From positions 29,996-93,995 of the forward strand of contig NW_025777536.1 of the NCBI RefSeq assembly GCF_021130785.1: a stretch of DNA of 64,000 nt. The letters run 5' to 3'. Numbering within the stretch: the first letter of the stretch is position 1; each line of letters begins with the position of its first letter. The translations under genes were made by a program, and so were the position numbers. The notes under the pieces are model-generated. The model was not told the origin of the DNA. It ran no database searches and saw only the letters and a list, made by a program, of their open reading frames with translations. The stretch is from Homalodisca vitripennis. Lineage: Eukaryota; Arthropoda; Insecta; Hemiptera; Cicadellidae. Of the stretch, positions 1 through 64,000 are shown piece by piece.

Positions 1-788
1 CTTATTATAAATTACATACAAATCTTAAGCGGCTTTTCAAATTTGATGAATCATGCACAATAGCTTAAACAAGCGATATATCAAGTGATCAAACAAGCAT
101 GTGTATTGATCAAACTTTTCCTTTCATTCTATATTGTGTAGTGACTGATATAAAAATTACAAACTGTAAAATCAAGCAAATTGCAAAAGCACAATTCTAA
201 TCGAATGTTTTACGTTTAGTAAACCTCAATACTTTCGGTTCATATTTCAAAATATAACTGGTGTAAAAGTGCGTTAAGCACCATATTATATTATTAATAA
301 ATATTAGTTTCTTAACACCTTCAATGTGGCTCGATTTTGAGAATTTTATAAAAACACCAAGCGCAATTGGGCGTCTGTCGCAGGTAACGTGTTAACTGAT
401 ATTAACCCCTTTAACAGTTAGAAAAAATTATTAGCCTAGCCAGAAAACACATATATAGTACCTATTTGCTTAAATTTTAGCAGGTTAATTACTACATTTT
501 TTTCTATTTGAGGTTTTAACAGAATATGATTCTAAAAAATTTAAATGAGTTGTTTTGATCATTTGTTAATAGTATGTCCAAACTAAATTTAATGGTGTAT
601 TAATGTAAAGTATAACACTTTTTAACGTATTTATCTATTGCCCTGCAAGAATGTAAACCGTACAGAGCAATATAAATGTTGTAACTGAATTTAAGCTCAC
701 ATAGCTCACATTGTCATAGGACAATGACTATATTGAATGGTGTATAAATATAAACTATCCAACTACTTTATAAATTTGTTTTGTTTCA
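1..788. other. AT-rich intergenic DNA, nothing recognised
   Basis: There is no coding signal. A short motif around 640-700 (tgcaagaat, then cagagcaatat) recurs in related form at about 790-830, so a small local duplication is present. Otherwise I see nothing. Confidence 0.5.
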
Positions 789-1094
789 TTACACTGCAAG
801 AATTGAAATGCGTCCAGAGCAATCTACATGTTCAAGCTCAGCTATGACAAAGTAATATGGGAGCACTCTAAATGCAGCAAATGTAAGCTTTTGTGAGCCG
901 GAATGGGGCTGAGGGTATGATAATGCAGACACGATAACGACTTTATACCGCCATGATTCACGAATATTTACACTGATGAACAAATCCACTGATGGACGGT
1001 AAAATCCAAAAATCCAACAATGCATCATCACAGGACCCTCTAATCCGATGGAAACGCCCGCAGGCCCACACACACACTGCCGGATATCCCGCAC
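789..1094 (-). other. Unrecognised 101-codon open frame, coding status doubtful
   Basis: An open minus-strand frame that I do not recognise. It opens with a GTG codon rather than ATG, and the first ATG is internal. The stretch is less AT-rich than its surroundings and runs to a point where the minus strand reads TTCTTGCAG just before the stop, but no repeat or domain signature supports translation. It could be a decayed exon or a chance open frame. Its 3' side shares a short duplicated motif with 640-700. No function is proposed. Confidence 0.15.
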
Positions 1095-2698
1095 TTTTCA
1101 ATCTCAGCTTGTTGAGAATATAGCATCAATGGTGGAGATAAGAGCATTTCAGATTTCTCATACAGTGGTGCTAATTTTATTAATCAAGGTGGATCAAGTT
1201 CTGAGTTCCCAAAGACTACTACTAATCACTTACTAGATCTATAAAATACGTGCCTGTATTTCACTTTGATTGTGAATGTAAAATACATTTTTATTGCTTT
1301 ATTCAACCTAGATAGAAAAGACTTATCTTTCTACTTGTTAGAATATATTTCATTTGAAACACAAAAACCTGTCAAGTCCCAGGATTACATTTAACATTAC
1401 ACATTACATGAACTTATCATAGATCAATCACCTTATACATGAAAGTACTTGTCAAAGTTAGGTAAAGTATTATAATTTGTGAATATAAACATCAACGCAA
1501 ATGCGTTTTTTACGTAAAACTTTTGTATTCCTATAAAGTTATTCATAACATATTGCAAGCAGTGCATGGAATAATTTTTTTAGATGCAACATATAACAAA
1601 CGAAAATCTACTTTTCCACTAAATAAAATAACACAACTGAATAAAATCTTGTCACACAATAACCTTTTTTGTAACATACTAATATCGTAAATGTGATGAT
1701 CAGCATTTTTGTTTCTACCAGAGAACGTTGTTATACTCCTGACATGTTTGAGCGGAAAATAACAGTATCTGCTCTGCTTTGTTCTCTTCGACTCAAAGCT
1801 AGAACAATGATTACAAAGTTGTTTTATGTATATGATACAAAGCAGAGTGAGCCAGCATGTTCTTTATTTTAACGTTCTTATCAATATTGAAAGTTTTAAA
1901 CATTTAATATAATGTAAAAGATTCAATCAGCGTGACTTTATAGAGTGCAAATTATCTACGATCTGATTTTCAGGACATATACGTGCCAATAACTACAGAT
2001 CTGTTTCGTATAAACAATAAAAACAAATTTATTAAAAAAATATTCTATCAAGTAGTTATTGATCCTGTTTAAGTGAAATTTACTAATTTTGATATTATAC
2101 TTCTATTTGAGATTTATTAATATAATATAACCTAAGAAGAAATATTAGTACAATATTACTATGATATAAATGTATCTATATCACCTAGAAGTTATATCAA
2201 ATATAAAGAAAATAACCATGTGAGTTAAGACAGTTTAATGTTTATTTACTTACAATTTGAATTTTCAAGCTAATTATCAGTTGCAAAACCATGAAAAACT
2301 AAGGTTTTATTACTATTTTTTATCAGAGGCACACTAGAAACAGTTAGTATAGAGTAATATACATATCAATAAGGTGTTTTAAGATATTCTTTTATACCAA
2401 AACACGATTATGTAGTATTGATTAATCAGACAATTTACCCCAATAATGATCATGTATAAAGTATAATTCAAAAATATTGAGAATAACGTTATATAATATC
2501 AAAGGTTAGAAAATATTGTTAATGTTATATAAATGTAAATTTGTTTAGATAAAAGTAAAAATGTAATTAGCAATTAAAATATTTTTATTCAAAATCTATG
2601 ATGTTTAACTACCTACAAAAAACCGTTTTAGATTAGAGGCAAGGTGGAGATTTAAAGGGAATAATAGGAAAACACGTTGATGGCAGGTGGTACATGTC
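1095..2698. other. Intergenic DNA, nothing recognised
   Basis: AT-rich sequence without a recognisable gene, repeat family or structural RNA. Confidence 0.5.
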
Positions 2699-2930
2699 TA
2701 AGGCTGTGGTTTCCTAGACGCGTAATAGATGCGCTGCGTATGCGTATCTAAGACGTAGCACACTTGTCTTATGGGGTTTCGTACAAGCGGTTTCCCAAGC
2801 AACGTATCAAGTGCGCGCGCATCAAATGCGTGCGCATCAATAGCTGCGTATTTGGCTTACTGCTTTCAGAGCAGTCAACTCTGAGATACGCTGCGTAACA
2901 GACATGTCTTGTGCAATATAAAAATTAGAA

Positions 2931-3102
2931 TTGGAGGGAAATATCGACGAGAAGGTAAAATTATCAATCAATGACGAAGAAGAGTTGATTGAATTGGTCT
3001 CTTCTAACGAAATATTATGGAAGTTTAGTCGTCCTGACTATAAAAGTAATATACAGAAGGACGTCATATGGTAGAAAATAGGAGTTTTGCTGAATAAATC
3101 AG
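2931..3102 (+). pseudogene. MADF-domain DNA-binding protein, first exon remnant (Harbinger ORF)
   Basis: The frame reads through INDEEELIELVSSNEILW and then RPDYKSNIQKD, the opening helices of a MADF (Myb/SANT-like in Adf-1) domain. In Harbinger elements such a protein accompanies the transposase and is thought to bind DNA for it. An in-frame TAG (3072-3074) stands where a Glu codon is expected after the conserved Trp, and no ATG is present at the 5' end (TTG at 2931 sits where a start would fit), so the copy is dead. The exon ends at 3102 exactly at a strong 5' splice donor, CAG then GTAAGT. The following exon is not recognisable before the transposase remnant begins on the other strand. Confidence 0.75.
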
Positions 3103-3273
3103 GTAAGTTATTCATATAATTATATTTTTTACATTGTAAATTAACATGTTTTACTAAAAATCCTTGAGGAGCACATAAATTCGTCACTTCGTAGTTTTCT
3201 TGTGTTTTTTGCCATTCTTATACGTGTTTTTTGTAATACATACTGTTGAAATACTCCATGAACATGATACTCC

Positions 3274-3594
3274 TTACTTTAAAACCTTCAGATTTGGCAA
3301 AAAAAGGGTGAAAGGTTTCATTACATGTTTACCTAGTCTGAATGCTTCATCACCGACAATAACATAAAATAGCTTGATATCTGATGCTGGAAAATTTTTA
3401 GGTGGAGGGTAATATTCCCCGATTGACACCTTAGATCCCATTACTGACTTTTGAAAGACTCCTGCATCTCCTTCCTTTCCATAGGATCCAACACTAATGA
3501 GAAGAAATTTGCAGTTAGCATCAACCATAGAAAATAGAACGATTGAGAAAAATCCTTTAAAATTATGAAAAAGACTTCCAGACTTGTCAGGAGA
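3274..3594 (-). pseudogene. PIF/Harbinger transposase fragment (DDE superfamily)
   Basis: The readable part runs SGSLFHNFKGFFSIVL, then VDANCKFLLISVGSYGKEGD, and later YVIVGDEAFRLGKHVMKPF. These are the central blocks of the Harbinger DDE nuclease: the FFSIVL-VDANYKF block with its catalytic Asp, the SYGK-D block, and the VGDEAF block with the second Asp. The N-terminal third and the C-terminal part with the catalytic Glu are missing. About 107 codons remain of the usual 350-400. The fragment lies between the perfect terminal repeats of the 1-kb element and converges with the MADF exon. It is non-functional. Confidence 0.88.
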
Positions 3595-3729
3595 TGTTGC
3601 GCACTACCGTGTGTATTCTACGCAGTCTAGGAAACCACTGGACGGCGGCTGCGTTTCCGACCGAGGTACAAGACGCAGCGCATCTAAGCCGCAGCGCATC
3701 TATTACGCGTCTAGGAAACCACAGCCTAA

Positions 3730-5776
3730 CGTAGAACAAACACGCACATTCTAGCGCGACGCCTTGTAATGTAGAAACAAGTAGAAACAAAGTAGAACTT
3801 GAATAGCAAAGTTTAACTGTAAGACTAATTACCAAATCTCTCTCATAACTTGAATAGCTGTAGATATATATGGACAAAAAGTTGGGCAAGGATGAACTTA
3901 TAGAATTAAGAATGTTTAGAATAATCTTCACTTGAAACGACAAAAACTTAAGAACCAATTAAATGGTTATGAATTCTCGTACTACAAGACTGACAAATAC
4001 GGGACCTGAGGTTATATAAAGGAGTGAAGAAGTGCAATTAACGAATTAATTTCTACTTGGCAAATCATAACTATCCACTTATGGAGTACTTATTGAGCCT
4101 TAAAATAAAATCTCAAATTATCTTCACTTTGTGAGAGTCCATGTGTTATGTAGAACCTAAAACTGGCTCAAATTGATTGTTAGTCACAAAAAATTACATT
4201 TTCACGTATTACGTTTTTTAATATTTGTACAGAAAAGTACACGAAACCTGTCAGCGTAATCTTTATCGAATTTGATCACTCCTGTAAGGCGTCCGTTCAT
4301 ATTACGAAAAAAAAAATAATAATTGGATGGTTTAGTAATATTTACATATTTCATACTAAGAGCAGCAAAATAATGACGATAATAAGTAAACAGGAAGGAA
4401 ACTTGCAACCAATTTAATACAAATGCCAGAGTATTGTTTGTGTAATATATACAGAGGCTTTGTTTATTGATAATACATTCAATTTCGCTGTATGTTGATA
4501 AATTTTACATGTAAACAAATTTTTCTTTTGTATTAAACAGTTTTATTTCTGTATGGAAACATGTAACTTATCAAAATCTGAGGATTTGATATGAGCTATA
4601 TTGTTTATTATTAACCTTAAGTTACCTGTTTAGGAATTTATAGCAATCATTTGATGTCAAGCTACTTGACATTCCATATTTACAATTATTTAAAATGAAT
4701 AACATGAATGATACCCACTAGATTCTATACTATAAGTCCATCATAATATTTACATCATAGATTAACATCAGTAATGTTCATATGTTTGGTTCATCGAAAA
4801 TGTTCTATTTATATTTAGTTGACATTAGCTCTCTTTTATGCACAATATTAACAACAAATATTATATAAATATAACAATTCAATTATGTACTGAAGGATAG
4901 ACTTCATAAAGAAGTGCTAATATTTATAACGTAGAAGTTTAACAAAATAACAAGGTTTTATAAATCGTCAATTACTTCGAAGTTGGTAGTAAATGAAGTT
5001 TTAGAAGTATACGATGATAAATCAAAAATACGAAAGGTCATAACTGACGCAAATGTTAAAAATACAATTTAAATGAGCCTCAGTTTTAGACAGTTTCAAG
5101 ATGGTGCTCTCGAAACCACTCTCAATTTGCGTAATGTGCCGAAGGATAACATTTCCACCCTAACGATTATAGCTTTGTGAATGATAAGTTATTATGATAC
5201 TACTTCCGACTACAATCGTATACACTTTCGAAAATTAGTTTACTAAAGGATAAATATATAAACTGATATATAAAAACACTATAGTAATAAATATAATTTA
5301 ATCTTCAATACTCAGAAACCCGACGGGAAATAATTAAAATAATAAAATAAGCATGAGCTTTACTCATTCACATTAGAACTTAGTTCTCACAGGTAGCTCA
5401 TTTATAGCTATCTTGTAACATTTCATTTAAAATTAAGATTTATAAAATTAATGGAAAATTGTAGATTACAGTCACTACGTATAACTTTTGGCATATGAGT
5501 TATGAAAAAAGGTTTAAGTAGAAAGTTTTAGTTGTCCAGTTATTAAACAAAATTGTGTTGGGGAGAGCCTACCAATCCTTGTAATTTTCTGATAAATAAT
5601 AAATCTGAACTGATAAATTGGTCAATGAGAGGTGTGATGTTTTTGTTAATCTTTTAACCCACCATGGTCCTACATATCTCATGCACGTTCTCTGTCACTA
5701 AGAGAAAACAAGTTCCTAACGTAAGAACACTGGAACAGCCGAGATTTCTTTAGGAAAAAGTGGTCATAGATGGAAT
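3730..5776. other. Intergenic DNA, nothing recognised
   Basis: AT-rich sequence; the short open frames present show no recognisable motif. Confidence 0.5.
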
Positions 5777-5901
5777 GGTTGATTTAAAATGAATGTTGAG
5801 CTTAGCTCCAGTTCACCTTCCACAGCGTTCGAAATTCGATGTTATTACAGACTTTACTCATGAAATCTGGAGCTAAACTCTACACTCATTTTAAATCAAC
5901 C
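5777..5901. repeat. 125-bp fold-back repeat, MITE-like
   Basis: The ends are inverted copies of about 35 bp: GGTTGATTTAAAATGA at the left pairs with TCATTTTAAATCAACC at the right, and pairing continues inward through a GAG/TTAGCTCCAG block with few mismatches. The spacer is about 55 bp. No clear target-site duplication is visible, so it may be a MITE, the remains of one, or a simple hairpin. Confidence 0.6.
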
Positions 5902-7108
5902 CTTTTCACAATGGGTACTTCATATTTTATTATAAGGCCGCTTTATGAACATAGACTTAAACAGTTTCAGACACCACGTTATATATCTAGTGATTTATAA
6001 AATGTTACTCGTATACAGCAGTCTTATGTAATACAAGTATTAAATGGAACATTACAATCGCTGGTACCAACATAATAAAAATAGTGCACTATTTATTAAC
6101 AACAGAGATTGTATATTAAAGACTGTTTTCGGTTTCGATGTACTTCGATTGAACGTCCAAAACCGTATAACCGTAGCGTCCACACCGAACTATTATGACA
6201 ACTATACAATGTGTTGGAATTTTCATTACGATGTACATGATTGAAATAAAATAAATTACATTAAGTCAAATAAAAGTGTGTACAAATATAACAATACACA
6301 AAGTTCAAATCATTCAGACCCGAAAGTCGTGTATAATACAGATAAAACATATTTATTTACTTTATCAACTATTATTGATGATTCATAGTCATCTTTAGTC
6401 CGGATTTAGGCATGTCAGCTTTTTATATTAAAAGTTTGCAAACATAAAAATACGTACAACCGTAGTCTAATCATATCGGTAAGTATTATATAAGTCGTAC
6501 ATAATCTTTACATAAAATAAATACACTTAAAGAACTGGTTATGTCTTAAGGAATAAGAATGCATTAGGTACCGTATGGCAAAAATTTGCTATAACCGAAA
6601 TAGAAAAGAGGAATGTATGTTTATGTCTTAAAGATTTAAATTAGAATGTTAAACAGAGAAGCACAAACAAAAGTGAAAAATTGAACAACGATTGAACTTT
6701 CATCAAACATATATCAACAACATTCAGTTTATCAAAACTCAGTGTAGGACACGCCGCTTGGATAAATCAGAACAACTCTGGCCATTGCTGTGTAATCATT
6801 TAAAATGAGTAAAGCGTCCAAATTTCGTGTATTTATGAACAATAGTTAAGTGGTTATTAAAATATATCTGTTATCATATATTTATGACAATGAAACTTCG
6901 TGATTAAGAAATCAATAACGTGTAAATAGCTTAACTCTTAAGATCCCAATGAAACTTTTTATATATTTATAATGCAGACCATTGTGTAGTGAAGAAATAA
7001 AACTTAGCGGCTGATGTGGTTTGAGCTCTAGTTTGAACAAACATACTTACAAGCATACATGTACCTTTTACTGCTAGTGTAAAAGTTTCAAAGTTTATAC
7101 TCAAGTCC
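5902..7108. other. Intergenic DNA, nothing recognised
   Basis: AT-rich; a 66-codon open frame near 6044-6244 has no recognisable motif and is not called. Confidence 0.5.
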
Positions 7109-7231
7109 AAGTGTAAATGAACACCGCGAGGGAACAGTTGTCAAAGGGAGACTTGTATAAAGAAGGCAGCAAAGAACCCTCGAGCCGCGCCGACCCTCAC
7201 AAACCACTGGCTGTTCATGTAGTAAACTGAG
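7109..7231 (+). repeat. Copy 1 of an unclassified GC-richer 123-bp repeat with a TATA box
   Basis: This block aligns with 14029-14151 almost without gaps: AAGTGTAAAT, a GTCAAAGGGAGA block, TTGTATAAAG, then GAGCCGCGCC and GCTGTTCATGTAGTAAA. It is much richer in GC than its flanks. TGTATAAAG followed by a GC-rich segment resembles a core promoter, as in a retrotransposon LTR or a promoter-bearing repeat. No coding sequence is attached to either copy. Confidence 0.7.
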
Positions 7232-8007
7232 AGCTATAGCTTACATTCTATGATAGTGTAACTTTACAAGTTCCTTTAACTTTACCTGTATATACAGTGA
7301 GTTAAATATTCTTTTAGTGAATTATAAGAGAGAGAGTTCTTCCCCAAGTAAGAAATGTACTGTTGTGTAGAGATAAAATTAACGTTTGAGTTTTTAATAA
7401 GAGGTAAAAATGATATCATACTGTGCATATATAGATGAAAATGTTCTTTACTCTAAGTTAGATAATTTGTGAGGGATTTTCTTTTCTTAGTAATTTTAAC
7501 ATTACAAGATATTTTTAATAAGAATCCTACTTGTACTACTTGTAAATGGTATATATATATATACATGTATAATATTTATTACAGATGTGTTTTTAATTCT
7601 GATTATCGGGCTGGATTTTATATGCATAGGCCACTGTACCTCATTACTATATAGAGGAGATACACCAAGGCAGAGCCCAGCTGTGTCTGTTGCGTTTCAA
7701 GTTGTAGAGGAAAAGGTGGAACTAATCATCCAACAGCTATAGGGTAAACAAATTAAACTAGCTCAGCTCTTTAACAGTGTGGCTACTTAAAATGAACTCA
7801 AAGCACTTAATACGACCATTCTATATATTATTAAAAGAAAACTTTTGAATCTGAATATTTTTCCTCTTAAAATTATTTTTAAAAAACACACATTTTTAAG
7901 TGTAAGACCCCTTGTATCAATAAATAATGGCATCCTCTATTCTATTGGTTCTGAGTAGAATCCACTTAAATCTCGTACGAATATTAATAATTATCCTATA
8001 GAATAGT
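7232..8007. other. Intergenic DNA, nothing recognised
   Basis: AT-rich DNA with no recognisable gene. Confidence 0.45.
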
Positions 8008-8151
8008 AACAAGCTACCAACTGAACAGTTTGGTTTCGGGAAGGCGAAATCAACAGTTGAAGCTGTAGTAAAACTGATCGAGACGGTTGTAGACGGACTA
8101 TGTAATCAAAGACTCACCATAAGTGTGTCTCTTGATCAAAAAACAATGGTT
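8008..8151 (+). pseudogene. LINE reverse transcriptase fragment
   Basis: The frame reads LPTEQFGFGKAKSTVEAVV and on through KLIETVVDGL to TISVSLD. This is the QFGFRxxxST block just before the first catalytic motif of non-LTR retrotransposon RTs of the jockey-like type common in insects. Only about 48 codons are recognisable, and the expected SKAFDxVxH sequence after VSLD is replaced by unrelated sequence. It may belong to the same broad family as the fragment at 16 kb, which begins where this one stops. Confidence 0.7.
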
Positions 8152-8689
8152 AAAGATCTGCAAAGGTTGAATTTACAGTGCCTTGATTTTTGTGTACAAA
8201 TATAGAGCTAAAGGCAGGTACAACTGCAGTACTGGGGGACATAGAACAGTTGTTTACGAACACCTGCCATTTCAAGGTGGAATTATTTCGTCAACAGCTT
8301 GTAAAAATCCACAAGCAATGCATCATCGCTCAAAGCCGTAAAACAACAAACATACGATTGAAATGTATTTTACCATCCAAGCAGTCTCTGAGTTGGAAAC
8401 AGCATGACGAAAGTGGGGGAGTCAAATGGATTATGAATTATAATAATATTTGAATTGGTGTTTTTAAATTTGAATTTGAAACTAAAATATATTAAATGGA
8501 CCTCAAATTTTATAAATTTGAGTGACACACTTTATAGCCAATAATCGTGCAAATTTTCATATATCAATAATCACACACGTTTGGTTGAATATATAGTTCC
8601 TATTTTTATTTTAATACAGTTTTCCAGCCTTAGCCAAATACATAAATATAAATTTGATTTTTCCTTACAGATTGAAAATAACATGAAAT

Positions 8690-9590
8690 TCCAGAAAATG
8701 ACTGCAGGATGATTGTGATGTAACGCGCAAATCGCTTGCCGTTACGAATTCTGGCAGTCAGTAGTGGATGTGCAAAAGAGTTGGCGCAATATTAACGGAT
8801 CTCATGCTGTCTTGGATGCAAAACAATTAACAATTAATGACTACTGAATCAGTGAAAGACATTCGAATACCAGCCGTTTATTAACTGATCAGAAGAAACT
8901 ATTCAAATCGTTTAAGAAATGTTCACGAGAAGTCCTGGCACGTCGATTCGTCAAGCAGCTCGTGAGAGTAGTCTTGGCATATTGTCATTAAAGTCCCTAA
9001 GTCTCTCAGTTTTTAAATTACAAAGCAGTTTTTATGTTGTGGATTTTTTTTATCACCACCAATCATATTATTGGCTAGAGTTTAATCCACATTTACGACT
9101 GAGAAAATTAAAAATCGTGTTAAGGTGGTATGACATCAAATAAAATTATAAGATATTTTTCTTGAGAGAAACAATAACTGAAGAGCGGTGACTCAACATG
9201 ATGGAAAAAAGAGTATAGTCTACGTTATCCGCGTTTTAAAACATTGAGAACATGATATTTATGTGAGAAGGGCTCCACGACACTTCAAATTAAATTTTCG
9301 AGAGTGGCTTGACACCCGCTTCGAAGGACATTGGTTAGGTCGTCGAGGACCATATGAATTGCCTTCTTGTAGATTTTGTTCACTTAGGTTTGGGCAAAGG
9401 ATGAAGTATATCATACAAAACCTATGAATCGTGATGAACTGGAAGAAAGGATCCAGCAAGATCCTATAAATTTAACTTCATCAAATCCTGCCAAAGTCCA
9501 TAGCAAATTTTCCAAGACGTTTTCAAAAACTATTAGAAAACTATGGGCACATAGATTAAAATTTGAAGGGGCTCCACACTTATTTTATTA
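8690..9590 (+). pseudogene. Decayed Tc1/mariner-superfamily (IS630-like) transposase
   Basis: Three separated pieces match the order of an insect IS630/Tc1-like transposase. Near 8917-8975 is an HTH-like segment (MFTRSPGTSIRQAARESSLG). At 9270-9365 is GAPRHFKLNFREWLDTRF followed by GHWLGRRGP, equivalent to the second catalytic block, usually DGAPxH...RWIGRRGP, with the Asp codon now lost. At 9425-9590 is NRDELEERIQQDP and a Lys/Arg-rich tail, the usual C-terminal end. Stops and frame changes separate the pieces and no terminal repeats are visible. It is an old remnant; subfamily uncertain. Confidence 0.65.
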
Positions 9591-11100
9591 AATACCTTGG
9601 TTTACGAAAACATTTCTAGAATTCTTACCATTCTTTAATACTTAGTTTGGCTAATAAATAAAAAAATAAAACTTGTAACAAAATAGAAAAGGGAGTTTCT
9701 TTCAGCCGCCCTGTACAAAGATTGATATGATTCCCAGACTAAACGAAGTAAATGAGTTGATATAGCGAATAGATATTGGAAAGCAAGGGCATATTGGGTA
9801 TTGTATGAAGTTTGGATATTCATAATTTCCTAGAAAGAACGTCCACTGTACAAAGAAAACCAGATAGCCAAGTGACCCTAGAAACAGATAATTATGTGCC
9901 CTTTTATGGAATTAAACTAATGGTAACTTTTACACATACAATTGTTTGGATGTTCTGTAAGGCAAAAGCTACCATGTACGGTGGCTTTCAAAATTTTTAT
10001 GATCAATGAAATAATAAGTACCTTAAAAATGCCTACTTTCTTTTCAAACTATCATAGGGCTCTACCATATTACATCATAAGTAGTTTTAATAAGAAATCT
10101 TCTGATTCCAAATTTAGTATTTCTGCAAACTACAATAATATTGTACAATTGTTACTGATATTTTACAGCTATTAATTCAATTATCATGGTATGCTTCAAA
10201 AATAAACAATCGTTGTATTATTGATGCTTAAAATACATTATTGAATCTCCGAGTTTTGGGCCCCCCAAACAATTCGGTTTGACGCTACAGTCTGAAGCTG
10301 TAAAATTGTCTACAAGTAAAAACTAATATAGAAATGTGTAGTATACCATTTGAAACAGAATATTTAGTATATACAAATTTATACGTCAAAACTAATACAA
10401 TTTCAGATTTTATATAATTTATTGTTAAAAATGATTACTTAAAGTTAGTTTAAAAAGAAACTAAATTTAATTTTATATAAAACTGAAATAAAAATATTTG
10501 AAAATTTTAATTGTATGTAGGATTAACTAATATTAATGTATAATATCAAATTATAATTAATTTTCCTTATTTATCTGTGTAATTAAACCTTTGTTGGTAC
10601 AGAAGTTGTCTACATGGATTATTGTTTAAGGAGAAGCACATAAATGAGTTTATGTCAGGATAATGTTGTCTCGAGTGGTGTTTGCCACAGGCAAATGAGA
10701 ATAGAATTACAATTCTTAACCGAGAAAAACTTTATGTTAAATGTCCATCAATCTCATATGAACTAATTTAAGCTAATTATGGTAACGCAGTTGAGTTTTG
10801 GCTTTTAAAATATGATTTATGTTACAAATATGTCATTACCTAATGCTCTTGTAAGTGCTGTATACATTTTATATTCTTCTTCTACCATTTTAATTGGCAA
10901 CTTTACTGCTTTTATTTCACTTGGATGGATATACAATTCCTACATTTTCTGTATTTGGGGAAGTAATCTTAAAAATTGTGCCACCTTAAATGCACATACT
11001 GACACATAAAAATAAATTAAACTAAAAAACATCTGTATTTATTGTGTTTTATTTATTGTGTTATAAATTTATGACATAATTTGCTAATTAAAAAAAGACA
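9591..11100. other. Intergenic DNA, nothing recognised
   Basis: AT-rich; short open frames at 9812-10175 and 10812-11009 lack recognisable motifs. Confidence 0.45.
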
Positions 11101-11493
11101 ATGAAAACACATTGGTTAGTAGAGTGAAACGCCGCCTACTGCATCAGAATACGACGATCCTGTCAGAAATGGCAGCGCATAATGTACTTCACAATGTGTA
11201 CCTAAAACAACCCGCCATTTCTGATTGGATAAACCTTTTGAGATGAGGTTTGCGGAATTCAACTCTACTAAGTGAGCTCTTTCAAATGAGGTATCACTGG
11301 ACCCATGCTTCAATTTAAGATTTCCATGTTTTCCTCTGTGGGCCGTCCCCCCATGGTTGGCATGTCATGGTAATAGCAAGGGAAAATAGTTTACATAGCC
11401 ATACGACACTGTGCAAAGTTTATAGATGTTATCTCCTATGGTTTTTAAAATATTAAGCCGTACCCATACTTTTCAAACACCCTGTATAATAAA
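11101..11493 (-). repeat. Probable DNA-transposon remnant ending in an ACAGGGTG motif
   Basis: The segment is richer in GC than its flanks and ends on the plus strand in TTTTCAAACACCCTGTATAA. On the minus strand that reads TTATACAGGGTGTTTGAAAA, a terminal sequence style seen on many insect DNA transposons. No opposite inverted end or transposase is visible. It may be a truncated end of an element like that at 8.7 kb, but I cannot show this. Confidence 0.4.
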
Positions 11494-14028
11494 CAAAAGT
11501 CAAACAAAGATCCGAGTAAACTTTTTAAATCACAAGTCATATAACAACACCGAATGTACAACCGTCAATCCGTAGTGTTATAGAACTAGAGTTTTAGATA
11601 CTAAAGGCTATTTAGTAGTTTTCCACAAGAAAAGAAAGAAATATGAGTATGTTACCATTAAGTTATTTTACATTCTGATACGCAACTCCCTTGGATATCT
11701 CCTTTATTCGAAAATTTACTACCAACTAATATTAATAAATAATTAATACTTTTATTAATATTATTAAATACCCACATTACAATGATATTCTTCTACCGGT
11801 CAAACTTGCGAATAACTTATACGCACATGTGCATTGTTGTCATAGGGTTACTTCACATTCATTCTGCTGAATTGGTGGTATAATTTGCGAATCTCTAAAA
11901 TATTAGTCCGTAATAGTGGCTAAAAATAATAACTTTTATTCCAAGTCTACATTGTTACTTTCCTTTTATTGTACATTGCTAATATTTATCTTAATTTAGT
12001 TTGAGAAATACCTTAAGAAACGTATCTATTTAATGTTTATTGAGACTTCTTGGAAGTAAACTAATCACTCTAGACAGGTTCAGTGGAAGTTCAGAGGACG
12101 TGACAGAAGGTAAGACAGTGTGAGAAGTCTGGCGTAGGGGCTAACACGTGGTTTTGTTAATTAACTAAGTTAGCCTAACCTCACCTCTGAGACTTCTACT
12201 TCTGAAAACGAGTCCGCAACTTAAGTCCGATACTTTTAAGTTACATGACCTCAGTATAACATGTTATGTTTTATATATAGTTCAACGTAAAATTAAATCG
12301 GTTGTTCGCTGATAACTATTTGTAATTCTTACAACGTTATTTCCTTCGCCTGATTCATTATCATAACCATTTTTGCAGCTAGCATAAATAATTTCATCCA
12401 AATGATTACCTTAATGTACAAACGTTGGATTTCTTACTGTTAGTCTCCAGAGATAAGTAATGGTGGTAGGGGTAGCAATGGTATAATTGGAAGTTTATAG
12501 AGCACTGTTTTAGAACCCTTAAGAGTAAACATATGTTTTTAATAATAAAGAAATTAATGGAATTTATATACACCGTTTCTTGGTATTTCATTGAACCGTT
12601 CAACAATTTAAACAACAAGTACTATTTAGACTATTGTGTAAGAAATTTAATTCGAACTTCGGAGCTTTGGAAAATCAAAGGTTAGACAAAACTTGTAGTG
12701 GATCTTATTTTATGTTTAGAAAATTTATGATAATGTTCGGTTCATCTCAGTTACATTTATAATGCGAAATTTTAAATATACTTTAATGCATACGTATTAC
12801 TGAGAAGCTTGCTACAGTCAAAAAGCGTCCACTTTCGGTACTTGTATTCTGCTTCCGGTATAAGAGGTAGAGTGAAAAATTAAAACTTACAGAGCATTGC
12901 TTAATAATTCAATTTTCAATAGTTAGTTAAGGCGTGTTAGTAACTCGGTCCCTCCGAAAATATTTTTTCAGCTAATTACTATAAATATAGCATCCAAAAA
13001 TATCAAAGCATGACAATATCGAGATACTTACGTGCACAAATTGAATGCATGTATAGATAACTTTCATGCGTATTTTTCATACAATCTAGCAGTAAAAGCA
13101 GTGTATTATCATTTAAATATGTATACAAAATTATTCTTAATATGAATAAGACGCTGTACGACGCTTTTTGTTCCTGTTGTTAGGAACCATGTCCAAAAGT
13201 AAATCACTAATGAATTTTATTATGTTGTAGTGTTATGTGATCTCATTCCATATATTACAATTACTTTTTGTGTAGATAAATAAAAGTATAATTGTTAATC
13301 CCATCCCATGTTTTGTAAACATTATGAGAATGTTCCATAACAGAAAGCTAGCAGCCAAAGCGTCAATGTCAACGGTACACTTAACCAGTAACATTAAACC
13401 ACTCCATTACATTTGTCAACCCTATAATATTTATTACATTATTTTGCAGTCAAAGAATTTGGGAAACTGAGCTTAAGTAATAAGGCATAGAGATTTAGGA
13501 GGCGGAGACATATCTAGGCTTAAAGACTTCTAGAACAGAGATTTATATCTGTAATGTAACTGTGGGAAAAGTTTATACACCAAGATTAAAAGCGGTTTGC
13601 GTAAACTAGAGATGAATTACAGTAATCAGAGATGCAGGGAATATAATGGTTGATGAATGATGACGATGCAAACTAAGAAAAATATAACTTAACAAAGAAT
13701 ACGATTGTTTACTTGAGAATTGTTTTATTTATTAGGATAAACACAGGAATTCCAATCAACTCATAATTTTGTTACAATAGGAGGAAAAAAAATAGTGCCG
13801 CTGTTGTGATGCTAATGTCCAGTGAGTCGGTCAATACTATTTGTATTGTTTCAATGAAACCTAATTTTACCTATGTTTCGGGTTCAAATCATCGTCAATT
13901 TTTCAAAATTTGTAACCCATCATTATAAACTAAGATATATTATTTAAAATACATATATTAGTGTATATGCTGAGGAATCTGTGATGTTGGTCACTCTAAA
14001 TATGCATTGAATTACAGAACCAAAGTTG
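11494..14028. other. Intergenic DNA, nothing recognised
   Basis: AT-rich, no recognisable feature. Confidence 0.45.
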
Positions 14029-14151
14029 AAGTGTAAATTAAAACCCCGCGGGAACACCTGTCAAAGGGAGATTTGTATAAAGGAAGCGGTGAAGAACCCT
14101 TGAGCCGCGCCAACTCTCATAAACCGCTCGCTGTTCATGTAGTAAAGTGAG
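14029..14151 (+). repeat. Copy 2 of the unclassified 123-bp TATA-bearing repeat
   Basis: Near-colinear partner of 7109-7231, sharing AAGTGTAAAT, TGTCAAAGGGAGA, TTGTATAAAG, GAGCCGCGCC and CTGTTCATGTAGTAAA. Downstream sequence of the two copies differs, so the conserved unit ends here. The TATA box sits mid-unit followed by GC-rich sequence. Confidence 0.7.
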
Positions 14152-14689
14152 CCCTCGCTCCGGTAGTTTAACTGTTCCAGATCACTTGCCTCGGGCTGTG
14201 TGCTGTGCATTAGCTGAATTTATACAGTGTCAAAGTCAAACATAAATTTATCTCTTACTTTAGATCGATAAATTAGGAATAACGTGAAGATAATTCTCTC
14301 GCAACATTTCAATTTATAACATCATGCTTTTATTATGCCAGCAAAATGAACACTTTATTTCACAGTTACTATATAATTATTATTATGAATGTCAACATAA
14401 CTTGATCTAACTCATGTTTTAGTATCTGTATAATAAATACTCTACTACTTCTTCTTGTTTTAATAATCGGAAATGCTTTTCTTAAATTGTGTTGATAATG
14501 ATGATTAATTTAAAAGAATATTATTATATCTGACATTTGCCATTGTTATATTTTGCAAAAATTAAACAATGCGTTTAGTGGATTTGAATCTATGCTTTTT
14601 GTTAGAAACCAAAGTTTTTGATGCGTAAGGTTGAGTATAGACAAAAAATTAAACTAAAAGGTTCTCTGATGAACATTAAACATTAAAAT

Positions 14690-14965
14690 AAATTATTAAA
14701 CGTAAGGAATGAACATATTTAAAAAATAAAACCTGCATTTCTATATGAAAAATTTAAAAATACATGATTTAGCCCAATAAACCTAAGTAAACTGTTCCAC
14801 TTTGTAACAAACACATTTAGATTAGGGTTAATGTGTGACAGACTAGATGGTGCTGGTAATGAACTAACTTACTCGTGATGGTTGCTACAGAAGAGTTGTT
14901 GGTATCTCCATCCGACCGAAGTTAGAATTGTGATTGGAAGTTCATTATTGCCTAAAAGTTTTCGT
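14690..14965 (+). repeat. Diverged repeat, inverted partner at 51,540-51,885
   Basis: Read against the reverse complement of 51,540-51,885, long stretches coincide, including TGGTGCTGGTAATGAACTAA, CTTACTCG, GGTTGCTACAGAAGAG and a GACCGAAGT block. The copies differ by substitutions and small gaps, so the duplication is old. No coding sequence is seen. Confidence 0.65.
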
Positions 14966-15112
14966 TATTAAACATGATAACATATCTTTAAACCCTAATA
15001 ACTAACAGCAATTGAACGATTTTTTCTTTTCAAACGTTCTGTTAATACATGTTTCTGTTACATTTTAAAGATTCAAACGTTAGAATATTATTAGAAGAAA
15101 CTCTCCCATCCC

Positions 15113-15118
<6 letters not shown>

Positions 15119-15175
<57 letters not shown>
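15119..15175. repeat. (CT)n microsatellite
   Basis: An uninterrupted CT dinucleotide tract of about 28 repeats, visible directly. Read as protein it gives an apparent Arg/Glu run that should not be mistaken for a coding region. Confidence 0.97.
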
Positions 15176-15177
<2 letters not shown>

Positions 15178-16016
15178 CACATATCTGTCATAAGATTAAA
15201 TATAGTGAATAAATAATTGATTCCATGAAACATGAGGTATGTGTTATGTTTAGTAATTTCAACTGATGAACAATACTCGAGTCCCTGATGGCAAGTCTAT
15301 AATATAATCATAATGTGGTTTTGATGTAATGGTCACTGGTGTATTCGAATTTATGATGATTGTTTTATGATGCACTTATGTTTATTGTGTAACACATTAG
15401 TTGCAATTGTGAAATTCTCGACTTCATAACTGATCTATGTATGAAAACTATTCAATGTGTTTAAATTAAAGTTTCCTGGAATCTCCTATATATTGATAGT
15501 TGGTAAAATTAGTATAGATTAATTTCGTTATTTGCTTCGTTTAATATTTTAAGCAGCTCATTTAACACTACTTACTAAATAAATAACCATAAAGCTTTAA
15601 CGGTAACCCTAACTTGAGCTTAATTTTATTCATTGTTTAAAACGTACTACATAAATGCTTATTCATAAGTGCCCAGTTAATGAAAACTTTTAATGATATT
15701 CTAGAAAATGGTTACCCAACAATACTTTGAAGAGAGGAAAAAGAACAGTGTATTATATACCATAACCATCTCTTTATACATGTTGTACAGACTCAACATC
15801 ATTTTTAGTGACTTAGATGTATTACTGTTTAGATATCTTCCCAACTCTACAAAATGACAAAATAATACTTAGTGTATTAAAATGATTAGTTTTGATATAC
15901 AGTCCTTTATATATCCACTAGAAGATACCAATTGGTTTGCACGCAAGTCGCTTCTGAAAACAGGGATACCATGAGCATAATCTTTTTAAAAAGCATTCAA
16001 AACAATCCTTAAACAA

Positions 16017-17120
16017 GTGATAATCACTGAAAGATATTCCAATCTCCATTTTGACTCCAAGGCCTTTGACTGTGTTCATCAAGAAATACTGTTGCACCAG
16101 TTATGGTCAAGCGGTGTATGGCCTGTCCTATTTCTCGTCTACGTCAACAGATTGAGTTCATCAATCTATAATGGAAAGATGATTCAGTATGCTGACGATA
16201 CGACTCTCTGTATTAGATAAAAAACCAAACCAGATCTTGAAATCAAAGCCTTTGAAGAACTCAACTCATGCATTGATCATATTTGCAATATAAATTTGAA
16301 AACAAATTGTTCAAAAACAAGCGTGATCAATTTCTGTTTTCGGCAACATGAAAACGAAATCCGACCAATTGTGATGGTGGATGAAACCATAATAGAAGAA
16401 TAAGAATCCACCAAGTTTTTTGGGACGCACCTTGATCGAGGGATGACATGGGACGATCACATTGAGAGTGTCTGTTCAAAGGTTGCTTCTGGCATTTATG
16501 TCCTACGCAATTTGGCAAAATTCTGTTCATTGGACATTCTGAAGACAGCTAACTTTGGCCTAATACATCCACATTTAGCTTATGGTCTAAGATTGTGGGG
16601 TGGCTGTTCTAGATACAAACTTAATAGAGTGTTTAGAATGCAAAAGAAAGCTGTCAGAATCATTTACAAATTAAATCAAAGAGAGTCGTGTAAATTAGCC
16701 TTCGGGGAGCTTGGATTACTGACTTTGCCTAGCCTATACATTCTCGACGTCGTGCTATACCGCCGATTCAAATGCGTCTCACTTCGGGGTAGCGACATAC
16801 ACCAATACGGAACTAGAGGCCGGGACAACTTTCGTATGGCACAGCTCAGAACTACTGTTTATGAACGCTTGCCATCTCAGGTTGGTGTAAGGCTAATCAA
16901 TAGGCTCCCTGAAGAGATCAAACGCGTCAATAACCACAAACAATTTAAATCTCGATTAAAACACTTCTTAGCGTCTAAAGCATTTTACTCGGTTGACGAG
17001 TTTGCGATGGGTCCCTGGGTCACTAACATAAAAAAACTTCCACCTCCCCTTCTGATATCCAAGAAAATTTGGCCACTATCGAGGAAACGGCGACAGTGGT
17101 GGCACGTACCCCAAAAGTAA
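16017..17120 (+). pseudogene. LINE reverse transcriptase, C-terminal half
   Basis: The first part (to about 16220) has SKAFDCVHQEILL and YADDTTL. An in-frame TAA at about 16218 and a second stop near 16402 interrupt it, and an open frame then runs from 16443 to 17120. That frame contains HIESVCSKVASGIYVLRNL and HPHLAYGLRLWGGC, then FRMQKKAVRIIYKLN and LTLPSLYIL, the well-known region after the RT thumb of insect jockey-like elements, with a GTRGRDNFR block near the end. No endonuclease domain is present. The long 3' frame has survived better than the 5' part, but the gene is dead. Confidence 0.85.
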
Positions 17121-17284
17121 TGTTTATTTGAAATTAACTTATCTATTATTTTTACTCAGAATTAAAATTAATTGTGTTAGTTATTAGATTAGGACCTTTA
17201 TTTCTATATGACGCTTGCAATACAATTTTCGTTAATGTTTTCCTGTAATAAAGAATATTATTATTATTATTATTATTATTATTT
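16017..17284 (+). mobile_element. Jockey-like LINE, internally deleted 3' fragment
   Basis: A LINE remnant made of RT motif pieces, an RT C-terminal region and a 3' microsatellite tail. The fragment contains SKAFDCVHQEILLHQL (first catalytic Asp block) joined directly to VLFLVYVN and then QYADDTTL (catalytic YADD), so roughly 50 residues between the motifs are deleted. Beyond 17120 the 3' UTR carries AATAAAG followed by an (ATT)n tail at 17257-17284, as expected from target-primed reverse transcription of a non-LTR element. No target duplication was identified because the 5' end is truncated. Confidence 0.85.
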
Positions 17285-17435
17285 TAGATTGAAAGTTAAA
17301 GATTAGTTTTGAAGTAACTTATGAAGCGTCTTGAGAAGATTCTATATATTCTTTAGGCGCTTACAGACCTGGCTTACGAACATAATATTGAAGTTCGAGA
17401 AATGTTTTTTAATGTGGAACAAAAAGTGATCAGGC

Positions 17436-17670
17436 ATGATCAGGCCACCAAGAGTAAATAGCTCTTTGCTTCAGAAGTCTTTTATATACCTCGGACCCAA
17501 GTTTTACAATATTTTACCTGTTTACATAAAAAATTCACCCACAATGAAAACCTTAAAAATCCGTGTCAAGGCTTGGCTCCTGAATCATGATACTAATCAA
17601 TTGGAACAATTGTTTGTTGTATTAAACTAGTTACTAACTACATTTTTCTTAAACAATAATAATAATAACC
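17436..17670 (+). pseudogene. Second LINE 3' end, RT C-terminal fragment with (AAT)n tail
   Basis: A 65-codon frame reads SSLLQKSFIYLGPKFYNILP, then IKNSPTMKTLKIRVKAWLLN. This is the conserved extreme C-terminus of many insect LINE reverse transcriptases (KSFxYxGPKxYNxLP). It is followed by a short UTR and an AATAATAATAATAA tail at 17655-17669. A stop lies immediately upstream, so the copy is severely 5'-truncated. It is a different family from the element ending at 17284. Confidence 0.7.
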
Positions 17671-18549
17671 AAACAAGTAAGATAATATGTTCCTCTAAAG
17701 AATAACTAAAGAAAATATACTTTTGCGTAAATTATTTTTACCACAAAAGTAGTTGCCTCAAGAGAGACGCTATCGAATAGATACGGCAACGATATTACAT
17801 GTGATAGCATATGTTTTCATATTGGATGTGGGGATGTGTGTGTGTTTGTGTGTGCTTGCGTGTTTGTCTAGGTAAAAGGAGACAACAGTACAATTCCAAA
17901 TTATAAAAATATAAAATACTGGTCACTCCCACGCAAAAACAAAAGAATTTATCTTCTCTTGCTTGTGTATTTATTCTCTGAGCAGTTCTGCAACAACTTA
18001 TATTTCTGTTTCATTTAATAATTCCTACTATAACATTTGTTTTCAAGAACATAAAAATACATCCTAATTAGTTAACACTTTGTTTTATTAAAAAATAGGT
18101 ATAGAAGTATAATATTGTTGTTGTTTTGTTACAATTAATTGATTGATTGATTGAGAAACGCTCGTCCTTACAGTACTTAACCAAAAATGGACTGGGGCTA
18201 TCTCATGCCACTTGCAGCACGGATTTATCTCGATTTCTGATATCCAGGATGCATTACGTGGGAAGATGTCCCAGGACCTAATATTTCAAAAGTGACAAGT
18301 ATAAAACTTAAAATACACAAATCATAAGTTGAAGGATTGGCTGGGTGCCAGACTAATGGAAGGGTATAAAAACTTGGTCTTGAACGGTGTAACTTGAGAT
18401 ACTTTCACGGACAGTATTAAACTGAACTCATTTATTTACATTATCCTTAGTGGCACTCAGTTAGTAAATAACTATAAAAAACTATATAACCTATAATGAT
18501 ACTAAAATATAAAACATAATGTTGTAATTATGACCAATTCAATTATATT
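17671..18549. other. Intergenic DNA
   Basis: Contains a short TG-rich patch near 17825-17875 and nothing else recognisable. Confidence 0.4.
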
Positions 18550-19950
18550 ACACAATTCCTATGATTTGTTCTAGATTACACAATTTGGAATAAAGTACAC
18601 TTTGATCTACTGTTTATGTTAATCAGTATGGTACCCATGTTATTTAAATACTGCTAAACATAAAACTTTCAAAAGATTGCATGAGAGAAAATGTTAATTT
18701 CATTTCATTCGTAAACCATTAGCCGTATAACAACAAATTTATTATTTATCTTAGATTATAAAATAGTCAATTTAAAACGATCTTAAGGGATATAATAAGA
18801 TTTTTATTTTAACAAAGTTCTACAAAAATTAAGGAACAGTTATGATTGTTATTATATTAACTCATTATTCCATATTATATTTCTCTAATAATAACGGATT
18901 AACACTTATGCATGTACAGAGTGTGTCAGATAGTTATTATCTGTGTTCCGCTTTATGGTGTAGAGTCAACATTAATTTGAGAAGGAATTTACTCTTTATT
19001 GCAATATAATATTACGTATAACAATCTAAATTGTGGAACCGAAAACCTCAGAGAAGACGCAAATGTTGACCAAACTGAGTGCAAATCATAAAAATAATTA
19101 ATGTGGATGTCAGTTGCATTTAGAGTATTTTACACTAATATTTTACTACAGTAAAACGCACGAGATGACGATTCGATCAAAGGCAATCAGTAATAATTAA
19201 CTAATGCATTAGATCATTAGTACTGGACTGAATTATACAGAAACCGCAAATTAAATCCCATACTTGTTATGTCATCGTAGAGTAACGGCTTAACCTATAC
19301 CGTGTGTATGTGTGTGTGTGTGTGTGTTTATTTTTTATTTGTACTTCATTATTTTAAACTCACTAAGAACAGCCTCAAAATTAAAGATTATAATCAAATT
19401 AGTTTTTAATTACTGAAACTTCTTAAGCTTCTCTGAAAATCGCAGTATAAATCACTTTGTAAAGAACATAAATACATTTCTAGTATATTTTATCATGGAA
19501 CATAGTAACATTTATATCCTAATAAAATGAGCTAGAGATTACACATTTTGAATGCAACTTAAGGGAAGCCTACGTTATCCGTACACCTACCTTATTCTCC
19601 AGCATAACGGGAGCATAGTAACCAAAAGTTTTTAAATGGCATACCAAGCACTCTTGAGACAGGTTTCAGAGATTCCCATCCTCCGATCCACTTCCCGATA
19701 AATAAAAGACTGGTTACGGGTTACGGGAAGATCATCGAAATAGAATGTCTATACAATATTAAGATTCGTATTAGTTTACTCCACGTTACTTAATACACAA
19801 TACCTCCTATTACGATTGTGATTTAAAATAAGTAATTGGATGCATAATCGTGTTGGATATAAAATACAAATTACTTGTCTAATCAAGTAGAAAAATTAGA
19901 AATCTTCAATATATAAAATTAGTAGAACTTTTAAATCAACCTACAATACA
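18550..19950 (+). repeat. Diverged repeat arm, inverted partner at 52,130-56,170
   Basis: Five successive blocks match the reverse complement of the right-hand region in order. They are 18555-18620 with about 56,150; 18,960-19,010 with about 55,770; 19,170-19,330 with 55,630-55,440 (GCATTAGATCATTAGT, GTCATCGTA and the GT tract); 19,340-19,450 with 52,720-52,600 (CTAAGAACAGCCTC); and 19,560-19,930 with 52,500-52,130 (GCTCTTGAGACAGGTTT-type block, TCCTATTACGATTGT, CATAATCGTGTTGGATAT). Similarity is obvious but well diverged. The right arm is longer because a mariner and other DNA lie in it. Confidence 0.75.
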
Positions 19951-22069
19951 CAATGTTTCATTGCAGTCTAAGATTTAGGTGAATATTAAATACCTTACAG
20001 AAACAATGTTACATAAGTATGGTGATTTGTGAATGCAGTATAAGAAACATTTCAAGAAAGAATTGTTTGACTGAATTGGTTGGTGTGTTTTTAGAGAAGA
20101 AAGATCACGTAGACGAACCTGAGACACGAACACGTTCCTCGTCAAGCTGTTGATTGAACGGAAACCAGGTTATGGCGGAAACAACGCACGTCCCTGTCTC
20201 TGACACGTCACATGTGGACTCCTTTATCTAGGATATGTGTAATAATTTCATAAAGGAATTGATAAAGGATAAAAAATCTGTTGATTCAACTCCATTTAGT
20301 TTTTACTTGAATTATGTTGTACATTGTATTATTTTATTAATAATTTATATTATTTGATATAATTTTGAAGTAACCAAACCTAATGGGTGATCCTAACTAA
20401 AAACTATCAGTTGAATGTCAGGAGTGCTCCAAGAAAAAGCGCATAGTACAAACTGCAATTGAACATCGTACAAACAAATTAAATACTAGATTTACGTACG
20501 TGAACAACAGATAAATATAAACTAAATGAATGATTACATCTTGCTGTAATACTTAGAACAGCCTTACCTTGCATACATATATCAAATAAAAATATCATAT
20601 AGAGAGAAAGAGATAGTAGCTTTTCAGGTTCACTTTTACGTAAACAAAAATAATTAATTAATTTTAAGAAACCAGTAGCATAAAAATCTTTATAATTTCA
20701 CATCCATATGATAATTTAATGTATTTTCCACGAAGGAAAGGGTCAAAGCTCGTGTCGTAATGAAGTTAATTTAATAAATATTAAAACATGTGGCTTAATA
20801 CGTCCTCTAATTTTATTATCTCTAACAGGGTTGTCGTCCAATGAAATTGCAAAACTACGTGTAACGTTATAGCCATCAAGAATTATATATGATTTCGGTA
20901 TAATTGAGTTATTTTATTCAAACAGTTTCACCACAGACTTACATTAAATATATAACTCATTTTATTATTCGTTGGGAATGTGTAAGTAAACAACACGATA
21001 TTCAACTTATATAATTGTAATATAATTCCAAATGTGTAAAAGAACATTACAACCGTTTGTGGAAAATACACTCTTTCTTTTCATCTGGTGTTTTCATTTA
21101 TTGTTGAGTATTTATCAGATTCAAAGGACTTATAAGTGATAAAAGAAAAAAAACTGCCGGAATTCCTTGTTAGGTGTTTTTATAAGTGTATTAAAAACAT
21201 TATAATGCAATATTTATAATTCAAAAAATGCACTTAATAATTATATCCAAGATAGTTTCTTTATCTATTCATCGTTCTTTTAGAAGAAAGCATAACAAAA
21301 ATTTCACTTTATTTTTTAGTCTCTATTAACGTTCAAGCCAAGTAATAGAGAAAATTATGTTCCTATGAACTTACATCAATATAAGGTTGTTAGTTTCTGT
21401 CTGATTAGATAACGCATTTGGTTACTAGATAAGAGAACACGTCTCAATGACCTAGAAATATCATTAACGTAACGTTCCTTTACTTCTGGCATTACAGTAA
21501 GTCCACTGTGAAGATATCAATAGAAATACCTATGTAGATTTGAGAGTTCCTTTTCAAGACGTCCTTTTGTTTGAAGACGCTTTCAGTCTACATTTCCTGG
21601 AAATACATGATATATTATCATTAATAACACTTTATTTATGTATATTTATTTTTTTTCCTTTTTTACTAAACGTAAAACAATATTAATTAATTTCTCCTAA
21701 TGAGTTTTATTGATTTAAGACACTGCAATAATTATAAAAACGTTATGTTCTTGAACCTTACTGATACGTATGTACCTCTATTTTGGTGGTCTTAATGTTT
21801 AGTAATTGGTATTTGTTATATATTGCAATTGTTTTAAATATCATGCAAAACACCGGGAATAAAGTATAGAGGCAGGAAAAACTTAAAATGAGCAAAATAA
21901 ATAAAGCCATATTGTTATTTTATAGCATAATTGCATGAACATTTTGCACATACGCTCTTGTTCAAAATAGGTACATGTTTATCCATATATTATGCCTTGA
22001 CATTACCTATCAGGTAGTATAAGGCAATAAGTTATTTGAAAAATTAATACTATGATAATTATTTATATT
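19951..22069. other. Intergenic DNA, nothing recognised
   Basis: AT-rich; a GC-richer patch at about 20,090-20,230 is unrecognised. Confidence 0.4.
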
Positions 22070-22073
22070 AGCG
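22070..22073. repeat. Target-site duplication AGCG, left copy
   Basis: AGCG immediately precedes the left LTR and is repeated at 35159-35162 immediately after the right LTR. A 4-bp duplication is normal for Ty3/gypsy integrase. Confidence 0.9.
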
Positions 22074-25000
22074 TGTAACGTTAGTTTTTAGTAGGGTGCA
22101 AAACTTCAACCGTTTTGTAGCCTACGCGGATAGTTGCAGTTAGCTGGGTATTTCCCAGGGGTCTGGAGAGTTGTGTATTTCGGATATAAAGTGTTGACTC
22201 AGAAAGCGAGTAGATCTCAAAAGATCTGTTAAAGTGGTTAGAGCCACAAGCTCATCATCGCCAACACTTTAAGGGGCAAAGAACCGATTTGATTTTAAAA
22301 TTACGTATACGGAAACAGAAACATGGTATACAAGTAACCAACCCACGCTCAATTGGTATTCCGTCACTGCGGGACAACCTAAGCTTACCCCACGAGAATT
22401 CAGTACAATCGGGTTATAAATCGCTAAATAAAATGATCGTAATAAGATGTGCAATCATTTAAGGCTATGTCTATATATTTATCTTAATAGCGACCGCTCG
22501 TATATCCCGCTTATGACAGCAGATCGTAAATTTAGGGAAACCTAAATTTATTTCAGACAAGACCGATTTTCACAGCAGTCCGAGAGCCTAATAATAAACG
22601 AAAATTTTTATTTAATCGAAAAAACAGTTTAATTTAATCGCGTTTAACCGTTATGAAACGCTTATGACAGCAGATCGGAAATTTAGGGAAACCTAAATTT
22701 ATTTTAGACAGGACCGATTTTCACAGCAGTCCGAGAGCCTAATAATAAACGAACATTTTATTTAATCGAAAAACAATTTAATTTAATTGCGTTTAATCGT
22801 TATGACCCGCTTGTGACAGCAGATCGTAAATTTAGGGAAACCTAGATTTATTTTAGACAGGACCGATTTTCACAGCAGTCCGAGAGCCTGACAATAAACG
22901 AAAGTTTTATTTAATCGAAAAAAACAATTTAATTTAATCGCGTTTAATCGTTATGACCCGCTTGTGACAGCAGATCGGAAATTTAGGGAAACCTAGATTT
23001 ATTTTAGACAGGACCGATTTTTCACAGCAGTCCGAGAGCCTAATAATAAACGAAAGTTTTATTTAATCGAAAAACAATCTAATTTAATCGCGTTTAATCG
23101 TTATGACCCGCTTGTGACAGCAGATCGGAAATTTAGGGAAACCTAGATTTATTTTAGACAGGACCGATTTTCACAGCAGTCCGAGAGCCTAATAATAAAC
23201 GAAAGTTTTATTTAATCGAAAAACAATCTAATTTAATCGCGTTTAATCGTTATGACCCGCTTGTGACAGCAGATCGGAAATTTAGGGAAACCTAAATTTA
23301 TTTTTAGACAGGACCGATTTTCACAGCAGTCCGAGAGCCTAATAATAAACGAAAGTTTTATTTAATCGAAAACAATTTAATTTAATCGCGTTTAATCGTT
23401 ATGACCCGCTTGTGACAGCAGATCGGAAATTTAGGGAAACCTAAATTTATTTTAGACAGGACCGATTTTCACAGCAGTCCGAGAGCCTAATAATAAACGA
23501 AAGTTTTATTTAATCGAAAAAACGATTTAATTTAATCGCGTTTAATCGTTATGACCCGCTTGTGACAGCAGATCGGAAATTTAGGGAAACCTAAATTTAT
23601 TTTAGACAGGACCGATTTTCACAGCAGTCCGAGAGCCTAATAATAAACGAAAGTTTTATTTAATCGAAAAACGATTTAATTTAATCGCGTTTAATCGTTA
23701 TGACCCGCTTGTGACAGCAGATCGGAAATTTTAGGGAAACCTAAATTTATTTTAGACAGGACCGATTTTCACAGCAGTCCGAGAGCCTAATAATAAACGA
23801 AAGTTTTATTTAATCGAAAACAATTTAATTTAATCGCGTTTAATCGTTATGACCCGCTCGTGACAGCAGATCGGAAATTTAGGGAAACCTAAATTTATTT
23901 TAGACATGGACCGATTTTCCACAGCAGTCCGAGAGCCTAATAATAAACGAAAGTTTTATTTAATCGAAAACAATTTAATTTAATCGCGTTTAATCGTTAT
24001 GACCCGCTTGTGACAGCAGATCGGAAATTTAGGGAAACCTAAATTTATTTTAGACAGGACCGATTTTCACAGCAGTCCGAGAGCCTAATAATAAACGAAA
24101 GTTTTATTTAATCGAAAAACGATTTAATTTAATCGCGTTTAATCGTTATGACCCGCTTGTGACAGCAGATCGGAAATTTAGGGAAACCTAAATTTATTTT
24201 AGACAGGACCGATTTTCACAGCAGTCCGAGAGCCTAATAATAAACGAAAGTTTTATTTAATCGAAAACAATTTAATTTAATCGCGTTTAATCGTTATGAC
24301 CCGCTTGTGACAGCAGATCGGAAATTTAGGGAAACCTAAATTTATTTTAGACAGGACCGATTTTCACAGCAGTCCGAGAGCCTAATAATAAACGAAAGTT
24401 TTATTTAATCGAAAACAATTTAATTTAATCGCGTTTAATCGTTATGACCCGCTTGTGACAGCAGATCGGAAATTTAGGGAAACCTAAATTTATTTTAGAC
24501 AGGACCCGATTTTCACAGCAGTCCGAGAGCCTAATAATAAACGAAAGTTTTTATTTAATCGAAAACAATTTAATTTAATCGCGTTTAATCGTTATGACCC
24601 GTTACTAATGGTGAAGATAACTAAATATTACTACAATATACTTAATTCTATATGCGTACAAATTCAATGAAAATATGCATGAAAATTCTTGCACATGCAG
24701 AGTGAAAAACGTGCAAAAGAAAAATTTACGTTAAATATTGCAAGCCAAGCTAAGCAAAACAAACAGAAATTTACTACAACTATTGCACCATGAATAATGA
24801 AATAACTAATTAAACTCGGAATAATAGTTACCTGTCAAATGAAATTGAAGTTGTCTGAAAATGTCCTCTGCTCGCTGTACTGTCCTTCACCTCGATAATC
24901 CACGCTTCTCCGTATCGAACCCCTCTCGCCGGCCCTCGCCAGTCCCTTTATCAGTCGACTACCGCGCTCTAGGTGGCGGCAGCTACAATCTTTAACAGCG

Positions 25001-25180
25001 CCCCCCGCGGATTCTACGGCAATCTCGTCCGCGACGGTAGCGCGCCGTGCGAGTTTTACTACAGCCCAGGACATTAAAACTATCTTCTCGCTTCCACTTG
25101 ATACAATTTAATGTAAAACAATATAGTATTTCACTGTTCTGACCCAAAAAAAAAAACACTTCAAAATTTGGGACCTTACA
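22074..25180 (-). repeat. 3' LTR (3.1 kb)
   Basis: On the minus strand it begins TGTAAGGTCCC next to the polypurine tract and ends CTAACGTTACA next to the AGCG duplication. It can be aligned end to end with 32046-35158. In the unique 5' and 3' portions the copies differ only by short indels (for example one G at about 22183 and one A in the run at about 22218). The central two thirds is a 14-unit tandem array. LTRs of most Ty3/gypsy elements are 0.2-1.5 kb, so this is unusually long. Confidence 0.95.
22508..24601. repeat. Tandem array inside the 3' LTR: 14 units of about 149 bp
   Basis: Units start (GACAGCAGATCG) at 22515, 22666, 22815, 22966, 23116, 23265, 23414, 23564, 23713, 23862, 24012, 24161, 24309 and 24457. 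Each unit contains a perfect 9-bp inverted repeat, AAATTTAGG-GAAA-CCTAAATTT, then CAGCAGTCCGAGAGCC, and several TTAATCG motifs. On the element's sense strand each unit includes AATAAA (in CGATTAAATAAAACTTTCG). The first two units are the most divergent and later ones nearly identical, typical of expansion from one end. Function unknown. Confidence 0.95.
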
Positions 25181-25190
25181 CCCCCCACTT
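25181..25190 (-). promoter_or_regulatory. Polypurine tract
   Basis: On the minus strand the sequence AAGTGGGGGG lies directly before the TGTAAGG start of the 3' LTR. This is the position and composition expected of the purine primer for plus-strand DNA synthesis. Confidence 0.88.
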
Positions 25191-25446
25191 AGTTCGGTCA
25201 AAAAAAAAGAAACGGAAAAAGAAAAAGAACTCTGTTTTACTCAAAAATGAACTTTCTTTTTACTTTAATAACATAAATAAAAACTTCTAAACTAAATAAG
25301 TATTCCTTCAGCTCCAAATTTAAACTTATTTCCTATAGTATGTTTTTGTCAACCTTGACAAATAACAAAAACAAAAGGTAACTAAAAATTTATCTTGCTT
25401 CTTCGCAATCAGAAAAACTTTATACGGATGCCTTCATCGCATCCTT

Positions 25447-26761
25447 TTAATGTAGGTACTTTACGTTTACCCTCTTGAACTTCCCATCTTCGGAATATAT
25501 TCTTATTCTCTTCGGGTGTCTCTTATTTCCTTTTACATTTTTCGGTCGCCTTTGTATTGCGTGTTTCACCGTCGTATTCTCCTCGCGGTGTGTTCCACTC
25601 TGTTTCAGGGACGAAGTCTCGGCTTCCATTTCAATACTCTTCCCTCGGTTCGATATCTTTCACCGTATCGTCTCCTCGTTCTTCGCACAGTCTTTCATCA
25701 ATCACTTCCCAAGAGTCCGAAGCCGCGATTGATAGACATGGAGAAACCGGCCTATCGGACTCGACTTTCATTTCTCTTTCATGGTCATTCGTCCGTTGGT
25801 TCCCTGGCTCCACGTCTTAGGTCCCTTACTGCCTCGTCGATAAGGGCAATGAGGTCATCCGTTGCTGCGGAATCTTCCTCCACGTCGACCTCCATCGGGG
25901 CCGGGTGAGACGGTCCAGGTCGATAAAAGAGGGCCGAACAGATCAACGTGCCGCATGGATGGATATCCGAGTTCGGCCGCTCGAAGCAGATCCTCCAGTA
26001 CTGGATCATTTACTGACCCACTCGCTTCTCCCTGGAGTGAGGTCGCTGTTTCTTTTGGGGAGAGGCTAGTTTGTCCTCGAACCGTAGGAAAACATATCCG
26101 CTATATCGCCCGGCTCGGCGTAACGAAAGTCCTCGACGCCAACACGCCCCGCTCGGAGGACCGAAGCGATGTTCTTCCGGATCGATTTTCCACTCGCTTT
26201 TTTTCCTTCTAATCGTGCCTTCCTTGACAGCACCTCCGCATACATACACACGAAGGCGCCGCAATCGTACGAGTTCTCTTGTCGAGGGATATCCTTGGGT
26301 GCGTCTACCGTTTTCCATGCCTCTACCTTCCGGTTCCTTCTCGTGGCCTCGTAATGTCAGGAAATCTCGCACTGTCCCTCTCTCCGCTTCGTTATTCCAT
26401 CCGCAAGAGTCGTTACGCGGTGATTGTATTTTTCTTCGACCATCACCACGATTAAGATCCAGTGTCCCCTGCTACCCACGGTCTGGGAGGTGTACGGGAA
26501 CGAATAACATATCGTTTTGAAAGATATCTTCTTTCTTAAACCGGTTTATTGACCGCCTGGTATCTTTTCTCCTTCCAGTCCTTGAAGAAGAACGTATCGA
26601 ACATATAGAATCGATGGAAGACACACTTTGTGGTACCAATTCCGTCTCTCTATAATTCGTAAGTAGGCCTCAATGACGACGTCGTTCATCAATGTGTCTT
26701 TCGCCGCTAAAACATCGATTTCGGTTTGGTTAACCGTGATTAGTTTTCTCAGACCCTTCAT
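25447..26761 (-). pseudogene. ORF3: C48-family (Ulp1/SENP-type) cysteine protease
   Basis: Starts at an ATG 42 nt after the pol stop. Residues 1-40 (KLITVNQTEIDVLAAKDTL then MNDVVIEAYLRIIE) match the Ulp1 entry region (L-ND-I-FYL). Downstream come FYMFDTFFFKDW and LFVPVHLP. The catalytic His follows in GHWILIVV (codon 26463-26465), Asp in NDSCGWNNE (26409-26411), the oxyanion Gln in IPRQENSYDCGAFVCMYAE (26279-26281) and the nucleophile Cys in the same block (26261-26263). These are the four active-site elements of SUMO-specific C48 proteases. After the domain, an acidic stretch (MEVDVEEDSAATDDLIALID) and a basic end (RRPKNVKGNKRHPKRIRIYS) close an ORF of about 430 codons. At least three or four frame changes interrupt it. 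By family knowledge it would cleave SUMO or a similar ubiquitin-like bond; the actual substrate is unknown. Confidence 0.82.
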
Positions 26762-26777
26762 TCTTAAACACAGGTAT

Positions 26778-26800
26778 TACCTGAAAGCCACACAAAACAA
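26778..26800 (-). promoter_or_regulatory. Candidate 3' splice acceptor for ORF3
   Basis: Between the pol stop (26804-26806) and the ORF3 ATG (26759-26761) the minus strand reads TTTTGTGTGGCTTTCAG with the AG at 26781-26782, a good pyrimidine-rich acceptor with the exon beginning 19 nt before the ATG. Insect errantiviruses express env from a spliced mRNA through an acceptor in this position. Here it would serve the protease ORF. Use of the site is inference. Confidence 0.5.
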
Positions 26801-26803
26801 GCA

Positions 26804-29800
26804 TCATGCAAAGCAGTTTACTAACCAGCTAGCCAGTACCTTCACCACCAGTAACATTAACGAATGAACGTTTTTTAAGTCTTTTACGTGGGCATTACTA
26901 TTTTTACCCGTGACCTCATCGGTTATACGGTATATGTTATAACCTACTTTAGAATCGATTTTAAAGGGTCCTATGTACTTTGGAGCTAATTTTGCGGCAA
27001 AAGCGTTAGCGGCTGAAGAAAGAGCGTGATTTCTTTTTTAGGACTCTATCGCCCACGTTATACGTTACTTCTCGTCGTCTTAAATTATATACCCTTGCTT
27101 GATTGTTATAAGCTTGCCCTTAGGTTCAGATGACATCTCTCGTAATAAACGTTGAAATCGATCATACCTTTCCTTATGGATATCGGCTGTTGAGAGGGGT
27201 CGTTTATCATTCCCTTCTTCGAAAAACCCGGATAGGGATTTCGGTGGCTTCAGCTCTCTGCCAAAGTTAAGCATAGCGGGAGTGAACTTTGTACTGCCAT
27301 GTACCGCTGTATTCATCGCGTATCTGAACTCTGAAATGTTCACGTCCCACTCTCGATGGTCATTCTTAACGTATTGGGCAATCATCGTTCCCAGCACGCG
27401 GTTATATCTCTCTCTACCGGGTTCGACTGAGGTGAAAAATGGAGCAGTATAATTGACCTCGATTCCCCAATCCTCAGCTAGTTCCTTAAAAATCTTCGAC
27501 GTGAATTGTGTTCCGTTGTCTACTATAAGTACCTCAGGTGATCCGTACCTAAGTAATATCAATTCCTTAAATTGATTGCATACTTGGCGAGCGTTGGCAA
27601 GTCTTATGGGTGCTATTTCTACCCATTTGCTAAAAACAGTCTTGGAAAACCACCGCATAAGTGTTACCTCTTTTGATCTAGGTAACGGCCCAATCAAATC
27701 CGCCGAAACTGCGAACCAAGGCCCCTTTGGTCGTCTAAATTTCATTATTCCGGCGGGTTTTCTTTTGTTCACTCTTGAATTTCTGCACGTCTCACATGAA
27801 GCGACATAATTTCGGACTTCTTGCCGCCATCTCGGCCAGTAGTATCTTTTCTGCAATTCGTTTGGCTGTCTTTCGATAGCCGAAGTGCCCAGCCGTTTCC
27901 TTATCATGAGTTTTCCTCAAGTACTCGATTTTTCTCCTCCTCGGGAACACACATCTTCCAATCCAAACTCTTCTGACGCCCCTCTCCTGGGCCTCTGTAG
28001 GGAATATATCTGTATAGTTTTCCTCCTCCTCTTATGGTAAAACCGAGGGAAACTACGGGGATTTTTCTTAACTTTGTGTATTAGGTTATCATACCATGAC
28101 ATTGGGAGATAGTCGCCGCAATTTGAATTACTTTCCTTCTCTGAGCTTTCTATTACAAACACCTTCAGAGAATGATCACTAACCTTCGTCGTTTTCGGTT
28201 GTTTGATCAGTCCTTTCAGGAGGGTTTTCTCGAAAGAGCATCGGCTACTCTATTTAAAGCACCTTTACGGTACTGGACTGAAAAATCGTGTTGCTGCAAC
28301 TCGAGGATCCAGCGGGCCAACCGACCGGTTGGTTGTTGTATCTTCATTAACCATTGCAGTGCTTGGTGATCGGTGATTGCGAGGAAATGGTACCCTTCGA
28401 TATAAGGTCTAAATTTTTTTACCGCCCATACCAAAGCTAAACAACTCTTGTTCAGTGACCGTAAACTTCTTTTCCCGTCCGTTAACAGTCTACTGGCATA
28501 CGCCCTATAACCACCTCTTTACCCTTTCGCTTCTGGCTCAAGGTGGCGCCTAACCCTATTTGAGACGCATCTACCTGTAGGACAAATTGTTCGCTGAAGT
28601 CTGGGCATGCTAGAATAGGGGTGTTTTGTTAGGCGGCGTTTCAGTTCGACGAAAGCCTCTTCATGAGTCGCTGTCCAATCCCACTTAACCGCTTTTCTCA
28701 GCAGTTTAGTAAGTGGCGCCGTCAGAGTCGCGAAACCTGATATGAATCGGCGATACCAACTCGCAAGACCCAAGAAGCTTCGGAGGTTTCTTATATTCCT
28801 CGGCGTTGGAAAGTCTAAGATAGCGGACACCTTATCTGGATCTGTGGATATTCCTTGATCGTTTATAACGTGTCCCAAATATTTTAAGCGTGTCTGGCAA
28901 AAACTTGCACTTCTCCGGGTTAAGCTTTAGGCCAGCTCGTCGAAGACGTTGAAATACTTCTCTCAGAGATTCTAAATGTTCCTTGAAATTCGATGAAATA
29001 ATAATCAAGTCATCTAGATAGGCGAAAGCTTTGGGTTCCAATTCCGGGCCTATTATGGTATCGAGAAGTCGTTTGAAACGTTGCTCCCGCTGAGTGCAAA
29101 CCAAACGGCATCCTCGTAAATTGGTAGAGTCCTTTTCCTGGTACTGTAAAAGCGGTTATGGCGCGACTTTCCTTCGATAAACCCACCTGCCAATACCCTG
29201 ATTTTAAGTCGAGCGTGGAAATAAATTTGGCTTCCTTGAGTTTTTCTAGGATAGAGTTGATTTGAGGTAGGGGATAAGCATCTTTCTCGGTTTTGCATTT
29301 ACCTTTCGGAAGTCCACACAAAACCTAAATTTTCCGGAAGGTTTCTTGACTAATACAAACTGGAGAACTCCAGGGACTATTCGATTTCTCGATTATCCCG
29401 TCCGCCAACATTGAATCAACTTCATCGTTGATCACTTTCTGCATTGCGGGGTTACGTGGATAAAATCTCTGTTTAATCGGTTCGTCGTTCTTTAATTTAA
29501 TCACATGTTCTACTATGTGGGGTAAGACCAGGGGAATCCTTAAACTCCGCTAATTCGTTTTCCAAAAACTCTCTAAGCTCCTCTTCTTCCTCCTCGCTTA
29601 GCGTGACAATAGCATTTATAGCTGTCCCCTCACAGTTATTTACGCCGTACTCTTCTCTGGAAATAGTTTTCTTTTTAAAGTCAATTAGTTTTTAATGGCG
29701 CTATTACGTCCATGCCTAAATAATCGGAGAAGTAAGACCTGAGACGTTAATCAACTTAAACGCGTGTTGTATGTTTTTCGATACTTCCTTCAAATTCGAT

Positions 29801-30125
29801 CCCTCTCCTTGCTTCGGTTTTTTGTCCCCATCGGCCATTTGAATCTGAAGTTTTTCAGTCGTAATCCGCGCTTCCTTTACTCATTAGCATATCATACGTT
29901 TGTATCGTTTACAAGGGAGATCATTGCCCCCGTGTCGACCAGGGCCCATACTAACATCCCACAGAACAATACGGGTACGTACGGTCTTATGTCTTTTATT
30001 CCCGAACTTCGGCAGGACAGGTTTTGTGGTGAATTCGGCTATATATTTTACCCACTGCTGCCATTCAGCGGAGGTTCTTAAATTCGTTTGCGGGGCTCCA
30101 GGTGACCTCCTTTCGCCTGAGCCCT
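26804..30125 (-). pseudogene. pol: pol: protease, reverse transcriptase, RNase H, integrase
   Basis: Retropepsin: ALVDTGAMISLVNDTNV near 29,900-29,950 and LGMD near 29,700. [26 protein letters not shown] and [16 protein letters not shown] (29,040-29,290), then the catalytic [10 protein letters not shown] (about 29,010) and the SFLGLASWYRRFI thumb region (about 28,760). RNase H: AITDHQALQWLM and VADALSRKPS (28,216-28,400). Integrase: zinc-binding THD, AGHFG and VASCETCRNS; the D,D35E core with SADLIGPLP, VDNGTQFTS and EPGRERYNR (exactly 35 residues between the second Asp and the Glu); and a C-terminal KYIGPFKI with HVKDLK. It ends at TGA 26804-26806. The longest clean frame is 27080-27907. Several +1/-1 shifts and stops occur in the protease/RT junction. 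The boundary with gag is approximate. Confidence 0.93.
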
Positions 30126-31936
30126 CACTCCGTTTCCCAAGTTGCATTTGCAATCCGTAGTTTTCTTATAAAACCAGGGGTCTTGCAAAAGTAACATTTT
30201 AGGGTTTTCGGGAAGCGACAATTCCTAAAAATGTGACCGGGTTTCTCACAGTTCCAACATACAAAACTAGAAGTATTCTTCGGGATAGTTGTGTTTCTCT
30301 GAGAGGCTATACTTTCTCTTCTTACAACTTTTTGTCCTTCCCTAGTATCCATTTCCGGCCTACCAGATACTTTATTTCGTCCTCTCAAACACTTTATTTT
30401 CTTCGTTATTTATTGATTTCCGAGGATGTTCCCGTTGATCTCGATTGGGATGTTCATTGTGTGATCTGAGTGTATCAGCCGCTGCCTTATTGGTGACATT
30501 TGAAACACCAAACGTTTTTAAATTCTTATTTTTGGGGCTATATGCGGTTTCAGGCACCAGGGACTGAGCTGGACCTGGCGGTGGCCGATATAAGTGAGTT
30601 TCTCGGATATACATCTCGTAGTGTTCTGCCGAAGAAATGAGTTCACTAATCGTTCGTATGTCTTTGCCTCTTTAAACTCAGCTTGTACTTCGGGTGCATA
30701 TTTGCATATAACCTATTCAAGCTTATCTACGGCGTCATACCGCCTCTTCGTCGCATCAACGTATTCAAGGCCACTACAAACGTCCTGATGGGTTCACTGT
30801 CACCTTGTGTTCTACGTTTTATTTCATCGTCCATGTTCGTCTTATAGCCTACCGGAAGGAAGTTTAGCTCGAAATCTTGACGAAAATCTTCAAAACTGTC
30901 CCAAAAACTCTCTATTATTTCGATACCACAGTAAAGCGGTACCCTTTAGCAATTCAGGGAGTGCTTTTATCAGATCGCCCCCGGATACATTATAAGCCTC
31001 CCATCAGCTCATCAAGTCTTTCAAGAAAAGAACACTGGATTTCGCTCTCCGTCGAAATGTAAATTCCACTTTCTAATTGTGTTGCATATCTCAGCGGAAT
31101 TGACATGCGGCTGTCGGGAAAGGTGCTCATCTCTCAATCTTTGATTTTCGTTAGAATAGTGCGTTACAATGCCGCCTAAGAGAATCGTGAGAAATCCCAG
31201 GTGCAATGTATTGACTTGTCGCCAGAGCTGGAAGTTTAAAAGCATCGGTATACACAGATCTTGTTGCGCCATCGTAAGGTGCATAACTCGCATAGTCGTG
31301 TCCAGTATCCCAGTTGGACTTGGCCTTACTCCGCGTCTTCAGTGAAAACTAAAAGCCTCTTTACTTCGTCGTCACTAGTATCGGGTGGAACCTCGAGTAT
31401 CTCCCTCAGGTTTAACTCTCGGCTTCTTTTATCAGTCTCTGCTTCACTGGTATTCGGCCCAACTGGGTCGTTGCCAAAGGATTCTCTTCCGCCTACAGCC
31501 TCATCTCGTCTGTCCGGCTGTGAGCGAAGAAACTGTACGAAAGATTTTCTTAGATAATCTGTCGTCCTACCCTCGGTGTCCAAGTCGTGTTTTAGCATTT
31601 CAGTTATTAACTGGGCTTTCGTGAGTCTGTATATCCACCCCACGACTGGATCTAAACTCAGAAGGGGGAATAACTAGTCGTGGAAAACGCCTTTGTTGTT
31701 TGGTCCTTCGAAGTCAACAGTGGCAAACCCAAATCTCGTTTTTCGATACCTTTAATTTGTGATTCGCTAGTATTTTCAGAGGAACTAGTAGTCACAATCG
31801 TAGGTATTTGTTTTTGGTGTTCTGAGTCTGTTGTTGACTTTTCGGGGCCTATTCGTGTTTCCAACCCTTTGGTAGAAACGTGCATTTGAGCGAAAAAGTA
31901 TTCGCACAGTCGCCAAAACCCCGTTGGTCGAAGCAT
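30126..31936 (-). pseudogene. gag: gag polyprotein
   Basis: The first ATG after the primer-binding site is at 31934-31936. A Ser/Thr-rich N-terminus is followed near 31,640 by GWIYRLTKAQLITEMLKHDL and a GRTTDYLR helix, a SAP-like motif found near the N-terminus of many insect Ty3/gypsy Gags. A capsid-like block near 31,000-31,090 reads ICNTIRKWNLHFDGE with a downstream leucine-rich stretch. Close to the 3' end (about 30,190-30,270) lies CWNCEKPGHIFRNC, a perfect CCHC zinc knuckle, and a second knuckle starting CYFCKTPGF that is lost in a frame change. Capsid and nucleocapsid roles follow from the family. Four or more indels break the frame, so it is called a pseudogene as assembled. Confidence 0.88.
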
Positions 31937-32024
31937 TTTATAAACACACTATCTCGCTAAACCTCTTACTAAAAGTTTATCTTTTACGTTCGAAGAATAT
32001 TACACTCGTACAATCACTATACCC

Positions 32025-32042
32025 GTCCCTGTTCGGGCGCCA
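32025..32042 (-). promoter_or_regulatory. Primer-binding site for tRNA-Lys3 (UUU)
   Basis: Three bases after the 5' LTR the minus strand reads TGGCGCCCGAACAGGGAC, 18 nt complementary to the 3' end of tRNA-Lys(UUU), the primer type also used by lentiviruses. The match to that well-known PBS is complete. Confidence 0.93.
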
Positions 32043-32045
32043 TTT

Positions 32046-35000
32046 TGTAACGTTAGTTTTTAGTAGGGTGCAAAACTTCAACCGTTTTGTAGCCTACGCG
32101 GATAGTTGCAGTTAGCTGGGTATTTCCCAGGGGTCTGAGAGTTGTGTATTTCGGATATAAAGTGTTGACTCAGAAAGCGAGTAGATCTCAAAAAGATCTG
32201 TTAAAGTGGTTAGAGCCACAAGCTCATCATCGCCACACTTTAAGGGGCAAAGAACCGATTTGATTTTAAAATTACGTATACGGAAACAGAAAACATGGTA
32301 TACAAGTAACCAACCCACGCTCAATTGGTATTCCGTCACTGCGGGACAACCTAAGCTTACCCCACGAGAATTCAGTACAATCGGGTTTATAAATCGCTAA
32401 ATAAAATGATCGTAATAAGATGTGCAATCATTTAAGGCTATGTCTATATATTTATCTTAATAGCGACCGCTCGTATATCCCGCTTATGACAGGCAGATCG
32501 TAAATTTAGGGAAACCTAAATTTATTTCAGACAAGACCGATTTTCACAGCAGTCCGAGAGCCTAATAATAAACGAAAATTTTATTTAATCGAAAAACAGT
32601 TTAATTTAATCGCGTTTTAACCGTTATGAAACGCTTATGACAGCAGATCGGAAATTTAGGGAAACCTAAATTTATTTTAGACAGGACCGATTTCACACAG
32701 CAGTCCGAGAGCCTAATAATAAACGAACATTTTATTTAATCGAAAAACAATTTAATTTAATTGCGTTTAATCGTTATGATCCCGCTTGTGACAGCAGATC
32801 GTAAATTTAGGGAAACCTAGATTTATTTTTAGACAGGACCGATTTTCACAGCAGTCCGAGAGCCTGACAATAAACGAAAGTTTTATTTAATCGAAAAAAA
32901 AACAATTTAATTTAATCGCGTTTAATCGTTATGACCCGCTTGTGACAGCAGATCGGAAATTTAGGGAAACCTAGATTTATTTTAGACAGGACCGATTTTC
33001 ACAGCAGTCCGAGAGCCTAATAATAAAACGAAAGTTTTATTTAATCGAAAAACAATCTAATTTAATCGCGTTTAATCGTTATGACCCGCTTGTGACAGCA
33101 GATCGGAAATTTAGGGAAACCTAGATTTTATTTTAGACAGGACCGATTTTCACAGCAGTCCGAGAGCCTAATAATAAACGAAAGTTTTATTTAATCGAAA
33201 AACAATCTAATTTAATCGCGTTTAATCGTTATGACCCGCTTGTGACAGCAGATCGGAAATTTAGGGAAACCTAAATTTATTTTAGACAGGACCGATTTTC
33301 ACAGCAGTCCGAGAGCCTAATAATAAACGAAAGTTTTATTTAATCGAAAACAATTTAATTTAATCGCGTTTAATCGTTATGACCCGCTTGTGACAGCAGA
33401 TCGGAAATTTAGGGAAACCTAAATTATTTTAGACAGGACCGATTTTCACAGCAGTCCGAGAGCCTAATAATAAACGACAAGTTTTATTTAATCGAAAAAC
33501 GATTTAATTTAATCGCGTTTAATCGTTATGACCCGCTTGTGACAGCAGATCGGAAATTTAGGGAAACCTAAATTTATTTTAGACAGGACCGATTTTCACA
33601 GCAGTCCGAGAGCCTAATAATAAACGAAAGTTTTATTTAATCGAAAAACGATTTAATTTAATCGCGTTTAATCGTTATGACCCGCTTGTGACAGCAGATC
33701 GGAAATTTAGGGAAACCTAAATTTATTTTAGACAGGACCGATTTTCACAGCAGTCCGAGAGCCTAATAATAAACGAAAGTTTTATTTAATCGAAACAATT
33801 TAATTTAATCGCGTTTAATCGTTATGACCCGCTCGTGACAGCAGATCGGAAATTTAGGGAAACCTAAATTTATTTTAGACATGGACCGATTTTCACAGCA
33901 GTCCGAGAGCCTAATAATAAACGAAAGTTTTATTTAATCGAAAACAATTTAATTTAATCGCGTTTAATCGTTATGACCCGCTTGTGACAGCAGATCGGAA
34001 ATTTAGGGAAACTAAATTTATTTTAGACAGGACCGATTTTCACAGCAGTCCGAGAGCCTAATAATAAACGAAAGTTTTATTTAATCGAAAAACGATTTAA
34101 TTTAATCGCGTTTAAATCGTTATGACCCGCTTGTGACAGCAGATCGGAAATTTAGGGAAACCTTAAATTTATTTTAGACAGGACCGATTTTCACAGCAGT
34201 CCGAGAGCCTAATAATAAACGAAAGTTTTATTTAATCGAAAACAATTTAATTTAATCGCGTTTAATCGTTATGACCCGCTTGTGACAGCAGATCGGAAAT
34301 TTAGGGAAACCTAAATTTATTTTAGACAGGACCGATTTTCACAGCAGTCCGAGAGCCTAATAATAAACGAAAGTTTTATTTAATCGAAAACAATTTAATT
34401 TAATCGCGTTTAATCGTTATGACCCGCTTGTGACAGCAGATCGGAAATTTAGGGAAACCTAAAATTTATTTTAGACAGGACCGATTTTCACAGCAGTCCG
34501 AGAGCCTAATAATAAACGAAAGTTTTATTTAATCGAAAACAATTTAATTTAATCGCGTTTAATCGTTATGACCCGTTACTAATGGTGAAGATAACTAAAT
34601 ATTACTACAATATACTTAATTCTATATGCGTACAAATTCAATGAAAATATGCATGAAAATTCTTGCACATGCAGAGTGAAAAACGTGCAAAGAAAATTTA
34701 CGTTAAATATTGCAAAGCCAAGCTAAGCAAAACAAACAGAAATTTACTACAACTATTGCACCATGAATAATGAAATAACTAATTAAACTCGGAATAATAG
34801 TTACCTGTCAAATGAAATTGAAGTTGTCTGAAAATGTCCTCTGCTCGCTGTACTGTCCTTCACCTCGATAATCACGCTTCTCCGTATCGAACCCCTCTCG
34901 CCGGCCCTCGCCAGTCCCTTTATCAGTCGACTACCGCGCTCTAGGTGGCGGCAGCTACAATCTTTAACAGCGCCCCCCCGCGGATTCTACGGCAATCTCG

Positions 35001-35158
35001 TCCGCGACGGTAGCGCGCCGTGCGAGTTTTACTACAGCCAGGACATTAAAACTATCTTCTCGCTTCCACTTGATACAATTTTAATGTAATGTAAAACAAT
35101 ATAGTATTTCACTGTTCTGAACCCAAAAAAAAAACACTTCAAAATTTGGGACCTTACA
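32046..35158 (-). repeat. 5' LTR (3.1 kb)
   Basis: Directly repeats 22074-25180. On the minus strand it opens TGTAAGGTCCC, passes through a GC-rich segment (about 34,850-35,040) that contrasts with the AT-rich rest, then the 14-unit array, and ends CTAACGTTACA. The GC-rich block probably holds the promoter and transcription start, and is followed by CAGGTAACT (about 34,800), a candidate 5' splice donor. Differences from the 3' LTR in unique sequence are indels only, including a 5-bp ATGTA gain near 35,088. Confidence 0.95.
32480..34575. repeat. Tandem array inside the 5' LTR: 14 units of about 149 bp
   Basis: Unit starts at 32488, 32639, 32790, 32944, 33094, 33244, 33392, 33541, 33690, 33837, 33986, 34135, 34284 and 34432. 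Unit number and order match the other LTR. Unit 2 in both is preceded by TTATGAAACG. Unit 10 in both carries GCTCGTGAC and ACATGGACC. The arrays were therefore copied as a block during reverse transcription and have not expanded or contracted since insertion. Confidence 0.95.
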
Positions 35159-35162
35159 AGCG
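35159..35162. repeat. Target-site duplication AGCG, right copy
   Basis: Matches AGCG at 22070-22073; the adjoining base differs on each side, so the duplication is exactly 4 bp. Confidence 0.9.
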
Positions 35163-35529
35163 TTATATAATAATTGTCTCTTATTATTCATTCGTTAGCT
35201 CAATATTATAAGTAACAGTAAACTAAATTTAAAAATAACTATGTAATCGTCTTGAAATGTATTGTTAATATATATGGAAGTTAGGAAAGGAAAGGGGTAT
35301 AGTATTAAAAAGAAATGGAAAATTTAAATCTATTTATCAGCTCTTACGTAGGAAATGGTGAGAATTACATAATTTTTACCTATCATGAGTAGAGCTGCGT
35401 AATAGGTATAAACGGAGAATAATCATGTAATTAAGACATAAAAGAACTTATAATCAGATCAATTTACATGATAGATGTGGTGTAAAATAGTTTGGAAGGA
35501 TGATTAGTCTACACTACTGGGTTGGCCAC
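35163..35529. other. Intergenic DNA, nothing recognised
   Basis: AT-rich, continuing the sequence interrupted by the Ty3/gypsy insertion. Confidence 0.45.
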
Positions 35530-37050
35530 AGAGTATTTCCGTTTTTAAACTATTTTAAAAAGAGATTTTTAAAGCTGTAAGCATACATTTTTCTGGACCC
35601 GAGTATTGCTTGAGATAAGTTGATATACAATATTAAAGAACAGGCAATAAGTGTACTGTGGACGTTGGATTTCAAATCCAGCCGCAAGAGAAGTTCAGCT
35701 AATAATAAAACCGGATCTGGGCAACTGGGAAATGAGATTATAAGCGTAGAAGAGTCCATTGTTTCCTTGACAATGTATTGGTTTCTGAAGATTTTCCTGT
35801 CGCTTTAACAGTGAAGTATATCATAAAATGTGTAACAAGTGACGTAAATCCACTATGAGAACATTTAATATATATACTATATTACATTGTTTTTTAATTA
35901 TATGGTGATACCCATGAGCATATTTAATTAGCACTATATTGTACTCCAACAGTTTTTGAAATTTATAATCGTATAGCATCAGGATAAACAGACTGGTATC
36001 TTCACTTCCCCACGCTTACCCACTTTTTATACAGTGCTCTGAATTTACTTGTTATTGAATTGGATATAATAAAGCAACCGAATTATATTGTTATATAATT
36101 CAGATTTCAAATCATATCACTGACTTATGTGGTTAGGTAACATATTTTTTAGATGACGGTTATCATTGGAATTAACGCCTCCACCGCACTCTACTGCCAC
36201 TGCTACTCACCCACTAGATTGAAGTGGTGGTCAGTCACTTGAGTCTCAGGTCACGTGGTGCGGGGTAGAGAGAGTGGAGAGCTTTACAACCAGATGTAAG
36301 TGGAACATTTGCAAACTGAACTGTGGTTACATATTCTACACCTTTCAAGATCTATCACTTCTCTCAATGATGATTCATGCAGCGAAGTGATGGAGTATTT
36401 TATAGCTGCGCATGCAACAACATAATAGCTATAACTATTAATTACACATGTTTCTATTTTAAATATAACTCTTATAATCTAAAATTAAGTAAAATAAACT
36501 TCATGGGCTCATATAAGTATTTAAATTAAGTATTGTATTTAATTTTAAACATTAAGTATTTACAGTTTATACTCGAAATAACCAAGAACATCAAAACTTT
36601 GTTGGCATTTATAGTTTCTAATCTCATATCTACAATATCTGTTGCGTGAATTCTTCCTGTGGATTCATGCCAAGTATCTAATTACGATAAATGAGTTGAT
36701 ATGTCACATGTTAAAAAAACCACATGTTAGTAATCAATTTCTTTACATATTCAATTGGTGTAGGATTTTGTATTTACTATCTTGGTCAACAATAAGACCA
36801 ATGTAAACATGTTCGCTAACGCTCAGCCAAATCCCATCAAGTGGTATCCACTATCATTGAAATTGACATTTCATAGGTGGAAAAGAAGCTGTATTTAAAA
36901 TTTTAAGTTTTTGGGTCAGATAGTCAACATTTCTTGTGGTCAATTACGTAAAAAGGATTTTTTATCCCCTCCAGTGATAGGCTTGAAAAACGCTCAGTCA
37001 AAAATAAAACATCATCTAGTTCTACAACTGATTCTCCACAGCAAACCGGA
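35530..37050 (+). repeat. Diverged duplicated segment, uninterrupted copy (partner 56,960-61,590)
   Basis: Colinear with 56,960-57,668 plus 60,824-61,590. Shared blocks include GGCAACTGGGA, TTTTCCTGTC, AAATCCACTA, GATAAACAGACTGG, CCCACTAGATTGAAGTGGTG, GGTCAGTCACTTGA, CAGGTCACGTGGTGCGGG, AGTGATGGAGTATTTTATAG, TGAGTTGATATGTCAC, ATGTTCGCTAACGCTCAGCC and GATTTTTTATCCCCT. Substitutions and small indels are frequent, so the duplication is old. No coding sequence is recognised. This copy holds the empty site (TTGA, 36239-36242) of the transposon present in the other. Confidence 0.85.
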
Positions 37051-38611
37051 GCCATTAATGTAGCATTCTCGTAGCCCTAATATAGCAACGTTTGTGGTTA
37101 GTTATATGCCGCTTTTACATTAAATACGAGGCCACCTAGATGATGTAAGTGTAAAAATTTGTATTCAGAATAGGTTAAGCTGGTAGGCATTCCATCGAGG
37201 CGAATAAGCGATTTATCTCTGGTTTGGAATAAACTCTTTCCTTTACTTTATTTTTATTTAATTTATCCAATTCTCAGTTGATACTGTGATATAAAATAGT
37301 TTTTTTATATACGCAGTGGAGAATAAAAATATAAATAAAAGGACATTTCGTAGGCTATTCTAATATAATTATTGAATTTTAAACAAATACAATAAAACTT
37401 ATCGAAGCACATTTCTTCTTCATTATTTGGCGTGATTTAAATTACGTATGCTTAATATAAATGAGCATTGAAATAATTTTAAACTAAGATAAGAAAACAT
37501 AAACTTAGTTATACCACGATTGTACAGTATTGTAAAATTGAAGTCCGCAGTAAAATAAAGAACTTATTTGGCTTTTATATACATATTTACACGTATTTTG
37601 ATACCGATCATTAGAACTCAATAAAAAAAACTCAAAATACACAACAACAAAAACCGAGTTCACAATTGATCCATGAAACTTTTACAACTTACAAAATTGA
37701 AATAAAAGTTTATTTCAAATTCATATCCCAGGTTTATAATCGTAGTTTGATTTACATATAATTTTGAGGTGATTGTAAAAGTTTTTAGAAAAATTAAACT
37801 AGAACAATATTTATTGCAGTTTTTTATCATGTTTGGATTCAAATAATATTATCGTAACACCATTACTTCAAAAGAGGAATTGTTTCCCCTATTTTCTTAA
37901 TTTAAAACATGTGTTATTAACTATCTTGTAGTAAAGTTGTACCGTTTGACGATAACACATGGGGTGGTGGCTTCTGAGGTCGTAGTAATAAATACTCGAA
38001 TTGCAAAGTTTACTTATAAGTTCAGTTTAATTATTAAAACTTACAAGCACCACTTTTAGATGGTAAAGGAAAAGTATGTAATGCCACGTTGCTGCCATTT
38101 AGAATATAATAACTAAAAATGCATATCTTCCAGGTGGGCCTAAAATATCCATTGTTCTATGGAATTATGCCTACGATGTTCTATTTTATAAAACATAAGA
38201 TTTTACTTCCCTTCGCAATGTGTAGACTCACAACCCGGGTGTGGGCGTCTTGGCACGAGACAATGGCGCTGTAGTCTAAGAAGGGTTATGTCTAGTCGGT
38301 GGTTACTAGACGATGAGTAGAAGTTAAAAAACTGGTAGCCATCTACTCAAATAATATGTGCCCTGTGAGCCGTGAGACACGTGGGACACGTAAACTCGCC
38401 TAAAACAAATTCGCGACGGTATTAGCCATTTAATGATACAAATTATTATTTATAAAAACGTTTTCGCCATAAGGATGACGCCACAACTTTTATCTATCTC
38501 AATCAAGCAAATAAAAGATCTTCAAGGGTACGTTACTTTACTATTTACAACTTTATTTTACGTTACATTCATTTTTATACGTTTGGCATCAAAGGGTTAA
38601 TTTAATAATAC
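37051..38611. other. Intergenic DNA, nothing recognised
   Basis: Mostly AT-rich; a GC-richer patch at 38,225-38,420 has no recognisable motif. Confidence 0.4.
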
Positions 38612-38840
38612 GAAAAGATAAATTTTACTTACGGACAAAGCGCGCGAGGTCTGCTCGGTCACAATAGTTGGGCTGCTACCAAGGGTTAGAAGAAAATATT
38701 CATACGCGTGCCAATTAGGTAGTTACTCCGCCCAATAATTTAGTTACGGAACATTGGATAAAAATAATGTTAAATTATACTGGCTGACTAGGTTGCGAAA
38801 TTTACATTATATGAAAATTAATTAACTAATTTACGGTACA
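38612..38840 (-). repeat. 229-bp direct repeat, left copy (LTR-like)
   Basis: Repeats 43847-44075 with five substitutions and no indel (about 2.2 percent). On the minus strand it begins TGTACCG and is preceded by ACGGGGGGGATATTC, which looks like a polypurine tract. That makes it the 3' LTR of the gag-protease unit. Its other end (CTTTTC) does not show the usual CA, and no target duplication flanks the pair. Confidence 0.8.
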
Positions 38841-39787
38841 GAATATCCCCCCCGTTTTGAGTTCGCAACCTAGTTAGTCACTTTACTTTAAACATACGAG
38901 TATTATAAATAACAAACTTAATTCAACCTTTTATTCCTTACATAAATTCAAATTCAACCATAATAATATGATAGCGCGGGGTTTCAAGAGTTTCCTATGA
39001 AATCCGCTAGATCGCATACCAATGCAGTTATCCCGGCATCTGATTCCTTTATCTACTCGCTTAGGGACCAAAAATAGAAAATCGATTTAGGCAAACTATT
39101 TCCATGCAGTGCACGTTGCAGCGTTTTAGAATTTGCGGGTCGTTGCGAGAATAAGGGCATTTAAGGTGATTACATAGTAAAGAAGTATAGTGTAGTGTTT
39201 TGTTATATAGGCGCCACATTCATACTTCTTTTTTGCATTCATACCAGTGTTTTGTGTATAGTGTTTTGCCGTTAAATACCCTGAGACTTGCAGACAAGTT
39301 ACCAATATGGATCGAATACGGATGGAATGAAACGTCCCCTCACGAGAAGATAAGTATTACATTTCTTATTAATACTGCATTACTCTTAATATATATTTAC
39401 ATACAACACCCTATACATCTTACATCTACCTGAATTAGAACACTTCAAATATATCCACAAAATTCAAACTTCAATATTTTGACATACGTACAAGAGACAG
39501 ACACAACTTTTCATATTTATTACCTTTATTATAAACAGTCAGGATCAACTCTGTCTTATTTATTTATACAAAGTCTATTTGCAAATTATTTTTATATATT
39601 TTATTTCCATTAAAACATTCGTTTAGAATTCACCAAACAATTAACTTCCTGGATTTTATGTTATATTTTAAATTTGGCAGCAAGTGGTTTCTTAAGCTAG
39701 GGATGCTACAATTTGTTTTTTATATAGAACATGTCTTATTTTAACTTTATATCCACAATATGAACTTTTTTTACATTCAAAACATTT

Positions 39788-40116
39788 TCAGTGTGTTGTA
39801 CAATAATAGTTTATTTTCTCATCACAATTGGATTTAAAATAACATGAATCTCCATCAAGATCTAAAATTAATTTACTATTAGTTATAAATGGGTTTCCTA
39901 ATACAATGTCCAATTTTAAATTATCCAGTACAATAAATTTTACTTTCCAACAAAATTTAGAAATTTTTATTTTATCATAACAGTAACCAAAACATTTTAT
40001 TTCAGTGTTATTTGCAGCAAACGTTCTATCATCTGACTTAATTAATTTAGAAACATTTTTATTCAACAATAGGCTATCATAAAATTCTTTACTCATTATA
40101 TCTCTTGTAGCACCAG
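39788..40116 (-). CDS. Retropepsin-like aspartic protease
   Basis: The frame opens with VDTGATRDIMSKEFYDSLL, carrying the active-site Asp-Thr-Gly, and ends with DIVLGNPFI, the position of the family's LGxDFL flap/hydrophobic motif. In between is FAANNTEIKCFGYC. Roughly 110 residues is the normal size of a retroviral-type protease. It lies directly after gag in a different frame (a TAG precedes the VDTG in its own frame), so expression would need frameshifting, or an indel separates them. It would cleave Gag in the particle. No RT follows. Confidence 0.75.
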
Positions 40117-40119
40117 TAT

Positions 40120-41242
40120 CTACCTACTTTTTCTAAGTTCAACATGTGGTGGATACATGTTGTTAACATATGTCTTACTTAATTTGTCCCTTAAGTTATC
40201 ATTAAAGGTTATGTTATTACTAGCTATACACAATTTTTCCAAATCTGTAAAACAAATGGGATTGTCTTCAAAAATTAACTTATTTCTATCTGTAGGCTTA
40301 ATACCTCTTTTTATACAAGTTACCAAGTCCTGTTCACTTATGTTACACAATAAAACTTGATTGAGCTCTTTGATATCATAGATGTATTCATACAGTGGCT
40401 CATCAAACCTTTGTGGCCTATAAACTAAATCTAGTCTAAGTCTTTCAATGAGGCCTACAGGGATAAAAGCACTAATTAATTCCCTGTGTAGATAGTTGAC
40501 ATTAGGCATGACAGACTTACACTGTATTATTTTGGCTAAAAGTGGACCTCTTGCATAACATGGTAACAATGCTAAAATTTCATTTTCTGATAGGCTAGTT
40601 TTACATTTTAGTTTTAACCAAGCTTTCAAAAAGTTTATTAGCTCAGGTACTATTAAACCATTTGTTACTGTAACATTTTGTAAATAATGTTCTACAGGGT
40701 TGTTTAACTTATTAAACGTATTTAAACTAGACATAGGTTGACTAATACCATTATTGTTTGCATTATAATTAGGCATTATAGGCAAAGTGGGGATACTGGC
40801 AGTAGGCTGTGATATTGTTGGTGGCTGTACAGATGTAGGGCCTATTTGTTCTTTCACTGCCTGTTCCATAGCCTCATCTTGTTCTAAAGATTCATTTAAA
40901 CTGGCTTCTAATACTTTAAGCTGTTCTAGGTTCACTTTAGGTAGCAAGTTTTTAGCCAAGTGTTGTTCAACATTTACTAGCCTACACTTTAAAGCTGATA
41001 AATTTTCACTTTGTACAGTACTTAGTTCTAGCTGGTTGCCTAAAAATAAACGGTTCATTAAATGTTTACATTTTTCTTGAAATTTAGTGATTTCTAAAGG
41101 TGAACTATCACTGTTCAATTCACTGCACCCATGTTCAAATAAAATCACTTTTTCACTAAGAAGTTGTACTTCCTGATTGTGATCTATTTTTAATAGGCTA
41201 CTTGCAGTAGGTAAAATATTGTTTCTCAAACACTGTCTTAAG
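40120..41242 (-). CDS. Gag-like capsid protein, 5' end truncated
   Basis: An open frame of about 370 codons with no ATG near its start; it stays open upstream to the transposon junction at about 41,243. The N-terminal half has coiled-coil-like Leu/Glu/Gln-rich sequence (LEQLKVLEASLNESLEQDEA), followed by a Pro/Ser/Asn-rich linker. The C-terminal half has the capsid-like segment FLKAWLKLKCKT, then LIERLRLDLVYRPQRFDEPL and EYIYDIKELNQVLL, typical of LTR-retrotransposon Gag. No CCHC zinc knuckle is present. Being followed by a retropepsin supports a Gag identity. It is well preserved, which is unusual for an RT-less element. Confidence 0.72.
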
Positions 41243-41243
41243 T

Positions 41244-43842
41244 TAACGATGTACGCCCTATCCCGCCAATGTTAAATTGGACAATTTTGGGTACCATTTA
41301 AAAACAAACTATAAATAGTAGAGCAATGAAATTTTTTCCTGTCATAATTTATATATGTATCTAAAATGTTAACCTATTACTAATTCAAAATATTAATTAT
41401 TTTTTGTAAAAGAATTTGTTTTAATAACTTTAAAAAAAATTTCACTTTTATAAAATTTATATATTTTTTATTAATAACTGTGGACTAATTTGGTATAAAA
41501 ACTAGGTTAAAATTGTTTGAAATTGTATCCAGTAACTCTGTAAAAAATCAGGTAAATCAAACTATTAGTTTTAGGAAAAAATGGTACCTACCTATAAAAA
41601 AAGTTGATTTTTCGCTAGAGGCAAAAAACTGTCTTTATGTGGTTCCTTATAAACTAAAAGTTTCCTGCACCATATTGCACAGTTGATTCATCTTCTTTGT
41701 CTTCTTTGTTCCTTTTTAGGTTTCTTTTGGCTTTCCTCTTGGTCTTACTGTTAATTTTATTGGCATATTTAGCCTCCAAAATCCTTATTTGGTCGATATG
41801 TTGTAGGCCTATAACACAGTTTCTACCAGCTTCATTGCAAAGTTTCTGTAACACTTGAACTTTTCCTAGGGCTCCTGTATTGAATGTTATTATGGCATCC
41901 CATACACCTACTTTTAGTGTAGATAAGGTTACAAAATTGTTTTTTGGTATTCTGGTCCAAATCACGTTATTTAACGATTCGTTGCAGTTTTGGGTTCGGC
42001 CATGAACACATTTTTTCAATAATTCTGATGATGTGAGGTCTCGAAATATAGGTTTTATTACATTCATCACAGCTTCTGGTACATTGTGCTTGTGGTTGTA
42101 CCTTTCACCAGTAATTTTTGACCTTTGGTATTTGCACCAGGACTGTACGCCCTTTGGACACAGTTCATGTTGCGGTAGGTCGTCAGTGGAGATCTTGTGA
42201 AAGTAAGTGGCCCAAACTGCTGTTCTCATATTTTCTACACTATCAGTGTTGTCTCGAATAGCCTTACCATAGTACACTTGTAAGCTATCAATCACCTGAT
42301 CTGTCAATCTTCCTTTTCCACCCAGAGGTTTTCCGTCCAATAACTTCTCACCTCGCATTTTTGTCTTGAGCCTTCGCAATCTACTCCCCATTCTTTTTTG
42401 TATGTGTCCAACACATTCCAATTTGCTTATTATTACATCGTCACCATATGGTTTAGACTCAATAACAGACTGAAAAGCACTACTATCACCATCACCCAAA
42501 TATTTTACATAGCGTAATCCTCGAGTATGGGACCTTTCAAAAACTTGTTTTGCTCCAGCTACCTCCATGGCACCACTAGAACCCTCAAAATTCTTGGTAC
42601 ATTGTTCATCATGTGTATCAGACAATCTCTTTTTGATACTACAGCAACAGTATTTAGATAAACAAACAGCATCTAATACCTTGCCAGTGTCTATACTTGT
42701 AACGGTAAACACGCCATTCAGTGATTTATGCCCTCGTTTCTGCCATGTCCCATCGAAACATGCAGCTATATTTTTGGTCATCGTCATTTTCTGCTATTGC
42801 TTCACGAGCAGCTTCAATCATTATATTTTCCGCTACTTCTTTAATTGAATCACTAATTATTTTATTATATTTCTGAAATCTGGTAGGTGGTCGTGGCAGG
42901 TCCATTACAGCGCACAATGTTTCCGCTGCTGCTTTAACCTTTTCCTATAGAACGATGGGCATAAACACAGCGCACATTGATGTCAAATAAATTTTTTGGT
43001 GTTATCTAACTACTGTAAAAAGGCTTTTCAGATCCACAGATACTGCATAACAAAACCAACATAACAGATAGACCTTTCCTATTTATAGGTTTCTCAACTA
43101 TTTCAACACAATTTGTGCCATCACATTCACTGCATTTTACAAATAATGATAGGTTATTGTTCAAACACCTCCAAGTCAATAATGAAATTCCCTTTGGTAT
43201 TTTTACCTGGTAGGTAATCACATTTATTGCCACACAGTTTCACATATCGAAGCTTATTCTCAGAAGCAGAAAGATCAAAACATCTTACCTCACCATCATC
43301 AGGAGAACTAGGCCTAGAGCCTACATTTGAGACAGGGTTAGAAACTGGAGAACTACTAACATTGGATATGTTAGGTGTTGTTGTTGATTTTGATTGTGAA
43401 TCAAACTGGTTACCTTTATACTTATTTCTTCCAAACTTTCTTATTCTAGGCATTGTAAATACACTAAACACTGCAGTTAGCTCACTAAATACAAACACTG
43501 TTTATGTAAACAAACAATATTACAAAAGTATTGTCACTTGAACAATCAGCTGTTCTAAATAATGCTGACAGATGGAATAGACAGACAAATCTAAAGGCTA
43601 CAGAATACAACTGTTCACCTGTCTTACAGCTTACTATATAAAATCATGCTACTGGGCTCTTAGTGCATACTCGAAAAGTAGAATAATTGTCACTGACTGA
43701 ACAATGTATTTCTATTTTTCCTAGCTTATTATTTGACTAATGTATATGTATTATATATCAAATTGTTCAGAAAAACACGGAGAAATTTTATAGGAAAATA
43801 AAAAAAATGTTCAAAAATTCGATTATTTGTGTACATGGTTAC
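41244..43842 (-). mobile_element. Mutator/Kolobok-like DNA transposon B, nested in the gag-protease unit
   Basis: A 2.6-kb block carrying a single transposase on the minus strand. Candidate ends are short inverted repeats: GATGTACGC after TTAA at 41243-41246, and the reverse complement of CCATGTACAC just before TTAC at about 43839-43842. The TTAA/TTAC flanks fit the 4-bp TTAA-type target duplication of Kolobok elements rather than the 8-11 bp of classic Mutators. The gag frame stops exactly at the left junction, supporting insertion. Ends are less certain than for element A. Confidence 0.6.
41654..43453 (-). pseudogene. Mutator-like transposase B
   Basis: Begins MPRIRKFGRNKYKGNQ (basic N-terminus). 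A zinc-binding-like region has CSECDGTNC and LCSICGSEK, followed by VRCVYAHRSIGKG and CAVMDLPRPP. The DDE core is then continuous from about 42,787: first Asp in CFDGTWQKRGH, second in LGDGDSSAF, the CxxH signature in LECVGHIQKRMG, and Glu in GRTQNCNESLNN. The C-terminus is Lys/Arg-rich and ends YGAGNF. This is the insect Mutator-like transposase domain. There are one or two frame changes (about 43,170-43,230 and 42,730-42,790) and a stop near 42,947; a 377-codon core frame is intact. Possibly functional until recently. Confidence 0.85.
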
Positions 43843-43846
43843 CTTA

Positions 43847-44075
43847 GAAAAGATAAATTTTACTTATGGACAAAGCGCGCGAGGTCTGTTCGGTCACAAT
43901 AGTTGGACTGCTACCAAGGGTTAGAAGAAAATATTCATACGCGTGCCAATTAGGTAGTTACTCCGCCCAATAATTTAGTTCCGGAACATTGGATAAAAAT
44001 AATATTAAATTATACTGGCTGACTAGGTTGCGAAATTTACATTATATGAAAATTAATTAACTAATTTACGGTACA
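43847..44075 (-). repeat. 229-bp direct repeat, right copy (LTR-like, 5')
   Basis: Partner of 38612-38840 with five substitutions, four of them transitions. On the element strand it starts TGTACCG and its inner end abuts the nested transposon within about 5 bp, so no intact primer-binding site is visible downstream of it. Confidence 0.8.
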
Positions 44076-44082
44076 AAGTATA

Positions 44083-47000
44083 TAACTGGAGTGGTTGAAA
44101 ATATTTCGTCTGTCTGTCTATCCACACAATGTTTCAAGAATGAACTATCAAATAAAATAAATTTTGCATGAAGCTGCATCAGAGAAGAATCACTAGACAC
44201 AATGTCTCACCGTAAGATTAGACTGAGCGTTAGCAAACAGTTATACATTAGTTTTATATCCCTAACGCTGTCGACAGAACGGTTCTTTTCGTTGGTTATT
44301 TACTTGCCAGCTAAACCTATAATGAGTATACCAAAATGCAATATGTGCTTAAAATTGGGACAATCCAATGTATGTCCAGGAACGAGGCATTTTTCTAACT
44401 CTAAATTTATAGATGTGTGGATAAAAACGTTTAGTCGTAGGTCTAGTTTACAGTGGAGGATGACTGTTAGCCATGTTAAATAATCAAGTTTTTTAGGACT
44501 AGTAAAATAAAAAGTTCCATAACTTCTTGTCCTAAGTGAACAATACATGATGATCGCAACATGATAATCACATAATAGATAGAACGGGCGCGGTTATGGA
44601 GTTTATGGATCATATTTTTATCACATCGAGTTTTATCGAGTGAGATTTATAAACAGATTTGTATTACATCTAACGTAATGGAAGTATGTTTTTTCACTAC
44701 AAATGTTTAAATCAACACCTAATCAAAAAATCGGTATAAAAATAAACATATAGGAATACTGACGAATATGCTGGAAATATTATAACTTGGTATTAGAATT
44801 CCCTCTTTTCATATAGTCTTTTAGCATAGTTGTCATGGGAATCATCCACAAACAAATGTGTTAAGATTTGCTTCTCATTATTTTGTATAAATATGAGATT
44901 CTTCCACAAGTACAGATAGAACATGGGGCCTTATCGTACTTCTAACCTATTGTATATTTCACTGAGATGGTACTGTCTACCTTACGAATATGCCACTTAA
45001 TGTAAACACCAGTAGCATTCTAAATGAGCTTTATAAAACTACCAGACTAATACAAAGTTGTCAGACACTTCCTTGATTAGAGGTAACTCTAAGTATGGCA
45101 CTGTGGGGCCAAACTAGGACATGGAAGCACTATGTAATTAACGAAACTTCTAATAGTCTCTCATTTATGTGAAATAAAGTTTCCATCAATACAGATGTTA
45201 AACTAAAACACACGGAGGATGAACTAATCCATACATATTTCTCTTAAACACCTGATTTTGTATTACGTAACTGTTTCTGCCATTATTCTCAAAGTGGCAT
45301 TTGCAAGTTAACACTTCAATATTTCTAATGTTGATAGAACATAATAGTAAAACATTTATAATAAAGATGGAATCCAAAACCGTAAGTTACAAGCAATGAA
45401 TTCAATTTACCTGCCTCACATTACTTATACTTGCACTTTAGTGAGAAAGTAATGCTTTGTTATCATGACAATATTTCTACTATATAAGTAATCTATTTGG
45501 GATACATCGATCTTCCAGGGAAATATCACGATCGTTTACTAAGCTTCTATTCGTGAGTTTAATGAAAGTCGTTTCAAAAATTAAGAATCTCCGCATCCCA
45601 TACCGTCCTCTGGTGTATACTAAACATTTTAAAAGTCCAGTAGAGAAATACCCGGTCCAAGAATTAGGTCTTATCCACAGATCTCGTTATCCCCCAGCAT
45701 ATTTACTATAATCTATACCTGATTCAGCTTAGCTGCCGTATTATCCTCGATAGATTTCGATCTACCTGGAGCTCGGAACGTACTATACGAAACAAATAAA
45801 TTGTATGAGCTGTACTCCAGATTTATTGAAATGCATTCGATAATTTAGAAGTGCAGCTCATGCACCATTGTATGCAAAGCGTCTTTGTCAACATACATTC
45901 AACAATAAGTAATTAAATTACTCTCTATGCTATGTTTCCAACCTCTACTATTGTTACGAAGGAGACATAAGATAGTTACCATCATCATATGTCCCTTATT
46001 TACATACTTACGCTAACGCAGTTATTATAGTTAAATAAAACAATTCTTCCAGACATTTTCCGCTGTTCATTGATACAAAAAGTCAGTAACACATGTAACA
46101 ACGAACAAATCAATGGTATCATCTTTCATTTTTTGAAGTAATTAAGAAGTTTTCTGCAAAACTATCAATGCTTATTAAGTCTCAAAACAAAGTAACACTT
46201 CAGATCCAGGTAAAAAGTCTGAAACACCTTGAAATAAAAAGGGGTTCCATTCACGAATGCCAGTAGTTTATAGTGTTTACCGAAATTATATAGGGAAGCT
46301 TACACCAATATGCGAAATGAGGTAAAACCATATTTTTGTATACTAAAAGAATACCTGTACATCTTGAAGACTGATTCTTTTACTAATAATATGACTTATA
46401 AATTAGTAAAGGTTTATATATACTCTCAGGCCTTTTATTTATGAGTTTTTATTCATTTGAAACGTTTAACTCGGATTCCATGAATATACAAAGGAAAATT
46501 ATTGCAAATCGGTTTAAATCTTAAACATGATGTAAATCTGTTTGTGACAGGTGTCATAGCTAACAAAACTCGGTTGCTTAAGGTTCATATGTTGACACAT
46601 ACGTTATTGAAAATGGCCCTAGACATGGGGTCAAATACCTTACAAATATAAGTTTTTTAAGAAATGCTTTAATGTGATGTAAACAGGAAAACTTAAGTTA
46701 TAGTTACGTTTTGGTTTTACATCACCGTTTTGAGACTCGATGACTCTAAAAGGTATTTTTGTGTTCATAACCTATTTAATAATAAAATAACATGAGTACA
46801 ACAAGAGGCCCCACGTAGCATCCATGAATGGATCGACGTTTTATCATTTTAAATCGTATTACTAGAGGTTGAAGAGATGGAGTTTCGAAAGAAGTTTATC
46901 TCTAATCTCTTTGAGTTATCTTAAAATAGTATAGTTCATGCAAACTGGTATACATATATATAGAATTTTTTTTAAATACTCGGCTAAACGCTTAACTAAT

Positions 47001-48990
47001 TAAATATCGTGATGGTTAGTTATAAAGCATCAATACGGTTTATATGTACACAATCCCATATTTCAGAATAAATAAATCTATTGTAACATTTTCATATTTA
47101 TTTCTCATCAAGTATACAATGACCAAGTTACTTTTTACCTTAAAAACCAAACATATTCATAAATAGGTCATAATCCAGAGAAAAAACATCCATTGATTTA
47201 TGAGGTGACAGAATCTATTTTCTCTGATTAAAGACACTATCCTAGAAATATGCAACCAATCGTATAAGCATATTAATATATACATTAATAATGTATAAAT
47301 ATTGATTAGTTCACACACATACCTAAGTATATAAAAACAACATTTTTGATCAAACATAAAACGTAGAATTATGCTTACATAAAAAAACAAGGGGGAGGAA
47401 ACCCCACGATGGTAGAAGCAGTAAATTAAAATCTAAGTTGGTTGAAAACTCCTCCTAGTTTAAAGCACTCCTTTACTTCAGGATAACCTGTTAAAAGGTT
47501 GCAACTTTGTGGAGGATGTTTTACGAATAAGCCGTGTAAACTTAGGCTCATTAAATTTTAAAAGCTCTGCTGAAGTGATTTTCCTTGCTATTCACTCTTC
47601 GCTTGTATACATGTATACGTACATGACTGATTTTCATACTTGAGCTACTTGGGTTATTCGTTATTTTTCAAAATCTGCTATACAAAAGAACAAAAATATT
47701 AATGTTACAATTATATTCTATTATATAAACATTATAATCCTATTAAATAACTACTTCTTTTAATTATTATTGTATGAATTGAAAAGAGATATCTTGCTAT
47801 TATTTTACAGAAGAGTTACAACTAAGTTTAAAAAGTATACATTTATCAGTCATTTACCTGGTCGAAAATTCTTAGTAAGCACAGATAATAAACATTTAAG
47901 AAAGTAAAATCTCATTTGTATATTTTTGGGACTAACTGACAAATATTTTACTAACACGTTGGATATTTTTTATTTAATAACGAATATAACAGGCTATAGT
48001 CGTGTACACAAGTAAAACATTCAAACACTCAGCGGGATACTATGGTCAGTGTTAATAAACTAGCCCTCTCTGAAAATAAATTGATTAGTGTTTTTAGGAT
48101 TATATCAGTCCACACAAAAAAATTGGGAAATAGCTCTAAAAACATGAATTCTAATTGTCAATTCTGATATATAGACGTTATACTCCTATTAACAAACGAC
48201 ACACTTTCATTATTATTTTGCGAACAGAAAAAATTATCTTTCTGGTCATTTATAGTACATTTACAAGTCCGGGGGGTGATCTCAAGTTAAAAAATTAGTC
48301 ATATACATATGCATTCGTGTAATAAACGTAAATTTATATTTGTTGTAGGACTTTTAGTAATAATTTAGATATTTTTAATTTACTAACAAGTACGGTAGGA
48401 TATAAATTTGTGCCAAAAGAAAAAATTCAATCACTCTTCTTGACACTATGATAGTATTTGTGTACTCACCATCTCAGTAGATCTCATTTTTCTTCATACT
48501 GCTCTTAATAATTTAAAAAGTATATAAAAGAGAATAATTTGGGTTTTAATTATTTCTTTGTTGTTTAAAATTTGTATCGTGACTTCAGATGGAACATTCT
48601 CGTAACCTGTATTAGGAAACAGTATTAGGAAACTCTGAAAAATTTCACACCCTCTCGTATTATACCTACGAAAGATTTTTCTTTGCGTCAGCTTCCGCTT
48701 TGACTTGTGGATAGCTTCATATATTTACGAACAGAGAAGTGACAAAAAATAAGCTAACTAAGGCCAGCTATAAACAAGTCTATATTTTTGCAATTTAAAA
48801 ATTACACAACAATCTTTCTTAGTTTAATTATTATTGAGAAAACTGCACTTGTACACCTCCTTCAAAGTGTTATCAGGGGATAGATGTAAAAAATTTTAAA
48901 CTATATCAAGTTATTAAAAGATCTTTCCCTTTTCAAACACGTTATCCGCAATGCACATTCCGTAACAATCTTTTACCTATTAATATTCCA
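44083..48990. other. Intergenic DNA, nothing recognised
   Basis: AT-rich sequence. The region 47,870-48,560 shows weak internal similarity between its two halves, suggesting an old local duplication. Open frames such as 44202-44483 have no recognisable motif. Confidence 0.4.
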
Positions 48991-49204
48991 GGGATGTTTT
49001 CCTTTATCTCCAGCAGTGAGAAGCTCGTCATTTGTGATGGGTATTTTCCTCATCTCAGATCACGTCCCAGATCGTTCAGCTTCTCTGACGTCATATTACG
49101 TTGTAAGGTTTTGGTCGTGATCTAAGATCGGAAATGCTTCTGGCCATCAGTGATAGCCTGATGACGCACCAACCCACACTGCTGGTGAAAAGGGAAAATA
49201 TCCC
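48991..49204. repeat. 214-bp fold-back MITE
   Basis: Ends are inverted: GGGATGTTTTCC...CCAGCAGTG at the left and CACTGCTGG...GGAAAATATCCC at the right, about 28 bp with few mismatches. Further inverted blocks (TCATTTGTGATGG against CCATCAGTGATAGCCTGATGA) continue inward. It is GC-richer than its surroundings. No clear target duplication could be fixed, so the superfamily is not assigned. Confidence 0.7.
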
Positions 49205-51539
49205 TTGAGATAGTACCCAAAACTCAAGCTCAGATCACGTAAGCGCTTGTAAAGGTCATGTTTAACTTTGGTACTACTAGTAATATATTTGCGATAACCT
49301 ATTCTAAACCTTACTTATATCGCATAATAATATTGTATAGTGCAGTGATATTTCCATTCATAGCATCATTGCTTGCATGAAATGGCCTAGGCTATTACTG
49401 TTACCAAGTCATCCAAAACCAAAAATCCATGAGAACAAAAAAATCATTCAGCCCAGCTGTTACTGAAGTAACAGTATTTAATACGTAATAGGCTTCCACT
49501 AAATTACCTGTTACTGACACTAATACTGCAGATCTGTAATGGCAATAGATGCAGTAGCTATGCACATGTTTATTTATGGCAAACACGTTTATCCTTAAAA
49601 CCAGCAAAAAGTAAGTAAACTTTAAATTGACTTGTTTGTTATGTTTTATAAATACATATATCTTAGACTGTTTTATTCACTATAACATTCTTACTTTTTA
49701 TATTACTATTTGAAATACAACGTAATAAAACTATAACGTGATTTGGTTAAGCAATTTTACCGAGGAATGTTTACTCCTTAAAATCGATAATGCTATATTA
49801 ATTAGTTTTTGAGAGGAGTCTCATAAAATCTCCTATATTTTTAAAGGTGTTAAAACTTGAATAAATTTGTTTCTTGCTTCGTTATATACTCGCAATTGCA
49901 GAAGCTGATGTAATACTAATTGCTCCATTATACTAAAGTGTTGGACGCTTTTTATATAGCTATAAAATCTAATGTTATCTGGTCACTAATTCAACGGAAA
50001 TCAATTCTGAATAATAATAGACCGATGTTTGTCATTTTCAATACAGATGTTGAGGTAGTAGAGGTAAACTTTTTTGAAATTTATTGTGCGTATAGACAGA
50101 CATAAACAGGATAGCGACATCAAATGGCGATATGCTTCAATAAAAACTCATTAAAAAAGGAAATAATTGCATAAATTGTAATAGCATTTTAAAGTATCTA
50201 TCACTTCTTGTGCCAAGTTGGTATTGATAAATAATGGTAAGTTGTAACTGTAGCACAGTCGAAAAGAATCAGGGGGATTTTCAAAGATTTATATTATTTT
50301 AACCTCACAGAATCTATTCACTTGCTAATTTCCAGAACAGGGTGTAGGGTCGATTAAAATACTCACTACTTTAAAAACGTTATTATATATTAGATGACGT
50401 TTGACGGAAGTGCAATGGATTATGAGGGCAGGAGCCTACGAATCTGTACAAACATAAAAAATAGTTTTTATTGTGTATTATAACTAATATTTCCCTCAGC
50501 AATAAATTGTTGAGCATAATCTTTTAATATTATAAACCATGTTTATTGATTTTAACAAGTGCGTAAAATAATAAATATAATCAAATAGCGAATGTTAGAT
50601 TTAGTTACGGTTAATATTGTTAAAGATTATTAATACTTTTTAAGCAGTTTGGATTACATCAGCTGCTGAAATTCGATTATTTAACGAAGGAAGAAACGAA
50701 AATATGCAAGTTTCACAAAAATTTCAAAATATAAGAGATTTTATGAGACTCCTTTCAAAACATTTAATATTTTTTTATAGACAAATTTTGAATTGGATAA
50801 TCTCACAATTCCCACTATGTTGCCATGCAATTAACATAAGTGCATGACAAAACAAAATCAGGTCCTTGAATACATCAGTGGGCCCTGTATCCAAAACATA
50901 TTATGATTATATTAAAGCATGCCACCAGGGACTAGAGTATTATTCAACCTTTTACATTAGTAAATATAGCACATACCTCACGTCTCAGGTGGAATCAATC
51001 ATTTATTCACTAAAGCTCATCTTTTAATTGAGGTAAACTAAAAATTCTCTGCTGTAATTGAGAAATATATTAGCATATTTAACTAAATAAAACATTCCTA
51101 ACAAACACGTCATTACTTAATGGAATTATTCAATGAAGCAGAAACAGTTTTCATGAGAATATTTATCCACAAATCCAGGAAATACTAATATAGAGATATT
51201 GAGGGTAAGAATTTTTACTGACTTCCGGATAAATTCACCTTAAGCTCTGAGGATAAGATATCCACAATTTGGGTATTTAACTATATTATTGGCAGGGGAA
51301 ATTCCTATATTACTTACTGATCAATATATCTATCCTTAAATTTCTAGATTATCTGTTTAATCTTCGATAAAAAGTATATTCTTGCAATAATTTGTATTAA
51401 CAACATGAATGGTGTTTACTACCTATCACTAAAATTGTAAAACCTGTTATTTATTTAAAACTGAAGAAATAATGTAATGAAAAGAAAGGTACGAACGATT
51501 AAGTCATTCAGTAGTAATAAACTTATTTGCGGTTTGGAC
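49205..51539. other. Intergenic DNA, nothing recognised
   Basis: AT-rich with no recognisable gene or repeat. Confidence 0.4.
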
Positions 51540-51885
51540 TAATGAACTTTCAATCACAATTCCGACTTCGGTCGAATCTAGTACTAACTCCTCTTCTGTA
51601 GCAACCACCTCGAGTAAGTTAGTTCATTACCAGCACCACCTAGTCTGGCACACAATAATCCTTATCACAATATGTTTTTCACCAAGTTCAATAGTTAAAT
51701 CAGGATTTCTGGGCTAATTTTTTTCAATATTTTTACATAGATGTAAATGTTTTTCTATAAACATATTGTTATTCATCTAAAAATAGTATAATATTTTGTT
51801 TACGATTCTTGAACAAAATTTTTAGTTCAAGAATTTCGGAGTATGCTAAAAAAACATTATAAATCATCACACCTGAGGAAGAATA
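51540..51885 (-). repeat. Diverged repeat, inverted partner of 14,690-14,965
   Basis: The reverse complement matches the left copy from TTAGCCCA through GTGTG(A/C)CAGACTAG to the TGGTGCTGGTAATGAACTAA block and the GACCGAAGT block, with scattered substitutions. Confidence 0.65.
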
Positions 51886-53706
51886 TATCAATCCTCTAAA
51901 TGCAATGTTTCATTTTTTAACATGTCAGAACATACTATTTAATAGGTAAAAGTTTGGACATATTAAAAATAAGACGAGACAGTAAAGTATTTATTATCCA
52001 TATATAAAAACATCAGTTATATAAATTTTTTCGAATTCATAATATTAACCACCTAAATTTGAGACTGGACTACTATTGTAGAGTGCATAAGTTTTTTTAT
52101 GAAGAGAACTATGTTTGCTGGGGGTATACCTTATATTTTACTTTTGATATTGAAGAATTCCTATTATGCAGTTTGATAAGAAGAATGATTTTGATTCTAT
52201 ATCCAACACGATTATGCCTCTAATAAATTACAATCGTAATAGGAGTTATTATGCATTAAGTAACGCGGAATAAACTACTACGAATCCCAATAATGTATAA
52301 CCATTCAATTATTAGAATAACTTTCCCATAACTAATCTCTCTTTTCGACACACACACTTTTCAATTTTCCCGAATTGGATCTGAATATGGGAATATCTTG
52401 ACCAAAACCTGTCTCAAGAGCACTTGGCATGCCATATAAGAAGTTTCCTTTACTGTGTTACCGTTATGATGAAGAATAAGGTAGGTGTACACATAACGCA
52501 GGATTACCTGAAGTTGCATGCAAATGTCTAATGTGTAGCCCATTTTAATATGATACATGTGTTATTATGTCGCATTTAAAAAGTGTATTTATTTTGGTTA
52601 CGAAGTTTTTTGTTCTGCGAGTTTCACTGAAGTGAAGAAATTTCAGTGATTACAAACTAATTTAATTTTAATCCTTAATTTGGAGGCTGTTCTTAGTAAA
52701 TGTAAAATAATAAAATATAAACTTTGAATTTCAATAATAAAGTTTTAGTGTGTTATAAAATAAGTTCGGTTACATTGATAATATTTTATTTAATGGAAAC
52801 AAATATTCTTGGGTAGATATTGGTTTTACGGGAACCTGGGGTGGAAGGCTATCAATTAAGTTAAAATCTCTATGAATACTTGACCATTCATTTGAAATTT
52901 GTTTCCTTCTACACCCTCACTAACCTACAAACATAAATCATAAGTAGCATGTGTGAATATTTTCTTTTGTGGACAAGTCTATTATAAGGAATTAAATAAG
53001 TAAACATTTTTACTTGTTTTATAACTTTTAGGTTTATCAAACTATGTAATTAATAGTAAACAAATCAACTACGAAAATAAATACGTTTCTCAGAATCTAA
53101 TATTTATATCTGGAACGCTTGGTTACAAAACCACCTTGTAAATTAACATTTAGTTTTGCTGCCATTTTGGCATATATATTCTCCCCTGGCCTTGAGTATA
53201 GCTGGTTAAACAATCATAAAAGAAAATAAATGATAATAAATCGTCTAAGTAATAGTTTATATAGAAATTGAAAAAAATTATTAATTATTAGATATTTATA
53301 AAGTTTCTAAATACATTTATCGAATATTTTTACAAATAAAACTCACTTTTTTAGTTTTGAGCTATAACATGTTTAAATTAGTGATATAATTCAAATCCAA
53401 CTATTTTTGAAATACATTTGAATGTATACCACACAAAAACATAATAAATTTACTTAATCTAGAGTATTAAAAAAAGAACAGTGTTTTATGAGTTACTACA
53501 TGTCACAGATATAAGTTACAGGCTCGTAATCAATTTATTTACGAATGTATTCAACGGTATTTGTGTCTCATGGCAAATACTAACTTAACGTTGTGTCTAA
53601 AGTATGTTAGTTTCCAAATTATTTGAAACAAAGATTGGAATAGCATAAATACCAGCAATAAGCATGGCCGTCATAGAGTTATACTTCTAGAAACGGCTCC
53701 GGTATA

Positions 53707-55042
53707 CGAGGTGTGATCAAAAAGTTCCAGGACTGAATTTTTATACATTTATTCATACAACATACAGGTTATTCGAATTTGTCTCCTTCAAAGTACTCCC
53801 CTTGGGAAGCTACACACTTTTCCCACCGGTGTTTCCACTGATCAAAGGCCCCAGAAAACTCTTCTTTTGTAAAGGTGTTTAGCATCTCCGTCTTTTTTTC
53901 TTTAATTTCGTCAACTGTTTGAAATCTTCGTCCTTTCAGGGGTCTCTTGAGCTTCGGGAAGAGAAAAAAAGTCTGCTGGAGCCAGGTCAGGTGAGTAGGG
54001 GGGCTGTGGAATGACAGTCATTGCGTTTTTTACACAAAAGTCACGGATAACTAATGCAAAGTGAACAGGTGCATTGTCACGGTGAAGGACCCAATCACCA
54101 CTTTGCCACATCTCAGGTCTCTTTCTTCTCACAGCATTACGCAATTTTCTGAGGGTATCAAGATAAACAAAACGATTAATTGTTTGACCTTGTGGAAGGA
54201 ATTCATAGTAGACAACACCTTTACAGTCAAAGAAAACCGTAAGCATGACCTTCACATTTGATTTGACTTGACGTGCTTTCTTGGGTCTTGGAGAGCCTTT
54301 TGATGTCCATTGTGATGATTGGGCTTTTGTTTCCACATCGTAACCAAAAACCCATGTCTCGTCTCCCGTAATGACATGATCCAAGAAGCTTTCGTCATCA
54401 TTTGCCTTTTGAAGAAGTTCCTCAGAAACATGAATTCAGTGTTGTTTTTTGGTCTTCAGTCAACAGTTTTGGCACAAACTTTGCTGCAACACGACGCATT
54501 TGAAGTTTTTCAGTTAACATTTCCTGACATGACCCAAATGAAATGTTACACTCTTCTGCCATTTCACGGATTGTTAATCGACGGTCTGATCATACGAGAG
54601 CGTTCACTTTAGCAACATTGTCATCATTGATTGACGTTGAAGGGCGTCCGGAACGAGCATTGTCGTCTGTGGATGTTCGGCCATCTTTAAACCTCTTGAA
54701 CCACTGATGGCAGCATGATCGGCTTAGACATTCTTCACCAAAAGCCTCTTGTAACATCAAAAAGGTTTCAGAAAACGTTTTGTTCAGTTTCACACAAAAC
54801 TTCACACAAACACGTGGCTCTTCTTTCACATTCATTTTCATAAAACAAAAAAATAGCCAAACTCTATAAAACTAATCTCAAACAAACTGTGCTAATGTTA
54901 CTTTCAGTGATGTTATGATTGATCTGCAAACACAGCTGTGTTACTGTTGAGTCAGGGAATACATTGCTGCCAACCTCATCGCTGTGAGACATTGCATTCC
55001 CATAGTATATAAAAAGTCCTGGAACTTTTTGATCACACCTCG
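53707..55042 (-). mobile_element. mariner element, full length
   Basis: Perfect terminal inverted repeats (CGAGGTGTGATCAAAAAGTT and on to CCAGGACT, about 28 bp) flanked by TA on both sides (53705-53706 and 55043-55044), the mariner target. Length 1336 bp is typical. It encodes one transposase on the minus strand. Confidence 0.97.
53769..54841 (-). pseudogene. mariner transposase, near full length but broken
   Basis: N-terminal HTH region: VKFCVKLNKTFSETFLMLQE, CCHQWFKRFKDGR and SGRPSTS, the standard mariner paired-like domain. Catalytic core: ITGDETWVFGYD (first Asp), WVLHRDNAPVH (second Asp) and PYSPDLAPADFF (third Asp), with exactly 34 residues between the second and third, i.e. D,D34D. 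It ends in GEYFEGDKFE and TAA at 53769-53771. Defects: an in-frame TGA (about 54,595) where CGA is expected, consistent with CpG decay; a frame change near 54,430; and another in a T run near 53,967. About 350 codons, so the gene is complete in length. Confidence 0.93.
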
Positions 55043-55447
55043 TATTATTATACTTGTTACATAAATATTCATGATTGCAACAATTCTGAAGTTCACAACT
55101 CATTTTTTGCTTAGAAAGGGCGTTTTTGCAATACCACTTAAGGCCTATTTGAAAAATAATATCTTTTAAGCACTGTCTGTTTACCATTTTCCCGTGTCTC
55201 AAAATACTAAGTATTTATTTATTTATAAACTTCTTCTAAAAAATAATGACTGGGGCCAAGTTTATATTCTGGAGAAGGATGTAAAATACAAAATTACTGG
55301 ATACAAAAACTTAAAAATGTTCATACAAAACTGACTGTTACGTGAGTTTTAAAAGGAAATGTGCCTTCAATTCGTGGCATTCCACTAAACTACTTATATT
55401 TAAGGTTTTTTTACTCTCCACAATTATAAAATGACGAAGACACTGAG

Positions 55448-55450
<3 letters not shown>

Positions 55451-55480
<30 letters not shown>

Positions 55481-55496
55481 AACCACACACACACAC
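55451..55496. repeat. (AC)n microsatellite, interrupted
   Basis: AC dinucleotide repeats broken by a short TCAACC segment. It sits at the position equivalent to the (GT)n tract at 19,311-19,327 in the inverted partner arm. Confidence 0.9.
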
Positions 55497-56155
55497 AATA
55501 TAGGTTTAACCGTTACAATACGATGACATTACAATAATGGGAGTTAGTGAGCGGCTTCTGGTTTTAATGCAGTTCAACACTAATGATCTAATGCGTTAGT
55601 TACTTAATATTGATTACCTTTAACAGTTCCGAACATATTGTACTCGATATTTTGTTGTATTAAAGAATCAGCGTACACTCACTTTATTTAACATTTACGA
55701 CTTCTCCTGGGTTTTTTGGTTTCAACATTTGATTGTTTTTTTGTTATAATTAATATTAAATTTCCAATTAAGAGTAAATCTTTTTCTCAAATTAATATGT
55801 TTGTCTACATCATTAAGTTGGACAGAGACTAATCGATTGACAGACCATCTACAATCATAAACGTTAATCTGTTGTTATTAGAGAAAATATAATATTAAAT
55901 TAAGAGTAAATATAATTAGAAACATTTAGGCTTAGAACTTTAAAATAAATTGTATTTTAAAAACTTAAAATATTTTAAAATTACCATTTGGTAGAGTAAG
56001 AAAAACATTAATGTCTAGGAATTAAATGGCATCAGTATTTTAAATCTTGTCATTTATTAAAATTTTTATTTATACCCGTAGTTAATTCATGCGATACTGA
56101 TATACCTGGGGCAATGGATTAAAGTGTACCTTAATCTAAATTGTGAAATCTAGAA

Positions 56156-56367
56156 CAAAAAATCTAATTGTTTTGTATTTGACTGTTTTGTCACATATGC
56201 CACATATTTTCAAGCGACTTATAACATTTAAAAAATGTGTATAAGTGGCAATAGCCTGATTAAATTTTTTATACACATTGAACCACACAAATTACTTGCT
56301 CCGCCGGAACTCTAACCCTGGTGTCTTACTTGCTAGACGAGCATATTACCACTACATCACAGAGCGC
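56156..56367 (-). repeat. tRNA-derived SINE, copy 1
   Basis: The minus strand begins GCGCTCTGTGATGTAGTGGT (acceptor and A-box-like sequence), followed by an anticodon-like stem-loop CTCGTCTAGCAAGTAAG, a T-arm-like GGTTAGAGTTCC (B-box-like) and GGCGGAGC, which pairs with the 5' GCTCTGT allowing G-U pairs. An AT-rich body of about 130 bp follows with AGGCTATTGCCACTTATAC. The tRNA-like head with an unrelated tail is SINE architecture. The loop would read AGC (Ala-like), but the parent tRNA is uncertain. Another SINE body lies just upstream (56,380-56,500, minus strand). Confidence 0.7.
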
Positions 56368-56630
56368 TTACTATGTACGATTTAATTATTTTGTATATGA
56401 CAGTTTCTGTCACATATGTGTTTAAATAAGCAAACTGAACATATGATGGGAATGGCAAATAACTGTCAGATGACTTGAATAACAGGCTATTGCCGTTTAT
56501 AAATATTAAATAAATGTTAAAAGTCGTTTTCGACAAATATTCGGCCTTCCGGTCATATTTTAGATTAAATAATTGTATAAATATGTGAGAGAAACGGTAC
56601 AATACAAAATAATTGAATCGTACAAAGCAA

Positions 56631-56857
56631 GGGCTCTGTGGAATTGTGGTAACATGGTCACCCGGCAAATGAGAGACCCAAGCAAGCAAGTAATTTTGAG
56701 GTTTAGTGTTTATTGGAAATTAAATTAGGCTATTTACACTTATACAAATTTAATAAATGTAAAAATTTATTTGACAAGTATTTGGATCATATGTTCGTTT
56801 GCTTATATACACTGACAGAAACTGTCAAATATAAAATGATTAAATTGTATAAAATAA
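56631..56857 (+). repeat. tRNA-derived SINE, copy 2
   Basis: Head GGGCTCTGTGGAATTGTGGT at 56631, decayed anticodon region (GGTCACCCGGCAAATGAG), then the AT-rich body with AGGCTATTTACACTTATAC and CTGACAGAAACTGTCAAATA. It is followed head to tail by copy 3, giving a 227-bp period. It lies in the opposite orientation to copy 1. Confidence 0.65.
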
Positions 56858-56945
56858 GGGCTCTGTGGTGTAGCGGTAACATGCTCGCCCGGCAAGTGAG
56901 ATACCCTGGTTCTTTGAAGAACTCAGACACCCACACTCTTGAGGT
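56858..56945 (+). repeat. tRNA-derived SINE head, copy 3
   Basis: GGGCTCTGTGGTGTAGCGGT, then GCTCGCCCGGCAAGTGAGA and CCCTGGTTC. The anticodon loop lacks the invariant U33 and the T arm is incomplete, so this is a SINE head, not a working tRNA gene. Confidence 0.65.
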
Positions 56946-57668
56946 GGGCATTGAGTAGTACCATTCACTGAACTATTTTAAAAAAAGATATTAAAGCTTA
57001 CCATAAATTGTGTAGAGTCGAGTATGGTTTGTAATAAGGATATGAAAAATAAGAAAAACACCATAGTGGACAACGTACAGTCTATATCCAGATTGCAGAT
57101 CCTGATGAAACACAAGCTAAGCTGCAAAAATGAACTGAACCTAGGCAACTGGGATATGGGATTTTAACATGGATGAATATGTTATTTTAACGTTCTTTTT
57201 TATGAAAATTTTCCTGTCCCTTTTACGGGACATAATGAAATATGTGATATGTTATTTAAATCCACTAAGAAAATATTTTAAACAGATACTTTATTATTTT
57301 TTAAGATTTTATTTTATGATAATAGTAAGAGCTTATTCTTTTAGTGAAATTTTTGAAATTATTAATTTATATATGATAAATATTTATGGATAAACAGACT
57401 GGAGTAATCACTTCGTTTCGCTTATCTAATTTGTATAAAATGGATTCAAGTTACTTGTTCTTGTATTAGATATAGTAGAACTAAAATTAAAATTTATGCT
57501 CGACGGAGATAGATCTCAAAATGTATGACTGATCTATGTGGTCAGGTAAAATATTTTTAATCCTACTGCATACATCATGAGCCGGTGGTCATTAAATTAA
57601 CGCTAAACTCCGTACTCTCCTCCCCTTCGTACTTACCCACTAGATTGAAGTGGTGGTCAGTCACTTGA

Positions 57669-60600
57669 GGGGGCCATTTACCCAAAACCAAAAGTTTTTT
57701 AATTATAATTTTTTTTTTAATTTGACTATTTTATTATAACCTGGTTAGTTTTGTAAAAAAAATTTCAATGAAAAAACTTTCTTTCCCCCCCACCCATTGC
57801 CTTAGGGGGGGAGAGCAGTTTTTTTTGTTTTCACGACGGGAAACACTCTAGTTTTATTAGTATTATAGATAATTAAGTATTTCTTTTTTTTAATTGTAGG
57901 GTAAGCAAATACCTACACACTGTAGCATGGGTTTTAATAAATTCAGTTATTTATTACCATAAAAAATTTTTTTCCTCAAAAAGTCAGGTTTTTAAAAAAA
58001 AAAATTTCAAAAAGATTTTTTTTGTGGGGTTATTTGTAGTATTTTTGTAATTTCCATGCTACAGTGTGTAGATAAAGTATCTAGGAGAGTACATAAAAAA
58101 TTTCAAGTTGATATATTAACAAATAAAAAAGTTAGAGTGTTTCCTGCGACGCAAAACACAGAAATTTAAAACTTTCGGAAAAGTCCAAAAAACAAAAGCT
58201 TGACACAATTCTTACATTTTATTTAGTTTTAAACACTTACTTATAAGGATATAAGTTCCTAGAAGTTCCCTGCTCCATAAGTAGGCCCTTCTTTCTTCTT
58301 CTTCTTGTCTTCTAGTCTCTGCTTCTTCAGCTTCAAATTCCTTCGATATCTCTTGTAATGCAGATTGTTCTTGCGCACAGTGCTAGTAACTCTCTTTTTG
58401 TCTCTGATATTTATTATTCTACCACTGAACCTTCCAGGAGAGACTCCAGCAGCACTCATGCTCAATGAAAATACAGAGTTTCCAAAATTAAACTGTGAAA
58501 CAGCCTCAGCTACTGCGCCCTCAAGAGTCTTTTTCGAAACGTTTCTTGTTTTAGGGACACTTTTTTCCATATGGTACCATGCAAACTCTCATTTGCATTT
58601 TGGGTCCTTCCTTTTACACATCTTTCCAACAAATCCTTTGCCACTAACCTTTGGTAAACAGGAAAGATGTGTCTGAGAACCTGTGGCGTGATGGCAGTAC
58701 CCAAGTTGTCCTTATGCGGACCAGGTGTAACGTTTGTAGCTTGCGCCCTTTTGTAAAAACACCAGCTCTTTTCTCCATCAGGACATTTTGAGTGGCGAGG
58801 CGCTTCATCTGTGGATGTACAATGATGTAAAGTGGCAAGTATGTCACTTTTCATTTTAGAAATGTCATCTTTATTCCTAAGGATGCTATTCTTGTAAATA
58901 TTTTGTTCAGTTTTATAATTGTTGTTTCCTTGAGCATTCCGTAGCCTTTGCCACCAAGGGTTATACCTTTAGCACGACATGTCTTAATAATATTGCGAAG
59001 CCCAGTCCCAAGGCGTTTGGCAACGTGGTTAACACATTCTTCTTTTGTTAGGACTAACTCATTTCCATAAATATGAAGGCTCTGGAGGTGACCAAATACA
59101 GAAGAATCACCGTCCGACAAAATAGTGACATAACGAAAGTTATAGGTCAAAGATCTCTGCCAAAGGATTTCCGCAGCTTTTGTTTCCATTGCTGGGGATG
59201 ACCCATCATAGTTTTTTGTAGCACAAGTCTTTATGTCCACTAAACCAAATATTATATTCTGGAGAATCTTCACCTAACTCTGTCTTAGTAATTTCACACA
59301 CCTGACAATACTTTGACAGTACGCAATAGTCTACGACTAGGCCAGTTTGTAGCTCTATCACACATCCAATGCCATAATTGGATGTATGGCCTCTCTTGTG
59401 CCACGATCCATCGTAGCTTACACCGAGATCAATGACAGAATCGTCAGTTACAGTACAATCCATTTCTTTGTATACTTCACGCACTCTTTTTCGAGCCATT
59501 TCAAGATTACTTTGACTGACATCAATGGCAGTATTTGCTACAACTGAAGCATGCTTGTGAAATGTTTTGCTACTCAAAATAGGCATGTTCATAATCATAC
59601 AAAACTGCTTCTACAGCAGCATAACCTTTTCCTAATGCTGTAAAACTTTTCACAACTCTACGGTTTACATCAAAGTTGTTAGATTCATCAATTGTATCAG
59701 AAGTAAAAGAAGAAGCTTTTAATTCTTCGCAAGTACTACATGAAATCGTAAGTTTTATTGCAAACCCACGTTGGTCTGATGTCTTCAAAACTAAATTTTG
59801 TTGAAAGCATAGAGGGCAAGCTAGGCTAGTAACAAGAGGCTTCAAACACCTAATGTCAACCACTGCGTACTCCGGTGTGTTATGCGTACTGCCGTGAAGG
59901 CTTGTGTTATCCTCGCAGCTAACTTCCGAGTTACGCCTAGTAAAAGCTGTGTTTATATCATTTACTCTAATAGTAGGTAGGCCTAATGATTTTGTAGACC
60001 TAATTAAATCACTCTTATTCTCAGATGTTTTTAAGAAGAACTGGGAACAGGGTTAGAATCATCACAGGATGTGGTAGACCTATAAGTTTTTTTCCACTTG
60101 CCCCCATCTTTTACTGGCTGCTAAAGCAGCTTTTAGTTTTTTGTTACTCTTAGTTTCTAGCACTTTTCTGAATAGTAGAATGTTTTATCGGTGCCATTTT
60201 CACTAACAATACAAAAATTCATAAGCTCACCACCAAAATTCTTCAAAACAAATCTGTCTACCTTCAAAACAAATCAAAGAAGACAGCACCGTCCTTCAAA
60301 CACTTCCACTAACATATAAAACTAATATCAATTCACTATTTATAGTTTGTGCTTTTCTACTGAAAATAAAAGCAAACTTCAAAAATTAACACACTGTGTT
60401 TTACTGACCACAACAAAACAAGGCTAGAGAAGTAAACAAAACACAAACAGCTGGCTTTCTGCTTGCCAGTACAAAAAATCAGATTGTTTCTGGCTGGTAT
60501 TGCCAACCTAACAAATCAAAAACTCTGAGAAACAACCACTGTTATATTGTATAATTATATAATAATTATATAATAATTGTATAATAATAATAATTTTGTT

Positions 60601-60823
60601 GGATAGTTGTATTTGGGTGTAGCAATAATGAAGGTTTCTGCATGCAGGCGAAAAAATGGGAGTCAGGCAGTGGTATGCATGTACAAAACCATACAAAAAA
60701 CCATGATTTAGTCAATAAAAACTTATTTAAATGTCAAAACATGTCTTCCAGAATGTTTAAGAAATAAAAACAGAAAAAAAAAATTTTTGAAAAAAAAATC
60801 ATTTTTATGGGTAAATGGCCCCC
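57669..60823 (-). mobile_element. Mutator/Kolobok-like DNA transposon A
   Basis: Perfect 15-bp terminal inverted repeats GGGGGCCATTTACCC / GGGTAAATGGCCCCC. Flanked by TTGA at 57665-57668 and 60824-60827. The orthologous empty site at 36239-36242 has a single TTGA, proving a 4-bp duplication (a 5-bp CTTGA reading is possible if one terminal C is counted as target). Internal sequence is a single transposase on the minus strand plus A/T-rich subterminal regions. A 4-bp TTGA duplication resembles Kolobok (TTAA) more than classical Mutator (8-11 bp). Confidence 0.92.
58259..60197 (-). pseudogene. Mutator-like transposase A
   Basis: Begins at an ATG (60195-60197) with a basic N-terminus (MAPIKHSTIQKSARN). 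Next are a Cys pair region (LACPLCFQQN, ISCSTCEE), NRRVVKSFTALGKGYAAVEA, and the DDE core: Asp in GVSYDGSWHKRGHTS, Asp in LSDGDSSVFG, CxxH in EECVNHVAKRLG, Glu in GRTQNANESLHG. The C-terminus is Lys/Arg-rich and ends YGAGNF at 58259. It is related to transposase B but strongly diverged. The gene is split by at least five frame changes, yet few motifs are lost, so breaks are mostly single-base indels. Role by family: cut-and-paste transposition in the nucleus. Confidence 0.88.
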
Positions 60824-61590
60824 TTGAGTCCCAGGTCACGTGGTGCGGGTAGAGCGAGTGGAGAGCTTTACAACCAGAAGTAAGTGGAACATCTGCAAAC
60901 TGAACTGTGGTATCATATTTAAAGATCTTTCACTTTCCTGAATGACGTATCGTGCAGGGAAGTGATGGAGTATTTTATAGCTGCCCATGCAACAACATCA
61001 AGGTTATACAAATGCAATTGTAATCCATTACATATACACATTGTTTTGATATTGTATATAATGTTGTACAGTTAAATTAATAAAAAATCTCATGGACTCA
61101 TATAAATATATTTAATTTTAAATATTAAATATTCATAATATATACCCAGAAAAACCAAGAACATTAAACGTTTATTTGGATGTATAGTTACTTATCTCGT
61201 AATAGACTTCACTGTGGTGGCACGCTAGTTTTCTAATTACGATGCATGAGTTGATATGTCACTTGCTTAAGAAACTATATGGTTAGGTCTCGCATTTTTT
61301 TACAGATTCAATTGTTCTACCTACGATTTTATATTTAACATCATGGTCAACCATAAGATCAATATAAAACATGTTCGCTAACGCTCAGCCAAATCTCATC
61401 CGGTGGGTATGCATCACCATCGAACTCGATATATCTTACGTAGAAATTAATCCTTAAGTAAAATTTCTATATTTTTGCTCAGTTAGACAAAAAAGATTTT
61501 TTATCCCCTGCAGTCTTAGGCTTAAAAACGATCAGCCAATAAGAAAGACACATCCTGTACTAAAACTGAATATCGACAGAATACTGCGGC

Positions 61591-62079
61591 TATCAATCCT
61601 TTTGCCTATATATATATATATTATATATAATATATATATATATATATATAGATTATATATATTATATATATATATATATATACTGTATGCAGAAAATAAA
61701 TTCTCAGAGGCTTCTTTAAACAATAGAAGAAAAAGACTTCATACAAATCCATTAATATTTCTACTATAACAAAAAGTGTATATAATGTAAGAATTAAAAG
61801 TAAACATATGAATATTTTTATAATCAGCTGAAATGTTCTATTCTGATTTATACTTGCAATTTTATAAAACTCCTTGGTATATTATATTAAAAAGGGATTT
61901 ATATTAAAATGAAAATTTAGATTAATTATATAAAAAGACGTTCTAACAGCATGAAATTAAATTAAATATTAACAATTTTGTAGTTGTACATTCATAAAAC
62001 GTTAATAAAATTAATTAATTTAAATATAGACAATACCTTGTTTTTAGATTTGCTAGATTAATTTAGACTATTTTAAAAG
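61591..62079. repeat. AT-rich spacer with (TA)n tract
   Basis: A TA dinucleotide-rich tract spans about 61,606-61,682; the rest is AT-rich with no gene. Confidence 0.8.
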
Positions 62080-62080
62080 A

Positions 62081-63415
62081 TCATTTTTTATTTAATCCAA
62101 AAGGTAATTTTGACTTAGTGACTAATTGATATGCTTGTTCTAAATTTTCTAATTGAATTTTTGAAGAATATTCTGGTACTTTACAAATCCCTTTTAATGT
62201 GTAACAATTATTAAATATTTCTTTATGAGCCAATGCATGTTGCGAAACCAATTTGTCGTCTTTCCTGTTGGATGAAGACCGATGGTTATTCATCCTAATA
62301 TGTAAGGGATTTGTCGTTAAACCAATATAGTCCTTGGGGACAAAATTTGCAAGACAACTGATATATTACATTCTTCGATTTACAGTTAATGTTATTTGAA
62401 ATTTGATATGTTTTATTAGTTGTGCTACTTGTAAAAGTTATAGAAGGATTTAGAATTTTGCATGTAGCACAACGCTTGTTCTTCGCAAGAATGGCAACCT
62501 AAAAACTTTTGATCAGCATCTGAATTTGGAATTTGGTTAGGCAATAATTTAGGTCTTACCAGAAGGTTCTTTAGATTAGGGGCTTTACTAAAAATAATTC
62601 TCGGGGGTTTTGAAAACAAACTATTTGTCAAGGGGGATGATTCTAAAATGTTGTAGGCCGTTTTTTAATATATTGTTAGTTTTATCTAGCCCCGGGAAAT
62701 ATTGCGTAATAAATTTAGGATCAACTGTATAATTTTTTCTTTGTTCATGGCTGCTGTTGTTATTTATTTTCGATTTGTGAATTTGATTCCTAATAATCTT
62801 GGTAGGGTAGTTCCTAGCAGTAAAAAGCTTTAGATAATGTTTCTATATAATGATGGTAATCCGAGTTGTTTGAACATAAATTTTTTGCTCGGATTGATAG
62901 GCTTTTTGGTATGGAATTTTTAATGTGAAAGGATGGCAAATGTTATAGTGTAGGTAATGCATGGTATTAGTTTCCTTTACATGAATTTTTGTCTTTAGAT
63001 AGCCGTGTTGTATACAAATGTCTAAGTCCAAAAAGGTTACAGTTTTAGAAGAAAAATTCGAAGTAAATTTTAAAAATGAAAATAAATTGAGTTGTTTTAA
63101 AAAAGTTTCCAATAAAGTTTTACCATGTTCCCAGATCACAAAAATATCATCTATAAATCTCAGCCAAACGAGAGGTTTTGTGTGGCTGAGATTTCAGAAA
63201 ATCCTCTTCGAGCTTACCCATAAATAGGTTTGCATAGGAAGGTGCCATCCTAGTTCCCATTGCTGTACGATTAACTTGTAGGTAAATTTTGATTTCTAAA
63301 TTTAAAATTATTTATTGTGAGTATCATATTAATTAAAGTAACTATAAAATGTGTGCTAGGTTTAGAATTGCTTGCCCTATTGTTTAAAAATGAAGTTAAA
63401 TACTGTTTACCTTTA
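62081..63415 (-). pseudogene. Penelope-like reverse transcriptase with GIY-YIG endonuclease
   Basis: [38 protein letters not shown], then the catalytic [17 protein letters not shown] (about 63,130-63,170) and VTFLDLDICIQHGYLKTKIHV with YLHYNICHPFTLK, a pattern specific to Penelope-like elements. Linker: IIFSKAPNLKNLLVRPKLLP, then a CHSCEEQALC Cys cluster. Endonuclease: CPKDYIGLTTNPLHIRMNNH (the YIG half, 62,280-62,350) and SQHALAHKE. Five or more frame changes. By family knowledge the RT copies the element and the endonuclease nicks the target. Non-functional as read. Confidence 0.85.
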
Positions 63416-63420
63416 CTGTG
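62081..63420 (-). mobile_element. Penelope-like element, 5'-truncated
   Basis: The coding remnant on the minus strand has the Penelope order of RT followed by a C-terminal GIY-YIG endonuclease. The 5' part of the RT is missing beyond about 63,420. Neither terminal repeats nor a target duplication were found. Confidence 0.85.
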
Positions 63421-64000
63421 TGTAATGTTGGTGTATAGTATATATATAATGCCTTCTCCTTCACTATATATAATAAAATAAATGTGAAAAATTCAATTTT
63501 TTACGAGGTAGGAGTACGCTACACCACGTGTCATCTAACATGCTTCGCTGACGTTGTTTACATCATAAGTCTATACCTGCATTTGCTACTGTGGCATGTA
63601 TTCAAATGTTATGTTATAGATGGTTTTTATAGAGTTTTTTAATATATTTTTTTCGTTGCCATCATGGTTCCCCATAAGACAAATTTAGAAATATTCTCTA
63701 ACGAATGGCAAAACTTATTGGATAGATGTGCACTATTATAAAACAACTGGATGTTTTCCTGTACATCCACAAAGCTTCATGCGAAATTTCAAGTCTATAT
63801 CTTTGTTCGTTCTCGAGGTAACGTGCAGGCAAACAGAAATTATATTTTCCATCCCCTTGAGTGGTAAGCTTCATCGACACTTAGCTATTGCACATGAATT
63901 TTAAAAACTGTTATCTATAATTTATACAAAGGAAAATAGTAATATTTACTATATATCATCAATAAATACGTAGTGAAGCGAATAGTCAATCATATCACAA
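63421..64000. other. Intergenic DNA, nothing recognised
   Basis: Sequence at 63,654-63,700 resembles the ATCATGGTCAACCATAAGA...TTCGCTAAC block of the duplicated segments at 36.8 and 61.35 kb, so a further decayed copy may begin here. Nothing else recognised. Confidence 0.35.

What the first reader, a model, noticed from the sequence alone, without database searches (positions are those of the whole stretch)
25447..26783. Ty3/gypsy retrotransposon carrying a C48 (Ulp1/SENP-like) SUMO-protease ORF in the env position
Seen: after the integrase GPY/F tail and the pol stop, a separate ORF shows, in the correct order and spacing, the Ulp1 entry motif (MNDVVIEAYLRII), HW in GHWILIVV, DS in NDSCGW, and Q and C in IPRQENSYDCGAFV. 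Established: H-D-Q-C in these contexts defines family C48 deSUMOylating proteases; Ulp1 domains are known as captures in plant Mutator-like elements (Kaonashi). Inference: a capsid-forming retroelement that travels with its own SUMO protease could counter SUMO-dependent silencing (piRNA or heterochromatin factors are SUMO-regulated in insects) or modify its own Gag/integrase. I know of no standard Ty3/gypsy element with this ORF.
Basis: partly seen in the sequence, partly recalled or inferred. Interest (0 to 1): 0.93.

Follow-up and report, generated by a model that had tools for sequence, protein, structure and literature searches.

The report
Gypsy retrotransposons with a SUMO protease
A group of virus-like jumping genes in an insect genome (very likely a leafhopper, the glassy-winged sharpshooter) carries, behind its replication genes, an extra gene predicted to make an enzyme that strips the SUMO tag from proteins; the gene keeps its catalytic residues in at least seven distinct lineages, and it would likely help the element get round SUMO-dependent silencing by its host.

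The parts
22070..22073 (.). target site duplication AGCG, left copy
   Evidence: sequence
22074..25180 (-). 3' LTR (TG...CA)
   Evidence: aligns with 32046-35158, 3131 columns, 3 mismatches, 36 gap openings
22506..24601 (-). 149-bp tandem array inside the 3' LTR, 14 copies
25181..25190 (-). polypurine tract AAGTGGGGGG next to the 3' LTR
   Evidence: sequence; assignment by position
25447..26761 (-). third ORF: C48 protease core, acidic tail and basic C-terminus; frame-broken by indels in this copy
   Evidence: intact copies
26130..26761 (-). C48 catalytic core (inner boundary approximate)
25727..25738 (-). CLSI motif in the tail, SUMO-interaction-like (inference)
25450..25585 (-). basic C-terminal segment (approximate)
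26804..27037 (-). integrase C-terminal tail with GPF
27080..28031 (-). integrase (zinc finger and core), in pieces
28216..28518 (-). RNase H piece
28519..29549 (-). reverse transcriptase pieces
30125..31948 (-). gag pieces with CCHC knuckles near 30125-30409
32025..32042 (-). primer binding site TGGCGCCCGAACAGGGAC, tRNA-Lys(UUU) type (tRNA identity recalled)
   Evidence: sequence
32046..35158 (-). 5' LTR
32479..34575 (-). 149-bp tandem array inside the 5' LTR, 14 copies
35159..35162 (.). target site duplication AGCG, right copy
   Evidence: sequence

Best explanation
This is a Ty3/Gypsy LTR retrotransposon of a clade whose third ORF, between integrase and 3' LTR, encodes a predicted deSUMOylating C48 protease with a charged tail, which likely strips SUMO from host silencing factors at the element's own transcripts or chromatin and so would keep the element expressed. 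Shown: the ORF lies inside the LTR-bounded unit, recurs behind integrase in at least seven diverged lineages, keeps H-D-Q-C, and matches SENP1/2 in sequence; signs of purifying selection appear in the pairs diverged enough to tell. Predicted: the SENP-like fold. Inferred: that it cleaves SUMO; that the acidic, LS[IL]-bearing and basic tail holds it to SUMOylated, nucleic-acid-bound or Gag-bound targets; and that the targets are SUMO-dependent silencers such as the Piwi-Panoramix-Su(var)2-10 pathway known from Drosophila. How the ORF is expressed is unknown.
Against: No activity data. The first tryptophan of the cellular WLND motif, which as I recall helps clamp the SUMO diglycine, is missing in nine of nine element proteins, so the substrate may differ. 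Tail-only derivatives of lineage G, without the protease core, outnumber full copies, so the core is not needed in every copy. Very young pairs in A, C, D and G show as many or more non-synonymous as synonymous changes. No piRNA or expression data for this insect were examined. The splice-acceptor test was inconclusive.
Confidence: 0.45

Rival explanations
1. The protease acts on the element's own proteins: it likely removes SUMO from Gag or integrase during assembly, nuclear entry or integration, with the tail binding Gag or genomic RNA.
For: In lineage G derivatives the tail is fused in frame behind gag and protease (one copy read as a single 1061-aa frame, a second with the same junction), and the tail of those two shows dS 0.170, dN 0.053. 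Two of four lineage D copies examined lost RT-integrase but kept gag and C48. The ORF stays with integrase through the lineages.
Against: No SUMO site or interaction was tested; the fusions lack the protease core, so they speak for the tail more than for the enzyme.
Confidence: 0.3
2. The core has drifted from SUMO and works as a protease for another ubiquitin-like tag or for a viral or host polyprotein.
For: Loss of the WLND tryptophan in nine of nine element proteins; C48-fold relatives in the PDB lists cleave ubiquitin or NEDD8 or process virus proteins.
Confidence: 0.15
3. A passenger ORF: a captured host SENP fragment carried along without a role.
For: Recent copies alone show no clear purifying selection.
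Against: Catalytic residues kept across seven lineages at about 23-33% identity, dN/dS 0.13 and 0.33 where measurable, and outside relatives collinear to the last residues.
Confidence: 0.05

Closest known systems
Ginger1 DNA transposons (PMC2836005; passages)
   Same: Gypsy-type integrase with GPY/F joined to a downstream Ulp1 domain in some families
   Different: Ginger1 is a cut-and-paste transposon with terminal inverted repeats and one transposase protein; here there are LTRs, gag, RT and a separate C48 ORF
NeSL and Utopia non-LTR retrotransposons of nematodes (PMC4640811; passages)
   Same: retrotransposons with an Ulp1-like cysteine protease domain
   Different: non-LTR, the domain is N-terminal in the RT protein; here a separate ORF behind integrase in an LTR element
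Crypton elements with a C48 peptidase in oomycetes (PMC3212892; passages)
   Same: mobile element with a C48 peptidase, in some as an additional protein
   Different: tyrosine-recombinase DNA transposons without gag or RT
Mutator-like elements with Ulp1 genes (mentioned in PMC2836005)
   Same: Ulp1 domain carried and multiplied by a transposon
   Different: DNA transposons, mostly plants in that passage, also hydra and lancelet
SENP1/SENP2 (cellular SUMO proteases)
   Same: catalytic core, H-D-Q-C, predicted fold
   Different: WLND tryptophan lost, acidic and basic tail added, mobile and multi-copy

Membership tests
Ty3/Gypsy LTR retrotransposon | LTRs TG...CA with a short target duplication | tested here: met
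   3.1-kb LTRs, AGCG on both sides
Ty3/Gypsy LTR retrotransposon | pol order protease-RT-RNase H-integrase with a GPY/F-type tail | tested here: met
   window: RT, RNase H, integrase pieces and GPF tail in order; one 1106-aa pol frame of lineage C has all four Pfam domains in that order; the aspartic protease was not located in the broken window copy
Ty3/Gypsy LTR retrotransposon | tRNA primer site and polypurine tract | tested here: met
   identity of the tRNA recalled, not checked against a tRNA gene
Peptidase family C48 | Pfam PF02902 above the curated cut-off | tested here: met
   88.2 and 89.5 bits for lineage A, 62-83 bits for B-G, cut-off 20.7
Peptidase family C48 | catalytic H, D, Q, C | tested here: met
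   Q six residues before C in A-E and G, seven in F and the two outside proteins
Peptidase family C48 | cleavage of SUMO | not testable with these tools
   needs an enzyme assay
Errantivirus / insect endogenous retrovirus | third ORF encodes an envelope glycoprotein | tested here: not met
   the ORF in that position matches C48 only and the lineage G core is predicted SENP-like
Ginger1 | terminal inverted repeats and Ulp1 fused to the integrase-like transposase | tested here: not met
   LTRs; C48 starts 95-289 bases behind the pol frame in the copies measured (the pol frame of the lineage F copy is broken)
NeSL / Utopia | non-LTR, protease domain N-terminal in the RT protein | tested here: not met
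   LTR element, C48 downstream of integrase

The most novel reading that the evidence does not exclude
A Gypsy clade traded the env slot for its own SUMO protease: a retrotransposon-encoded counter-silencing enzyme that erases SUMO marks laid down by the piRNA and heterochromatin pathway, steered by a SUMO-binding, nucleic-acid-binding tail that also rides with Gag, and that radiated into at least seven lineages in one insect genome and beyond it.
Probability: 0.33. Interest if true: 0.92.

Novelty: new variant of a known kind. Interest (0 to 1): 0.82.

Why it matters
In flies, transposon silencing by Piwi runs through SUMO-dependent steps (passages of PMC13195609 and PMC7272611). A retroelement clade with a conserved deSUMOylase would be a direct counter-measure and would make that arms race testable with one enzyme and a reporter. 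It would also add LTR retrotransposons to the transposon classes that carry C48 domains, and it warns that several proteins named 'SUMO1 sentrin specific peptidase 1' in Homalodisca vitripennis are transposon ORFs.

Tried and rejected
Chance resemblance: rejected. Single host retrocopy: rejected. Decay as the cause of the window's frame breaks: unlikely, as differences to intact copies are nearly all indels; contig error is inference. A conserved splice acceptor before the ORF, as for env mRNAs: plausible by eye in some lineages, but a shuffle test gave p 0.022, 0.277, 0.260, 0.467, 0.281, 0.079 and 1.0 for A-G (Fisher 0.079), so inconclusive. First model (P0004, mean pLDDT 42.3) was poor and was replaced, though it too matched SENP2 first. 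One viral-contig scan gave no relative. Host donor: the single-protein probe hit mostly multi-copy element ORFs; I could not tell a host gene apart, so the donor is unknown. Trees: element proteins separate from five cellular rows with 80/83 only, so a separate capture for lineage D is not excluded; the one informative split that both trees share is D+F against A, B, C, E, G (84/86 for C48, 86/94 for integrase, both marked open); B+G group in the C48 tree (87/92) and not in the integrase tree, where those five are unresolved. dN/dS pairs with L051 were dropped because I began that row in a wrong frame. Broken family A copies gave dN/dS of about 0.6-0.75 (L023, L024, L038), as expected for decay or error. 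Output not seen whole: one search was cut in the middle (L022 to L032 in part); one search was truncated. The query labelled 'PR' is in fact the RT N-terminal piece (29325-29549). Literature: ten searches were answered; seven of them bear on Ulp1/C48/SENP with transposon, LTR or Gypsy terms. Their listings named no LTR retrotransposon with C48; listings were capped (20 of 33, 12 of 27, 10 of 842), and the library lacks most subscription journals and, as far as I know, Repbase Reports, so a prior description is possible.

Full report
What is in the window. On the minus strand at 22074-35158 lies an LTR retrotransposon. Its LTRs (5' at 32046-35158, 3' at 22074-25180) align over 3131 columns with 3 mismatches and 36 gap openings. 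They begin TG and end CA and are flanked by AGCG on both sides. Next to the 5' LTR is TGGCGCCCGAACAGGGAC (32025-32042), a primer site of the tRNA-Lys(UUU) type as I recall it, and next to the 3' LTR a purine tract. Gag, RT, RNase H and integrase pieces follow in Gypsy order, with GPF in the integrase tail.

Why it is broken here. The pieces lie in several frames. Against one intact copy (L026) the window differs by 1 substitution and 12 gap openings in 1330 columns of the C48 region and by 0 and 28 in 2901 columns of pol, whereas two intact copies (L026, L027) differ by 6 substitutions and 3 gap openings in 6497 columns. So many indels with so few substitutions point to contig error (inference). 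In one search, 7 of the 19 matches at 95-100% identity have the 438-codon open frame. Searches on intact proteins use genomic copies as they stand.

The tail. Behind the core each protein has about 200-320 further residues. In nine of nine proteins (A-G, P0020, P0022) the last 45 residues carry net charge +8 to +16 and the rest of the tail -2 to -36. An [VICW]L[ST][IL] motif occurs in eight of nine (not in F), against a chance of 0.02 to 0.09 each in shuffled tails (I chose the pattern after seeing the sequences). Reading it as a SUMO-interacting motif is inference. In the lineage G model the C-terminus forms a beta hairpin, block means 73-78.

It belongs to a clade of elements. The genome search with the 96-aa window piece gave 105 matches at E <= 0.001 (150 scored of 299 candidates), and the search with a cellular-like SENP (P0003) gave 105 (105 scored of 476), many of them intronless frames of 400-498 aa in multi-copy families. 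I examined 45 loci (L009-L053). They fall into lineages A (window family), B, C, D, E, F and G, whose C48 proteins share 23-33% identity with the reference row. In the 22 loci of A-C fully visible, integrase and its tail lie upstream in 22 and RT in 21 (not L019). Of ten further loci (L042-L051) integrase is upstream in eight; L042 keeps only the integrase tail and L045 neither. For lineage E, 35 of 39 C48 hits picked have an integrase hit ending 295-769 bases upstream, mostly 305. In family A the LTR arrays listed bracket the C48 match in 16 elements, the window's included (my reading of the two lists; one search was truncated). The C48 core and integrase trees share the one informative split they both show, D+F against A, B, C, E, G, with moderate support (84/86 and 86/94); element proteins separate from five cellular rows with 80/83. 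One capture before the split is the simplest reading; a second capture in D is not excluded.

Selection. Lineage E core (L043/L050): dS 0.223, dN 0.028. Lineage C (L014/L019): whole ORF 0.189 and 0.062, core 0.244 and 0.074. Lineage B: 0.026 and 0.0055. Very young pairs in A, C, D and G have as many or more non-synonymous as synonymous changes and are uninformative or against. The ratios include selection in ancestors of the copies.

Beyond this genome. It is very likely Homalodisca vitripennis: element ORFs match its deposited proteins at 96% (P0001) and 98% (P0013). P0020 (375 aa) and P0022 (518 aa), from sources without an organism name, align with lineage G from core to the last residues at 37-42% identity, including SPCL[ST]L and the basic tail. 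Their genomic context could not be fetched; that they lie in Gypsy elements is inference.

How it most likely works. The enzyme likely removes SUMO (sequence and predicted fold; untested). In fly ovarian cells silencing by Panx depends on its SUMOylation, and a cleavable SUMO is removed from a Panx fusion by endogenous proteases (PMC13195609, passages); [quoted passage not shown] A deSUMOylase made by the element and held near its RNA or DNA by a basic tail would oppose this. The main rival is action on the element's own Gag or integrase. Two kinds of derivative bear on it. Two of four lineage D copies examined lost RT-integrase wholly or largely and kept gag and C48 (L042, L045). In lineage G, 27 rows start at residue 204-211, run to 446-448 and have no core row nearby in that list; of these I read two: in L052 gag and protease run in frame into the tail as one 1061-aa frame, and L053 has the same junction with broken gag frames. 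Their tails show dS 0.170 and dN 0.053. The protease core can thus be absent while the tail is kept with Gag. This fits an enzyme supplied in trans and a cis role for the tail; it is also the strongest observation against a need for the core in each copy.

Known or new. Ulp1 or C48 domains are known in Ginger1 and Mutator-like elements (PMC2836005), Cryptons (PMC3212892) and NeSL/Utopia non-LTR elements (PMC4640811), all seen as passages. The seven searches named under Tried and rejected listed none in an LTR retrotransposon. I file it as a new variant of a known kind. Ginger1 transposases join a Gypsy-type integrase to Ulp1; Gypsy elements with C48 right behind integrase are a conceivable source, untested here.

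Noticed in passing
window 22506-24601 and 32479-34575: Each LTR holds 14 copies of a 149-bp tandem repeat. The unit recurs at other family A LTRs; whether it also forms a satellite outside them was not settled (truncated list).
   Followed up: partly
L052:677-3859 and L053; 27 rows: Lineage G has an abundant derivative in which RT, integrase and the C48 core are gone and gag-protease is joined to the C48 tail (one open frame of 1061 aa in L052); the left boundary at residue 204-211 is shared, which suggests one founder.
   Followed up: partly
L042 and L045: Lineage D copies that lost RT and integrase wholly or largely but keep gag and an open C48 frame.
   Followed up: partly
P0004, P0005, P0006, P0012-P0017: Homalodisca vitripennis proteins named 'SUMO1 sentrin specific peptidase 1' or 'Sentrin-specific protease 2' are matched by these transposon ORFs (P0004, P0005, P0012 and P0013 compared by eye or search with lineages C, D and G); host SENP gene counts for this species may be inflated.
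   Followed up: partly
window contig (G000:C1422): Excess of indels over substitutions against other copies suggests a poorly polished contig; frame breaks elsewhere in the window should be read with care.
   Followed up: partly
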